A stretch of DNA of 54,477 nt from a bacterium (lineage in GTDB: Bacteria; Hydrothermota; UBA3073; JACQXS01). The stretch spans positions 1-54,477 of the forward strand of contig JAUWHX010000008.1 of the NCBI GenBank assembly GCA_030605695.1, given 5' to 3'. Below, one piece after another: positions 1-54,477 of the stretch. A model generated the notes under the pieces. That model did not search any database, was not told where the DNA came from, and saw only the letters and a program-made list of their open reading frames with translations. Each line of letters begins with the position of its first letter. Positions within the stretch are counted from its first letter, which is position 1. The position numbers were made by a program, and so were the translations under genes.

Positions 1-1
1 G

Positions 2-283
2 GTAATTATAAAAGGCAAACTTGCACCAATCGTTGGAAATGTGTGTATGGACCTCACTATGATAGATGTAACCCATATCCCTGATGTGAAGGTAGGCGAT
101 TTAGTCACTCTTATTGGCAAAGACGGAGAGATTGAGCTCACGGCTGACAGGGTTGCAGAGCTTGCAGGGACTATAAATTATGAGATAGCAACAAGGATAT
201 GCCCACGAGTTCCGAGAGTTTATGTAAATAATGGAAAGCCCTCCAGAGTCCGCTCTTTACTCGGGAATAAGAAGATAAGTTAA
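2..283 (+). CDS. alr: Alanine racemase, C-terminal fragment (5' end outside window)
   Basis: Frame open from window edge; VGNVCMDLTMIDVT...GDLVTLIGKDGE...ELAGTINYEIATRICPRVPRVYV is the typical C-terminal domain of alanine racemase. Confidence 0.9.
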   Translation, partial: VIIKGKLAPIVGNVCMDLTMIDVTHIPDVKVGDLVTLIGKDGEIELTADRVAELAGTINYEIATRICPRVPRVYVNNGKPSRVRSLLGNKKIS

Positions 284-399
284 TGTTTTTTCAAGGAGAA
301 ACAAAAAGCCACGAAATCACCAAATCACAAAACTGCACAAAAGAAATCTTTAGTGAATTTTAGTGCTTTAGAGTTTTTGTGGCAAGTTAAATCTCTATC

Positions 400-1053
400 T
401 TACGGCGAGACGGTAGCTTTAGCAACCATACTAAACAGCCCCGTCCGCATCTTCTTATCAAACCACTGCCCCCGATACTCCAGTGCCTCGACTAAATCAA
501 TATTGTGTCTATATGGACTATTCGTATCATCGCCAGCCCACTGCCACTCGCCATCCCCTACACGATACCAGATTTTCGCCCCAGCAATATCTTTCGGCTT
601 GGCATTCTCGCGTTCATTCCCCGGATTCACCCCAAAATGAACCGTAACCTGCCCAGGCCGTAAATCCAAAATCAAATTAGGCGGGTCTAATTCCTGCACA
701 TATTCTGGCGACAGCGGAGTGGGATTTCTATCCGGCACCGTAATATCAAGAAGGTCTCGATGAGCATCCGTGAGCTTCGGATTCGCCTGAAACATTCCCA
801 TCAATAATCTTGCCACACTTTTCACCACAGCACGTTTCTCATTCTTGGTCTCTGTCTTACTCTTCGCCGTAACCTGTGCAAGCTGGTGCGACTTATAAGC
901 AGCATCCCAATCCGCAATAGCTGATAATAGCTCATTAACCAGAGCTTGCGGAATCCCAATCGCAGTCGCTATAGCTGGCAGATTCTTCTTGAGATTCCGA
1001 AGCCACATATTAAACTCCGCATCCGCATACGGAATATAATCCTTTCTTGCCAT
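400..1053 (-). CDS. Conserved hypothetical protein (217 aa)
   Basis: Long ORF with coding-like composition; family not recognised. Confidence 0.65.
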   Translation of the reverse strand: MARKDYIPYADAEFNMWLRNLKKNLPAIATAIGIPQALVNELLSAIADWDAAYKSHQLAQVTAKSKTETKNEKRAVVKSVARLLMGMFQANPKLTDAHRDLLDITVPDRNPTPLSPEYVQELDPPNLILDLRPGQVTVHFGVNPGNERENAKPKDIAGAKIWYRVGDGEWQWAGDDTNSPYRHNIDLVEALEYRGQWFDKKMRTGLFSMVAKATVSP

Positions 1054-1067
1054 CCTTCCCCCTTTAT

Positions 1068-1132
1068 TTGTAGGGGCAGGGCTTGTCCCTGCCCTCGTAT
1101 TTGGGCAACCGCAAGGGTTGCCCCTACATTTT
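1068..1132. repeat. REP-like imperfect palindromic intergenic element
   Basis: TGTAGGGGCAGGGCTTGTCCCTGCCC...GGGCAACCGCAAGGGTTGCCCCTACA: terminal inverted repeat TGTAGGGGCA/TGCCCCTACA plus two internal hairpins. Confidence 0.85.
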
Positions 1133-1191
1133 TAATCTCTTAAATTCTCTTTTCCATACGGATCCTTCGGACAATCCCTGTTAGCATTTTT

Positions 1192-1443
1192 CCTCTTCCC
1201 GAACTCTGTTACTCATCAACTGACATCAGGTAATCATCTACTGAAGTCAGTAACCTTTCAACTGATATCAGGTAATTATCAACTAAAGTCAGTTAATTGT
1301 CAACTGATATCAGTAGATTATCTACTGAACTCTGTAGCTTGTCAACTGAATTCTGTATCTTTTTAACTGGTGTCAGTATCTTTTCTACTGAAGTCAGTTG
1401 CTCGTCAACTGATGTCAGTAACTTTTCAACGGAAGGCAATGAG
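1192..1443. repeat. 21-bp tandem array, 11 units plus one degenerate, each with an ACTGA-NN-TCAGT palindrome
   Basis: Units begin at 1213, 1234, 1255 ... 1423 with no indels; 4 perfect 5-2-5 palindromes (ACTGAAGTCAGT, ACTGATATCAGT, ACTGAAGTCAGT, ACTGATGTCAGT) and 6 with one mismatch. Confidence 0.9.
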
Positions 1444-1491
1444 CAAGTTGCTTTTTTGTGGTGTTAAGAGAAATATATGGGCAAACGACTT

Positions 1492-2283
1492 TTATTTTTC
1501 TTCTATAGGCAATATCATCATTGCTTCTACTTGATTCATAGGCATAATGTCCAAATGATCTAAATTGTGTTTTTCTCTTAGATATTTAAGTATCCTTCCT
1601 TCTTCTTTTCTATCATAGTTGCAATCGGCAATCCACGCATTTTTATCTTGTTTCAAGATTTCTATTTCTGGATTACAGAGACCTTTTGCCAAGGACCGAT
1701 ACAGAAATGACTGACTAAATTTTCGATAATAAGGAGAGAGTGTATTTACACAAAGTTGCACACAAAGTTGCGATTGATTGAGATAAGTAAGAATAGCACC
1801 GTCTAATTCATTGCGATGGGAATAAAAAGAGCTTTCTTTGAAGTAAAAGCAAGTCCAAGTAGGCGTGCCTTTTTGCGTACTAAATAAATATTGCGTTCCA
1901 AATAAGGTTGCACGAAAGCGATTATCAAGCAATGAAGGATCTCGACCCGATGTGTGAATCCAAATAATATGGAAGGTAGTATGTTCGGAATCATAAGAAG
2001 TTAACTGGTTTACGCCGTCAGTTATAATAGCGTATAATCTGTTTCTTGGTCCTGTGGGCGTTGTTTTACCTACAATTTTTCCGGGCTTTAATGCCTCTCT
2101 ATATTTTTTCACTTCTTCCGGGTCATCACTTTTGTTTTTTAATTCAATGATATATTTATCTTTTTTATCCCAGGCTTTAATATCAGGTGTTCGCAAATTA
2201 TTTTGTCCTCGGATACGTTTTGCTTCAAGACCTATTTCTTTCAAGATTCCTATAACAACCTTTTTTAATTCGGTGTCTTTCAT
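1492..2283 (-). CDS. Probable PD-(D/E)XK-fold nuclease-like protein
   Basis: N-terminal TPDIKAWDKKDKYIIELKNK fits the D...ExK motif of the PD-(D/E)XK superfamily. Confidence 0.55.
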   Translation of the reverse strand: MKDTELKKVVIGILKEIGLEAKRIRGQNNLRTPDIKAWDKKDKYIIELKNKSDDPEEVKKYREALKPGKIVGKTTPTGPRNRLYAIITDGVNQLTSYDSEHTTFHIIWIHTSGRDPSLLDNRFRATLFGTQYLFSTQKGTPTWTCFYFKESSFYSHRNELDGAILTYLNQSQLCVQLCVNTLSPYYRKFSQSFLYRSLAKGLCNPEIEILKQDKNAWIADCNYDRKEEGRILKYLREKHNLDHLDIMPMNQVEAMMILPIEEK

Positions 2284-2414
2284 AATTATTGATTTTTTTG
2301 TTCTAACCCAAGTTTATCTGTAATAAAATTACAATTACGGCTTACCAGCCACCGCCGGCGCCTCCGCCTTCTTTCACAAGAATACAGGTGGGTTTTGGGG
2401 AAGTCAAGGAAAAG

Positions 2415-2474
2415 ATTTAACCACAGAGGACACAGAGTCTGCGACAGAGGACACAGAGTCAGAAGAGGGAAGGG
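2415..2474. repeat. Dispersed AACCACAGAGGACACAGAGTC repeat with internal duplication
   Basis: TTTAACCACAGAGGACACAGAGTCTGCGACAGAGGACACAGAGTCAGAAGAGGGAAGGG; a near copy without the internal 21-bp duplication lies at 3850-3889. Confidence 0.8.
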
Positions 2475-2476
2475 AT

Positions 2477-3682
2477 TTAAGGATTAACCTTTTTGTCTTT
2501 TATAGAGTTAAGATGTATATAAAGGCTTACCAATCGACTATTAAATATATATTCTCCAAATTCATCACCTGATTTGAGTACCTTGAGTCTTTTCATACGC
2601 TGAAGAAAATTATTGAATTTTCGCTTTTCTATAGAAGAAAGCTTTTCTTCAATGGTAGTTTTTTGGAAAGACAAGCTAATATTCTCTTTGCCTATTTTGG
2701 CAAGAATTGAATGATAGTCTTTGCTGTGCAAAGCATTATAAACTTGTATTTCAACAAATTTTCTCCCAACTTCGTCTGCAGCAGCTAAAACTCCGCTTAT
2801 TGCATCAGCTTCGTTAACAATATTATCTTTATCTATCCAGAAGACAGCATCACCAATGATATGCATAATTTTAGGGAACCCAGCTGAATAATGGCACAAA
2901 AAGGGCATTGCTTCTTTTGTAATCTTCATATCCACAGAATTGAGTGTTTTAGTGAAAAAATCTTTCATTTCACTTTTATCCATCGGCTTAATCTCCACTA
3001 TATCAAAAATTCGCTCAATTGACTGATGATGCTGAATCATATCTCTTCTGCGTTCTTCCACCCCACAAAGCATCAGCATTAAAGGAAGAGGGGTTGAATT
3101 AAGTGCATTTTCATCTACCAGTGTTTTTATGAAATGAGCAAATTGAGGATTGTTGGTAATTCCATTGATTTCATCAAGAATTAACATTATGCCCTTAATT
3201 CCATCATCTTTAAGCCGGTTCAATAATTCTTGCAAAAAGGATAGATACCCTTGTGAAATATCCGGACCATCAGCTTTTAATTCTTTAAGATTTATGCTAA
3301 CTCCGAATAGTTCTTGTTTGCCGATATATTTTGACAAGAAATTTCGAATCTTTTCAGGAATTGTAGACTCGTAAATTCGTGTCTTAATCACTGTTTCTAC
3401 AGTTTTAATAGCAATATCTTCTAATGACTCTGCACTGCCAAGAAGAACATGAATACCCAAAATATGATTATCTTTTTCTGCCCAATATTTCATAAAACCA
3501 GCCAGTGAACTCTTGCCAATTCCATATTCACCTGTAAGAAAAATCATCTGAGGTTTTCCTAATTCAACTTGTTTCAGAGACCTTCTAATTCGTTCTATTT
3601 CATTCATTCTGCCAATAAAGAATTCAATTGGAACGGGTTGCCCAGGATAAAATGGGCTCTTCCCTTTATTGATATTATTCAT
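2477..3682 (-). CDS. AAA+ ATPase (Orc1/Cdc6- or archaeal-ATPase-like)
   Basis: Walker A GEYGIGKSS, Walker B IMLILDEI, C-terminal winged-helix-like segment. Confidence 0.75.
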   Translation of the reverse strand: MNNINKGKSPFYPGQPVPIEFFIGRMNEIERIRRSLKQVELGKPQMIFLTGEYGIGKSSLAGFMKYWAEKDNHILGIHVLLGSAESLEDIAIKTVETVIKTRIYESTIPEKIRNFLSKYIGKQELFGVSINLKELKADGPDISQGYLSFLQELLNRLKDDGIKGIMLILDEINGITNNPQFAHFIKTLVDENALNSTPLPLMLMLCGVEERRRDMIQHHQSIERIFDIVEIKPMDKSEMKDFFTKTLNSVDMKITKEAMPFLCHYSAGFPKIMHIIGDAVFWIDKDNIVNEADAISGVLAAADEVGRKFVEIQVYNALHSKDYHSILAKIGKENISLSFQKTTIEEKLSSIEKRKFNNFLQRMKRLKVLKSGDEFGEYIFNSRLVSLYIHLNSIKDKKVNP

Positions 3683-3835
3683 AAATCTTCCCTGAAATTT
3701 GTGTTTTTAATTCCCCTTTTCTATAAAACTCTTTTTATTATTTAGGTTATATATTTCTATCAAAAAGAGTCAAGAAAAAAAGTTGAAAATCACCAGTGAA
3801 ATTTGTTCTTTATTTATCTCCATTCACACACTTTG

Positions 3836-4861
3836 TCAAGCAGAAAATCCTTTAACCACAGAGGACATAGAGTCAGAAGAGGGAAGGGGTTCTGCGGGGA
3901 TGCCGAATCTCTTTGTTATCTCTTTTGCGAGGGTTACTGCATCTCCGCCTCTTTTGTTGTCAGTGATTACTCGCTTGGGCTTGCTTAATCCTACATATTG
4001 CAAAAGTTCATCAAAGTCAGCGTGGTCCGAGAAGGCAACTGTGAACTCTTTAGCTCTTTCCTGTCTCACAGGCATATCAAATTCCCAGCCGGATAAAGTG
4101 ATTTTTGTAGCACCTTTGCCAATCCATTGCTTTGAGCCCATATGATATAACCCAATGAAGTGGTCTAATCCCTTGGCTTCCTCTGATTTCGAAGAAAAGT
4201 AGTTGCCGAATTTCATTCCGTGTCGCTCGCAAACTTGCATCATCTTGAAAACCTTTTCTGGCACTATTACAGGGGTTTCAATATCTGCGGTATGTATGAT
4301 TTCAAGGATTTCTTGCAGTTTTCCATAATATCCAAAGATGTAAACTATACCAGCTTCAAGAGATTTTTTAACCAAGTCAATAAATCTGGCGGTGATTTCG
4401 TTTTTGAATGTTCGTCTGCGATGTGGATTTCCATAAGTTGCGTCCATAACGAGTATGTCGGATGGGATTGTAGGGGCAGTTAGTGAACCGCCTCTATAAA
4501 GTTTGAAATCGCCAGTATAAACTATTCGGATGTCGGATTCCAGCAAGACTTGGGCTGAACCGATAATATGATTGGCGGAGAAGAAAGTGAGTTTTTCATT
4601 CTCATATTCAAATGTCTCTCCGTATCGAAGACAATGAATTTTAGGGGAATCCACAGACTTTTTGGACTTTAGAATCTCAAGTAAATCACGAGTCGCAGGA
4701 GTCATCAATACTTTTTCGCAATGAGCTATGCTTTCATCAAGTCCACCAATATGGTCAAAATGGGAATGCGTAACAACTCTTATCGGCTTTGGGCAGTGAG
4801 CGTCGCAAGCTACATTTTTGCCAAGTAAGACAGCTCCATTTTGGTCAATCTCTACTTCCAT
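3836..4861 (-). CDS. Metallo-beta-lactamase-fold exonuclease-like protein (RNA 3'-processing/CPSF-like)
   Basis: HxHxDH motif (THSHFDHIGG), TGDFKLYRGG, DATYG, FSDHAD motifs. Confidence 0.8.
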   Translation of the reverse strand: MEVEIDQNGAVLLGKNVACDAHCPKPIRVVTHSHFDHIGGLDESIAHCEKVLMTPATRDLLEILKSKKSVDSPKIHCLRYGETFEYENEKLTFFSANHIIGSAQVLLESDIRIVYTGDFKLYRGGSLTAPTIPSDILVMDATYGNPHRRRTFKNEITARFIDLVKKSLEAGIVYIFGYYGKLQEILEIIHTADIETPVIVPEKVFKMMQVCERHGMKFGNYFSSKSEEAKGLDHFIGLYHMGSKQWIGKGATKITLSGWEFDMPVRQERAKEFTVAFSDHADFDELLQYVGLSKPKRVITDNKRGGDAVTLAKEITKRFGIPAEPLPSSDSMSSVVKGFSA

Positions 4862-6258
4862 TAAATGCCGAGCATTTTTACAGCTATGGTAAAATATATC
4901 AAAAGTGAAGTTATGTCCATAAATGTAGTAAGCAAGGGGCCTGACATCAGAGCTGGGTCAAAGCCCAATTTCTGAAATATAATGGGGAGTAAAGTTCCAA
5001 CAGTCGTGGCTATAATAATTCCAGCTGTCATTGATATTCCAACAACAAACCCAAATAAAAGCGATTTCTCCACCGGCAATGACCGTAGTGCAACAAGTAC
5101 TCCAAGTCCTATTCCCATTAGTATTCCGATTAAGAACTCTTTTTTTATCACTCCCAAGATATGAGCAAACTTTATTTCTCCTGTTGCCAGTCCTCGTATA
5201 ACTACTGATGCGGCTTGCATTCCTGCATTTCCACTACAGTTAAGTAGAACTGGGATAAAAATGGCTAAATTTATCATCGCCTGTAGAGCAGTAGAGAACT
5301 TTTGAATCACAAATCCAGAGACAAAGCTTGCAAGTAAAAGGACTACAAGCCAAGGGAATCTTGATTTTGCTACACCAAATGCACTCGTATCAACATAATT
5401 TCTTGCAAGTGGAGCACTACCTCCAAACATTTGCATATCTTCAGTGCTCTCGTCTTCAATTACATCTACGACATCATCAACTGTAATGACTCCTCGTAGC
5501 TCTTCTCTCTCATTGACCACAGGGATAGATGTGAGGTCATATTTTGCGATAAGCCGTGCTACTTCTTCCTGGTCCATATCCACAGGGACAGTCGGTATCT
5601 TTTGCATCATTTCTTCTACTAAAGTATTTGACGGAGAAACAATAAGCTCTCTGATAGAAACAGTTCCCAAAAGCTTTTCCTCTTGAAGCACATAAACTTG
5701 ATAAAAGTCAAAGTCGTGTTCCTCATTTCTCATGAAGTCAATCGCTTTGGCGACGGTGAGCTTATCTGGAATCCAGGCAAATTGAGTTGTCATAATCCCA
5801 CCAGCAGTATCAGGTGGGTAAGTTATGAGTTCTTCAACATCCTGTGCTTCCTCAGTTTCCATAAGTTTGAGAAAGTGTTGTGCTTCTTCTTCCGGGAGAG
5901 ATGTAAATAGGTCTGCTCGTTCATCGGGAGCCATTTCATTCAAGATTTCTACAGCTTTGGGTTCTGAGAGCAATTTCAAGAAAGAAACTGCATCCTGAGG
6001 CTCCATATGCTCAAAAACATCACAGGCAGTTTCAAGTGGAAGCAAATTAAAGATGGCAATTTGTGAAGATTCTGGTAGCGATTCAATCAGTTCTACAATA
6101 TCAACTGGCGAGAGTTCCTGGAGTAAAGCGAGCAATGAATCAAAGTCCTTCTCGTCTAAAAGTTCTTTAACTTCTGGTAGAAATAGTGACATCTTGCTTA
6201 ATTTATCAGTTTTTATCTGGGTTGTCAATAAATATTTCTCAGGTAAATAATATTGCAA
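4861..6258 (-). CDS. mgtE: Magnesium transporter MgtE (start possibly at internal MSLFLPEVKELL)
   Basis: MgtE N domain (LLPLETACDVFEHMEPQDA), two CBS domains, C-terminal TM domain with P-LLTTFMDITSLLIYF. Confidence 0.95.
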   Translation of the reverse strand: MQYYLPEKYLLTTQIKTDKLSKMSLFLPEVKELLDEKDFDSLLALLQELSPVDIVELIESLPESSQIAIFNLLPLETACDVFEHMEPQDAVSFLKLLSEPKAVEILNEMAPDERADLFTSLPEEEAQHFLKLMETEEAQDVEELITYPPDTAGGIMTTQFAWIPDKLTVAKAIDFMRNEEHDFDFYQVYVLQEEKLLGTVSIRELIVSPSNTLVEEMMQKIPTVPVDMDQEEVARLIAKYDLTSIPVVNEREELRGVITVDDVVDVIEDESTEDMQMFGGSAPLARNYVDTSAFGVAKSRFPWLVVLLLASFVSGFVIQKFSTALQAMINLAIFIPVLLNCSGNAGMQAASVVIRGLATGEIKFAHILGVIKKEFLIGILMGIGLGVLVALRSLPVEKSLLFGFVVGISMTAGIIIATTVGTLLPIIFQKLGFDPALMSGPLLTTFMDITSLLIYFTIAVKMLGI

Positions 6259-6339
6259 TTTATTTCTGGAACGGATATTCTCTTAACAAAAGGGACATCT
6301 CTAATACCTCAACAATGCTAATAGTCTTCACGAAAAAGC

Positions 6340-9300
6340 TTGACATTATTTACTTTAATCGTTAAATCAGATATAAGAATACAAGAAAAATTCTTGCCAA
6401 CTCCTATGTATAAGATAACACCTTTTCTATCCAGTCGTGTCCAGAAATTGCCCGGCAAAGAGGTTGAAAAAGCATCTGGAGCACTTCTCTTGTCAGATAT
6501 ATCTGGTTTCACAGCTTTAAGTGAGACATTAGCAAAGGAAGGCAAAGAAGGGATTGAAGAATTGACCCACATATTAAATAATTACTTTGATGCAATGTTA
6601 AAAATAATTCAAAAACATGGTGGAGATGTTCTCAAATTCAGTGGTGATGCACTTCTGGTTGGTTTCTATCATTGTCATTCCGAAAGTATAGTAAGAACTT
6701 GTGCTAAAGAGATGATGGCATCGCTCAAAAATTTCAAAGGGATAAAAACGAGAGCTGGTAAGTTTGACATATCAATGAAAGTAGTAAGCAAGAATGGGCA
6801 ATGGAACGAACTGATTCTTGGTGACAATAGAAGAAGAGAGCTTTTCTTATGTGGTGGAACTGTAAAAGAGATATTACTAATAGAAGAACAGGCAAGCAAA
6901 GGAGATATTATAATCAAATGGTCAGAAACAGATAGAGACAGAGATAGAGAACAGAAGAAGCCAAAAAGAATTTCAAAACATAGATTGGTATCTTTTCTCC
7001 CACAAGGTGTATCAGATTTTGTTGATAGAGAGTTTTTCGGTGAGCACCGTGCAGTAAGCACAGTATTCCTGAATTTTGATGGTTATGACGAGGAAAACCC
7101 GTCCGCCAAACTACTTCAGGCAGTGTTTGGAGAAGTAATCTCTATTACAGAGAAGTATGGAGGAGTGATACATGACCTGGATATTCATTCTCAAGGAAGC
7201 AATATAATGATACCTTTTGGCGCTCCAGTATCTCACGAGAATGATGCAGAAAGAGCTGTACTTGCCTCAATAGAGCTGTCAAAACTTGATATTAAGCCCT
7301 TGAGAGTAAAAGTGGGTGTTTGTACGGGATTTGTATATACTGGAATAATCGGCTCAGACTGGAGAAAAGAATATGCTGTGATAGGAGATACAGTGAATAC
7401 AGCAGAAAGACTGATGGAGACCGCAGACTATGGTGAGGCAATAATATCAGACTCCACATATTATTTAACCAGCGATAAAATAGAATACCGTCAACTGAAA
7501 AGTGTAGAAGTGAAAGGAAAAGAGAAAGAACTAAAAAGATTTATACCCATCAAAGGAAAAGAAGAAAAGTTCTTTAGATTTGAATTCGTTGGAAGGGAAA
7601 AAGAGCTTGGAGATATACTCAAAGCAATAGAAACGGGTGGAAAAGTGATTATCCTAAAAGGCATAGCTGGACTCGGCAAGTCAAGATTACTATATGAAAT
7701 TAAAAAGAAGTTAGACCCTACTCATAAAATACTGGAGGGCTACACAAATGATTTCAAGAAATCTTTGCATCTATTTGCTTCAATGATTGCAAGAGAGGCA
7801 AACATTTATCCCGATGACCCGCAGGAAACACAAAAGAAAAAATTAGAGCAACATATTATAGGAACTACAAAGTTAGGAAGTGCACAATTAGAGCAACATA
7901 TCAAAGGATTAGAGATTAGAAAATTAGATAAGAAAGTGAAAGCTGAAGAAGAGATAGGAGATGGAGAATTGTATCAAAGGATTTCAGTTCTTAGTGCAAT
8001 GCTTTTTGGTATAAGGTATCCAGATTCTTTATACGAACGACTTGACTCAAAACTCAGGTTTGAAAATTTATGCGACGCATTAAGATATTATATAGAATAT
8101 CAAACGACAAGAAAAGACAAAGAACAGCTAACCAAGGTAGTGATTATATTTGATGACTTTCAATGGACGACAAAAGACGACCTTAAGATTATAGAATATA
8201 TTACGAGAATATTGCTTACCCTTTCAAAAAACAGAAAACAAATAACCTTCATCTTTGCCACACGACCAGAACCAAATATGATAGACAAATTATCCTTTGC
8301 TAAAGGAATAGAGAGTCTGAAATTGGAACTTTCACAGTTGAAAGTGGAATCAACAAGTCTATTGACAGGGCAAATACTTAATAACAAACCCCTCCCTGAA
8401 AAAATAGCCAAAATTATATCAGACAGAGCTGGTGGTAATCCTCTCTACTTGGAGCAATTCCTGATGGACTTGATAGAGAAAGGTTTGATAAAAGAAAAAA
8501 AAGATAGATGGGTAAAGACAATTAAGTTCAAAGGAGAAGAAATACCTGAAAATGTGTTTTCTGCAATAATGTCTCGTACAGACAGATTGAGTGCAAAAGC
8601 AAAGGAGGCACTCTATGTAGGAAGTGTTATAGGCATTGAGTTTACGGGGAAAGTAGTAGAAATAGCACTCAATGAACCGGATGCCTCCCGCTATTTAGTG
8701 GACACAGAGAAAAAACGTTTAACATATAGAAAAGTCTTAAAGGAAGGAGAATACATCTTCAGACATACAATGATACGAGAGGTGATATATGATTCCATAC
8801 TACGCTCACGCCGTAAAGTATTGCATAAGTCTGTAGGAGAAGCAATAGAAAGTCTTTACAAAAAAGGATTAGAAAGATTTTATGGAATACTTGCGTATCA
8901 TTTCAACCAGGCAGGAGAATGGAAGAAAGCACTTGCTTATAACCTGAAGGCTGGAGAGAAAGCAAAGAAGAAGTATCGTAATGAAGATGCGATTCAATAT
9001 TTTTCAGGAGCAGCAGAAATTGTGGAAGAGAAATTACCACAAAATAAGGAAAAGTTGTATGATGCATACAAAGGGTTGGGTGATGTATATAGCTCTATTT
9101 CCTCTTATTCGATGGCAAGAGGTTATTATCAAAATGCAGTTATATCAATAGGAACGGTTGATAAACAAAAGCTTGTAGATGTTTTAAATGGGATTGCCGA
9201 TACTTATTACAGGCAAGGCGACTATAAGGAGACGTTGAGAACGGGGGACGAGGCTTACAACATCTCTTGTAAGATAAAATACAAAAAGGGTATTGCTATA

Positions 9301-10824
9301 AACCTTAACAGGATAGGTAATGTTCATTGGAATCAAAGTCGGTATGAAGAAGCACTGAAGTGCTATAAAGAATCTCTGGAGATTGCAAGAGAATCTAGGG
9401 ATAAAAGAGGCATTGCTGGAAGCTTGGGCAACATAGGTATTGTTCGTCGGGCTCAAGGTCGGTATGAGGAAGCACTCTCGCATTATGAAGAATCTATGAG
9501 GATATTCAAAGAGATTGGAGATAAATCAGACATCTCTGGAAGTCTTAATCGCACAGGTAATGTTCATTGGGTTCAAGGTCGGTATGAGGAAGCACTCTTA
9601 CATTACGAAGACTCTCTGAAGATTAACAGGGAGATTGGGGATAAATCAGGTATCTCTGCAAACCTTAACAACATAGGTAATGTTCATTGGAACCAAGATC
9701 GGTATGAAGAAGCACTTTTGTATTACAAAGAATCTCTGGAGATTAGAAGAGAAATTGGGGATAAAAGTGGCATCGCTACAAGTCTTAACAATATAGGCGC
9801 TGTTCATGAGAGTCAAAGTCAGTATGAGGAAGCACTCTCGCATTATAAAGAAGCTCTGAAGATTGGAAGAGAGATTGGGAATAAAAGTAGCATTGCTACG
9901 ACTCTTAACAACATAGGTGTTATTCATGAGACTCAAGGTCGGTATGAGGAAGCACTCCCGAATTTTGAAGAATCTCTGAAGATTGAAAGGGAAATTGGGG
10001 ATAAAAGTGGCATCGCTCTGAGTCTTAACAACATAGGCGTTGTTCATGAGACTCAAGGTCGGTATGAGGAAGCACTCCCGAATTTTGAAGAATCTCTGAA
10101 GATTAGAAGAGAAACTGGGAACAAACTTGGTATCGCTCAAAGTCTGGGTGCTCTGGGAAATGTCTATATTTCGCTTGGCTTATTCAAGAACGGAATCAAG
10201 AATGCAAAAAAGGCTCAAAGGATTTTTGAGGAGATTGGCGCAAAAAGTGAGCTGCTCGGTATTTTTGCAATGCTGATTTACGGCTATGCAGAGCTAAGCA
10301 AGGAACACAGGGAATCCTATGCCACCAGGGACAAAGAAACCATTGAAAAGGCAGATGAAATAGAGAAAGAGATACCAGAAAGTAAAACCATGGTCTCCTT
10401 CAAGCTATCTATATCAAGATTTTATGAAAGAGAAGCTATTAAGCTATCGGGCGAGCAAGCTATCAAGAAAATAAAAAACGCCGTCAAATATGCGGAGGAG
10501 GCTTTGGAAAAGGCAAAAGAGCTAAAGCAATTGAGTAATCAGGCAAAGTCCTATCTTCGGCTATGTGAACTACTGGGGACAAGAAGCAAGAAACAAGAAG
10601 CAAGAAAAAGAGAATATGTGGAATCGGCTTTATCTATAGCTGAGAAGACTAAATCCCTCCCATTACTCTGGAAATCGCATTACTGGATGTATAAAGCTAC
10701 AGGAAACAAAAGTCATCTAAAAAAAGCGGAGAAATGCTTAAAAGAGCAGTTCAAACACATCCCGACGAAGTATTTAAATGATTTCAAACAGTGGGTCAAA
10801 AGGTACACAGGAGAAAAACTATAG
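6340..10824 (+). CDS. Giant signalling protein: two class III cyclase-like domains, AAA/STAND-type ATPase, C-terminal TPR array (start possibly 6403)
   Basis: LLLSDISGFTALSETLAKEG...HGGDVLKFSGDALLVGF; second cyclase domain STVFLNFDGY...VCTGFVYTGIIGSDWRKEYAVIGDTVNTAERL; Walker A GIAGLGKS; more than 8 TPR units of 40 aa. Confidence 0.92.
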   Translation: MTLFTLIVKSDIRIQEKFLPTPMYKITPFLSSRVQKLPGKEVEKASGALLLSDISGFTALSETLAKEGKEGIEELTHILNNYFDAMLKIIQKHGGDVLKFSGDALLVGFYHCHSESIVRTCAKEMMASLKNFKGIKTRAGKFDISMKVVSKNGQWNELILGDNRRRELFLCGGTVKEILLIEEQASKGDIIIKWSETDRDRDREQKKPKRISKHRLVSFLPQGVSDFVDREFFGEHRAVSTVFLNFDGYDEENPSAKLLQAVFGEVISITEKYGGVIHDLDIHSQGSNIMIPFGAPVSHENDAERAVLASIELSKLDIKPLRVKVGVCTGFVYTGIIGSDWRKEYAVIGDTVNTAERLMETADYGEAIISDSTYYLTSDKIEYRQLKSVEVKGKEKELKRFIPIKGKEEKFFRFEFVGREKELGDILKAIETGGKVIILKGIAGLGKSRLLYEIKKKLDPTHKILEGYTNDFKKSLHLFASMIAREANIYPDDPQETQKKKLEQHIIGTTKLGSAQLEQHIKGLEIRKLDKKVKAEEEIGDGELYQRISVLSAMLFGIRYPDSLYERLDSKLRFENLCDALRYYIEYQTTRKDKEQLTKVVIIFDDFQWTTKDDLKIIEYITRILLTLSKNRKQITFIFATRPEPNMIDKLSFAKGIESLKLELSQLKVESTSLLTGQILNNKPLPEKIAKIISDRAGGNPLYLEQFLMDLIEKGLIKEKKDRWVKTIKFKGEEIPENVFSAIMSRTDRLSAKAKEALYVGSVIGIEFTGKVVEIALNEPDASRYLVDTEKKRLTYRKVLKEGEYIFRHTMIREVIYDSILRSRRKVLHKSVGEAIESLYKKGLERFYGILAYHFNQAGEWKKALAYNLKAGEKAKKKYRNEDAIQYFSGAAEIVEEKLPQNKEKLYDAYKGLGDVYSSISSYSMARGYYQNAVISIGTVDKQKLVDVLNGIADTYYRQGDYKETLRTGDEAYNISCKIKYKKGIAINLNRIGNVHWNQSRYEEALKCYKESLEIARESRDKRGIAGSLGNIGIVRRAQGRYEEALSHYEESMRIFKEIGDKSDISGSLNRTGNVHWVQGRYEEALLHYEDSLKINREIGDKSGISANLNNIGNVHWNQDRYEEALLYYKESLEIRREIGDKSGIATSLNNIGAVHESQSQYEEALSHYKEALKIGREIGNKSSIATTLNNIGVIHETQGRYEEALPNFEESLKIEREIGDKSGIALSLNNIGVVHETQGRYEEALPNFEESLKIRRETGNKLGIAQSLGALGNVYISLGLFKNGIKNAKKAQRIFEEIGAKSELLGIFAMLIYGYAELSKEHRESYATRDKETIEKADEIEKEIPESKTMVSFKLSISRFYEREAIKLSGEQAIKKIKNAVKYAEEALEKAKELKQLSNQAKSYLRLCELLGTRSKKQEARKREYVESALSIAEKTKSLPLLWKSHYWMYKATGNKSHLKKAEKCLKEQFKHIPTKYLNDFKQWVKRYTGEKL
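9310..10150 (+). repeat. 120-bp tandem repeats encoding 40-aa TPR units
   Basis: Recurring ataggtaatgttcattgg.tcaaggtcggtatgaggaagcactc... every 120 bp; last two units nearly identical. Confidence 0.9.
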
Positions 10825-10839
10825 ATAGAAGATAGTACT

Positions 10840-11012
10840 TTCCCGCCATAGGAATCAACAAGCGGATAGACAATTCCTCTTTTCCGCTTCAGGAGATTTA
10901 TAACCAATTGCTCATCTTGCTCCATTATCGTGGTATAATCTACAATGTTTGTAAAAACAATAGCCACTAATTGATACTTATCCCCTGACAAAGACATTTC
11001 GTTCTCATTCAT
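10840..11012 (-). pseudogene. 5' fragment of a class III adenylate/guanylate cyclase gene, truncated
   Basis: Minus-strand MNENEMSLSGDKYQLVAIVFTNIVDYTTIMEQDEQLVINLLKRKRGIVYPLVDSYGGKVL matches the cyclase domain N-terminus, then breaks off next to the stop of the 6340-10824 gene. Confidence 0.7.
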
Positions 11013-11040
11013 ACAAGCATTATTATTGAGATAAGAAATG

Positions 11041-11877
11041 TCAATAGAAATTTGGAACTAACGAAAAAACCCGCGTAGATAAACCACGAGTGAGTTTCAC
11101 AAACTCTTCGCAACTCAAGGATTCTGGTCTTCTGGATAAATCTATTCCTCCAACTGTGTCTATTTTTAACCCTAAACTATTTTTGAGTTGCTTACGACGC
11201 TCCTGAAATGAACGCTTGACAACTTTGAAAAATAATGGCTCCTGAATTTCCTTAATCCTACTTTTCGGCAAGATAGATATAACTTGAGAAACTATCGGAG
11301 TCCTTGGGAAAAATGAGTTTCCGGAGATTGAAAAGTGTTGCTCAAGCTCCATATAAAATTGATGAAAAACAGATAGGGCTCCGTAAATCTTGCTCCCGGG
11401 CTGGGCACAAAGTCTTTGAACCACCTCTTTCTGGAGAGTGAGAATACATAATTTGAAAAATGCTTTATTTGATAAAATCCAGTAAAGAAAATCATTTGTG
11501 ATGGAATATGGTAGATTGGAAACAACCTTGAGACTTGAGACTTGAGACTCGAGACTTGAGACTTTGAGGGAGAGAATGTCTTGATTTAAGAGCACCAAGT
11601 TCTTTGTCCCTTGTCCACAGGATTCTGTGAAAAATTTTTGGGTTAAGTACCTAAAAAGCAATGGGTCTTTTTCAACTGCAAAGACTTTTTTTGCATAAGC
11701 ACATAAATATTGTGTGAGAATCCCAAGCCCAGGCCCTACTTCAAGAACTACATCTTCTTGACGTATTTCACTGAGACGGATTATCCGTTCAGCTATCTTT
11801 TCATCGACAAGAAAGCTTTGACCAAATTGCTTGCTTGGTTTTATTCCTTGCTCTTTCAGTATTTCTTTGACAAACAT
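11041..11877 (-). CDS. rsmA: 16S rRNA (adenine1518-N6/adenine1519-N6)-dimethyltransferase
   Basis: KQFGQSFLVDEKIAERI, VLEVGPGLGILTQYL, VVSNLPYSIT motifs. Confidence 0.95.
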   Translation of the reverse strand: MFVKEILKEQGIKPSKQFGQSFLVDEKIAERIIRLSEIRQEDVVLEVGPGLGILTQYLCAYAKKVFAVEKDPLLFRYLTQKFFTESCGQGTKNLVLLNQDILSLKVSSLESQVSSLKVVSNLPYSITNDFLYWILSNKAFFKLCILTLQKEVVQRLCAQPGSKIYGALSVFHQFYMELEQHFSISGNSFFPRTPIVSQVISILPKSRIKEIQEPLFFKVVKRSFQERRKQLKNSLGLKIDTVGGIDLSRRPESLSCEEFVKLTRGLSTRVFSLVPNFY

Positions 11878-11902
11878 ATTCGTTAAACAAAAATCTCACG
11901 AT

Positions 11903-12481
11903 TCACGATTTCATCTTTAATTTTCTCCACACCCACAACATTCTGTAAATCCCAGTAGCATTGGTTATGATAACAAATAGCAACAAGAATCCTATGAATA
12001 TTTTGGGTCCGAAGAAACTTCCCACTACGAGCAATACAATTCTAAATGCCCGCTCTCCCAATCCAACTTTGCATTCACAGCCAAGTGATTCAGCTCTTGC
12101 TCTTGTATAGCTTATTATGTAAGAACCGAACATAGCCAACAAAACAAGGATTGTAGGAACTCGCAATGGCATATACCATAAAAATATTCCAAACAGAATA
12201 ACAAAATCTGAGTATCTGTCTATGCAAGAATCCAGAAAAGCACCGAATTTTGATTGTTTTCCAGTTAGTTTAGCAACCTCGCCATCAAGTGTATCAAATA
12301 GTCCTCCGATGAGCAATATTATGCCTCCGAGCCAGAAAATGCCTCTTGCATAAAAAAAGCTCGCTACACAAGTAATCAAAAACCCAATGAATGTCAGGAA
12401 ATTAGGATGCACTTTGCTGAAAAGCTTCGCAAGTGGCAAAAGAAACTCTCTAACTCTTGTTTTTAGCGATTCCGGTATCAT
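11903..12481 (-). CDS. CDP-alcohol phosphatidyltransferase family protein
   Basis: Motif LFDTLDGEVAKLTGKQSKFGAFLDSCIDRYSD (DGx2A...Gx3D...Dx3D). Confidence 0.9.
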   Translation of the reverse strand: MIPESLKTRVREFLLPLAKLFSKVHPNFLTFIGFLITCVASFFYARGIFWLGGIILLIGGLFDTLDGEVAKLTGKQSKFGAFLDSCIDRYSDFVILFGIFLWYMPLRVPTILVLLAMFGSYIISYTRARAESLGCECKVGLGERAFRIVLLVVGSFFGPKIFIGFLLLFVIITNATGIYRMLWVWRKLKMKS

Positions 12482-12484
12482 ACT

Positions 12485-12560
12485 GTTTAAAAACCGCAGA
12501 GACGCAAAGAGCGCAGAGAATTTTATAATGCTTTTTTTCTCTGTGCCCTCTGTGGTTTAT
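12485..12560. repeat. Inverted dispersed repeat pair in rsmI/CDP-alcohol transferase gap
   Basis: AAACCGCAGAGACGCAAAGAGCGCAGAG ... CTCTGTGCCCTCTGTGGTTT: complementary arms. Confidence 0.8.
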
Positions 12561-13232
12561 TCATATTTTATAGCCTTCAATTACTACAACAAATTCTCCC
12601 TTTGGAGACTTGTCGGAATACTCTTTTATTAAATTAGAAATCTTATCCCGCCGCACAGTCTCAAATTTCTTTGTGAGTTCACGGCATAAAGCTCCCTGAC
12701 GGTCTCCAAACACGAGAAGGCAATCTTTAAGAGAATTGAGAATCCTGTGAGGTGATTCGAAAAATATAATAGTTCGTGGCTCTTGCGAAAGTTCTTTAAG
12801 TCTTCGCTTCCTTTGGGTGCTTTTTCTTGGTAACCATCCTTCAAAGACAAACTTGTCAGTGGGAAGTCCTGAGACCACAAGTCCGGATATAAGAGCAGTA
12901 GGACCGGGTATTGGAATTACAGGCAGTTCAGATTCTATGGCTTTCCTTACAAGATAAAACCCAGGGTCAGAAATTCCTGGAGTGCCTGAATCCGAGACAA
13001 GAGCGATCTTCTCTCCTGCTTTAAGTCTCTCAATAATTCTCTGCGTCCTCTCTGCTTTATTATGGTCATGATAACTCAGGAGTGGCTTCTTAATCTCATA
13101 ATGTTTTAACAAAACTCCTGTGCGTCTTGTATCCTCAGCTACAACAAGCTCTGCTTCTTTAAGTATTCTCAACGCTCTTAAAGTTATATCCTCAAGATTC
13201 CCAATCGGAGTCGCCACAATATATAAACCCAT
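12561..13232 (-). CDS. rsmI: 16S rRNA (cytidine1402-2'-O)-methyltransferase
   Basis: MGLYIVATPIGNLEDITLRAL, AEDTRRTGVLLKH, SDSGTPGISDPG motifs. Confidence 0.96.
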   Translation of the reverse strand: MGLYIVATPIGNLEDITLRALRILKEAELVVAEDTRRTGVLLKHYEIKKPLLSYHDHNKAERTQRIIERLKAGEKIALVSDSGTPGISDPGFYLVRKAIESELPVIPIPGPTALISGLVVSGLPTDKFVFEGWLPRKSTQRKRRLKELSQEPRTIIFFESPHRILNSLKDCLLVFGDRQGALCRELTKKFETVRRDKISNLIKEYSDKSPKGEFVVVIEGYKI

Positions 13233-13318
13233 TTTTATATCATAAAATAGAATCCCCTGTTGTCAATTCTTAATTTCACTAAATGGAAAATGTATGGAAC
13301 TCTGATTTAAATCGGGGT

Positions 13319-14839
13319 TTATCTCATCAAAATCAGTTTCTTTGTCTCTTTAAAATCTCCTGTCGTCAGACCCGTATGGGCTACAAGCTTCGCAAAATAT
13401 ATGCCAGCTGTCAAGTCTTTTGCATCAAAACTAACATCATAACATCCAGCTTTCCTTTCTTCATTTACTAATGTCTTAACTATCCTTCCAGTTATATCAT
13501 GAATCGTTAACCGTAAATCGTTAATCGTGTAATCGTTACGATTTCCGTTTAACGAATAACGAATAACGGTTTTCTGAGTAAATGGATTCGGAAAAACTCT
13601 AAACTCTAAACTCTTAACTTTTAACTCTTTACTCTCCTCCACACTTGTTCCTTCACATTTATGACGCTTGTAATATATCTCCGGTCTGCCAGCACGCTCA
13701 TCTGTCCAAGTTACATGAACATCATAATCATAAGAACAATCCCAACATGCTACCGAAGGATAATATGAGGAAGCAAGGGCATTAGTTAACCTCTCATCTA
13801 TTATCCCCCAAGTCTCACCATCATTAACTGACCGATTGTAATATATCTCCGTATTGCCAGCACCAGCACGCCAATCTCTCCAAACTATATGGACTATTGA
13901 ATCATGAACTGCTACTGAAGGATACTTTGAGCCATCAGGGTCAGTAGTTAACCTCTCCTCTATCCCCCAGGTCTTACCATTATCAACTGACCGCTTGTAA
14001 TATATCTCCCAGCTGCCAGCACACTCATCATGCCAAACTACATGAACTATTGAATCACGAACTGCTACCGAAGGACACTCTGAGTCAGCAGAGTTATTAG
14101 TCAGTCTCTCATTTATTATCCCCCAATTCTCACCATTATTAACTGACCGCTTGTAATATATCTCATAGTTGCCAGCAGCACACAAATTATACCAAACCAC
14201 ATGAACTATTGAACCATGGACTGCTATTGAAGGATGTCCTGAGTAGTAAAAAGAGTCATTAGTCAGTCTCTTATCTATTCCCCAAGTCTTACCATTATCA
14301 ACTGACCGCTTGTAATATATCTCCGGGTTGCTATTACGAGAATCACACCAAACTATATGGACTATTGAATCACGAACTGCTACCGAAGGATACCATGAGC
14401 CAGCAGGGTCATGAGTTAATCTCTCATCGTCTCCCCAGGTCGCACCATTATCAACTGACCGCTTGTAATATATCTTATAGTTGCCAGCACGCAAATCACA
14501 CCAAACTATATGGACTATTGAATCACAAACTGCTACCGAAGGATAATGAGAATTCCCTGTAGTTAGCCGTGTATCTGGGTCAAAGCTACTGCCAGAATTG
14601 ATAGACCTTATGTAATAAAGCTCACCGGGATTAACACCACTACTCAATCTGTGTTCCCATACAATATGCACCATAGTATCCCGCACAGCTATTGTCCAGG
14701 CATTATTGAAGCTACCATAGTCAGAATAGCTTGGATAAGCAGTTAATCTTTTTTCTGGATTCTCCCACTGTCCATACAAATCCATAGGATTCTGTGAACT
14801 GCAAGCTGCCAACACCATCAAAAATCCCCATCTCTTCAT
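13319..14839 (-). CDS. Secreted BNR/sialidase-like repeat protein with lipobox-like N-terminus and T9SS-type C-terminal sorting domain
   Basis: MKRWGFLMVLAAC; repeats SVAVRDSIVHVVWxDxRAGxxEIYYKRSVDNGxTWG; C-term VFPNPFTQKTVIRYSL...YDVSFDAKDLTAGIYFAKLV...KKLILMR. Confidence 0.85.
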   Translation of the reverse strand: MKRWGFLMVLAACSSQNPMDLYGQWENPEKRLTAYPSYSDYGSFNNAWTIAVRDTMVHIVWEHRLSSGVNPGELYYIRSINSGSSFDPDTRLTTGNSHYPSVAVCDSIVHIVWCDLRAGNYKIYYKRSVDNGATWGDDERLTHDPAGSWYPSVAVRDSIVHIVWCDSRNSNPEIYYKRSVDNGKTWGIDKRLTNDSFYYSGHPSIAVHGSIVHVVWYNLCAAGNYEIYYKRSVNNGENWGIINERLTNNSADSECPSVAVRDSIVHVVWHDECAGSWEIYYKRSVDNGKTWGIEERLTTDPDGSKYPSVAVHDSIVHIVWRDWRAGAGNTEIYYNRSVNDGETWGIIDERLTNALASSYYPSVACWDCSYDYDVHVTWTDERAGRPEIYYKRHKCEGTSVEESKELKVKSLEFRVFPNPFTQKTVIRYSLNGNRNDYTINDLRLTIHDITGRIVKTLVNEERKAGCYDVSFDAKDLTAGIYFAKLVAHTGLTTGDFKETKKLILMR

Positions 14840-14961
14840 CTTATTCTCCTTGTTAATAATATATCTCCTGAATTCCTTTTTGTCAAATTATTTTTCACAA
14901 ACTCCTCAAATAGAGAATTGAAAGATTCAAGATTTGTCGCAGACTCTATGAGCGGTTAAAT

Positions 14962-17019
14962 TTACTTCATCAAAATCAGCTTCTTGGTTTCTTTGTAATC
15001 ATCTACCACAAGCTTCGCAAAATAGATGCCGGTTGTCAATCCTTTTGTGTCAAAGCTGACATTATAACTTCCAGCTTTCTTTTCTTCGCTTGCTAATGTT
15101 TTAACTATCCTTCCAGTTATATCGTAAATCTTTAATGAAATCTCGCTTTTGACTGGCAACTGATATTTGATAATTGCAGAGCCGACGACAGGATTCGGAT
15201 ATACTTTTAACTTTACACCTTTAACTTTCAACTTTTCACTTTCTTCTATTCCTGCACACGAATACTTTATCGTCACATAGTCATAACCAGTGCCTGAACC
15301 ATAACTCCATCCTGTCACATAAACATTGCCAGTTCCATCAAGTGCAATTGCATTTGCTACACTGTTATATTTTTCTATCCATTGTTTATCGCCAGAGTTA
15401 TTATACTTGATAGTACCACTATTTCCTGTTACATATACATTGCCTGCTCCATCCACTGCAATATCAGTTGCTTTATCAGAGCCATTGGATAGTCCGTTAT
15501 ATCTTCTAACCCACAGCGTATCACCGGAAGAATTATACTTGATAGTTGCATAGTCCTCAGAAGTACCTAATCCCATACTCCATCCCGTTACATACACATT
15601 ACCGTTTCCATCTACTACAATTTTCTTTGCCCAATCACCGCCATCACTTGGCCCGTTATATCTTGCTACCCACTGCTCTACACCTAAAGAATCATATTTC
15701 ACTGTTGCATAATCAAAGCTGGTGTCTGAATTATAACTACATCCTGTCACATATACATTTCCACTATCGTCAACTGCAATTGCATATGCCCAATCATCAC
15801 GGTACGGTCCATTATACTTTGCTACCCACTGTCTCTCACCCAAAGTATTATACTTTATCGTAATATAGGCAGCATTCGCAACCACACCCCACCCTGTTAC
15901 ATAAATATTGCCCGCATTATCAACTGTAATTGCATATGCATACTCAACGTCGTCCGGTTTGCCATATCTTGTCACCCATTGCTCCCTTCCTGAAGGATTA
16001 TATTTCACTGTCGCATAATCCTCAAAAGTCCAGTTATATCCCCAACTATATCCTGTCACATATACATTTCCACTACTGTCAATTGCAATTGCATATGCTA
16101 TGTCTTCTTTGTTGTCCGACCGATTGGTATATCTTGCTATCCACTGTTCTTCACCCAAAGTATTATACTTTACTGTCGCATAGTCCTCACCAGTGACTGA
16201 ATCCATGCTCGTTCCCGTCACACAGATATTGCCGTCTTTATCAACTGCAATTCCAGATGCATAATCATTGCCATTGTCTGGTCCGTTATATCTCCTAACC
16301 CACAGCGAGTCACCCGAAGAATTATACTTAATTGTCGCATAGTCATAAGAAGTGCCTGAACCTACGCTATATCCTGTCACATAAACATTACTACTATCAT
16401 CAACTGCAATTGCAGTTGTCCAATCAGTGCTATTGTCCGGCCCGTCATATCTTGCTACCCACACTGAGTCACCCAAGGAATTATACTTAATTGTTACATA
16501 ATCCTGCTTCGTGCCTGAACTTTCACTATATCCTGTCACATAGACATAGCCACTATCTATTGCAATTGCAGTTGCATAATCAGTGCCATTGTCTGGTCCG
16601 TCATATCTTGCTACCCACACTGAGTCACCCAAGGAATTATACTTAATTGTCGCACAGTCAGAATGAGTGCCTGAACCATAACTTCCTCCTGTCACATATA
16701 CATTGCCAGAATCATCAAGTGTAATTGCACTTGCAGCATCCCAACCATTGCCCGGTCCGTTATATCTTCTGACCCATAGTGTATCACCTGAAGAATTATA
16801 CTTGATTGTCGCATAGTCATTAGAAGTGCCTGAACCATAACTCCCTCCCGTAACATATACATTACCAGAACTATCAATTGCAATTGCAGATGCTTTATCA
16901 TAGTCATTGCCTGGTCCGTTATATCTTGCTACCCATAGCTCTGATGCAGAAGCAAGCTTCTGCACTCCAAAATCCGTGGACAGCACAAACATCATTATCA
17001 GAACAAATACTTTCTTCAT
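14962..17019 (-). CDS. Secreted SBBP-like beta-propeller repeat protein with T9SS-type C-terminal sorting domain
   Basis: Repeats AIAIDSSGNVYVTGGSYGSGTSNDYATIKYNSSGDTLWVRRYNGPGN; C-term VYPNPVVGSAIIKYQL...GIYFAKLVVDDYKETKKLILMK. Confidence 0.88.
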   Translation of the reverse strand: MKKVFVLIMMFVLSTDFGVQKLASASELWVARYNGPGNDYDKASAIAIDSSGNVYVTGGSYGSGTSNDYATIKYNSSGDTLWVRRYNGPGNGWDAASAITLDDSGNVYVTGGSYGSGTHSDCATIKYNSLGDSVWVARYDGPDNGTDYATAIAIDSGYVYVTGYSESSGTKQDYVTIKYNSLGDSVWVARYDGPDNSTDWTTAIAVDDSSNVYVTGYSVGSGTSYDYATIKYNSSGDSLWVRRYNGPDNGNDYASGIAVDKDGNICVTGTSMDSVTGEDYATVKYNTLGEEQWIARYTNRSDNKEDIAYAIAIDSSGNVYVTGYSWGYNWTFEDYATVKYNPSGREQWVTRYGKPDDVEYAYAITVDNAGNIYVTGWGVVANAAYITIKYNTLGERQWVAKYNGPYRDDWAYAIAVDDSGNVYVTGCSYNSDTSFDYATVKYDSLGVEQWVARYNGPSDGGDWAKKIVVDGNGNVYVTGWSMGLGTSEDYATIKYNSSGDTLWVRRYNGLSNGSDKATDIAVDGAGNVYVTGNSGTIKYNNSGDKQWIEKYNSVANAIALDGTGNVYVTGWSYGSGTGYDYVTIKYSCAGIEESEKLKVKGVKLKVYPNPVVGSAIIKYQLPVKSEISLKIYDITGRIVKTLASEEKKAGSYNVSFDTKGLTTGIYFAKLVVDDYKETKKLILMK

Positions 17020-17139
17020 TTTATTAAATACATACTTCCTATTTCTAAAAAGTCAAGTTTTTTATATCGTAGGCATACATTAGTTAACAAATTCACAAAT
17101 GTGTTGACAAAAGAAATAATTTAAAATAAGGTTTTAGGT

Positions 17140-17988
17140 ATGAAGATATATCCTGAATGTGTGCCTTGCTTCTTTAAACAGGCACTTACTACTCTCAGAA
17201 TGGCAACCCAAGATGAGAAGCTACATTTCAAAGGGCTGAAGGAAATCCTAAAACAGATGCCTGAACTTCTTAAACTGCCTACTCCGACTCATGTTGGCAG
17301 AGTAATTCATAACCTACCGAAAAAGATAGCTAATAATCCTGACCCCTATAAAGAAGCAAAAATCCGCAATACAGAACAGGCACTTAAGCTTTACCCCAAA
17401 CTAAAAGAACGAGTCAACAACTCAAAAGATAGACTGCTTGCAGCCATAAAAGTTGCAGTTGCTGGAAATATAATAGACTTTGCTTGTGGCTTTAATTTTA
17501 AGGAAGATTTGGAGCATACTCTTAATCTTGACTTCCAGGTTCTTGATTATAAAGAATTTAAAAGAGAACTGGAGGAAGTGGACGAGATACTATATTTAGC
17601 AGACAATGCAGGTGAGACTGTATTTGACCATGTGCTTATTGAGGAACTTAATAAGTTCAACAAAAAAGTATTGTATGCAGTAAGAGGCGTGCCAGTTCTT
17701 AATGACGCCACAGAAGAAGATGCAAGGAGAGCTGGCATACACGAGGTGGCTGAGATTATAAATTCAGGGACTGATGCACCTGGAGCTGTGCTTGAATATT
17801 GCACCCCAGAGTTCAGGAAATTATTTTATGAGAGTAAGCTCATAATAAGTAAGGGACAGGGGAACCTTGAAGCACTCTCTGAAGTAAAGGCGCCTATTTA
17901 TTTTCTTTTCAAGGTTAAGTGTCCGGGAGTTGCCCGTGAACTTGGAATGAATCTTGGAGATATAGTTTTCAAAAGAAATGCCAAATGA
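17140..17988 (+). CDS. DUF89/ARMT1-like damage-control phosphatase family protein
   Basis: MKIYPECVPCFFKQAL, LADNAGETVFDHVLIEEL, SKGQGNLEAL motifs. Confidence 0.85.
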   Translation: MKIYPECVPCFFKQALTTLRMATQDEKLHFKGLKEILKQMPELLKLPTPTHVGRVIHNLPKKIANNPDPYKEAKIRNTEQALKLYPKLKERVNNSKDRLLAAIKVAVAGNIIDFACGFNFKEDLEHTLNLDFQVLDYKEFKRELEEVDEILYLADNAGETVFDHVLIEELNKFNKKVLYAVRGVPVLNDATEEDARRAGIHEVAEIINSGTDAPGAVLEYCTPEFRKLFYESKLIISKGQGNLEALSEVKAPIYFLFKVKCPGVARELGMNLGDIVFKRNAK

Positions 17989-18134
17989 AGCATAGATATT
18001 AGAAACTTGCAGAATTCATTGAGCAGTTGAAGGGAATAAAAACTTGACATTTTTAGGTTATGAAGGTAAATATGTAGGGACTTATGGACAAATCAGATAA
18101 ATCCGCTCAATCCGTTTACTAATAAATATTTACA

Positions 18135-19211
18135 ATGAAAATCACAGATTTATTGGTAAAGCGAATAGTTCTTCCGTTAAAACAGCCCTTTAAAATAGCT
18201 CTCGGGACTAATTTTGAATATGAAGGAGTAGTAATACAAATCCACACCGATGAGGGAATAAAGGGAATAGGTGAAGCTTCACCGAGTCCGAGAATTACAG
18301 GCGAAACCACAGGAACCGTGATTGATGTTATAGAAAGTAAAATAAAGCCACTTCTCATAGGCAAAAACCCGCTTGATATAGAAAAAATACTGGATGAGAT
18401 TAACTCTTCTATCCTATATAATTCATCAGCCAAGTGTGCAATTGATATTGCCCTCTATGATATACTCGGCAAACACGCAAAACTCCCTTTATACAAGCTG
18501 TTAGGCGGATTTAAGGAAGAGATAATAACTTCAGTCACGATTGGGATAAAAGGAGTCAAAGACACTGTGCTTGAGGCAAGAGAACTTGTATCCCAAGGTG
18601 CAAAAGTCTTGAAAATTAAAATAGGACTTGCTCCTGTTGAGGATGTAGAAAAGATAAAAGCCCTGCGAGAGGAAATAGGGCAGGGAGTAAAGATACGAGT
18701 AGATGCAAATCAAGGATATGAGCCAAGAGAGGCAATTCAGGTTTTAAATAAAATTGAGCAATATGAGATTGAATTTGCCGAGCAACCTGTGGCTTATTGG
18801 GATATACAAGGGCTCAAGCGAGTAAGGGATAGTGTGGATATTCCCATAATGGTGGATGAAGGTCTTCATTCAGCTCGTGATGCAATTAACTTAATAAGAG
18901 CCGATGCCTGCGACATATTTAACATAAAGCTTATGAAATCAGGCGGTATTGGAGAGGCGAGCAAGATTGCCAACATTGCAGAGGGTGCTGGAATCCCGTG
19001 TATGCTTGGATGTATGGTTGAAACGAGAATTGGAGTAGGTGCGGCAACTCATTTAGCATTAGCACTTAAAAACATAAAATATGCTGACCTTGATGGACAC
19101 TTATTCTTGAAAAAAGATGTAGTGGAAGGTGGAGTAATCACAGAAAAAGGGGTAGATAGAGTTACTTCCGAAGAGGGCATTGGGGTCAAGTTCATCAATG
19201 AAATGTTTTAG
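18135..19211 (+). CDS. Dipeptide epimerase (L-Ala-D/L-Glu epimerase-like, enolase superfamily)
   Basis: GIGEASPSPRITGET, LKIKIG, RVDANQGY, FAEQPV, DEGLHSARDA, KLMKSGGI, CMLGCMVETRIG motifs. Confidence 0.92.
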   Translation: MKITDLLVKRIVLPLKQPFKIALGTNFEYEGVVIQIHTDEGIKGIGEASPSPRITGETTGTVIDVIESKIKPLLIGKNPLDIEKILDEINSSILYNSSAKCAIDIALYDILGKHAKLPLYKLLGGFKEEIITSVTIGIKGVKDTVLEARELVSQGAKVLKIKIGLAPVEDVEKIKALREEIGQGVKIRVDANQGYEPREAIQVLNKIEQYEIEFAEQPVAYWDIQGLKRVRDSVDIPIMVDEGLHSARDAINLIRADACDIFNIKLMKSGGIGEASKIANIAEGAGIPCMLGCMVETRIGVGAATHLALALKNIKYADLDGHLFLKKDVVEGGVITEKGVDRVTSEEGIGVKFINEMF

Positions 19212-19232
19212 AGTTAAGTTAAACGGAAAGAA

Positions 19233-21140
19233 ATGAAGTTATTATACATTATAAGTTTAGTTTTTGTATCAACGGTTCTCCTTGCAGATATTCCACGGGA
19301 TAAGGTTAAACTCCTTCGGTGGGCAGGACCTCCGGGCTCAAGACCAGGAACCTTTAAGGAGTGGATAGTTTCTCATCCATACACCAATTTCTCTGTTAGA
19401 TTAGACAAAACAGTTATTGGGAATCGCAAGTCAGGCACAGTTGCAATACTTATTGATTCCACTATCGCATCTTCGCTTACAAGTGAGGTTCATCAATTGA
19501 TGACCAATCTACAATGGGAGGGATATACCGTAAGTAGTTATGAAGTCTCGGGTGGCACACCAGCGAGTCTCCGGACCTTTCTTGAAGACATTTACATTCT
19601 TGACAATATTGAAGGAGCTCTATTCATTGGAGACCTTCCAGTAGCATGGTTTCAGGTTAAAAACGACTTCGGGACACGTGGCTATAGAGAATGGCCTATA
19701 GATCTCTTCTATATGGACCTTGATGGCGATTGGTTTGATACCCTGAAATACGACCCAGTTGACACTCTGATTCCCGGACAGGATGGTATCTATGATACCC
19801 ATTCTGGAAATGTGGCACCTGAAATATATATCGGTAGGTTAACACCAACTGGAATTGGCAACGACACACTTCTAATAAAAAATTACCTCTCTAAGGATAA
19901 TGCTTATCGCAATCATAGCATTGAGCTACAGCATAGAGCCCTGGTTTATATAGATGACGATTGGGAACCTTGGGCTTCTTATCATGCAAGGGAGGTTTCT
20001 ATTCTTTATCCCGATACTCTCGTGATTTCTGATTCCAACACAACCAGAGCAAGCGATTACAAAGTGAGACTTGATACTGTGAGAGAATGGGTCTCCGTCT
20101 TTGCTCATTCCTATCCAGGCAGTCATAAGTTTTACTACAACAATCATAGTTCCAAAGATTATTACTACTCTACAGAATATACCAGTCAGGACCCACCGGC
20201 GAATTTCTATAACCACTTTTGCTGTTCCTTTGCCCGATATACAACAAATGGTTATGGTGGAGGGAGAGCAATTTTTAATCAAAGTTACGGCGTTGGTGCT
20301 ATTGGCTCAACAAAGTCAGGTAGTATGCTCAGATTTAACTACTTCTATCAGCCTCTTTCGGAAGGGAAAAATATGGGTACTGCATTCAAGGAGTGGTGGG
20401 ATTATATTGCATCAGGTGGAATCACCTTTAATGAACTCTGCTGGCATTACGGGATGACCCTATTAGGAGACCCGTTCCTTAAACCTACAGGACATCCCAT
20501 GGATACCGTATCTCCTCAAATATCCAATACTACTGTTTGGTCTGACACAAGCTTACATGGCCCATTTCCTGTTTATTCTACGATTACAGACAACTGGAAA
20601 GTTGGCAAGTCACAACTCTGGTATAAAACAAGCATAGATACTAACTGGGTATCTCTGCAAATGGATACAACTGGAATAGCTAACGAATATCTGGCAGAAA
20701 TTCCATTCCAACCAACAATAGATACAGTATGGTATTATATCTATTGCGAGGATGTTGCTGTTCCTCCAAACGAAGCGAAAGACCCTGTAAATGCACCCAA
20801 TAGTTGTTATTCATTTGTTGCTGGATATGTCGGCACAGAACAAGGAGTTCCCAAAATACCCAAAGCATTCTTTGTCTCTCAGAACTATCCTAATCCATTT
20901 ATGAGCTTCACAGAAATAGAATATGGATTTCCTGAAGATACCAATATAAATATCACAATTTATAACATCTCAGGTCAAAAAGTAGCTGTTCTCGTGAATG
21001 AGCAGAAAAAAGCCGGGTATTATACTATCCGATGGAATGGGGAAAATAAATATGGCAAAAAAGTAGCAAACGGCATCTATTTCTATAGATTGGAATCTTG
21101 TAGCCATACAGCGACAAAAAAGATGTATTTTATAAGATGA
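19233..21140 (+). CDS. Gingipain/peptidase C25-like secreted protein with T9SS-type C-terminal domain
   Basis: EGALFIGDLPVAWFQV...DLFYMDLDGDWFD...EIYIGRLTPTG...; C-term SQNYPNPFMSFTEIEYGFPEDTNINITIYNISGQKVAVLV...GIYFYRLESCSHTATKKMYFIR. Confidence 0.8.
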   Translation: MKLLYIISLVFVSTVLLADIPRDKVKLLRWAGPPGSRPGTFKEWIVSHPYTNFSVRLDKTVIGNRKSGTVAILIDSTIASSLTSEVHQLMTNLQWEGYTVSSYEVSGGTPASLRTFLEDIYILDNIEGALFIGDLPVAWFQVKNDFGTRGYREWPIDLFYMDLDGDWFDTLKYDPVDTLIPGQDGIYDTHSGNVAPEIYIGRLTPTGIGNDTLLIKNYLSKDNAYRNHSIELQHRALVYIDDDWEPWASYHAREVSILYPDTLVISDSNTTRASDYKVRLDTVREWVSVFAHSYPGSHKFYYNNHSSKDYYYSTEYTSQDPPANFYNHFCCSFARYTTNGYGGGRAIFNQSYGVGAIGSTKSGSMLRFNYFYQPLSEGKNMGTAFKEWWDYIASGGITFNELCWHYGMTLLGDPFLKPTGHPMDTVSPQISNTTVWSDTSLHGPFPVYSTITDNWKVGKSQLWYKTSIDTNWVSLQMDTTGIANEYLAEIPFQPTIDTVWYYIYCEDVAVPPNEAKDPVNAPNSCYSFVAGYVGTEQGVPKIPKAFFVSQNYPNPFMSFTEIEYGFPEDTNINITIYNISGQKVAVLVNEQKKAGYYTIRWNGENKYGKKVANGIYFYRLESCSHTATKKMYFIR

Positions 21141-21149
21141 GGAGTTGAT

Positions 21150-22376
21150 ATGAACACAATTCATAGATTTTTGGTAGTTTCGTTAGTTGTGGCTGGACTG
21201 ATGCTCAGTTACGAAATAGTAGCTCTTTCTGATGTGACTGAGGCTGACAAGAAAACTGTAGTGGATGGAAATAATATGTTTGCACTTGATATCTATGCGG
21301 AGCTGAAGGCTCAAGAAGGCAACTTATTCTTTTCACCTTACAGTATCTCAACTGCCTTAGCAATGACCTATGCGGGTGCGCGAGGCAATACAGAGAAGCA
21401 AATGGCAGAAGTCTTGCATTTTGAGCTGGAGCAGGGGCGTCTGCATCCAACTTTTCATTCGCTAATCTCTCAACTAAACGCTCAAGGCAAGGGCTATCAA
21501 CTCAATATCGCCAACGCCCTGTGGGGACAGAAGGGCTATGGATTTCTTGAAGAGTTCCTTGAACTTACTAAAACTAACTACGGTGCAGGACTCAATGAGG
21601 TAGATTTTGTGAGAGATACAGAAGCTGCACGCAAGACTATCAATACCTGGGTTGAAAAGAAAACAGAAGACAAGATTAAAAACCTTATCAAGCCGGGAAT
21701 CCTTGATGCTCTCACAGTTCTCGTCCTGACCAATGCTATCTACTTCAAGGGTAATTGGGCGAGCCAGTTCGAGAAGAAAGAGACCAAAGATTCAAAATTT
21801 TATGTGAGAGCCGATAAGACAATCAAGGTGCCTACGATGTATCAAAAGGAGAAATTCAAGTATATGGAAACAGACGGGTTCCAAGCAATTGAATTACCCT
21901 ATGTGGATAATGAATTGTCTATGGTAATCCTGTTGCCGAAAAAGAGAGATGGCCTCGTTGAGCTTGAGAATTCGCTTGCTTCAGATAGCATAGACAAATG
22001 GTTAGGAAATCTACGACGGCAGGAAGTTATGGTCTATCTACCGAAGTTTAAAATGACTTCAGAATTCAGGTTAGACACAGTACTTGCGTCTATGGGTATG
22101 CCTGATGCTTTCGTATGTCCTCCGGCAGATTTCTCAGGAATGAATGATAGGGAGAGCTTGTTTATATCAGCAGTAATCCATAAAGCTTTTGTGGATGTGA
22201 ACGAAGAAGGCACTGAGGCAGCAGCGGCAACTGCTGTGGTGATAGCAGAGGAGATAGGCGTAGGCGTACACCGAGTTCCAGTTTTCCGTGCAGACCATCC
22301 TTTCATATTCGTAATTCGGGATGTCAGTTCTGGGAGTATCCTCTTCTTAGGCAGAGTAGTGAATCCACTAAAATAA
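21150..22376 (+). CDS. Serpin-family protease inhibitor with N-terminal signal/TM segment
   Basis: NLFFSPYSISTALAMTYAGARGNTEKQM, LVLTNAIYFKGNWASQF, hinge EEGTEAAAATAVVI, HPFIFVIRDVSSGSILFLGRVVNP. Confidence 0.97.
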   Translation: MNTIHRFLVVSLVVAGLMLSYEIVALSDVTEADKKTVVDGNNMFALDIYAELKAQEGNLFFSPYSISTALAMTYAGARGNTEKQMAEVLHFELEQGRLHPTFHSLISQLNAQGKGYQLNIANALWGQKGYGFLEEFLELTKTNYGAGLNEVDFVRDTEAARKTINTWVEKKTEDKIKNLIKPGILDALTVLVLTNAIYFKGNWASQFEKKETKDSKFYVRADKTIKVPTMYQKEKFKYMETDGFQAIELPYVDNELSMVILLPKKRDGLVELENSLASDSIDKWLGNLRRQEVMVYLPKFKMTSEFRLDTVLASMGMPDAFVCPPADFSGMNDRESLFISAVIHKAFVDVNEEGTEAAAATAVVIAEEIGVGVHRVPVFRADHPFIFVIRDVSSGSILFLGRVVNPLK

Positions 22377-22382
22377 ACTGAG

Positions 22383-23141
22383 ATGAAGAAAATTGGAATT
22401 ATTATACTTGCCGCTGGAGTTGGGAAGCGGATGAAATCTAAGATTCCAAAGGTTATGCACAAATTGTGTGGAAAAACGATGCTCTCTTATGTAATAAACA
22501 CTGCATTAGCTTTGAATCCAGAAAAAACTGTGATTGTAATAAATCCGAAGATGGATAAAAATAAATTAGTAGGAGTATATCACAATGCGTCCCTACATTT
22601 CGTAATTCAGGACCCACCTCGTGGGACAGGAGATGCAGTATTGCAAGCCGAGCCCATTTTCAAAAACTTTAATGGCTCTGTCCTTGTCCTCTGCGGAGAT
22701 GTGCCATTAATTACACCTCACACTTTGATTGAACTCAAGAATTTCCATTATAATGCAAAGAGTTCTTGCACTATTCTTACTGCCATCCCTCCAAATCCAA
22801 GTTTGTATGGCAAGATTGTGAGAAAAGGGGAAGAAGTATTAAAAATAGTAGAAGATTCTGATGCTTCTCCAGAGGAAAAGAAAATAAGTGAAATAAATAC
22901 AGGAATTTATGTTTTTGACTGTAAAGAGCTATTTAAGGCTCTGCATAAAATTGACCCGTCAAATGTTCAAAAGGAATATTATCTCACAGATACCATAGAG
23001 ATTTTATGTAATGAGGGAAAACGAGTCAGTGCTTTTCGTGCATCAGATTGGCAGGAGGTCTCAGGAATAAATACAAGAAAAGCACTTGCAGAAGTAGAAA
23101 ATGTGCTTCAAACTCAAACAATTAAAAAATTACAAGATTGA
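22383..23141 (+). CDS. GlmU-type nucleotidyltransferase domain only (no C-terminal beta-helix)
   Basis: IILAAGVGKRMKSKIPKVMHKLCGKTML, QDPPRGTGDAV, VLCGDVPLI; ends at 252 aa. Confidence 0.85.
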   Translation: MKKIGIIILAAGVGKRMKSKIPKVMHKLCGKTMLSYVINTALALNPEKTVIVINPKMDKNKLVGVYHNASLHFVIQDPPRGTGDAVLQAEPIFKNFNGSVLVLCGDVPLITPHTLIELKNFHYNAKSSCTILTAIPPNPSLYGKIVRKGEEVLKIVEDSDASPEEKKISEINTGIYVFDCKELFKALHKIDPSNVQKEYYLTDTIEILCNEGKRVSAFRASDWQEVSGINTRKALAEVENVLQTQTIKKLQD

Positions 23142-23201
23142 AGATTTGAAGATTGCAGATACATTTCTAATCTTTTAATCTTTAATCTTCTAATCTTTAA
23201 A
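23133..23201. repeat. Heptamer-based inverted repeat overlapping the 3' end of the GlmU-like gene
   Basis: CAAGATTGAAGATTTGAAGATT ... AATCTTTTAATCTTTAATCTTCTAATCTTT; complementary (AAGATTN)n arms that could form a hairpin. Confidence 0.75.
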
Positions 23202-23226
23202 TTTCAAGAAGGAGCATCAATAGAAA

Positions 23227-23718
23227 ATGCAATACTCCAATAAAGAAATTAAGACTTTACGTAAAGAAGCGCTGAAGCTTACTGATACTCCCAGCAGAAA
23301 AGGTAAGTTGCTAAGTTTGATTCTCTTCCTGCTCGGCATTTTTTGCATCTTGTATCTTGTGTCCGGCGGCAAGGAATTTATAGAAACAAGGATTGAGCTC
23401 AGGCAAAAAGACTTAAGCAAGATAAGAGTGGAAGTTTTAAATGGAACAGAGATTGGTGGACTTGCAGAACGAATTGCCGAAGAACTGCGAAAAAAGGGTC
23501 TTGATGTTTTAGGGTACGGAAATGCAGATAAGAAATTAGAGAAAACTGTGATAATTGACAGAAGAGACCATGCCTTGAAAAATGCACGGCTTGTTCGAGA
23601 GGTTTTACGACAAGGGAAAATAACTTTTGAACCTCATCCATTACAACTTTTAGAAGTAACGGTAGTTCTGGGTAAGGATTTTAAAATCCACGAGAAAACA
23701 TCTATTATCAACAAGTGA
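23227..23718 (+). CDS. LytR C-terminal-domain (LytR_C) membrane protein
   Basis: Single TM plus KIRVEVLNGTEIGGLAERIAEELRKKGLDV. Confidence 0.8.
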   Translation: MQYSNKEIKTLRKEALKLTDTPSRKGKLLSLILFLLGIFCILYLVSGGKEFIETRIELRQKDLSKIRVEVLNGTEIGGLAERIAEELRKKGLDVLGYGNADKKLEKTVIIDRRDHALKNARLVREVLRQGKITFEPHPLQLLEVTVVLGKDFKIHEKTSIINK

Positions 23719-24044
23719 TTCCTAAAAGAATAGCCCAACGGATAGCTCAAGTTCTCCTTGATAAAAAAGCAGAAGATGTTGTGATTATGAATCTCAGGAA
23801 AGTTACGGATATGACTTATTATTTTGTGGTTTGTACAGCTAACTCCGCCACTCACTCAAAGGCTCTTGCAAGAACACTTGAGGAAAAAATGGGGTCCCCC
23901 TGGCACCTTGAGGGCTATTCTCATGGGCATTGGATTTTATTAGATTACGTAGATGTAGTTGCCCACGTTTTCTTAAAAGATACGCGTGAATATTACGGAC
24001 TTGAGACCTTGTGGGGTGATGTTCCTACGGAGAAAATGGAATAA
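23715..24044 (+). CDS. rsfS: Ribosomal silencing factor RsfS
   Basis: LLDKKAEDVVIMNLRKVTDMTYYFVVCTANSATHSKALA...GHWILLDYVDVVAHVF; GTG start overlapping the upstream stop. Confidence 0.95.
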   Translation: MIPKRIAQRIAQVLLDKKAEDVVIMNLRKVTDMTYYFVVCTANSATHSKALARTLEEKMGSPWHLEGYSHGHWILLDYVDVVAHVFLKDTREYYGLETLWGDVPTEKME

Positions 24045-24169
24045 TCGTAGTTACCCCTCTTCTATAACTCCCGTCCAAAAAAATAATCCTTAAACTACTA
24101 TGTGTTGTAGGTAATCAAACACAAAATACAACATATAGAAACAACCCCAAAAACCCTTCTTTTTTCCCC

Positions 24170-24225
24170 TTGACAACTCACCAGATCTGCCGATAAGTAT
24201 AGTGGTGAATTGTGGTGAAAAGGGG
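24170..24225 (+). promoter_or_regulatory. Putative promoter and MraZ-box-like direct repeats upstream of mraZ
   Basis: TTGACA at 24170; GTGG (24202), GTGG (24212), GGGG (24222) in an exact 10-bp period directly before mraZ. Confidence 0.6.
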
Positions 24226-24230
24226 TTAAG

Positions 24231-24665
24231 ATGTATAATGGAAAGTATAGATATTCATTAGAGGAAAAGGGGCGGTTGTTTATACCGGTTAAGTTTAGGA
24301 GAGGGCTTTCTCCTGAGGCGGAGGACAGTTTTGTGGTTACGCGTGGTTGGGATGGATGTTTGGGGATATATCCTTTGGATGGGTGGAGGAAAGTGGAGAA
24401 AAAATTAGAAGAGTATCCTCAGGAAAATGCAAGGGCAAGGAAGTTGGTGAGATGGTTTTCCGCAAATGCTGAAGTTGTGAGGCTTGATGCACAAGGAAGA
24501 ATTAAGATTCCTCAGCATCTTTTGGGATTTGCTGGACTTAAGAAAGAAGTCGTAATCATAGGAGTTCTTAATCGGATAGAATTATGGAATCCTGAGGTTT
24601 ACGAAAAGGAGGAGGAGGAGAGTGACCCCGCGAAGCTTGGGTCACTTGGTAATTTAAAATTATAA
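24231..24665 (+). CDS. mraZ: Transcriptional regulator MraZ
   Basis: YSLEEKGRLFIPVKFRRGL...RLDAQGRIKIPQHLLGFAGLKKEVVIIGVLNRIELWNPEVYE. Confidence 0.97.
   Translation: MYNGKYRYSLEEKGRLFIPVKFRRGLSPEAEDSFVVTRGWDGCLGIYPLDGWRKVEKKLEEYPQENARARKLVRWFSANAEVVRLDAQGRIKIPQHLLGFAGLKKEVVIIGVLNRIELWNPEVYEKEEEESDPAKLGSLGNLKL
24621..24646. repeat. Perfect 8-bp-arm palindrome inside the mraZ 3' end
   Basis: AGTGACCC-CGCGAAGCTT-GGGTCACT, coding for ESDPAKLGSL. Confidence 0.9.
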
Positions 24666-24693
24666 GAAATGGTTGATAAGTTTCACGATACAG

Positions 24694-25518
24694 ATGCATG
24701 AACCTGTGTTGGTTGAAGAGCTCCTTTTTTGGCTTAATATTAAAGAGAATGGTATTTATGTTGACTGTACTTTAGGGAGTGGGGGGCATACGAAAGCAAT
24801 TTTCGAAAAAGCCAAGAAAGTAAAGATTTATGGAATTGACAGAGATTTAGAGGCAATATCCAGATTAAAAATTAAAAGTAAAAAGTTAAAAGTTCTACGA
24901 GCGAACTTTAGAGCCCTATCAAATATTATAGAAGAGAAGGTTGATGGAATATTATTTGACATTGGAATCTCAAGCGAGCAACTTGATTCGCCGGAGAGAG
25001 GATTCAGTTATAGATTTGATAGTCCTCTTGACCTTCGTATGGACCAGAGTCGTGGAGTTCCCTGCTTTGAGTTGCTTGAGAAATTCAATCAGGATGATTT
25101 AGAGTTTATTTTAAAAAATTATGGAGAGGAGAGACGAAGCAAAAAGATTGCTGCAGAAATAATAAAAAATAAGCCAAAAACAACGGGAGAACTTGTAGAA
25201 ATTATCCGTCGGATAACTCCTTATAAAGGAAGGTCAAGGGTTTTAGCTCGCGTATTTCAGGCTTTAAGGATATTTGTAAATGATGAGCTTGAGTGTCTTC
25301 GTGAAGGATTATGCGAGGCAACCAAAATTCTTAAAAAAGGCGGAAGAGTATGTGTAATTTCTTATCATTCTCTTGAAGACCGTATTGTAAAGAGATATTT
25401 CAAAGAGGAGCCCGCCTTGATTGTTTTGACAAAGAAGCCCGTTCGGCCAAGAGAGAGTGAAGTAAGCAGGAATCCAAGGTCAAGGAGTGCGAAACTCAGA
25501 TGTGCTGAAAAACAGTAA
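24694..25518 (+). CDS. rsmH: 16S rRNA (cytosine1402-N4)-methyltransferase
   Basis: MHEPVLVEELLFWL, YVDCTLGSGGHTKAI, DGILFDIGISSEQLDSPERGFSYRFDSPLDLRMD. Confidence 0.97.
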   Translation: MHEPVLVEELLFWLNIKENGIYVDCTLGSGGHTKAIFEKAKKVKIYGIDRDLEAISRLKIKSKKLKVLRANFRALSNIIEEKVDGILFDIGISSEQLDSPERGFSYRFDSPLDLRMDQSRGVPCFELLEKFNQDDLEFILKNYGEERRSKKIAAEIIKNKPKTTGELVEIIRRITPYKGRSRVLARVFQALRIFVNDELECLREGLCEATKILKKGGRVCVISYHSLEDRIVKRYFKEEPALIVLTKKPVRPRESEVSRNPRSRSAKLRCAEKQ

Positions 25519-25526
25519 CATAGGAA

Positions 25527-25775
25527 ATGAATACATTAAAGAATTTTACACCAAAAGACATATGGTTATTTGTTTTGATAGGATTCCTTACTGCTCTTAT
25601 TTATTTATTTGAGCACTCAACTACTGTGAAACTTACCTTTCAAGCCCATGAGAAAACTAAGAAGCTGTCTCAAATCAGTGGAAGCGTAGAAAAACTACGA
25701 GTTAAGGAAGTTGCTCTAAGCTCAGCAAAAAGAATATACAGAGTAACTACTCTCCTCAACCCTGTGGGAAAGTAA
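25527..25775 (+). CDS. ftsL: FtsL-like short membrane protein
   Basis: Position between rsmH and the PBP gene; single TM plus coiled-coil. Confidence 0.7.
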   Translation: MNTLKNFTPKDIWLFVLIGFLTALIYLFEHSTTVKLTFQAHEKTKKLSQISGSVEKLRVKEVALSSAKRIYRVTTLLNPVGK

Positions 25776-25778
25776 AAT

Positions 25779-27299
25779 ATGGATAAGAAAGTATCTCTTG
25801 GAAGACTAACCTTAATTATAGGACTTGCCATTGTATTCGAGCTTTCTATTATTGCGAGACTCATTAATCTCCAGTTTTTCCGTCGCAGTGGGTTCCAGAT
25901 TCGTGTCAAGGAACAATCGGAAACAAAAGTTAAAGTAACGGCTAAGAGGGGTAGAATTTATGATAGATACCGTAGAATCCTTGCTACCTCTATCAGCAAG
26001 CAGTCCACAGGATTCTGCGAAAGGGTATATCCACTCGAAGAGGTTGCAGGAAATTTGCTTGGGTTCGTAGGAAAAGATAATATAGGATTAGAAGGAGTAG
26101 AGTATGAATTTGACCCTCTCCTTTCTGGAAAACCGGGATGGATGACTCTGGGCAAGACCCCACGAGGGCATCTTTACCCTTACCCGGGTTATCCTCGCAC
26201 CCGCGTGAAACCCGCAAAAGACATTGTTTTAACAATAGATGCTGACATTCAAGCTATTATTGAGGCAGCTTTAATGAAAAGAATTAATGAGGTGCAAGCA
26301 AAAAAGGGAAGCGCTGTAGTTATTGACCCAAGAACTGGTGAGATATTAGCTATGGCAACAGTCCCTTCTTATAATCCTAATCACTGGAAAAGAGAAGCTT
26401 GCCGAAGAAATGTTCCTCTCCAGGACCAATTTGAACCAGGCAGTACTTTTAAAATTGTACCCTTATCTATTATTGTAGAGGAAAGTCTTGTAGGTCTTGA
26501 GGACACAGTTGAAGATGGGACTGCAAAAATAACAATAAGTGGCAAGACAATCAGAGATGTTAAGCCACATGGTCCATTCACATTTGCTCAAGCTGTTTGG
26601 AAGTCAAGCAATGTAGCGTTTGTTAAACTCACAAACTTAATTGGCAAACACAGATTTTATTCTGCTGCAAGAGCTTTTGGCTTTGGAATTCCAACCGGAG
26701 TATCTCTTCCAGGAGAAGCGAGCGGAAGTTTATCTCTTCCATCAGGCTGGAGTAATCTGAGATTTGCAAACCTTGCTTTTGGTCAGGGAGTGAGTTGTAG
26801 TTTGCTTCAGCTCGCCTTTGCATATCAGGCAATTGCAAATGATGGAGTGCTCTTAAAACCAATAATAATTAAAGAGGTCATTTCAGAAAAAGGAAAAGTG
26901 CTTTATGAAGAGAAACCTATGAAAGTTCGAGAAGTTTTACCTCCGGAAAAAGCAAAAGAGGTTACAGAACTTTTATGTGGAGTAGTAGAAAATGGAAGTG
27001 GAATGCTTGCGCGGATTAAAGGGCTGAAGATGGCAGGAAAAACTGGAACTGCAAATAAGTGTGTTAGTGGAAGGTATGTTTCATCTTATATGTCAAGTTT
27101 TGTATGTTTTTTCCCAGCAGATAACCCCATATTTCTTGTTGCTACTGTAATTGATGAGCCAAAATATGTATATCTTGGTGGTGAGGTTGGCGGTCCTCTA
27201 ATGCACGAGATAGCAAGAAAAATCACTCGGATAAGGGAATATAGAGTTATTGACTGCCAACCACCGACCGTGGATAGTGGAGTTGAAGATGAAGCTTAA
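25779..27299 (+). CDS. ftsI: Class B penicillin-binding protein (FtsI/SpoVD family)
   Basis: RGRIYDRYRRILATS, FEPGSTFKIVPL, SSN (KSSNVAFVKL), KTGTAN. Confidence 0.95.
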   Translation: MDKKVSLGRLTLIIGLAIVFELSIIARLINLQFFRRSGFQIRVKEQSETKVKVTAKRGRIYDRYRRILATSISKQSTGFCERVYPLEEVAGNLLGFVGKDNIGLEGVEYEFDPLLSGKPGWMTLGKTPRGHLYPYPGYPRTRVKPAKDIVLTIDADIQAIIEAALMKRINEVQAKKGSAVVIDPRTGEILAMATVPSYNPNHWKREACRRNVPLQDQFEPGSTFKIVPLSIIVEESLVGLEDTVEDGTAKITISGKTIRDVKPHGPFTFAQAVWKSSNVAFVKLTNLIGKHRFYSAARAFGFGIPTGVSLPGEASGSLSLPSGWSNLRFANLAFGQGVSCSLLQLAFAYQAIANDGVLLKPIIIKEVISEKGKVLYEEKPMKVREVLPPEKAKEVTELLCGVVENGSGMLARIKGLKMAGKTGTANKCVSGRYVSSYMSSFVCFFPADNPIFLVATVIDEPKYVYLGGEVGGPLMHEIARKITRIREYRVIDCQPPTVDSGVEDEA

Positions 27300-28848
27300 A
27301 GAACTTATAAAAGAGTTAATCCGTCAACCGATGGAGAAAAGTGAAAAGTTAAAAGTTATAGAAAATATAGAAGTAAAAGGTATTAGTTATGATTCACGGC
27401 TCGTAAAACCGGGCTGGCTTTTTGTAGCTCTTAAAGGTGATAACTTTGATGGACATTCCTTTCTTGAACAGGCAAAACAAAAGGGTGCAATTGCTGCAAT
27501 CTGTAATCTGTCTACAGGATCCGATGGACAATCTGTAATCTCTAACCCCAGATTGCCAATTATAGCAGTAGAGGATAGTAGAACCATGCTTGCGGATTTA
27601 GCACAGAAATTTTATGGCAATCCATCTAATGATTTAAAAATAATAGGAGTAACAGGAACTTATGGAAAAACAACATCAACTTGGCTATTGAAATCAATAT
27701 ATGAGGCACAGGGTTTGCAAACTGGCTTAATCGGAACCATTAAATACGAGATAGGCGATAACTCTGTATCTGCTCATCATACGACTCCTGAATCCCTTGA
27801 TTTGCAAAGGATTTTTTATGAGCTAAGAGAACAAGGTATAAAAGTTTGTATTATGGAAGTCTCTTCACATGGACTCGCACTTGAGAGAGTTCGTGGAGTA
27901 GATTTTGACATCGCTGCTCTCACTGGCTTAGGCAGAGACCATCTTGATTTTCACCATACTCTTAAAGAGTATGAAAACACAAAACTCAAACTCTTTTCGG
28001 ATTTAAAACCCGATGCTCTTGCTGTATTAAATCAAGATGACCACACTTTTAACCGCTTCAAAAAATATACAAAGGCAAAAGTTATAAGTTATGGGACTTC
28101 TTCTCCACAGGTCGCAGACTCGTTTCAAGATTCTGCGAATAAGTGTAATGTGTGTGGTAAGCTTTGCTCTTCAACTCAAGAGGGAATTGAGGTTCTTATA
28201 CGATGGGATGGTAGGAAAGAAAAGATTTCTTCTAAGTTGGTGGGAGGGTACAACCTTTATAATGTTTTACTCGCAGCTACTTGTGCTTTAAAAGACGGAG
28301 CCAGTTTTGAGGTAATTCGTGAAGGAATAGAGAAGATGGAACAGGTCCCGGGAAGATTTGAACGAGTAGGTCGTGTAATAGTGGATTATGCACATACACC
28401 TGAGGCATTGAAATCTGCACTCAAGTCCACAAGAGAACTTGCTAAAGGAAGAATTATATGTGTATTCGGATGCGGGGGAGACAGAGACCAAGGGAAACGT
28501 CCTTTAATGGGGAAAATTGCTTCTGAACTCGCAGATTATGTGATTCTTACCACAGATAATCCAAGAAGTGAAGACCCTCTCCAGATTATAGAAGATATTA
28601 TACAAGGAGTTACTGTTGGAAATTATGAAATCGTTCTTGACCGTGAACAGGCAATCCGTACGGCAATTGAGAGGTCAAGTGAAGAGGACATTATTTTATT
28701 AGTGGGAAAGGGACACGAAAATTATCAGATTTACGGCGAGCTGAAAATTCCTTGGGACGATAGAGAAGTAGCAAGAGAAATTCAAAACAATTCACCACAG
28801 AGTCAGGGAGACGCGAAGGACACAAAGAATAAGGCACATGTTGTATAA
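27292..28848 (+). CDS. murE: UDP-MurNAc-tripeptide synthetase MurE
   Basis: ISYDSRLVKPGWLFVALKGDNFDGHSF, GVTGTYGKTTST, EVSSHGLALERV, DYAHTPEAL, TTDNPRSEDP. Confidence 0.96.
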   Translation, partial: KLKELIKELIRQPMEKSEKLKVIENIEVKGISYDSRLVKPGWLFVALKGDNFDGHSFLEQAKQKGAIAAICNLSTGSDGQSVISNPRLPIIAVEDSRTMLADLAQKFYGNPSNDLKIIGVTGTYGKTTSTWLLKSIYEAQGLQTGLIGTIKYEIGDNSVSAHHTTPESLDLQRIFYELREQGIKVCIMEVSSHGLALERVRGVDFDIAALTGLGRDHLDFHHTLKEYENTKLKLFSDLKPDALAVLNQDDHTFNRFKKYTKAKVISYGTSSPQVADSFQDSANKCNVCGKLCSSTQEGIEVLIRWDGRKEKISSKLVGGYNLYNVLLAATCALKDGASFEVIREGIEKMEQVPGRFERVGRVIVDYAHTPEALKSALKSTRELAKGRIICVFGCGGDRDQGKRPLMGKIASELADYVILTTDNPRSEDPLQIIEDIIQGVTVGNYEIVLDREQAIRTAIERSSEEDIILLVGKGHENYQIYGELKIPWDDREVAREIQNNSPQSQGDAKDTKNKAHVV

Positions 28849-28885
28849 AAACTTTGTGAGCTCTGTGACTTTGGGTCTTTGTGGT
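28794..28885. repeat. Inverted dispersed repeat forming the murE C-terminus
   Basis: CCACAGAGTCAGGGAGACGCGAAGGACACAAAG ... CTTTGTGAGCTCTGTGACTTTGGGTCTTTGTGG. Confidence 0.8.
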
Positions 28886-28895
28886 TAACTATACT

Positions 28896-30251
28896 ATGGA
28901 AGAGATAAGACTTGAAGATATTTTAAAGGCAGTTAGTGGGTCCATTCCCAACTCTCAACTCCGAGGCGAGCCTCTCTCAACTCTTAACTCACAACCCATA
29001 AAAGGGGTGAGTATAGATTCAAGAACTGTCAGCCCTGGCGAGCTATTCATAGCTCTTAAAGGTAATAACTTTGATGGACATTCCTTTCTTGAACAGGCAA
29101 AACAAAAGGGTGCAATTGCTGCAATTGTGCAAATCCCCAATCCCTCCGCAGGATCCGATGGACAATCCCCAATCCCAAGCATAGTGGTAAAAGATACTCT
29201 AATAGCACTTGGAGATTTAGCAGATTGGTACAGAAACCTATTTTCTATTCCAATTATTGGAATTACAGGCTCAAATGGTAAAACGACCACAAAAGAGCTT
29301 ACAGCAAAATGTCTTTCTACAAAGTATAGAGTTCTGAAGAACGAAAAAAGCTTCAATAGTCTTACAGGAGTTCCTCTCACTTTATTTAATCTAAGCAAGA
29401 ACGATGAGATATGTGTTCTCGAAATCGGAGCAAATCACCCCGGAGAGATTGGGAGACTTGCTCAAATTGCAAAACCAAGCATTGGCGTAATCACAAACAT
29501 AGCTCCTACTCATCTTGAGAATTTCAAAACAATTGAAGGGGTTTTAGAAGAAAAGCTTAAATTACTTGAAATGGCAGAGGTTTCTATTTTAAATGCTGAT
29601 GACCCTCTTCTTTCACAGAGAAGGAATGCTTTTAAATTCGGAATAAACAATGGAGACTTGAGAGCAGAGCTCCTAGAATCAACTAAGGGGATAAGATTTA
29701 AAGTAAATGGGGTTCTTTTTGAACTCCCCTTATTTGGGAAGTATCAGGTTTATAATGCTCTTGCTGCTATATCTGTAGGAATTCACTCTAATCTGGAACT
29801 TCAGGAGTTGAGCGAAACTCTTAAAGAGGCAGTTCCTGCTCCACATCGTGAAGAAATAATAAATTTTAATGGAATTAAAATTATAGATAGTACATACAAT
29901 GCAAATCCTGTCTCAATGAGGCTTGCACTTGAAGAATTGAAAAGATACAAGGGACGGAAAGTTGCAATTTTAGGAGATATGTTAGAACTTGGAGAAAATG
30001 CAAGCCAGTTCCACCTTGCAATAGGGAAAACCCTCAAAGAATTCGGAGTTCAAATTATAATTGGAGTTGGAGAACTGGCAAAGGGGTATGTTAACGGGAA
30101 CGGAGTTGATGAGAAATTTTATTTTGAGTCTATAGATTTACTTTTGAAAGAGATAGGAAATGTTATAAAACCCGGAGATGTGATTCTCATCAAAGGGTCT
30201 CGTGCAATAGGGATGGAGAGAATAGTTGAAAGTTTAAAGTTGAAAGTTTAA
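28896..30251 (+). CDS. murF: UDP-MurNAc-tripeptide--D-Ala-D-Ala ligase MurF
   Basis: GVSIDSRTVSPGELFIALKG, GITGSNGKTTTKEL, DSTYNANPVSM, ILGDMLELGE. Confidence 0.96.
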   Translation: MEEIRLEDILKAVSGSIPNSQLRGEPLSTLNSQPIKGVSIDSRTVSPGELFIALKGNNFDGHSFLEQAKQKGAIAAIVQIPNPSAGSDGQSPIPSIVVKDTLIALGDLADWYRNLFSIPIIGITGSNGKTTTKELTAKCLSTKYRVLKNEKSFNSLTGVPLTLFNLSKNDEICVLEIGANHPGEIGRLAQIAKPSIGVITNIAPTHLENFKTIEGVLEEKLKLLEMAEVSILNADDPLLSQRRNAFKFGINNGDLRAELLESTKGIRFKVNGVLFELPLFGKYQVYNALAAISVGIHSNLELQELSETLKEAVPAPHREEIINFNGIKIIDSTYNANPVSMRLALEELKRYKGRKVAILGDMLELGENASQFHLAIGKTLKEFGVQIIIGVGELAKGYVNGNGVDEKFYFESIDLLLKEIGNVIKPGDVILIKGSRAIGMERIVESLKLKV

Positions 30252-30261
30252 AGCTAAAAAG

Positions 30262-31344
30262 ATGCTTTATCATTTATTATATCCGCTTCACACTGAGATT
30301 TCTGCCTTTAATTTATTCAGGTATATTACAATAAGAGCTGGATTTGCTGGTGCAACTGCTCTTATTCTCTCTTTTATATTTGGCCCCAAATTAATAAGAT
30401 ATCTTTCAAGGCAGGGACTATTTGCCGGGATAAGAGAAGAAAGCATACCAAACCAAGAACACAAAACTAATGTTCCCACTATGGGGGGAGTGCTTATACT
30501 TTCAGTTAGCATAATTTCTACTCTTTTGTGGACAAATCTTAAGGAAAATTTCATCTGGGTGGCGTTATTTGCTTTTTTAGCTCTTGGAATTTTGGGCTTT
30601 TCGGATGACTGGAGAAAAATTAAAAAGGGCAAAGGAATGCGGCCACTTTACAAAATTATGTGGCAAATAGCAATCGGGATTTGTGTAGGAGCATATGTAT
30701 TTTGGCTACCTAAAGATCCTGCATTCCGAACTGCTACATCCTTACTTTTCGTGAAAAACATTTTTCTTTACTTTAGTGGTTTTTATATCCCTTTTGTAGT
30801 TCTGGTAATTGTCGGAACATCTAACTCTACCAATCTTGCTGACGGACTTGATGGACTATCTATCGGCTTGATTGTAGAAGTTGCTCTTGCTTATGCTATA
30901 CTTGCTTATGCAGTTGGAAATGTAAAAATATCTGATTATTTAAATATACTCTATATCCCTGGAAGCGGAGAACTTACAGTATTTCTTACAGCAATAGTAG
31001 GTGCTGGATTAGGATTTCTATGGTTTAATATTCATCCTGCTCAAATAATTATGGGGGACACAGGAGCTTTGGCATTAGGAGGTGCTATTGGCACCTGTGC
31101 TGTTTTTATAAAACAAGAAATACTCTTAATTCTTGCAGGTGGAGTATTTGTTATTGAAGTAGTGTCTGTTATTTTGCAAGTAATATATTTCAAACGGACG
31201 CATGGGAAGAGATTATTCTTGATGACACCGATTCATCATCATTATTCGAAAACCGGAGTGCCGGAGGAGAAAATTGTTGTTCGATTTTGGATTATGGGAA
31301 TTTTGTTTCTCCTGATAGCTCTTTCAACACTTAAAATAAGATGA
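30262..31344 (+). CDS. mraY: Phospho-MurNAc-pentapeptide transferase MraY
   Basis: TPMGG-like NVPTMGGVLIL, FSDDWRKI, NLADGLDGLSIG, MGDTGALALGG, TPIHHHYSKTGVPEEKIVVRFW. Confidence 0.97.
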   Translation: MLYHLLYPLHTEISAFNLFRYITIRAGFAGATALILSFIFGPKLIRYLSRQGLFAGIREESIPNQEHKTNVPTMGGVLILSVSIISTLLWTNLKENFIWVALFAFLALGILGFSDDWRKIKKGKGMRPLYKIMWQIAIGICVGAYVFWLPKDPAFRTATSLLFVKNIFLYFSGFYIPFVVLVIVGTSNSTNLADGLDGLSIGLIVEVALAYAILAYAVGNVKISDYLNILYIPGSGELTVFLTAIVGAGLGFLWFNIHPAQIIMGDTGALALGGAIGTCAVFIKQEILLILAGGVFVIEVVSVILQVIYFKRTHGKRLFLMTPIHHHYSKTGVPEEKIVVRFWIMGILFLLIALSTLKIR

Positions 31345-32675
31345 AAGCAGTTAAAGATAATTATAGAGGAAAGAAAGTTTCTGTGATGGGATTCGGCAGG
31401 AGCGGCAAAGCTTGTACTAATCTATTATTGAATATTGGAGCAAAAGTCTTTGTAAACGACCAATCCCTCAACCCTCAATCCTCAACCCTCAACCCTGAAC
31501 TTAAATTTGAGTTTGGAAAACACAGTGAACGAATACTTGATGCAGATATGATTATAATTTCACCGGGTGTTTCTCTGCAGCATCCTATTATTTTGAAGGC
31601 AAAAAAGAGAAATATTCCTGTAATAGGAGAACTTGAGTTTGCCTCTCGTTTTATTGAAAACCCAATAATTGGAATAACTGGCACAAATGGAAAAACCACT
31701 ACTGCTTTCCTTATCCAGAAGATACTTGAATCTGCAGGGATAGACACAATTCCCTGCGGAAATATGGGAATCCCACTTTCTTCGGTGATAGCAAAACTAA
31801 AACCTTCTACGGTCCCAATACTTGAAGTAAGCACTTTCCAGCTTGAGACTGTGGAAACTTTCCGCCCGTGGATTGGCATACTCTTAAATATAACTCCTGA
31901 CCATTTAGACAGACATAAGAGTTTTCAGGAATATAAAGACCTGAAATTAAAACTATTTTCAAATCAGACCGAAGATGATTTTGCTATACTTAATTTTGAC
32001 GACTCAGTAGTGAGAACCGCTAATACGAGAGCACAAAAATTATTCTTTAGTTGTAAGGGCAATTCGCGAACCGCCCCTATGATATGGGTAAAAAATGGGA
32101 ATGTTTTCTATGCTCAGGATAAATCATTTAGTATAACCGAACTTAATTTAAAATGGGAATGTTTGCTCCCTGATTATCTCGCAGCTATTCTTGTAGGGAA
32201 AATTCTCAAACTTCCCTCAAACTTAATCCTTAAAGGATTAAATTCGTTTACTGGAGTTCCTCATCGGCTTGAGGATATTGGTATGGTGGAGAAAGTAAGA
32301 TTTGTAAATAATTCTATGTGCACAAACCCAGAAGCTTTTGTGAGCACTCTCCATAGCTTTAAACAACCTGTGATTCTTATTGCTGGGGGCAAAGAGAAAA
32401 AGGTGGATATAACTCCAATTGCCCGAGCCATAAATAAATGCACAAAATATACAGTGCTGATTGGCGAAACCGCTCCAAAATTAAGTAATTTACTTAAGGT
32501 CCAACACTGTTCTGCCAATACGATGGAAGAGGCAGTGAATCTTGCTTATGCTTATGCTTCTCCCGGTGATACGATTCTTCTATCTCCTGGATTCGCATCG
32601 TTTGATTGGTTTAGAGATTTTAGTGAACGAGGTGAAAAATTTAAAGAAGCTGTCAGCAAACTGAAAAATAAATGA
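31341..32675 (+). CDS. murD: UDP-MurNAc-L-alanine--D-glutamate ligase MurD
   Basis: VMGFGRSGKA, IISPGVS, GITGTNGKTTTA, LNITPDHLDRH, LLSPGFASFDWFRDFSERGEKF. Confidence 0.97.
   Translation: MKAVKDNYRGKKVSVMGFGRSGKACTNLLLNIGAKVFVNDQSLNPQSSTLNPELKFEFGKHSERILDADMIIISPGVSLQHPIILKAKKRNIPVIGELEFASRFIENPIIGITGTNGKTTTAFLIQKILESAGIDTIPCGNMGIPLSSVIAKLKPSTVPILEVSTFQLETVETFRPWIGILLNITPDHLDRHKSFQEYKDLKLKLFSNQTEDDFAILNFDDSVVRTANTRAQKLFFSCKGNSRTAPMIWVKNGNVFYAQDKSFSITELNLKWECLLPDYLAAILVGKILKLPSNLILKGLNSFTGVPHRLEDIGMVEKVRFVNNSMCTNPEAFVSTLHSFKQPVILIAGGKEKKVDITPIARAINKCTKYTVLIGETAPKLSNLLKVQHCSANTMEEAVNLAYAYASPGDTILLSPGFASFDWFRDFSERGEKFKEAVSKLKNK
32051..32080. repeat. REP-like palindrome inside murD
   Basis: TGTAAGGGCAATTCGCGAACCGCCCCTATGA: central TTCGCGAA and terminal TAaGGGC/GCCCcTA arms like the 1068-1132 element. 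Confidence 0.75.
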
Positions 32676-33736
32676 AAAAGGTTGATAAAAGTATTCTTAT
32701 TATCACTCTTATTCTTGTCGGAATAGGACTTATAATGGTTTATTCAAGCTCAGCATTCTCATCATTGAGGTCAACTGATACATCGGTTTTTTTCCTACGC
32801 AAACATCTTATCCCATTGAGCATTGGCGTGGTTTTATTTATTGCGATGGTCAAGATTGATTATCATTTCTGGGGGAAGTGCTCTTATCTTATTTTATCAG
32901 CAACAACAGTCCTGCTTATAGGTGTTCTTATATTCGGTCCATCTGTTCATGGGGTTCAAAGATGGCTAAGGTTCGGCGGATTTTCTATTCAACCATCGGA
33001 AATTGCAAAACTCGGAGTAATAATATTTATAGCTGATTTCATTTCAAGAGAAGACCCCAAAAATCTTAAAAAAGGACTCCTGCCTGTACTCGGCGTAATT
33101 GCTACCATTGCCTTGCTTGTCGGTTTAGAACCTTCGTTCGGAGCTCTATCGGTTCTATGCCTCGTCTCTCTTGTCCTGCTGTTTTTGGGTGGAGCAAAAA
33201 TGTGGCATCTGCTCTTGCTACTCTTAATCGTTGGAGGACTCGGATTTGTTTCCGTCAATCAATTCCCTTATGCTAAAGCAAGAGTTTCTGGCTTCATTGC
33301 ACAAGAAGGATACCAACTCCATCAATCAATTTATGGAATAGGAGCTGGTGGAATATTTGGCAAGGGACTCGGTAATGGACAGGAAAAACTTTTGTTCTTG
33401 CCATACTCACACACAGATTTCATATTCTCAATTATTGGCGAAGAGCTTGGATTCATAGGATGTGCTGGAATCTCCATTTTGTTCTTTTTCTTATTAATAA
33501 AGGGTATAAAGATTGGAACTCATGCGGAAAGCCAATTTGGATTTTTGCTTGCTTGTGGCATTTCGCTTGTAATTTTTATAAGTGCTTGCTTCCATATAGG
33601 AGTTTCTTCTGGGCTACTACCTACCACTGGAATACCGCTTCCATTTATCTCGTTCGGAGGCTCAAATCTATTAACGAATCTTGCAGGCATTGGAATATTA
33701 TTGAATATAAGCAAAAGTAGTAATGGAGTTATATGA
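32672..33736 (+). CDS. ftsW: Lipid II polymerase/flippase FtsW (SEDS family)
   Basis: GVQRWLRFGGFSIQPSEIAKL, VGLEPSFGA, LPYSHTDFIFSIIGEELGFIG, LPTTGIPLPFISFGGSNLL. Confidence 0.97.
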   Translation: MKKVDKSILIITLILVGIGLIMVYSSSAFSSLRSTDTSVFFLRKHLIPLSIGVVLFIAMVKIDYHFWGKCSYLILSATTVLLIGVLIFGPSVHGVQRWLRFGGFSIQPSEIAKLGVIIFIADFISREDPKNLKKGLLPVLGVIATIALLVGLEPSFGALSVLCLVSLVLLFLGGAKMWHLLLLLLIVGGLGFVSVNQFPYAKARVSGFIAQEGYQLHQSIYGIGAGGIFGKGLGNGQEKLLFLPYSHTDFIFSIIGEELGFIGCAGISILFFFLLIKGIKIGTHAESQFGFLLACGISLVIFISACFHIGVSSGLLPTTGIPLPFISFGGSNLLTNLAGIGILLNISKSSNGVI

Positions 33737-33861
33737 ATGAGTTAGAGAGTTCTATGAGTTGTGGAGTTAGGGAGTTCCCTATGAAAGATGTAGAGTTCTA
33801 CATAAAAGACGTGGACATCCCCGGAAGAACGGGGGACATCCCTAAAGCAAATATGAGATGA
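33733..33861 (+). CDS. 42-aa mini-ORF made of a 21-bp palindromic array, ATGA-coupled to ftsW and murG
   Basis: MNELESSMSCGVREFPMKDVEFYIKDVDIPGRTGDIPKANMR*; start overlaps ftsW TGA, stop overlaps murG ATG. Confidence 0.6.
   Translation: MNELESSMSCGVREFPMKDVEFYIKDVDIPGRTGDIPKANMR
33769..33843. repeat. 21-bp-phased palindrome array, four units
   Basis: AGGGAGTTCCCT (33769), GTAGAGTTCTAC (33790), GTGGACATCCCC (33811), GGGGACATCCCT (33832): 5-2-5 palindromes at exactly 21-bp spacing. Confidence 0.85.
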
Positions 33862-34916
33862 AGATAATTATTGCAACTGGAGGCACAGGAGGACACATAT
33901 TTACAGGGCTTGCTATTGCTGAGGAATTGGATAATCTTGGAGTCAAGGTGCTAATCGTTGCTTCGAAATCCGCACTGCCGGATGCTATTATACAAAAACA
34001 ATATCCGCTCGAGATTACTTGCCAGCGTCCATTGCTTGGCAAAAACCTCAAACAGAAGCTTGCATTCCCTGTTTTCCTGGGGCTTTCATTATTTCAGTCT
34101 ATATATATAATAATGAGAGAAGCTCCAGATGGCGTAATCGGAACTGGTGGATTTGGCTCTTTCTCGCTTGTGTTTGTTGCTGCTTTCCTGCATATTCCCA
34201 CAATAATAACGGAAATCGATTCTGTCCCCGGACTTACTACAAAAATACTTTCAAGATTCGCTCACGAAATCTGGCTCGCTTTCCCTTCTGCCAAGAACAA
34301 ATTACCAGCTAAAAAAACAATCCTCGCTGGGGTCCCTGTTAGAAAGAAGATTACAAAACCTACTAAAACTATTAAGGATTTTGGACTATGTGATAACAAG
34401 CCTACTATATTTGTCTTCGGTGGCTCAAGAGGTGCGAGACATATAAATGAAGTCCTCGAGAAAGTTTTAGACCTCAAAATACTCCCAGATTTCCAATTTA
34501 TATGGCAAACCGGCGACTCACAACTCACAACTCGTAACTCAAAACTCCCAAATGTTTATATCACTAAATTTATTGATGATATAGAAAACGCTTATGCCAA
34601 TGCAGACCTCGTAGTCTCAAGAGCAGGTGCTTTAACCATTGGCGAGATTACAGCTATTGGTTTGCCCGCTATTTTCATTCCTTATCCTTATGCTACTGGG
34701 CAACACCAACTTTTAAATGCAAGAGCTTTGGAAAAAACGGGCGCTGCAAAAGTAATTTTAGATAAGGACTTAACCCCTGAACTCCTTGCAAAAGAAATAA
34801 AGAGGATAATCGAGGATAAAAAATTACAAACTAAGATGAAAACAGCTATGAAACAATTTAGTAACCCCGAAACAGCTAAACTAATAGCTAACAGAATGTT
34901 AGAACTATGCAACTAA
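33858..34916 (+). CDS. murG: UDP-GlcNAc transferase MurG
   Basis: IATGGTGGHIFTGLAIAEEL, VFGGSRGARHINE, VVSRAGALTIGEI, YPYATGQHQLLNARALEKTGAA. Confidence 0.97.
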   Translation: MKIIIATGGTGGHIFTGLAIAEELDNLGVKVLIVASKSALPDAIIQKQYPLEITCQRPLLGKNLKQKLAFPVFLGLSLFQSIYIIMREAPDGVIGTGGFGSFSLVFVAAFLHIPTIITEIDSVPGLTTKILSRFAHEIWLAFPSAKNKLPAKKTILAGVPVRKKITKPTKTIKDFGLCDNKPTIFVFGGSRGARHINEVLEKVLDLKILPDFQFIWQTGDSQLTTRNSKLPNVYITKFIDDIENAYANADLVVSRAGALTIGEITAIGLPAIFIPYPYATGQHQLLNARALEKTGAAKVILDKDLTPELLAKEIKRIIEDKKLQTKMKTAMKQFSNPETAKLIANRMLELCN

Positions 34917-34919
34917 CTT

Positions 34920-36281
34920 ATGTTTAGACATATAAAAAAGGTTCATTTTGTAGGAATTGGAGGCATCGGGATGAGTGGAATAGCAGAACTGCTTATTAAC
35001 TCAGGTTACGAAATATCGGGCTCTGATATTCAGCTTTCATCTGTTACTGCGAGACTTGAAAAACTTGGTGCCCCTGTTTCAGAGGGACATCATCCCAAAA
35101 ATATCGGCTCCGCAGATTTGGTCGTCTATTCTTCTGCAATTAAAACTTCAAACCCTGAACTCCGACAAGCTCGCAAAAGAAAAATCCCCTGTATCCCAAG
35201 AGCTGAAATTCTCGGCGAACTTATGCGTATGCGAGAGGGTATTGCTATTGCTGGAACTCACGGAAAAACCACTACTACCTCAATGGTCGGAAAAATCCTT
35301 GAAACCGCTGGCTTCGACCCTACTATCGTTGTAGGTGGAATACTCAGGTCTCTTGGCACTACTACAAAGCTCGGTCAAGGCAAATTTATTGTAGTTGAGG
35401 CAGACGAGAGTGATAAATTATTCCTTAAATGGTCTCCCGTCATTACTGTTGTTACTTCTATAGATGAAGACCACCTCGACCGCTATAAAAACCTTGAAGA
35501 AATAAAGGAAACCTTCCTTAAATTCACTAACCGAGTTCCATTTTATGGATGCAACATTGTGTGTAACGACGAGCCCCATATTGCTCAGATTATCCCAAGA
35601 ATGAAAAAAAGATGCATCACTTACGGATTTAGCGAAGAGAGCAAAGTCAGAATAAAACATTACGAACTTGGAGAAACTTCTCATTTTCGCCTTCAAACCA
35701 ATGGCGATGATTTGGGAGAATTTACACTCTCTCTTCCTGGGATTCATAACATTTTAAACGCCTGTGCCGCTATTACTGTTGGCATTGAACTGGGAATCCC
35801 TATTCCTATAATAAAGCAAGCAGTATCAGAATTCAAGGGTGCCCACAGAAGATTTGAGTTAAAGGGTGAAAAAAAAGGGATTAAAATTATGGATGATTAT
35901 GCTCATCACCCCAGAGCAATAGAAGCTACTCTCCAAACCGCTAAACAACTCTTCTCGGGAAGAATTATTGTTATCTTCCAACCTCACTTATTTTCAAGAA
36001 CTCAAAAGCTTATTGACAGATTCGCTTACTGTTTCAAGGATGCAGATTATGTTATTATCTCTTCTATATATCCCGCAAGAGAAACTCCTATCCCGGGAAT
36101 TACTGGAGAACTCATTGTGCGACATGCTATTTCAACAGGATATAAAAATATTTCTTATATCCCGTCAAAACAAAAAATTATTGATTGGTGTTTAACTAAT
36201 TTAAAACCAGGTGATACTTTATTTACCATTGGTGCTGGCGATGTCTATAAAATTGGCGAAGAACTACTCAATGAAATATAA
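34920..36281 (+). CDS. murC: UDP-MurNAc--L-alanine ligase MurC
   Basis: HFVGIGGIGMSGIAELL, AIAGTHGKTTTTSMV, DDYAHHPRAIEATL, IGAGDVYKIGEELL. Confidence 0.97.
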   Translation: MFRHIKKVHFVGIGGIGMSGIAELLINSGYEISGSDIQLSSVTARLEKLGAPVSEGHHPKNIGSADLVVYSSAIKTSNPELRQARKRKIPCIPRAEILGELMRMREGIAIAGTHGKTTTTSMVGKILETAGFDPTIVVGGILRSLGTTTKLGQGKFIVVEADESDKLFLKWSPVITVVTSIDEDHLDRYKNLEEIKETFLKFTNRVPFYGCNIVCNDEPHIAQIIPRMKKRCITYGFSEESKVRIKHYELGETSHFRLQTNGDDLGEFTLSLPGIHNILNACAAITVGIELGIPIPIIKQAVSEFKGAHRRFELKGEKKGIKIMDDYAHHPRAIEATLQTAKQLFSGRIIVIFQPHLFSRTQKLIDRFAYCFKDADYVIISSIYPARETPIPGITGELIVRHAISTGYKNISYIPSKQKIIDWCLTNLKPGDTLFTIGAGDVYKIGEELLNEI

Positions 36282-36342
36282 TAATGATTCTTGAACTTTT
36301 AAACTATCAACTGTTAGCTGTTAGCTAACATAGGAGGTTATT

Positions 36343-37638
36343 ATGAAAAACCAAATTATTGCTGGCATTGATTTAGGAAGCTCTAAAATCGCTTGTATGA
36401 TTGCTAAAACAAGTGCCCCTCCACAGGATTCTGCGAATAATCCAGCCCCAGAAATCATTGGTGCAGGGATTTCAGAGCCTAAGGGTTTCTCCAATGGTTT
36501 GGTGGTCAATCTCGAACTTGCTGCTCAATCTATTAAAAATGCTACTTCTCTTGCTGAGACGCAAGCTGGTGTTAAACTATCAGAGTTATATATTGCTATT
36601 ACAGGTGCACACATTAAAGGTGAATCCTCAAAAGTTTCTCTCTCCATTTCACCTGACAAAGAGATTACGCCTGCTGATGTTTCTCAACTCGTTCAACAAG
36701 CTTCCACTGTTGACCTCCCATCTCACCGTACTATCATTCACTCGTTCCCCCAAGAATTTATTCTTGATGACCTCCACGGCATCCGCGACCCCATTGGTAT
36801 GAACGCTAACCGCCTACAGGCCTCTATTTACATTGTTACTGCTACTTCTACCGCCATACAAAATATCCAGAAAGCCATTAATAGAGCAGGATTTAAAGCA
36901 AGAGAGTTCCTCCCTCAGCCCATCGCCGCTTCTTACTCTGTCCTTGATTCCAATGACCAAGAACTCGGTTGCATGCTTATTGATATTGGCGGTGAAACTA
37001 CTGATGTTGCTGCCTTCTATAACGGTGGTATTTATGATACTCTTTCACTCGGTCTCGGCGGAGCTGATATTACTAATGATATTTCTATCGGACTTTCTAT
37101 ATCAAGATATCATGCCGAACAACTAAAAATCAAACACGGTGCTGCTCGCTCTGACCTTGCTTTCTCACTCTCATCTCCACAGGATTCTGCGAATAAACAC
37201 TCCTCTCCAATTAAGATTCAATCTCTCGGCAAAGACATTGAACAAACCATTGATAAAAAATCTCTCATTTCCATCATTGCTCCTCGCGTTGAGGAAATCT
37301 TTGGATTGCTTCACAGAAAACTGAAATATCCGACTGACTTAGAGCTCCTTCCTGCTGGTATCGTTCTTACCGGAGGTGCTGCTAAAATGCCTGGCATTTC
37401 AGGACTTGCCGAACGCATCTTTGGTATCCCTGCTAAAATTGGTATCCCTAATACTGTTCAATCGCTTAATCAATATAAAGACCCTTCTTTTGCCACACCT
37501 ATCGGCCTTATTATTTATGGCTCTATAGATAAATCCGCCTCAAACGGAAATAAAAGAAACGGAAGGATGGGAAAATCTTCAAAAGCACCTTTGCTCTCAT
37601 CTTTCTCTAATCGTGTGAAAAGCTGGCTATTAGAATAA
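36343..37638 (+). CDS. ftsA: Cell division protein FtsA
   Basis: IIAGIDLGSSKIACMI, LIDIGGETTDVAAF, GGADITNDISIGL, GIVLTGGAAKMPGI. Confidence 0.96.
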   Translation: MKNQIIAGIDLGSSKIACMIAKTSAPPQDSANNPAPEIIGAGISEPKGFSNGLVVNLELAAQSIKNATSLAETQAGVKLSELYIAITGAHIKGESSKVSLSISPDKEITPADVSQLVQQASTVDLPSHRTIIHSFPQEFILDDLHGIRDPIGMNANRLQASIYIVTATSTAIQNIQKAINRAGFKAREFLPQPIAASYSVLDSNDQELGCMLIDIGGETTDVAAFYNGGIYDTLSLGLGGADITNDISIGLSISRYHAEQLKIKHGAARSDLAFSLSSPQDSANKHSSPIKIQSLGKDIEQTIDKKSLISIIAPRVEEIFGLLHRKLKYPTDLELLPAGIVLTGGAAKMPGISGLAERIFGIPAKIGIPNTVQSLNQYKDPSFATPIGLIIYGSIDKSASNGNKRNGRMGKSSKAPLLSSFSNRVKSWLLE

Positions 37639-37802
37639 TTATGATTATGAAATCACAAGATTTTACAAGACTCAAAGATACAGGAGAAAGGGAGAATTGT
37701 GAGAAAAGGAGAAGAAATATTTAAATTTTTTCCCTTTCTTGCTTTCTCCATTCCTCCTATGTCTGTATTTAATCTGTGTTATTCTGTGTCTAAGAAACTA
37801 TT

Positions 37803-39098
37803 ATGAAAAACCTAAGATTCCAATTCTCAGACCAACAAGTTGCAAACTCTGTACAAGATTCTGCAGACACGAACCACGAACACGAACCACGAACACGAAC
37901 ACGAATTAAAACTATCGGTGTCGGTGGATGTGGCGGCAATGCTATTAATACTGTACTTAAAACTATAACTCCCAACTCCCAACTCTCAAACTCTTCAACT
38001 CCCCAACTTGTAACTCCCAACTCCTTTATTGCCATTAATACTGACCGTCAAGCACTTTCTATTTCCAACGCTCCTACCAAAGTTCAAATTGGTATCTCTA
38101 TCACAAAGGGCTTTGGCTCTGGTGGAGACCCGGAAATTGGCAAAAAAGCCATTGAGGAAAATATTGATGATGTTAAAACTGTTATTAAAAATACCGATGT
38201 CCTTTTCATTATCGCCGGTATGGGTGGAGGTACTGGAACAGGTGCTTCACCTACTATCGCCAAAATCTCAAAACAATCCGGAGCTTTTACTATTGCCATT
38301 GTTACTTTTCCCTTCGATTGTGAAGGTAACAAACGTGCCCTACAAGCTACTGCTGGTATATCTGAATTAAAAAAATACACTGATGCCCTCTTGTTACTCC
38401 ATAATCAAAAATTGCTTGTTATGACTTCCAAGGAGACCCCTCTTGTCAATGCTTTTGAACTCATAAATCAAACTATAGCCCAGACAGTTCAGGGATTAAC
38501 AGAGATTATTCTCTTGCCGGGGCTCGTTAATGTAGATTTCGCTGATATACGGACTCTTATGTCTCAAAAAGGAGATGCTTTCGTCGGAACTGGGTCCTCC
38601 AATTATAGTATCGGCTCCTCTTGTAATGTAGCTCAAGAACTTAATCCTGTTAACATCAATCCTAACCCCCAAACCCTAATCCCTAACCGTACTATTATTG
38701 CTTTACAACAAGCTATTAATTCTCCATTCCTCACGAAATCCTGTTTGCGAGGTGCATCGGGTATCCTTATTAACATATCCGCCGGCCAATCCCTTACTCT
38801 GTTTGAAGCAAAAAATGCTATTTCTACTGTCAGAGATATGGTTCACCACGATGCTAATATTATTTTCGGCATTCACATTAATCCCACACATAAAGTATGT
38901 ACAGAACAGGATGAAGTCAAAATTACTATAATTGCCACTGGAATAAAGCAAGATTATTGTAAACCATACAAATATTCAGAGCAAAATCTGAAAATCCCAG
39001 CATTCAAGAGGAAAAATTATGATTTCTTAGCCTTTAAAAAACACGAAAGTTCAGAGATTCTTACTTTCTCAAAACGTCAAAATGGGCTTAAATCCTAA
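37803..39098 (+). CDS. ftsZ: Cell division protein FtsZ
   Basis: IKTIGVGGCGGNAINTVL, FIAINTDRQAL, GMGGGTGTGASP, NVDFADIRTLM, C-terminal LKIPAFKRK. Confidence 0.96.
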   Translation: MKNLRFQFSDQQVANSVQDSADTNHEHEPRTRTRIKTIGVGGCGGNAINTVLKTITPNSQLSNSSTPQLVTPNSFIAINTDRQALSISNAPTKVQIGISITKGFGSGGDPEIGKKAIEENIDDVKTVIKNTDVLFIIAGMGGGTGTGASPTIAKISKQSGAFTIAIVTFPFDCEGNKRALQATAGISELKKYTDALLLLHNQKLLVMTSKETPLVNAFELINQTIAQTVQGLTEIILLPGLVNVDFADIRTLMSQKGDAFVGTGSSNYSIGSSCNVAQELNPVNINPNPQTLIPNRTIIALQQAINSPFLTKSCLRGASGILINISAGQSLTLFEAKNAISTVRDMVHHDANIIFGIHINPTHKVCTEQDEVKITIIATGIKQDYCKPYKYSEQNLKIPAFKRKNYDFLAFKKHESSEILTFSKRQNGLKS

Positions 39099-39180
39099 AT
39101 TCAGAGCACATTACTCAAAAAAAATGAAAAAAAATGAAAAAAAACCTTGACAGATTAAAATTGAGATTTATTAAATAACT

Positions 39181-40449
39181 ATGATGAAAGTAAAATATTT
39201 AATTCCCATTTTTATTCTTATACCAGTTTTAAGTTTGGCTCAAGGCACAAGATTAGCTATTTGCAGAGTTGTTGCTGGTGTCCCCGTTGATATAGTTACT
39301 CCGGGTGTCGGAAAACAGCAAATCGCTCCTGACGCAGCTTTTGCAGGTGCTTCCGTAGTATTAGGTATAGGTCTATTTGATGATGCATGGAATCAAGTCG
39401 CCCTGGACCATACTTGTCAACTGAACATAGTAAATTCTGAAGCAGTTCCATTCTTGTCGGCAGAAGATATTGCGACACCGGGAGTTCAAGTAACTATTCA
39501 AGTTCCAAGATCGATTGTACTTAATAACCCTACGCCTGGAGTAGGCGCGCTTGAATTCTTCCCTTATAGAGCAACTATTTATTTAGATGCTGGATTAGCC
39601 CCTGATATTACTCAATACCAATTTGTAGTAACAGATATAAGTGACCCTACTGTTTTGCCCGATACTTCTTTCCCTCTTGATTCTGTTATGCCAGAGCCAC
39701 TTACAAAACTTGTATTAGTCCTACCCGGAGAGTCACACTACCCAGGTAAATTCGAGTATTTTCTTACAGGTACTCCCCCTCGTCTGGGACATCCAAGTGA
39801 TCTTTCCGCAGGTTTTCTTTATTCCTTTATTATTTATGGAACTGATAGATTCGGAAATACTTGCCCGGGTATGCCGGCACATGCAGTGTTTCTTGAAAGA
39901 TCTCAAGGTAGATTAGCACCTGAAAGTCCACTCCCTACTGACATCGGTTCACTTGATCAGCCGGGAGCAAACGGTATTTCTATTGCAAAGAGAGTTTTTG
40001 GAGTCCGTTATGCAGGAACAGGACGCGCATTTTTAAGAGTTAACAGTACTACTGCGCTTCCTCCTGGTGTATGGCCGGATGGTGAACGTGAGTTTAGTAT
40101 CTTGGGTGAGCCACCGGATCCAGAGAATATGATAGTAGTAAAACCTAATCCCATTGGTAATGGCCCGAACTCAGGACCGTGTGCAGAAATAGTAATTAAA
40201 AAAGACCCCCGGTATGGAGGAGATATAAGGGCAAAGATATTCAATCAATTTGGTGCACTTGTGCGTGAATTTCAAAATGAAGACATAGAAGGACTATACG
40301 ATGATTCTAAAGGATTTTGGTCAATAACATGGTGCGGTGATAACGATAAAGGTTGTAAAGTATCAAATGGAGTTTATCATTTTTGTGTAGAAATAATACA
40401 GGTTGAAAAAGCAGGTATATGGAGAGCAAAAATAGGAGTAGCATGGTAA
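39181..40449 (+). CDS. Secreted protein with C-terminal FlgD/Ig-like domain
   Basis: Signal peptide MMKVKYLIPIFILIPVLSLAQ; C-term KIFNQFGALVREFQ...WSITWCGDNDKGCKVSNGVYHFCVEI. Confidence 0.7.
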   Translation: MMKVKYLIPIFILIPVLSLAQGTRLAICRVVAGVPVDIVTPGVGKQQIAPDAAFAGASVVLGIGLFDDAWNQVALDHTCQLNIVNSEAVPFLSAEDIATPGVQVTIQVPRSIVLNNPTPGVGALEFFPYRATIYLDAGLAPDITQYQFVVTDISDPTVLPDTSFPLDSVMPEPLTKLVLVLPGESHYPGKFEYFLTGTPPRLGHPSDLSAGFLYSFIIYGTDRFGNTCPGMPAHAVFLERSQGRLAPESPLPTDIGSLDQPGANGISIAKRVFGVRYAGTGRAFLRVNSTTALPPGVWPDGEREFSILGEPPDPENMIVVKPNPIGNGPNSGPCAEIVIKKDPRYGGDIRAKIFNQFGALVREFQNEDIEGLYDDSKGFWSITWCGDNDKGCKVSNGVYHFCVEIIQVEKAGIWRAKIGVAW

Positions 40450-41849
40450 AGAAAAACTTTAAATCCAGATATTTCCAAATCCCAAAAATAGTGGCAGTAT
40501 TATCACTCATTGGCGTTTGGAGTTTCCCAGCCTATGGAGTTGGGGATGCCGGTATGTATGGTGAGCTCTTTACTTATTGGGGAGCATCGGCAAGAGACCT
40601 TGGAATGGCAGGTACCTTGACAGGACTTGCGGATGATGCGAGTGCAGGATATTTTAACCCTGCTGGACTTGTTCAGCTAAATACTCAAAAATTAACTTTT
40701 ATGCACTCTATTGTCTTTGCTGGAGGTGGAACATCCGCTGAAGTATTATCTTATTCACGACCAGCTTCAGGAACATCAGGATTTGGGGCTACCTTCATTC
40801 ACCTCTTTACCCCGGGTATACAGCTTGCATACAATGATAGAGTAAGAGGTGGATACAAATATACTAATCGAGAGGTCGGAGGATTATTTACTTATTCCAC
40901 GAGGTTGATGGGACCTGTATTGGCAGGGGCTAATGCTAAAATCTTCTACCATCAGCTCTACAACTACTCAGGAATGGGATTCGGGTTAGACCTTGGACTC
41001 TTTTTCTTCCCTGCCGAAGTGTTTTCCTTCGGAGTAAATGTCCAAAATGTTGTAAAACCAGCTGTTAAATTTGTAGATGAAACTTCCTCATTCCCAACTG
41101 TTTTACGTACTGGTGCATCAATTAGACCTTTTGGAGAAAAACTTGCAGTTACAGTTGATATGATTTGGTCAGAGTACAGATCACCCAGTTTTGGGGCTGG
41201 AATAGAATATAAACCCTTCCAGATGTTTCATATGAGGGGAGGAGCTAATCAATCATTTGCAGGCTTGGGATTCGGATTGTGGAAAGACCAGTCCAGATAT
41301 GAGGTGCAACTGGATTATGCATTTCTAATTCCTTTTGCTACTGGTAGTATGTATGGATTTGGACATAATTTCTCGCTCTCCTTGATGTTTGGAGGATTCA
41401 GGGCAAAAGCTTCGTGTCCTTCTATTGCTTTCTCTCCTACTTCCGGAACAGAAGGTAAGAATATTGCTTGGCTTTACTTTGATGTTAAACCAAGAACCAA
41501 AGTTAAGAAATGGCAGGTACTCGTTAAAGATGAAGCCGGTACCGTTGTTAGAAAGATTGGTGCCTGGGGAGAACCTCCTTACAGAGTATCTTGGGATGGC
41601 AAAGATGACAATGCTATATTGGTTCCTGATGGAAGATATTACTATAGCCTCAAAGTAGTTGAAACGAGTGGAAGAAGTTGGGATTATGAGGGATACTTCT
41701 CTTCATTGTATACAGTGGGACCTCCAGGTACAATCATTGTGAAACCTAAAGGAGAAACTCCCAAATATCTCCTTGAAGAACGTAGGCAACCCAAAGAAAC
41801 TCAAAAAGGTGAAAAACGCCGAAAAGGGCGAAAAAGAAAGAAAAGGTAA
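40443..41849 (+). CDS. PorV/PorQ-like outer-membrane beta-barrel protein with FlgD-like C-terminus
   Basis: GASARDLGMAGTLTGLADDASAGYFNPAGLVQL; barrel-like alternation; C-term VSWDGKDDNAILVPDGRYYYSL. Confidence 0.8.
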   Translation: MVKKNFKSRYFQIPKIVAVLSLIGVWSFPAYGVGDAGMYGELFTYWGASARDLGMAGTLTGLADDASAGYFNPAGLVQLNTQKLTFMHSIVFAGGGTSAEVLSYSRPASGTSGFGATFIHLFTPGIQLAYNDRVRGGYKYTNREVGGLFTYSTRLMGPVLAGANAKIFYHQLYNYSGMGFGLDLGLFFFPAEVFSFGVNVQNVVKPAVKFVDETSSFPTVLRTGASIRPFGEKLAVTVDMIWSEYRSPSFGAGIEYKPFQMFHMRGGANQSFAGLGFGLWKDQSRYEVQLDYAFLIPFATGSMYGFGHNFSLSLMFGGFRAKASCPSIAFSPTSGTEGKNIAWLYFDVKPRTKVKKWQVLVKDEAGTVVRKIGAWGEPPYRVSWDGKDDNAILVPDGRYYYSLKVVETSGRSWDYEGYFSSLYTVGPPGTIIVKPKGETPKYLLEERRQPKETQKGEKRRKGRKRKKR

Positions 41850-44318
41850 ATGTATACCTTCCTTGCGTGTTTCCTTAGCTTAACTGTCGTTAAGTCTCCT
41901 ACAGACAGCTTTCAGGTTATAGAGGCTTTATTCGCTCGTGAGCAATACGAGGAAGCTCTCGGAGGATATAAGGGCCTTATAAAATTTGAAGATACTGCTC
42001 CGGAAGCTCTTTATCGTATGGGTGAATGCTATTATAACCTTGAGCAATACGAGGAAGCTATTCTTGTTTTTAAGCACTTGCGCGAAACATATACAGAATC
42101 CTATCTTTGCCCAGAAGCTATTTATTCTATCGGTATTTGCTGGCTTGTCCTCGGAGATACTAAATCAGCCAGCCACTACTTAATAGATGAAATAGATGAA
42201 TTCCCAGGCTATATAGACGAGAAACGTATCCTCTCAGGAAAAGGCATTGCCCTCTATGCCGAAGGGAAGTATAGAGATGCGCTTATACACTTGGAACGTT
42301 TGCACACTAAGGAAGGATTATATTATAGAGGGAAATGTTATGCAAAACTCGGAGACCCCTTACGAGCTATTGGAATTTATAAACAATTAATAAAAAAATA
42401 CCCTAAAACAAAAATTGCTGAGTATGCTGCCTTCAAAATGGGAGATGCTTTATTTGAGAATAAAGATTATCCCGGTGCTGCTGAAAAATACCAATCTTTT
42501 ATGGACCATTACCCTTGGACAGAACTTAAAGATTATGCAAGATATAAACTTGGTTGCTGTTATCTGGACCAGGGACAGTATGAAAAAGCTATCCAACTTT
42601 TCTTATATGAGATAAAAGCTCCTGACCCCTGGCTCTGTGCTCATTCATGGTATCAGCTCGGCATCTCACGAATGAAGCTTAATAGACTTGAAGATGCTAT
42701 CAAATGTTACCAACGCACAAAAGCTGATTACCCGGATATGAGAGTAGCTGCCCTTTCTCATATAAAATATGGACAATCGTATATCCAGCGTGGAGATACT
42801 ACCGGAGCCCAGCTCTCTTTCCAACAAGTATCTTCAGTTTATCCCACGGGAAATTTTGCAGGACTTGGAGATTTCTTGACTGGCACTGCTTTCTATATCC
42901 AAGGGAGATTTGTTGAGGCAGTTGAATATTACCATAAAATTATAAGACTTCATCCAGCATCAGAAGCTCTTCTCCCTGCATATGCAATGATGCTTTATTG
43001 CTACCTCCAGTTGGGGAGTTTTGAGGAAGGTGCGTCGGTCGGAAGCTCTCTTTATAAAATAATTAGGCATGAGGACCCAAAAGAACCTTGGGTTGGTCGT
43101 GCAAAATTATACTTGGGAGAGCTTTACTACTACCTTGATAGATACCCAAAGGCAATAGACTTTTATGAAGAAGTTATAAAGGATTTCTTGATTCCTGAAG
43201 TAAAAGCTCCTGCCTTTATTGGAAAAGGGTGGTGCATGGTTGAGCAGGGGAATACTGAAGAGGGGCATGATATACTAAAAGATGCTTATCAAAGATGGTC
43301 CACTACAGATACTAGCTGGGCAGTATCTTCTCTTTATGGATGGGGTGTTGCTTCATTTAATGGTGGTGACTTCGAAGATGCTTATAATACTTTCTTGTTC
43401 GGGGTCGGAGACCTCTATCCTGAATGTGAGGTAGCAGGAAATGCTTACTATCATGGAGGGAAAGCGATTGCTGCTCTTGGAAAATATGGAACTGCCATTG
43501 AATACTGGCAAAAAGTGCTTGATGAATATCCTACTTGTAAAGTTGCATCTAATGCCGCTTTTGACTTAGGCCGTGTTTATTTCATGGCAGGACAATATGA
43601 TGAGGCAATTAACTCCTACGAGATAATACTTGAGGACTATCCCAAATCTGATATTGTCAGGGAAGCCCAATTCCAGATGGGGGCTACTTACTATAGCGCA
43701 CAGGAATATGAAGATGCAGTACGAGAATTCCAAAAATTTATTGATTTGTATCCGGGGGACCCTTTAAGGGATCAGGCTCGTACTCAAATACAGACTGTCC
43801 TTTATATATGGGGACAGCAAGACAGGGAAGTTTTGATGGAACTTATCGAGAAATATCCCGGTTCTGAGTTTGCTGCTGAGGCTCAGTGGCAAATTGCTGC
43901 AGAAATTTATAATGATGAAGAATACGAAGAAGCTATTAAGGAGTTCCAGAAACTCGTAGTCAACTTCCCCGAATCGCCTAAAACAGCAGAGGCTCAATAT
44001 TTTATAATATCAGCTTATGGAATATTAGAAAAATATGATAAGAGAATAGAAGAATGCAAAAGATTTTTAAATTATTTCCCCAATGATGCAAAAGTTCCAG
44101 ATGTATACTTCCAGATGGGAGCTACCTACTTTAATATAGGAAGATATGTTGATGCTATTGGTGCCTTTGAGGTAATCATTGATAAGTACAAGGATTATGA
44201 AAAATATAACAGGGCAGGTTATTACCTCGGCATCTCCTATAAAAATCTCGGCGAGAAGAAAAAGTCAGAAAGGTTGCTTGAGAAATTTGGAGAAGAAACT
44301 AAAGAAGTAGAAGAGTAA
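41850..44318 (+). CDS. TPR-repeat protein (YbgF/BamD-like tandem TPRs)
   Basis: Multiple repeats AEYAAFKMGDALFENKDYPGAAEKYQSFMDHYP. Confidence 0.88.
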   Translation: MYTFLACFLSLTVVKSPTDSFQVIEALFAREQYEEALGGYKGLIKFEDTAPEALYRMGECYYNLEQYEEAILVFKHLRETYTESYLCPEAIYSIGICWLVLGDTKSASHYLIDEIDEFPGYIDEKRILSGKGIALYAEGKYRDALIHLERLHTKEGLYYRGKCYAKLGDPLRAIGIYKQLIKKYPKTKIAEYAAFKMGDALFENKDYPGAAEKYQSFMDHYPWTELKDYARYKLGCCYLDQGQYEKAIQLFLYEIKAPDPWLCAHSWYQLGISRMKLNRLEDAIKCYQRTKADYPDMRVAALSHIKYGQSYIQRGDTTGAQLSFQQVSSVYPTGNFAGLGDFLTGTAFYIQGRFVEAVEYYHKIIRLHPASEALLPAYAMMLYCYLQLGSFEEGASVGSSLYKIIRHEDPKEPWVGRAKLYLGELYYYLDRYPKAIDFYEEVIKDFLIPEVKAPAFIGKGWCMVEQGNTEEGHDILKDAYQRWSTTDTSWAVSSLYGWGVASFNGGDFEDAYNTFLFGVGDLYPECEVAGNAYYHGGKAIAALGKYGTAIEYWQKVLDEYPTCKVASNAAFDLGRVYFMAGQYDEAINSYEIILEDYPKSDIVREAQFQMGATYYSAQEYEDAVREFQKFIDLYPGDPLRDQARTQIQTVLYIWGQQDREVLMELIEKYPGSEFAAEAQWQIAAEIYNDEEYEEAIKEFQKLVVNFPESPKTAEAQYFIISAYGILEKYDKRIEECKRFLNYFPNDAKVPDVYFQMGATYFNIGRYVDAIGAFEVIIDKYKDYEKYNRAGYYLGISYKNLGEKKKSERLLEKFGEETKEVEE

Positions 44319-44401
44319 TTTTTTTCTTGACAAGTCTTGAATTTCACTCAATATAAATTAAGGTGTTTTAGAAAAAGAGTTGTTCTGAAAAGGAGGAAAA
44401 G

Positions 44402-45061
44402 ATGGTAATTGGTATTCCTTTGTGGAAACTTATATTTAATCCGTTTATCTTCATTATTGAAGTGGTGCTTGTGGTCGCTATCTTTGTCATAGTTGAAAGA
44501 TGGAAAAGCTTAAGGAAGATAAAATTTGATACCAAAAAGTTTACGCAAGATATAAGAAACTCTCTTAAAAGGGGAGGGACTAAAAGAGCTATGGAAATAT
44601 GTGAGTCTGAAGACCATCCTCTCGCTAATGTGCTTATGGAAGGGCTTCGAAATGCCTCGCTCGGAAGAGAAGATGTATATGATGCTCTTGATGAAGCACT
44701 TATGAGAGAAAGAGGGATACTTGAAAAGAGAGTTGGGATGCTTACTGTAATCGCATTTATTGCTCCTCTTCTCGGGCTGTTTGGAACAGTTGTTGGAATT
44801 ATTCAAGCATTTAGTGCTATGGCTGTTGCCGGAGGAGCTGACCCTACTGCAATGTTATCAGGAATTGCTGTTGCCCTCCTTACTACTGCATTTGGGATTA
44901 TCGTTGCTGTCCCTGCTGCTATCACTTACGGAATGTTCTCTGGAAAAGTAGATGCAATTTCAGCAGAAATTGAGATTGGCTCAAAAAACCTCGTTATTGC
45001 ACTCTCGGAACATGTATGGAGGAGATCAGGAAAATCAAGAATTAAGAAGTCTGACGAGTAG
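44402..45061 (+). CDS. MotA/TolQ/ExbB proton channel family protein
   Basis: IAFIAPLLGLFGTVVGIIQAFSAMA...GIAVALLTTAFGIIVAVPAAITYGMF. Confidence 0.95.
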   Translation: MVIGIPLWKLIFNPFIFIIEVVLVVAIFVIVERWKSLRKIKFDTKKFTQDIRNSLKRGGTKRAMEICESEDHPLANVLMEGLRNASLGREDVYDALDEALMRERGILEKRVGMLTVIAFIAPLLGLFGTVVGIIQAFSAMAVAGGADPTAMLSGIAVALLTTAFGIIVAVPAAITYGMFSGKVDAISAEIEIGSKNLVIALSEHVWRRSGKSRIKKSDE

Positions 45062-45077
45062 TCAAAAAGAATAAAAT

Positions 45078-46172
45078 ATGATAGCTGGTATTCCTATTTT
45101 AAAGTTGATATTTAGCCCGTGGATTCTTGTCCTCATTGCTGTTTCAATTGTCTCACTGGGTACTATACTTGACAGACTTATATATTTTGGAAAACTTAAA
45201 TTGGATACCCCACGATTCCTCCGTCAATTGAAGGAGTTTATTAAGGGAAAACAACTCAAAAGAGCTACGGAACTATGTGAGTCAATTGACCATCCTATTT
45301 CCCGACTTGCAAAAGATATGATTGAGTCAGCTAATCTTCCAAGAGCTCAAATCTTCTCATCAATTGAAAGAGCAAGGGCAAGAGAACTGCAAGTAATCTC
45401 ATCTCATGTGGGAGTTCTTAGTGTAGTCTCTTTCATTGGTCCTTTACTTGGACTATTGGGAACAGTTGTGGGTATTGTCCAGGCTTTTGCAGCTCTTGCT
45501 GAAACTGGAGGAGGAAGTCCTACTGCAATGATGGCTGGTATAGCGGTAGCTTTAGTAACTACTGCGTGTGGAATTGCTGTTGCTGTCCCTGCTGCTATTG
45601 CTTATGGGATATTTTCCGGCAAAGTAGATGCAATAGATCATCAAATGGAAATGGTTGGCAGTTCAATCATTCGGGTGCTTTCTGAACGGAAATTGATAGA
45701 TACATCTGTGAGCCAGAAAATAAGAAAAAAACGAGAAGCCCCGGAGAAAGCTAATCCTTCGGAAGCCTCAGAGGCACTTACTCCGGGAATAAATATGGCT
45801 TTGCTTCTTATTTGTTTCTTTATGCTTTTTGTTCCTAATATGTATCAATCAAACTTCACAGTCTCTACTCCTGCTCTCTCAAAATCTAAACAAAAACAAG
45901 ATGAGCAGAAGAAAAAAACAGAACTTAAACTCAACATATATATGGCAGCAGACGGCTCTGTTTTTATAAACAATCAACTTATGCCTCCTGATGTTGCGGT
46001 ACAAGATGAACTTATGCGTCAACTTTTACTGAGAAGTTTAAAACGACTTTGTATTATATCAGCAGATGAAACACTTTTTCACTGGCAGATAGTTGATTTG
46101 ATGGACCGTGCAACTGTTTGTGGAGCCGAGAAAGTTCTCTTGCTTAAACGTAGTAGGAGTAAAAAGGGATGA
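45078..46172 (+). CDS. ExbB/TolQ-ExbD/TolR fusion protein
   Basis: N-terminal ExbB motif FIGPLLGLLGTVVGIVQAFAAL...IAVALVTTACGIAVAVPAAI; C-terminal ExbD-like TM LTPGINMALLLICFFMLF plus periplasmic domain. Confidence 0.8.
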   Translation: MIAGIPILKLIFSPWILVLIAVSIVSLGTILDRLIYFGKLKLDTPRFLRQLKEFIKGKQLKRATELCESIDHPISRLAKDMIESANLPRAQIFSSIERARARELQVISSHVGVLSVVSFIGPLLGLLGTVVGIVQAFAALAETGGGSPTAMMAGIAVALVTTACGIAVAVPAAIAYGIFSGKVDAIDHQMEMVGSSIIRVLSERKLIDTSVSQKIRKKREAPEKANPSEASEALTPGINMALLLICFFMLFVPNMYQSNFTVSTPALSKSKQKQDEQKKKTELKLNIYMAADGSVFINNQLMPPDVAVQDELMRQLLLRSLKRLCIISADETLFHWQIVDLMDRATVCGAEKVLLLKRSRSKKG

Positions 46173-46564
46173 AAACACATAAAGCTACTATGAATGTATC
46201 GCCACTTTGCGATGTTTGTTTTACTGTTCTTGTAACTCTGATGGTTACTGTCCCGATAATGGCGATTTCAGGAAAATTTAAGGTAGATCTCCCAGCGGCT
46301 CACACAAAGGAAATGCGAGACGAGGGAGCTTTGAATGTCAGTATTAAGCCAGAAGGTGATTCATTGCTTGTCGCGATTGGTGATAAAGATGCTCCTTTTG
46401 AAGAAGCACTTGATATGCTTGAAGAAGAGATAAAGAATGACCCAGGGAGAATGATTCTCATAAGGGCAGATAAGTTTATTCTCCATGGAATGGTTCTTGA
46501 TTTGTTAAGATTTGCAAAACTTAAAGGTGCCGAAAGGATAGCTATCGCTACAGTAGGAAAATAA
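46169..46564 (+). CDS. ExbD/TolR family biopolymer transport protein
   Basis: NVSPLCDVCFTVLVTLMVTVPI...ILIRADKFILHGMVLDLLRFAKLKGAERIAIAT. Confidence 0.9.
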   Translation: MKTHKATMNVSPLCDVCFTVLVTLMVTVPIMAISGKFKVDLPAAHTKEMRDEGALNVSIKPEGDSLLVAIGDKDAPFEEALDMLEEEIKNDPGRMILIRADKFILHGMVLDLLRFAKLKGAERIAIATVGK

Positions 46565-46569
46565 AAGAA

Positions 46570-47535
46570 ATGGATAAAAGATATACTATATGTCTTTCAA
46601 TTGCTTTTCTTGTTCATGCATTAATAGTTTTCTTCTTCCAGTTTCAGAAAATGATGGAGCAAAGAGCAGCGGAAAGAAGATTTATTGGAGTAGAATTTAG
46701 GGAAGAGGAAGAGAAGAAAAAAGAAAAGAAAAAAGAGATCAAAAAAGAGAAGAAACTTCTTACTCCAAAAACTCCGACTGTATCACTTAAAGATAAATTT
46801 AAATACAGGGATAAAAGTAAAATATCAGAAGATGACTTAAAAAAACTTGCACAAATTGCTGCCCCACTGAAAATAGCTGCGCCGAATAAGGTGATAGACA
46901 TTGACAAAATGCTTGAAATGCACAAGAGCCAAATTAATATAGATATGGGCGACTTTGAGAAACTTGATTTGGGTAATGCGATTGGTGACTTGGATGTTAT
47001 TACATTAGGTAAAGGAATGTCAACCGAGGATATATTAAGACAAGATGTAGTTGAGCTCCCGGCATCCGCACTTAGTGGCCAATTAGGTCTATTCACTACA
47101 ATGGGTGCAGGTATATCAGGAGAAGGTGGGGGGATAGAACTTGATAGAGCAGATGGAAGTTCCCTTGTAGAAAGCAAAGAAGTTTTTAAAAAATCAGTCA
47201 AAAAGGCTGATAAAGAAACAAGAGTTGCAAAGGCAGAGGGACCGCAAACTGTAGTTGAAATAACAGGTGCACTTGCAGACCGTCAACAGATTAAAGGTCC
47301 ACTTCCTCCTTTTCCAGATTGGGCTTTACAAAGAGGAATATCTGGTTATCTAAGAATTAAAGTGACAGTAGATGCAAGTGGGAAAATATCAGGAGCTGTG
47401 ATTCCACTTGCCACAACTGGGTATCCGAATTGGGATAGTGCAGTAATATCTTGGGTTAAAAAACACTGGAAATGGAAAGCAGTTCCAGGACTTAGTTCAC
47501 CAGGATGTATTGGCTTCCAGTTTATAATTGGTTAA
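46570..47535 (+). CDS. TonB family protein
   Basis: N-terminal TM; LPPFPDWALQRGISGYLRIKVTVDASGKISGAVIPLATTGYPNWDSAVISWVKKHWKWK. Confidence 0.85.
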   Translation: MDKRYTICLSIAFLVHALIVFFFQFQKMMEQRAAERRFIGVEFREEEEKKKEKKKEIKKEKKLLTPKTPTVSLKDKFKYRDKSKISEDDLKKLAQIAAPLKIAAPNKVIDIDKMLEMHKSQINIDMGDFEKLDLGNAIGDLDVITLGKGMSTEDILRQDVVELPASALSGQLGLFTTMGAGISGEGGGIELDRADGSSLVESKEVFKKSVKKADKETRVAKAEGPQTVVEITGALADRQQIKGPLPPFPDWALQRGISGYLRIKVTVDASGKISGAVIPLATTGYPNWDSAVISWVKKHWKWKAVPGLSSPGCIGFQFIIG

Positions 47536-47556
47536 ATTACCCCAACTTTTAGATAG

Positions 47557-48489
47557 ATGAATAAAAAGGAGAAAACGATGGTACTACAAAAAATAAAAAA
47601 AACTATGATTTGGGCTTTTGGGTTAATTTTTGTTCTTGTATTTAGTGCTCCTGTCTTCTCTCAGGAAGAAGGGGCAGAAGAAGATAAATTGGGAGGAGGA
47701 GATGTTGAAATAAAAGGAAAATTCAAGGGCAAAATTGATGAAAAAAAGCCTATGATTAAGTTGTATTTTGACCCATTTGAAGCCCTTGCTGCTTACATTA
47801 AAAGAGGAGAATACATTTATGATAAACAACTGGGATTGAACTCAGACCTCGCATCTACACTATATCCAATTCTTGCGTCAGAACAAGTTATAAAACCTTG
47901 GCTTCACGGAATTGTGAAAAAGGAAATTTCCTTGTTTAATCCGATATATGGAAGCGATGTGAATGAGTGGACGTTATTTATAAGAGATGAAAAAGGCAGT
48001 CTCTTTAAAAAATGGGAAGGCAAAGGGGCTCCTCCTCGAAATATCTCCTGGAATGGAAGAGGAAAAGATGAATCAATGATGAACCCGGGAATTACTTACA
48101 TTTATTCTGCAGAAGCAAAAGATGCACTTGGAAATGTATCTAAGGTTATTGGTCGTAAACTTATAGTGAAAGGTATTTTATATAAAGAAATGGGTGAATG
48201 GATAATTGCATTAAGAGGAGATAGGGTGTGGACATCAGGAACTTCCAAATCAATAACTGAAGACGGATTTGAGCTACTACGAGAAGCAGCGGATATTGCA
48301 AAACAGCTTTTTACAAGAAAACTTACTGTTGAAGTTTATGCAAGAAATGAGTCATTGTCTAGAAACCAGGGGCAAATCATTATGAACTATCTTCTTAATA
48401 ACATGGTTATACCCTCATATTCAATTACTCATGTCTCAGGATTTGTTGACGAAGTATATAAAAGTTCTTACATCAAAATTATACTTTAA
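47557..48489 (+). CDS. Secreted protein with FlgD-like and possible OmpA-like C-terminal domain
   Basis: Signal peptide; WTLFIRDEKGSLFKKWEGKGAPPRNISWNGRGKD...GITYIYSAEAKDALGN; C-term with OmpA-like spacing. Confidence 0.6.
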   Translation: MNKKEKTMVLQKIKKTMIWAFGLIFVLVFSAPVFSQEEGAEEDKLGGGDVEIKGKFKGKIDEKKPMIKLYFDPFEALAAYIKRGEYIYDKQLGLNSDLASTLYPILASEQVIKPWLHGIVKKEISLFNPIYGSDVNEWTLFIRDEKGSLFKKWEGKGAPPRNISWNGRGKDESMMNPGITYIYSAEAKDALGNVSKVIGRKLIVKGILYKEMGEWIIALRGDRVWTSGTSKSITEDGFELLREAADIAKQLFTRKLTVEVYARNESLSRNQGQIIMNYLLNNMVIPSYSITHVSGFVDEVYKSSYIKIIL

Positions 48490-48496
48490 TCATGCG

Positions 48497-48569
48497 GGGG
48501 GCGTAGCTCAGTTGGGAGAGCGTCTCGTTCGCAACGAGAAGGTCGACGGTTCAATTCCGTTCGCCTCCA
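48497..48569 (+). tRNA. tRNA-Ala (anticodon CGC), no encoded CCA
   Basis: Cloverleaf GGGGGCG-TA-GCTC-AGTTGGGA-GAGC-G-TCTCG-TTCGCAA-CGAGA-AGGTC-GACGG-TTCAATT-CCGTT-CGCCTCC-A; G3.U70 pair typical of Ala. Confidence 0.95.
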
Positions 48570-48580
48570 AAAATGACTCT

Positions 48581-48610
48581 GTTATTCTGAACGGAGTGAA
48601 GAATCTCGAG
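48581..48610. repeat. REP-like GTTATTCTGAACGGAGTGAAGAATCTCGAG element just after the tRNA
   Basis: ATTCT...AGAAT arms; resembles the widespread GTCATTCTGAGCGAAGCGAAGAATCT class of bacterial intergenic repeats. Confidence 0.7.
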
Positions 48611-48650
48611 TAATAGTTAAACCCATTTACTCATATATAAAATAGACGAA

Positions 48651-50228
48651 GTGTATCAAGTATTCCCTCTTAAATATAGGCCAAAGACTTTTGATGAAGT
48701 AATTGGTCAGACTCATGTTACTCAGACTCTTAAAAATGAGGTTAAATATGCAAGAATTGCCAACTCTTACTTGTTTGCCGGACCAAGAGGAGTGGGAAAA
48801 ACTACAACCGCAAGGATATTTGCTAAGGCATTAAATTGCGTAAATGGCCCCACGACTGAACCTTGTAATTCTTGCCAGCGATGCAAGGAAATACAACTCG
48901 TGAATTCTCTTGATGTCCTTGAAATTGATGGTGCGTCCAATCGTGGAATTGACGAAGTCCGTCAACTCCGTGAAAGAGTTAAATATGCTCCTTCTCATGG
49001 AAAATATAAAATCTATATTATTGATGAAGTCCATATGTTAACAGAGGAAGCTTTCAACGCTTTGCTAAAAACTATTGAAGAACCACCTTCTCATGTCCTC
49101 TTTATTCTTGCCACTACTGCTCCTTACAAATTGCCACTTACCATTCTATCAAGATGTCAGCGATTCAACTTCAGAAAAGTTAGTCCAACCTCCATTTCGG
49201 AAAAGATAAAAAATATTGCACTCCTTGAATCTGTAGAAATTGATGATTCTGCCTGTTCCTTTATTGCTAAATTTGTAGATGGTTCACTCCGGGATGCCAT
49301 ATCTATGCTTGACCAGCTTATTCCATATACTAATGGTAAAATAAAAACTACAGACATACAAACTCTTCTTGGATTACCTCCACAAACTATCTTCTTTGAA
49401 CTTACAGATTATATCATAAAAAGAGACTCTTCTTCTATGCTTACCTTGACTCAAGATATAATAAATCAAGGAATAGCTCCTAAAGAGTTGCTGTCGGGAC
49501 TCATTAATCATTTGCAGACTATTTTTCTCTTTAAAACCGGTATCCCTATTGATAATGAATCTACTTCTGCTTACAACAAACAGGTCTCTTTGCTTAAAAC
49601 ACCACATATACTCCGTCTCATAAAATTCTTGTTTGACACAGAAAAAAATATGAGAAATGCACTATCAGAGGAAACTTACCTGCAACAAGCTCTTGTGAGA
49701 GCTTCAATTTGTACACAGATTTCAATTGACGAAATACTTGCTCAACTTGGCTCTGCCTCTAAATCACATGGTGACACAGACAAAATACTCTCCGATAAGA
49801 GTCCGATGACTCCAAAAGAATCGAAATCTTCAGACCAGCCCGTGAAGACAAAAGACCAATTTCCAGTTTCACATCCTCCACTCCGCGGTGAACCACAAGA
49901 AGAACCGACAAATCTTCAACAAATATGGAAATCACTGTGCCAAAAATTAACTGCTGAAAAACACTCTTCTCTTGAAAGTGTTATTGCTCAAATTACTCCC
50001 CTTGAACTCAATGATGAAAAACTCCTTATCCAATGTGCCAATGATTTCCTTAAAGCAAAGATAGAGAAAAATTTATCATTCCTTGAGGATGCACTTAATG
50101 AAATTGTCAGCAAACCAATACATATCATTTTTGAGCCTTCTAAATCTAAAAAGAGTCTGTTAGAAGAGCCAATAGTTAAAACTACAATTGAAATGTTCAA
50201 CGCCGAACCAGTTACAACCCACAAATAA
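48651..50228 (+). CDS. dnaX: DNA polymerase III subunit gamma/tau
   Basis: YRPKTFDEVIGQTHVTQTL, GPRGVGKTTTARIFAKALNC, Cys4 zinc module, IDEVHMLTEEAFNALLKTIEEPP. Confidence 0.97.
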   Translation: MYQVFPLKYRPKTFDEVIGQTHVTQTLKNEVKYARIANSYLFAGPRGVGKTTTARIFAKALNCVNGPTTEPCNSCQRCKEIQLVNSLDVLEIDGASNRGIDEVRQLRERVKYAPSHGKYKIYIIDEVHMLTEEAFNALLKTIEEPPSHVLFILATTAPYKLPLTILSRCQRFNFRKVSPTSISEKIKNIALLESVEIDDSACSFIAKFVDGSLRDAISMLDQLIPYTNGKIKTTDIQTLLGLPPQTIFFELTDYIIKRDSSSMLTLTQDIINQGIAPKELLSGLINHLQTIFLFKTGIPIDNESTSAYNKQVSLLKTPHILRLIKFLFDTEKNMRNALSEETYLQQALVRASICTQISIDEILAQLGSASKSHGDTDKILSDKSPMTPKESKSSDQPVKTKDQFPVSHPPLRGEPQEEPTNLQQIWKSLCQKLTAEKHSSLESVIAQITPLELNDEKLLIQCANDFLKAKIEKNLSFLEDALNEIVSKPIHIIFEPSKSKKSLLEEPIVKTTIEMFNAEPVTTHK

Positions 50229-50554
50229 TGTCAAAAGATCTTGGACAAATGCTTAAAAAATTTGAAGAAGTGAAAAATCTAATTGCAAAAATGCAAGACC
50301 AATTTAAAAACAAAAAAGTTGAGGTCAATACAGGAGCTGGGCTCGTAAAAGTCGTAGCAAATGGGAATCAGGAAATTATAGAAATTCATATTGACCCAGA
50401 ACTTATACGATTAAAAGACAAAAAATTACTTGAAGATCTTATAAAATCTGCTGTCAATCAGGTAAGGCAGGAGGCGATGAAAGTGTCACAAGACTTGGTT
50501 AAAAAAGCTATGGGCGTTAACGCAAAAGATTTTGGGAACTTTCTCTCTGAGTAA
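50228..50554 (+). CDS. YbaB/EbfC family nucleoid-associated protein
   Basis: VEVNTGAGLVKVVANGNQEIIEIHIDPEL; directly after dnaX. Confidence 0.93.
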   Translation: MSKDLGQMLKKFEEVKNLIAKMQDQFKNKKVEVNTGAGLVKVVANGNQEIIEIHIDPELIRLKDKKLLEDLIKSAVNQVRQEAMKVSQDLVKKAMGVNAKDFGNFLSE

Positions 50555-50590
50555 TTAAAGCAATTCCTATGTCAAAAAGTAGGGGGTAAT

Positions 50591-51172
50591 ATGGAAAAGA
50601 TTTTTGAGGTAAGATGGCACGGTAGAGGTGGGCAAGGAGCGAAAACTGCTGCTATTCTTTTTGGGGATGCTGCTATGTCAACAGGGAAATATCTACAAGC
50701 ATTTCCAGAATATGGTCCAGAACGAATGGGTGCTCCTGTCCAGGCGTTTAATAGACTCTCTGATTCAAAAATTACACTGCATTGCGGAGTTAAAGAGCCA
50801 GATGTAGTAGTAGTCCTGGACCCTACACTTTTAGAATCACAGCCAGTGACTAAAGGGCTTAAATCTGATGGAACTATTATTATAAATACCTTGCTTGAAT
50901 CAAAAGAGCTTCGTAAAAAATTGAACTTAGCTACACAGAAAGTATTTACTATTAATGCTTCCGGCATTTCACGTGATACACTTGGCAGAGAACTTCCCAA
51001 TACACCGATGCTTGGTGCACTTGCGAAAGTTACTGAAATTATAGGACTTGAGGATTTAATTGCCTATACAAAAAAGAAACTTGTGAAAAAGTTTAGAGGT
51101 AAAGGCAGCGGAGTTATTGAAGGAAATTTAGAATCAATCAAAAGAGCTTACAATAGCGTGAGAGGAGGATAA
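50591..51172 (+). CDS. porC: 2-oxoacid:ferredoxin oxidoreductase, gamma subunit
   Basis: EVRWHGRGGQGAKTAAILFGDAAMSTGKYLQAFPEYGPERMGAPVQAFNRLSD. Confidence 0.93.
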   Translation: MEKIFEVRWHGRGGQGAKTAAILFGDAAMSTGKYLQAFPEYGPERMGAPVQAFNRLSDSKITLHCGVKEPDVVVVLDPTLLESQPVTKGLKSDGTIIINTLLESKELRKKLNLATQKVFTINASGISRDTLGRELPNTPMLGALAKVTEIIGLEDLIAYTKKKLVKKFRGKGSGVIEGNLESIKRAYNSVRGG

Positions 51173-51173
51173 A

Positions 51174-51458
51174 ATGGCACTTTCTTCTTGGAAAGAATTG
51201 CCCATTGGAACTATAATTACTAAGCCAGGCAGTGCTCGTGAATTTAAAACTGGAGACTGGAGGTCTCAAAGACCTATATGGGACCCAGAAAAGTGCATAC
51301 ACTGCCTTATTTGTTTTATATACTGCCCGGATAGTTCAATCAAAGTAAATAGCGAAGGGAAAATGACAGGAATAGATTTAGATTATTGTAAGGGATGTGG
51401 AATCTGTGAAGAAGAATGCCCTAAACAAGCAATACATATGGAAATAGAGAAAAGATAA
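51174..51458 (+). CDS. porD: 2-oxoacid:ferredoxin oxidoreductase, delta (2[4Fe-4S]) subunit
   Basis: CIHCLICFIYCPDSSIKV and CKGCGICEEECPKQAI. Confidence 0.93.
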   Translation: MALSSWKELPIGTIITKPGSAREFKTGDWRSQRPIWDPEKCIHCLICFIYCPDSSIKVNSEGKMTGIDLDYCKGCGICEEECPKQAIHMEIEKR

Positions 51459-51471
51459 TTAGGAGGGAAAA

Positions 51472-52638
51472 ATGCCAATTCGTGCTTTAACAGGGAATGA
51501 GGCAATGGCTGAGGCTATGCGGCAAATAAACCCGGATGTCGTTGCCGCTTATCCCATTACTCCTGCCACTGAAATAGTCCAGTTGTTTGCTTCATTTGTT
51601 GCTGATGGACTTGTGGACACGGAATTCGTGCCTGTGGAATCAGAGCACTCTGCAATTGCTGCCTGCACTGGTGCTGCTGCTGCTGGTGCAAGGGTGATGA
51701 CCAGCACCGCATCACAAGGACTTGCTTTGATGCATGAAATTCTCTATATCGCCGCAGGTCTCCGTGCTCCCATTGTTATTTGTGAGGTCAATCGCTCAAT
51801 GTCGTCACCTATAAATATTCACTGCGACCATTCGGATACTATGGGCTCACGGGAAGCTGGCTGGATTCAAATCTTCGCTGAGGATGCGCAAGATGCTTAC
51901 GATTTGACAATACAAGCCATAAGGATTTCCGAAGAAGTTTTGTTACCAGTTATAGTGAGTACCGATGCGTTTATTATATCTCATTCTATGCAACGAGTGG
52001 ATATACTGGAAGATAACGAAGTCCAGAAGTTTATAGGACCTCATAAATCACCGTATTCTTTATTTGAAAAAACTATTACGATTGGACCACTTGATTTGCA
52101 AGATTACTTTTTTGAACACAAGCGTCAGCAAATAGATGCAATGTGGAAATCGCCTCAGATAATAGAGAAAGTAGCTAAAGAATTTGCTACCAAGTTTGGC
52201 AGGACTTACGGATTCCTTGAACAATATCGGATGGAAGGTGCCGAGCAGGTGATTATAGCTTGTGGCTCAACCTGTGGAACTGCTCGTGTTGCCATAGATA
52301 CTTTGAGAGAGAAAGGAATTAAAGTCGGACTATTAAACCTTCGTGTAATGCGTCCTTTCCCACACGCTAAACTACTTGAGTTACTTAAATCGTTTAAGCT
52401 TGTTAGTATTCTTGACCGCTCTGTTACGATGAGCACTATGGGGGGTCCTGTTTATGTTGAACTCCGAAGTGCCTTATATGATGCTCCTGAGCGACCTCTA
52501 CTTGTTGATTATATTTATGGACTTGGAGGTAGGGACATTGATGTGGAGCAGATAATGGATGTTGCATTAAAAGGAGAGCAAATTATTAAAAAGAATAAAG
52601 TAGAAAAGCCAGTTGATTATATTGGACTGAGAGAATAA
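51472..52638 (+). CDS. porA: 2-oxoacid:ferredoxin oxidoreductase, alpha subunit
   Basis: LTGNEAMAEAMRQINPDVVAAYPITPATEIVQ, ATSTASQGLALMHEILY-like motif. Confidence 0.95.
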   Translation: MPIRALTGNEAMAEAMRQINPDVVAAYPITPATEIVQLFASFVADGLVDTEFVPVESEHSAIAACTGAAAAGARVMTSTASQGLALMHEILYIAAGLRAPIVICEVNRSMSSPINIHCDHSDTMGSREAGWIQIFAEDAQDAYDLTIQAIRISEEVLLPVIVSTDAFIISHSMQRVDILEDNEVQKFIGPHKSPYSLFEKTITIGPLDLQDYFFEHKRQQIDAMWKSPQIIEKVAKEFATKFGRTYGFLEQYRMEGAEQVIIACGSTCGTARVAIDTLREKGIKVGLLNLRVMRPFPHAKLLELLKSFKLVSILDRSVTMSTMGGPVYVELRSALYDAPERPLLVDYIYGLGGRDIDVEQIMDVALKGEQIIKKNKVEKPVDYIGLRE

Positions 52639-53270
52639 TGATGCTATTTTTATTGACTTCCCCAGTGCTTGGTGACTCATTAAATTTGGAAACTGCTAAG
52701 CTAATAATCAACTCTCAGCACGATATGGCAATGTACGGCATAACGGTCGTGGTTGGACTATTTGCTTTATTATTGATTCTCTATTGGCTCCTGCAGATTC
52801 CTCTTGCTAATCGGAAGATAGACAATGCTATCAAGAATGAAATAACTGGTAAGGCATCAGAAGAATTCAAAAAGTATACTCAAGAACTTGATAAAAAACT
52901 CGAAGACAATAGTAAGAAAATGGATGAAAAAATGGAAGCACTGGACGACTACATGTTTTTGCTACATTCTGCAGAAACATCAAGGCTCCACGCTAATAAT
53001 GCTGAACTAAGAAAACTTTGGGATACTGCTGCTCTTTGGTGGTCGAGAGCTGTTAAATCTTACGCAGAGACTCATATACAGGAGAAACTATTAAGAGTTG
53101 CTGTAAATGGGCTTATGGGAAACCTCCAAAAGTGCGAAAAGCTTAACGAAAAAGGTAAAGAAGAAATAAAGGAGTGTCTTCCTGATATTCCAGACATCCT
53201 CTCAACAGAGAAAAGAAGTATTGAAAAAAAGTTAGATAAGTTACCAAATGAGGCACCGAAGAAATCGTAG
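52638..53270 (+). CDS. Hypothetical membrane-anchored coiled-coil protein inside the por operon
   Basis: TM GITVVVGLFALLLILYWLLQI then charged helical region; ATGA overlap with porA stop. Confidence 0.75.
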   Translation: MMLFLLTSPVLGDSLNLETAKLIINSQHDMAMYGITVVVGLFALLLILYWLLQIPLANRKIDNAIKNEITGKASEEFKKYTQELDKKLEDNSKKMDEKMEALDDYMFLLHSAETSRLHANNAELRKLWDTAALWWSRAVKSYAETHIQEKLLRVAVNGLMGNLQKCEKLNEKGKEEIKECLPDIPDILSTEKRSIEKKLDKLPNEAPKKS

Positions 53271-53275
53271 AGTAT

Positions 53276-53530
53276 ATGAATGAGTTAGAGAGTTCTATGA
53301 GTGACTCGGTAACATTACCGAATGACTTGGTAGCATTACCGAACCGATGGGGAACACTGCCGAACGACTCGGTAGCATTGCCGAATGAATGGGTAAGATT
53401 ACCGAACGGATGGGGAACATTCCCGAACGAGTGGGGAACATTACCGAATGGATGGGGAAGAGTACCGAATGACTTGGGAACCTTCCCGAACGAATTGGGA
53501 ATATATGGAGTGCAACAAGTAAAAGACTGA
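53276..53530 (+). CDS. 84-aa heptad-repeat mini-ORF made of a 21-bp palindromic array
   Basis: MNELESSMSDSVTLPNDLVALPNRWGTLPNDSVALPNEWVRLPNGWGTFPNEWG...; no disruption by stops. Confidence 0.5.
   Translation: MNELESSMSDSVTLPNDLVALPNRWGTLPNDSVALPNEWVRLPNGWGTFPNEWGTLPNGWGRVPNDLGTFPNELGIYGVQQVKD
53307..53509. repeat. 21-bp tandem array, 9 units plus one degenerate, with GGTAA-NN-TTACC / GGGAA-NN-TTCCC palindromes
   Basis: Units start at 53307, 53328, 53349 ... 53475 with no indels; perfect cores GGTAACATTACC, GGTAAGATTACC, GGGAACATTCCC, GGGAACCTTCCC. Confidence 0.92.
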
Positions 53531-53548
53531 GAGAATGAGGAGGAAAAT

Positions 53549-54466
53549 ATGCCAAGTTTGAAAGAACTTTCAAAAAATACAGGGCTTTTTACAGGAGGAC
53601 ATCGTGCTTGTTCAGGATGTGCAGGACCTATTGTGATAAACCAGGCACTCTCTGTCGCAGGCCCAAAAACCATCGTTTCCACATCAACAGGGTGTATGGA
53701 AGTCGTATCCACTATAAATCCATACACTGCCTGGAATGTCCCGTATATCCATGTTGCTTTCGAGACAGCGGCTTCTGCTCTATCGGGTGTTGAAGCGGCT
53801 TATCAATCTCTTCGTCGGAAAGGGAAAATAAAGGAAAAGTGGAATCTTATCGCCTTTTCCGGTGATGGCGGAACTTATGATATTGGCTTTCAAGGACTAT
53901 CAGGTGCTATTGAGCGTGGACACGATTTTTTATATATCTGCTATGACAACGAAGCTTATATGAATACTGGAATACAGCGCTCATCTGCTACTCCACGAGG
54001 TGCTCACACTACTACCTCTCCCGCAGGAACTGTTATTCCTGGGAAAAAGCAATTTCGTAAGAATCTCACAGAAATCGTAGTTGCTCATGGAGCTCCTTAT
54101 GTAGCACAAGCTATTCCTTCAAATTGGGCTGACTTTACCCGCAAAGTCAGAAAAGCACTGGATACAGAAGGTCCTACATTTATAGATATCTTATCTCCTT
54201 GCCCACTTGGTTGGAGATACCCAGCTAACAAGACAATTGAAATCGCTCGTCTTGCTGTAGAGTGCAAGTTCTGGCCTCTTTATGAAGTTGAAAATGGCAA
54301 ATACAAGCTAAATTATAAACCTCGCAAAGAAGTGTCGGTTGAGGAATGGTTGCGTCTCCAGGGCAGATTCGCACATCTCTTTACACCAGAAAATGAGCAT
54401 ATAATAGAGGAAATTCAAGAAGAGGTTGACCGCAGATGGGAACGGCTTTTAGAAAAATGCAAATAA
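53549..54466 (+). CDS. porB: 2-oxoacid:ferredoxin oxidoreductase, beta (TPP-binding) subunit
   Basis: GHRACSGCAGPIVINQALSVAGP, FSGDGGTYDIGFQGLSGAIERGHDFLYICYDNEAYMNTGIQRSSATP. Confidence 0.95.
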   Translation: MPSLKELSKNTGLFTGGHRACSGCAGPIVINQALSVAGPKTIVSTSTGCMEVVSTINPYTAWNVPYIHVAFETAASALSGVEAAYQSLRRKGKIKEKWNLIAFSGDGGTYDIGFQGLSGAIERGHDFLYICYDNEAYMNTGIQRSSATPRGAHTTTSPAGTVIPGKKQFRKNLTEIVVAHGAPYVAQAIPSNWADFTRKVRKALDTEGPTFIDILSPCPLGWRYPANKTIEIARLAVECKFWPLYEVENGKYKLNYKPRKEVSVEEWLRLQGRFAHLFTPENEHIIEEIQEEVDRRWERLLEKCK

Positions 54467-54477
54467 AGAGAATCGAC

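Follow-up and report, generated by a model that had tools for sequence, protein, structure and literature searches.

An 18-bp sequence, probably a very small mobile unit, in rsmA and other genes of WOR-3 bacteria

Results

The rsmA locus and the element copies of the window

The window, i.e. the whole stretch of 54,477 nucleotides analysed here, belongs to genome G000 (1.98 Mb in 93 contigs). An intact minus-strand ORF encodes RsmA, in agreement with its best relatives of solved structure (RsmA/KsgA), and contains an exact match to the 18-mer TCCACAGGATTCTGTGAA. The element has the type sequence TCCACAGGATTCTGCGAA, with the ends TCC and GAA, and five copies at 3 mismatches or fewer are present in the window, vs 0.08 expected from dinucleotide shuffles. 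The relevant features are as follows.

11041..11877, minus strand: host gene rsmA, 278 aa, intact (PF00398, E 6e-49)
11610..11613, plus strand: target tetranucleotide CTTG, directly 5' of the rsmA element copy; fits the C-T-T-N consensus and is also present in the empty G002 allele
11614..11631, plus strand: 18-bp element copy in rsmA, exact match; the minus-strand gene reads FTESCG
14781..14798, plus strand: element copy TCCATAGGATTCTGTGAA in a minus-strand BNR-repeat / Por_Secre_tail protein gene; reads SQNPMD
26004..26021, plus strand: element copy in the ftsI/PBP gene; reads STGFCE
36420..36437, plus strand: element copy in ftsA, first site; reads PQDSAN
37176..37193, plus strand: element copy in ftsA, second site; reads PQDSAN, within a lineage-specific expansion with no clean empty site

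A reading of the letters alone (the sequence-only reading) had placed this 18-mer in minus-strand rsmA, with 17 of 18 positions identical to the ftsA copies and in a different strand and frame. All of this holds: the rsmA copy differs from the ftsA copies (36420 and 37176) and the ftsI copy (26004) by a single base, T/C at position 15, and the ftsA copies read PQDSA(N) from the other strand and in a different frame. The eight residues FTESCGQG ascribed to the element are to be shortened, as the copy encodes FTESCG and the final Q and G stem from host sequence.

The genome contains 97 copies at 3 mismatches or fewer (60 on one strand, 37 on the other), and a reversed control gave 0. Copy lists were compiled from pattern searches and fetched stretches of genomes, all of them fragmented metagenome assemblies; the copies were picked by similarity to the consensus, a choice that partly sets the spread of substitutions along the element. 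No Rfam match was found in window 11000-12500.

Occupied and empty alleles

RsmA of G000 and G001 carries FTESCG, and an exact six-residue gap occupies this site in RsmA of G002, G003, G004, G006, G007 and other relatives. G002 is of the same genus as G000, with RsmA 76% identical, and at the DNA level its ATCTTG^AAACT corresponds to CCCTTG(18 bp)AAATT in the window, an 18-bp gap at 78% identity. Judged from these alignments, the rsmA copy is a true insertion. Similarly, STGFCE of FtsI (copy 26004) is an exact six-residue insert relative to G002 and G006, and PQDSAN of FtsA (copy 36420) relative to G002, being missing also from FtsA of other relatives.

Joined flanks of the G001 copies were sought in G000, and the reverse search was done in G001 and G002. 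Besides rsmA, empty alleles, each without the 18 bp, were recovered at 8 sites in G000, 6 in G001 and 6 in G002 (leaving out L082 in G002, which is messy). The paralogous secreted-protein genes L001 and L003 represent a mutual empty-site pair, copy 14781 being common to the paralogue L001 and L003 being empty there. Every gap at an empty site measures 18 bp, with ends that can slide by 1-2 bases at L085, L086, L073 and L020. L054 and L085 are empty both in the sister G001 and in the outgroup G002, and hence were gained in the G000 lineage; the majority of empty sites lack such polarisation, and for some of these precise loss is possible. Insertion adds a unit of 18 bp and leaves the target unduplicated, and the element has reached new sites after the divergence of two closely related species.

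The structure model of RsmA has a mean pLDDT of 88 and places the insert in the loop that connects helix 72-83 with strand 94-97, within the least-confident block of the folded core; this loop hexapeptide is probably neutral.

In the FtsI/PBP encoded at window 25779-27299, PF03717 matches 24 residues, and the greater part of the usual dimerisation domain is missing. As the N-terminal part is equally short in G002 and G006, which have no element there, this is a lineage trait, and we discarded the possibility of a large deletion at the ftsI copy.

Target preference

With the element oriented TCC...GAA, we compared the flanks of 113 independent sites from four lineages, after a de-duplication that is approximate. 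A cytosine is found at -4 in 56 of 67 sites in G000, 28/33 in G001, 31/33 in G006 and 9/13 in G009 and G015 combined (P from 2e-4 to 1e-29). Across the 113 sites the flanks read C (88%), T (56%), T (73%), N, insertion point, not-G (94%), A (58%), A/G; beyond approximately 5 bp the sequence is flat, and no covariation links the two target halves. Since most empty alleles also have C at -4, the signal is that of the target and not of the element. The element inserts directly 3' of C-T-T-N, usually before a non-G base followed by A.

Stem structure

As RNA, TTCGCAGAATCCTGTGGA can form a stem of 7 bp, two of them G-U (-6.3 kcal/mol), and the opposite strand folds only weakly. A TTCGAA subfamily breaks this stem yet is multi-copy, and the pairs 4-15 and 5-14 vary without compensation, with C-T at 5-14 in 17 of the 113 sites, so that the hairpin may be of no importance. 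The term palindromic, taken over from the sequence-only reading, is apt as a description of an imperfect palindrome whose pairing is not kept by compensatory changes; it may not name an essential property.

Coding context and reading frames

By ORF calls that use length only, 54 of 68 G000 copies at 2 mismatches or fewer (79%) lie in ORFs, compared to 85% of random positions, and coding DNA is thus neither avoided nor preferred. All six frames are used by the 54 in-ORF copies: FAESCG 15, PQDSA 13, SQNPVD 12, STGFCE 8, RRILW 4 and HRILR 2. The basic/hydrophobic frames RRILW and HRILR are depleted (6/54 vs an expectation of one third, P 2e-4), which is what translation of the inserted codons would produce if certain hexapeptides are harder to tolerate. 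In G006, which is of another family, all six frames are likewise used. Orientation relative to host genes shows no bias (23 vs 31, P 0.34). The genome-wide tabulation of frames and host genes that had been suggested as a check therefore finds copies in all six frames, on both strands and in unrelated genes, rather than in one frame or in homologous domains. The consensus is free of stop codons in all six frames, a property shared by approximately 10% of random 18-mers of the same base composition; this, together with a length of exactly six codons, would account for tolerance in coding DNA.

Distribution among genomes

A degenerate pattern detects 64 copies in G000, 49 in G001, 30 in G006, 15 in G009 and 2 in G002, and none in G003, G004, G005, G007, G010 and G012; outside the class, the relatives searched gave stray single matches only. 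The spread is patchy, i.e. the element is abundant in some WOR-3 genomes and missing from close relatives. A search of 84,980 species genomes located the exact 18-mer mainly in the WOR-3 records RS_17_16 and UBA3073, and outside WOR-3 in 9 scattered stretches in 257 Gb vs approximately 7.5 expected by chance. A few of the latter, in a Hydromicrobium ORF and in Ignavibacteriales, have C at -4 and may be real copies. In a Flammeovirgaceae MAG, also outside WOR-3, related short words are densely arrayed around the 18-mer (L150) and may represent a family of related elements.

Discussion

Based on the empty alleles, the target preference and the copy numbers, we propose that the 18-mer is probably a mobile 18-bp unit, very small and non-autonomous, whose precise insertion has built up many copies in some WOR-3 (Caldifarciminota) genomes. 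It is apparently among the smallest mobile DNA elements known. The copies would be moved by an activity encoded elsewhere, i.e. a trans-acting enzyme, the likeliest being a single-strand transposase of the HUH/Y1 type (IS200/IS605-like). We make this class assignment by analogy and hold it to be rather doubtful; it is favoured by insertion 3' of a retained tetranucleotide, by the missing duplication and by the pyrimidine preference at +1, which are features of that reaction. IS200/IS605 insertion produces no target duplication. IS608 inserts 3' of TTAC, retains TTAC in its left flank and prefers C at +1 (PMC5934647). The 18-bp element resembles IS608 and ISDra2 in all three respects, but its C-T-T-N (88% C at -4) is looser than the strict TTAC of IS608, and those two are full insertion sequences with tnpA, subterminal paired hairpins and guide sequences, unlike the single gene-less 18-nt unit with one imperfect palindrome described here.

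Y1_Tnp genes are present in G000, G006 and G009. Their numbers do not track copy numbers, as G002 and G003 have 6 and 4, respectively, with almost no elements, and G001, which is 61% complete, has none. No copy lies within approximately 1.5 kb of the inspected Y1_Tnp loci (L040 and L209-L223), the nearest in G000 being approximately 1.7 kb away. Neighbouring copies share orientation in 28 of 43 pairs (18 against 10 in G000, 10 against 5 in G006), which is not significant, and a lagging-strand bias is at most suggestive.

Among related systems, REP sequences moved by a RAYT (TnpA-REP) provide a comparison: both are short, probably non-autonomous palindromes that have a preferred tetranucleotide at one end, and Y1_Tnp genes exist in the same genomes. 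However, GTAG is part of the REP itself, whereas the tetranucleotide found here belongs to the target and is present in empty alleles; the element ends in TCC and GAA without a GTAG or CGTC tag. REPs are moreover mainly extragenic and often flank RAYT genes, while the copies analysed here are mostly intragenic and none flanks an inspected Y1_Tnp gene. We consider this origin unlikely, and membership among REPs was rejected on tag and RAYT linkage (compared with PMC3733652 and PMC8266576). Spread through an RNA intermediate, by reverse splicing or reverse transcription, is equally improbable. Such a route has reportedly been suggested for some cyanobacterial small dispersed repeats (SDRs), and it is compatible with the nested and composite copies and with the full stem, including G-U pairs, that one strand (TTCGCAGAATCCTGTGGA) and not the other forms as RNA. 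On the other hand, no RVT_1 reverse transcriptase was found in the 16 genomes of the class, which together with the even orientation relative to host genes speaks against it, and the stem-breaking TTCGAA subfamily is still multi-copy.

The sequence-only reading had likened the 18-mer to the Rickettsia palindromic elements (RPEs), i.e. peptide-coding selfish palindromic repeats. The likeness holds as far as both are discrete units inserted in frame within conserved bacterial protein genes (here rsmA, ftsI and ftsA) and tolerated there, in our case with imperfect palindromy, exact empty sites and use of all frames and both orientations. Kinship is a different matter, and we regard it as highly improbable that the element is an RPE or a direct relative. 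We know of no C-T-T-N target rule for RPEs, and the phylum is unrelated. RPEs measure 105-146 bp with long stem-loops (PMC2229807), in contrast to 18 bp of different sequence here, and RPE-4 and RPE-6 carry a CGTC tag (PMC3733652) that is present at neither end of the element. Many near-identical copies in one genome could also point to selection, either on a sequence signal (regulatory, Chi-like or for DNA uptake) or on a peptide motif, of words that arose by point mutation. We judge this very unlikely, given that the copies are precise 18-bp indels between orthologues, that six different peptides are encoded and that orthologues without copies show no obvious gene loss. Every genome is a metagenome assembly, which speaks for an assembly or library artefact, but the same rsmA copy occurs in two separate MAGs (G000 and G001), the independent MAGs G006 and G009 obey the same target rule and the copies carry ordinary divergence, which leaves an artefact barely conceivable.

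The closest known kind appears to be the cyanobacterial SDRs. According to Elhai et al. in 2008, SDR1-SDR8 of Nostoc and relatives are reportedly approximately 21-27 nt long and in many cases surrounded by tandem heptamers, and the secondary structure of SDR4-SDR6 is said to be conserved with compensatory changes. Precise insertion within HIP1 has been described for SDR5. Like these, the WOR-3 element is a tiny dispersed repeat with clean insertions, nested copies, a preferred target and evidence for mobility. It differs in length (18 bp, slightly below that range), in phylum, in its C-T-T-N rather than HIP1 target, in being common in conserved coding genes and in stem pairing that is not maintained. 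The SDR study is cited in PMC3116915 and PMC4390886. Among the papers searched, none contains the core words of the element.

How very short dispersed repeats move has been a long-standing question since RPEs and cyanobacterial SDRs. Many empty/occupied pairs, fixed 18-bp boundaries and a sharp target rule in independent genomes allow candidate enzymes to be tested against explicit predictions, and the insertions represent a simple route for conserved bacterial proteins to gain six residues. A more far-reaching reading, which we advance tentatively and with slightly less than even confidence, is that a site-selective single-strand integrase obeying the C-T-T-N rule acts in trans to move this 18-bp mobile element, possibly the smallest described. 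By placing six translatable codons in conserved genes, whatever the frame, the element would serve as a recurrent source of hexapeptide insertions in WOR-3 proteins.

Other short repeats

Several other repeats were observed alongside the element. The related short families TCCAAAGGAGTCTGCGAC and CGAGTCTGTGACCTGTGGAC are nested or clustered with the 18-mer (L080, i.e. G000:C65 1-620, L088, L292 and L293), and one 337-aa ORF among these loci holds approximately six copies. In G006, the 18-mer lies within a larger inverted repeat, GCAAAAACTATGTTTTTGCATG^element^CAACAACATAGTTGTTGCACTC, and this composite has itself multiplied, with at least 5 copies (L257, L270, L271, L272 and L280).

Arrays of 7-bp repeats of the AACTCCC/AACTCTC type (window 13595, 28943, 34515 and 37967) are dispersed in the genome and its sisters and sometimes host the 18-mer. 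The link appears to be weak: 4 of 100 copies lie in strong heptamer arrays vs 54 of 3000 background positions. Two further repeat arrays with a 21-bp period are located at window 1201-1431 and 53282-53519. The rsmA gene itself contains, at window positions of approximately 11528-11570, a run of GAGACTT-like 7-bp repeats (LKVSSLESQVSSLKVV) that is shorter in G002, and heptamer arrays hence also vary in length inside genes.

Follow-up and report, generated by a model that had tools for sequence, protein, structure and literature searches.

The window, by which we refer to the complete stretch of 54,477 nucleotides analysed here, is part of a MAG of the candidate division WOR-3 (G000) and contains the consecutive genes ftsW, which was named from its sequence and its operon context, and murG, whose closest matches are found in the WOR-3 MAG RS_17_16 (97% identity over 218 residues) and in the MAG CSMAG_437 (74%). 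Wedged between both genes is a short open reading frame of 42 codons on the forward strand (33733-33861) with the product MNELESSMSCGVREFPMKDVEFYIKDVDIPGRTGDIPKANMR*. As stated in a preliminary description of this DNA, this mini-ORF overlaps with its neighbours at either end, its ATG sharing an ATGA with the TGA of ftsW (33733-33736) and its own TGA sharing a second ATGA with the start codon of murG (33858-33861). The same description had proposed four palindromes of a 5-2-5 organization at an exact spacing of 21 bp, which are indeed found within the mini-ORF (Table 1), with 5, 5, 4 and 4 of the five arm pairs of successive units being of the Watson-Crick type, equivalent to 18/20. The first 36 nucleotides of the mini-ORF (33733-33768) are out of this 21-bp register and consist partly of GAGTTNNG units of about 8 bp. 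A recognisable Shine-Dalgarno sequence ahead of murG is found neither in G000 nor in its sister species G001; the mini-ORF is preceded by a GGAG motif. Since the independent MAG of the sister species likewise has an array of 21-bp units between ftsW and murG, the array is real and an assembly error was rejected as its origin.

Table 1. Coordinates of the ftsW-murG junction and of further arrays in the window.
Feature	Position	Strand	Remarks
Third 21-bp palindrome array, ACTGA-NN-TCAGT	1213..1434	-	no open frame
Period-7 arrays	11527, 13502, 13595, 31465 (murD), 37867 and 37967 (ftsZ region)		
ftsW, 354 aa	32672..33736	+	name from sequence and operon context
GGAG, Shine-Dalgarno-like	33725..33728	+	within the 3' end of ftsW, 4 nt ahead of the mini-ORF ATG; also found in G001
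Leader TATATGAATGAGTTAGAGAGTTCTATGAGT	33730..33759	+	identical copy at 53273-53302
Mini-ORF, 42 codons	33733..33861	+	ATGA overlaps with ftsW stop and murG start
Palindrome 1, AGGGA-GT-TCCCT	33769..33780	no strand	
Palindrome 2, GTAGA-GT-TCTAC	33790..33801	no strand	unit type shared with the array L042:15704-15875
Palindrome 3, GTGGA-CA-TCCCC	33811..33822	no strand	4/5 pairs
Palindrome 4, GGGGA-CA-TCCCT	33832..33843	no strand	4/5 pairs and one G-T
murG, 352 aa	33858..34916	+	no clear Shine-Dalgarno sequence ahead of the ATG
Second family member, 84-aa ORF	53276..53530	+	same leader; array of palindromic 21-bp units with LPN/NDS heptads; part of an oxidoreductase operon

The preference for a period of 21 is evident in 590 kb of G000, where runs of four 5-2-5 palindromes scoring at least 18/20 were detected seven times at this period, four times at its harmonic 42, twice at 16 and at none of the other periods tried, with shuffled sequence containing no such run at period 21. 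In the permutation test that follows, palindromes were scored unit by unit, consensus scoring hiding paired changes. The units of the mini-ORF contain 5.25 of 6 pairs compared to 3.04 in column-permuted versions (p=0.005), and significance (p<=0.05) is reached by the palindromes of 26 of 49 scored arrays, a set that takes in weakly palindromic ones; their sequences differ, a GA-NN-TC core often being present. Within units, the number of paired cells (1601) exceeds that of arm-shuffled controls (1565 +/- 9) in a test that is inflated by the kinship among units, and the arms of the palindromes thus change together. Such co-variation would also be obtained in the absence of selection by quasi-palindrome template switching, and the symmetry may reflect either selection or a mutational process that copies palindromes.

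The leader of the mini-ORF recurs without mismatch at the second position listed in Table 1, where it again starts an ORF composed of palindromic 21-bp units. Related leaders of the pattern M-N/K-D/E-L/S-x-x-S/G-M/V are present at many loci in three species, with 23 matches if register-shifted ones are included and none in a reversed control. Arrays with a period of 21 or multiples thereof were identified by TRF 25 times in 590 kb of G000 (about 42/Mb), three times in 176 kb of G001 and not at all in 256 kb of G002, a member of the same genus in which several arrays nevertheless surface by homology search; short diverged arrays such as the mini-ORF escape TRF, and the MAGs are incomplete (G000 84%, G001 61%). 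Most arrays in G000 have their own locus-specific palindrome. When 148 genomes of the phylum were searched at the protein level with the product of the 84-aa ORF, matches came only from G000, G001 and G002 and, weakly, from G003, which belongs to the same family. No match to the arrays was found in viral contigs or in phage and plasmid collections, and an origin from phages or plasmids was rejected on this ground. Similarly, Pfam and NCBIfam contain nothing above the cut-off for the mini-ORF and sub-threshold matches only for other array ORFs, and Rfam contains no match, which led us to reject a known RNA or protein family. A search of a literature library for tandem palindromes in WOR-3 yielded no paper.

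Several observations concern the genes and repeats in the vicinity of the arrays. Nine of 38 genes located downstream of arrays belong to a single family, many of them starting with MA(K/R)xxYIPxxDAEF, which includes the gene at 400-1053 (-) of the window. Members of a gene family of roughly 210-230 aa immediately precede arrays in two operons, at 52640-53270 (+) of the window and in L133 upstream of 15400; in the oxidoreductase operon of G002 the array and its upstream gene of about 210 aa are both absent. At L055, L109, L116 and L192, a common stretch ending in ACCTTTCCCACAAAGA is located just ahead of the array leaders and may constitute another dispersed element. Tandem arrays of period 7 occur at 142/Mb in G000 and 119/Mb in G001 and are rare in G002 (16/Mb). 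Their heptamers are varied, and some reside inside core genes. In murG of G000, an insertion built of AACTC-type heptamers follows the sequence FQFIWQTG (34510-34550); the same site holds a roughly 70-aa repetitive insert in G008 (L019), and 7-bp repeats are found in murG of G003 (L015). Judged from these sequences, this site appears to be a hotspot of repeat expansion within an essential enzyme.

The ftsW-murG junction was compared between relatives, as had been suggested in the preliminary description. In G001, an array ORF with an ATGA overlap with ftsW encodes a 74-aa peptide (MNELKRAMNEWGTSPNDSERVTNDSWRAT...) and ends in a TAA one nucleotide ahead of the murG ATG, the overlap on the murG side thus being absent. 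Despite a MurG that is 97% identical, this array (MNELKRAMNEWGTSPNDSERVTNDS...) is unlike the G000 copy: the ends of both can be aligned (GGGACATCCCC..., GGGACATCCCTNAAGCAAATAT), whereas the leader and the inner units differ. The junction in G002 is devoid of an array and FtsW contains a longer C-terminal tail reaching to one nucleotide before murG, which argues against an ancestral junction that was simply ATGA-coupled. In G003 we find a 14-bp array instead, and further members of the order contain short spacers or other sequence at this position and no 21-bp array. A protein conserved at the junction, which had been named as evidence against a cassette, is not found in the relatives. Taken from sequence, this distribution supports the presence of an interspersed element at ftsW-murG rather than of an ordinary conserved small gene. 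Conversely, the view of a single cassette with a precise ATGA-to-ATGA insertion had to be abandoned. A double overlap with spacings of -4/-4 is found in one of 30 arrays, the mini-ORF itself, and is thus a special case of the ftsW-murG copy; at least two G000 arrays lack any open frame, and the overlap at the start is largely derived from the leader (TATATGAATGA).

The array at the junction of G001 matches an array of G000 at the non-orthologous locus L188 with 85% identity over 199 nt, and the site in G001 that is orthologous to L188 consists of 264 bp of unaligned sequence. This match to a different locus indicates that arrays turn over and suggests that they probably move between loci. Ahead of a gene with the putative name gcvPA, G000 and G001 share the same leader (MNDLQRSM) and the same end, with palindrome arms that differ. 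Empty or near-empty sites, most of them defined by alignment coordinates only, were found between yebC and ruvC in G001, where 308 bp are missing and the alignments overlap by 8 bp, and in G002 at L188 (24 vs 226 bp), at two junctions of L194 (4 vs 131 bp and 21 vs 142 bp) and in the oxidoreductase operon (44 vs 898 bp, the latter including the extra 210-aa gene). An 8-bp direct repeat TTCATTTT (L044:2620-2627 and 2936-2943), which reads AAAATGAA on the sense strand and spans both start codons, that of the array ORF and that of ruvC, flanks the array that is missing from G001 and could by itself be a target duplication. This candidate was dropped as the start contexts at ten loci resemble one another no better than mismatched pairs do, a consistent target-site duplication not being found at these loci, and no array-associated transposase was identified.

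The arrays are oriented with respect to their flanking genes. The asymmetric linker (AANGA) points in the direction of these genes in 32 of 36 arrays (32:4, p=2e-6), a count that takes in some orthologous or related loci and thus positions that are not phylogenetically independent. An enrichment of arrays in co-directional spacers was not found (31/36 compared to 82% of gene pairs generally). Among 30 arrays between co-directional genes, 13 contain a bridging sense ORF that extends across the entire spacer, defined by a start at -12 to +20 nt from the upstream stop and an end at -25 to +30 nt from the next start, with gene starts set as longest ORFs. This number compares to 4 in antisense direction and to an expectation of 7.6 from column permutation; in the other 17 arrays a bridging ORF is missing. 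The total of 100 open frames compared to a column-permuted expectation of 90 does not reveal an excess that would prove coding, some arrays are closed in all six frames and several of the array matches in G002 contain in-frame stops (TAG, TAA). When adjacent units within 16 array ORFs are compared, the ratio of nonsynonymous to synonymous changes is lowest in the ORF frame (0.48-0.67, the range depending on transition bias; 0.85-1.41 in the two remaining sense frames), a weak signal on the amino-acid level from units that are paralogous, which is mirrored in one antisense frame sharing third positions. The proposal that the element preserves translational coupling thus fares differently for its parts, as it agrees with the orientation bias and the sense bridging ORFs but does not extend to arrays that cannot be translated.

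With moderate confidence, we favour a description of the arrays as an interspersed family of palindromic 21-bp minisatellites, whose leader and open units would keep operon ribosomes coupled. A member of this genus-level family consists of an ATG-bearing leader followed by tandem 21-bp units, each composed of a quasi-palindrome of about 14 bp and a 7-nt linker, typically AAYGACT. Copies would reach gene junctions by duplication or by a transposition-like transfer between loci and, once arrived, would rapidly expand, contract and homogenise. Within operons they would be tolerated mainly when ribosomes keep moving. There, the leader would place a start codon at or just past the upstream stop, the length of 21 bp, corresponding to 7 codons, would allow the frame to survive any gain or loss of units, and the stop of the array ORF would be close to the start of the next gene. 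At the junction described here, ribosomes finishing ftsW would start on the mini-ORF from GGAG...ATGA and, after finishing at the second ATGA, would re-initiate on murG, which has no Shine-Dalgarno sequence of its own. A more far-reaching version, which we put forward tentatively, regards the element as a self-spreading palindromic minisatellite serving as its own translational adaptor, which would jump or convert between operon junctions, dock its start on the upstream stop, maintain a 7-codon frame and renew its palindromes by the copying of arms, so that an essential operon like that of ftsW and murG would be read through a fast-changing and functionally empty peptide.

Rather less probable than the favoured reading appears a neutral non-coding palindromic minisatellite, in which slippage would expand the 21-bp units and template switching copy the arms, with open frames being incidental and without role in coupling. 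It would readily account for the co-variation of arms, for a number of open frames close to the permuted expectation, for arrays without open frame and for the in-frame stops in G002, and it would fit a genome in which other short tandem arrays abound (of period 7, but also of 8 and 14). It does not explain why the arrays are oriented with genes, why the start codon of the leader is conserved, why bridging ORFs are more frequent in sense than in antisense direction and why the nonsynonymous ratio is lowest in the frame of the ORF.

We consider it improbable that the arrays are regulatory elements of RNA or DNA, either as tandem hairpins stabilising or punctuating the operon mRNA or as helically phased dyads bound by a protein, 21 bp corresponding to two turns. 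Paired changes that preserve palindromes across arrays of differing sequence and an arrangement following the direction of transcription would be compatible with such a role, and the RNA of the mini-ORF folds slightly better than shuffled versions; however, its z-score of -1.9 and another of -1.5 are both modest, Rfam contains no match and close relatives have junctions without arrays. Moreover, the palindrome differs in most arrays, which disfavours a single sequence-specific binder. Finally, the view of the mini-ORF as an ordinary gene for a small protein within the division and cell-wall operon, with a conserved function of its 42-aa product, is very hard to reconcile with the data, as the complete ORF coupled at both ends and the weakly visible amino-acid-level constraint across array ORFs are outweighed by the very different 74-aa repeat peptide of the sister species, on which basis a conserved small protein was rejected, by the lack of the peptide in other relatives and by the absence of Pfam or NCBIfam matches.

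The favoured reading of an interspersed, translationally coupled minisatellite invites comparison with known repeat systems. Mycobacterial interspersed repetitive units (MIRUs), as reviewed in PMC12548453, appear mobile and insert at start codons, with an ORF that is coupled to the gene by a spacing of -4 nt. This picture comes near to the cassette proposed in the preliminary description. The WOR-3 arrays resemble MIRUs in their interspersion in many operons, their large number and their presence or absence between relatives. A partial likeness is seen in their prevailing orientation with the flanking genes and in the short ORF, which in the best cases has ATGA overlaps to its neighbours that would minimise the effect of an insertion on the downstream gene. 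In contrast, the hosts are from unrelated phyla, the WOR-3 unit of 21 bp is palindromic with a palindrome specific to each locus, and coupling at both ends is occasional rather than the rule, in a comparison that rests on descriptions of MIRUs. With a length of about 46-101 bp, the MIRU unit is described without dyad symmetry. We thus do not regard the WOR-3 arrays as MIRUs, because unit length and symmetry disagree and coupling is not universal. Rickettsia palindromic elements (RPEs) and comparable in-frame palindromes are likewise dispersed repeats compatible with translation. RPEs occur singly within genes and measure about 100-150 bp, whereas the WOR-3 palindromes form 21-bp tandem arrays in intergenic spacers.

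Repeats of the heptamer TAACTGA have been described in Beggiatoaceae, Cyanobacteria and Bacteroidetes (PMC4679880). Like the cyanobacterial STRRs, these are intergenic direct repeats found in many operons and often just ahead of start codons, and G000 is likewise rich in 7-bp arrays; they do, however, consist of one fixed, non-palindromic heptamer, in contrast to the palindromic and locus-specific 21-bp units of WOR-3. BOX and REP/BIME elements are intergenic, symmetric and variable in copy number. They constitute conserved sequence families with defined modules, whereas the WOR-3 arrays share a leader and a layout but not the palindrome. A REP/BIME system with an associated Y1-transposase (RAYT) does not agree with the arrays, which have no conserved palindrome, and the single Y1_Tnp gene of the genome resides on another contig. 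The units are degenerate, contiguous and without the spacers of a CRISPR array.

If the favoured reading is correct, translationally coupled repeats resembling MIRUs would have originated a separate time in an uncultured phylum, and their palindromic construction would be quite different. Translational coupling would then be a general route for the entry of repeats into essential operons, and it would account for hypervariable mini-ORFs between conserved genes, which are discarded by annotation pipelines. The comparison of the two sister species offers a tractable case for the replacement of arrays between loci.
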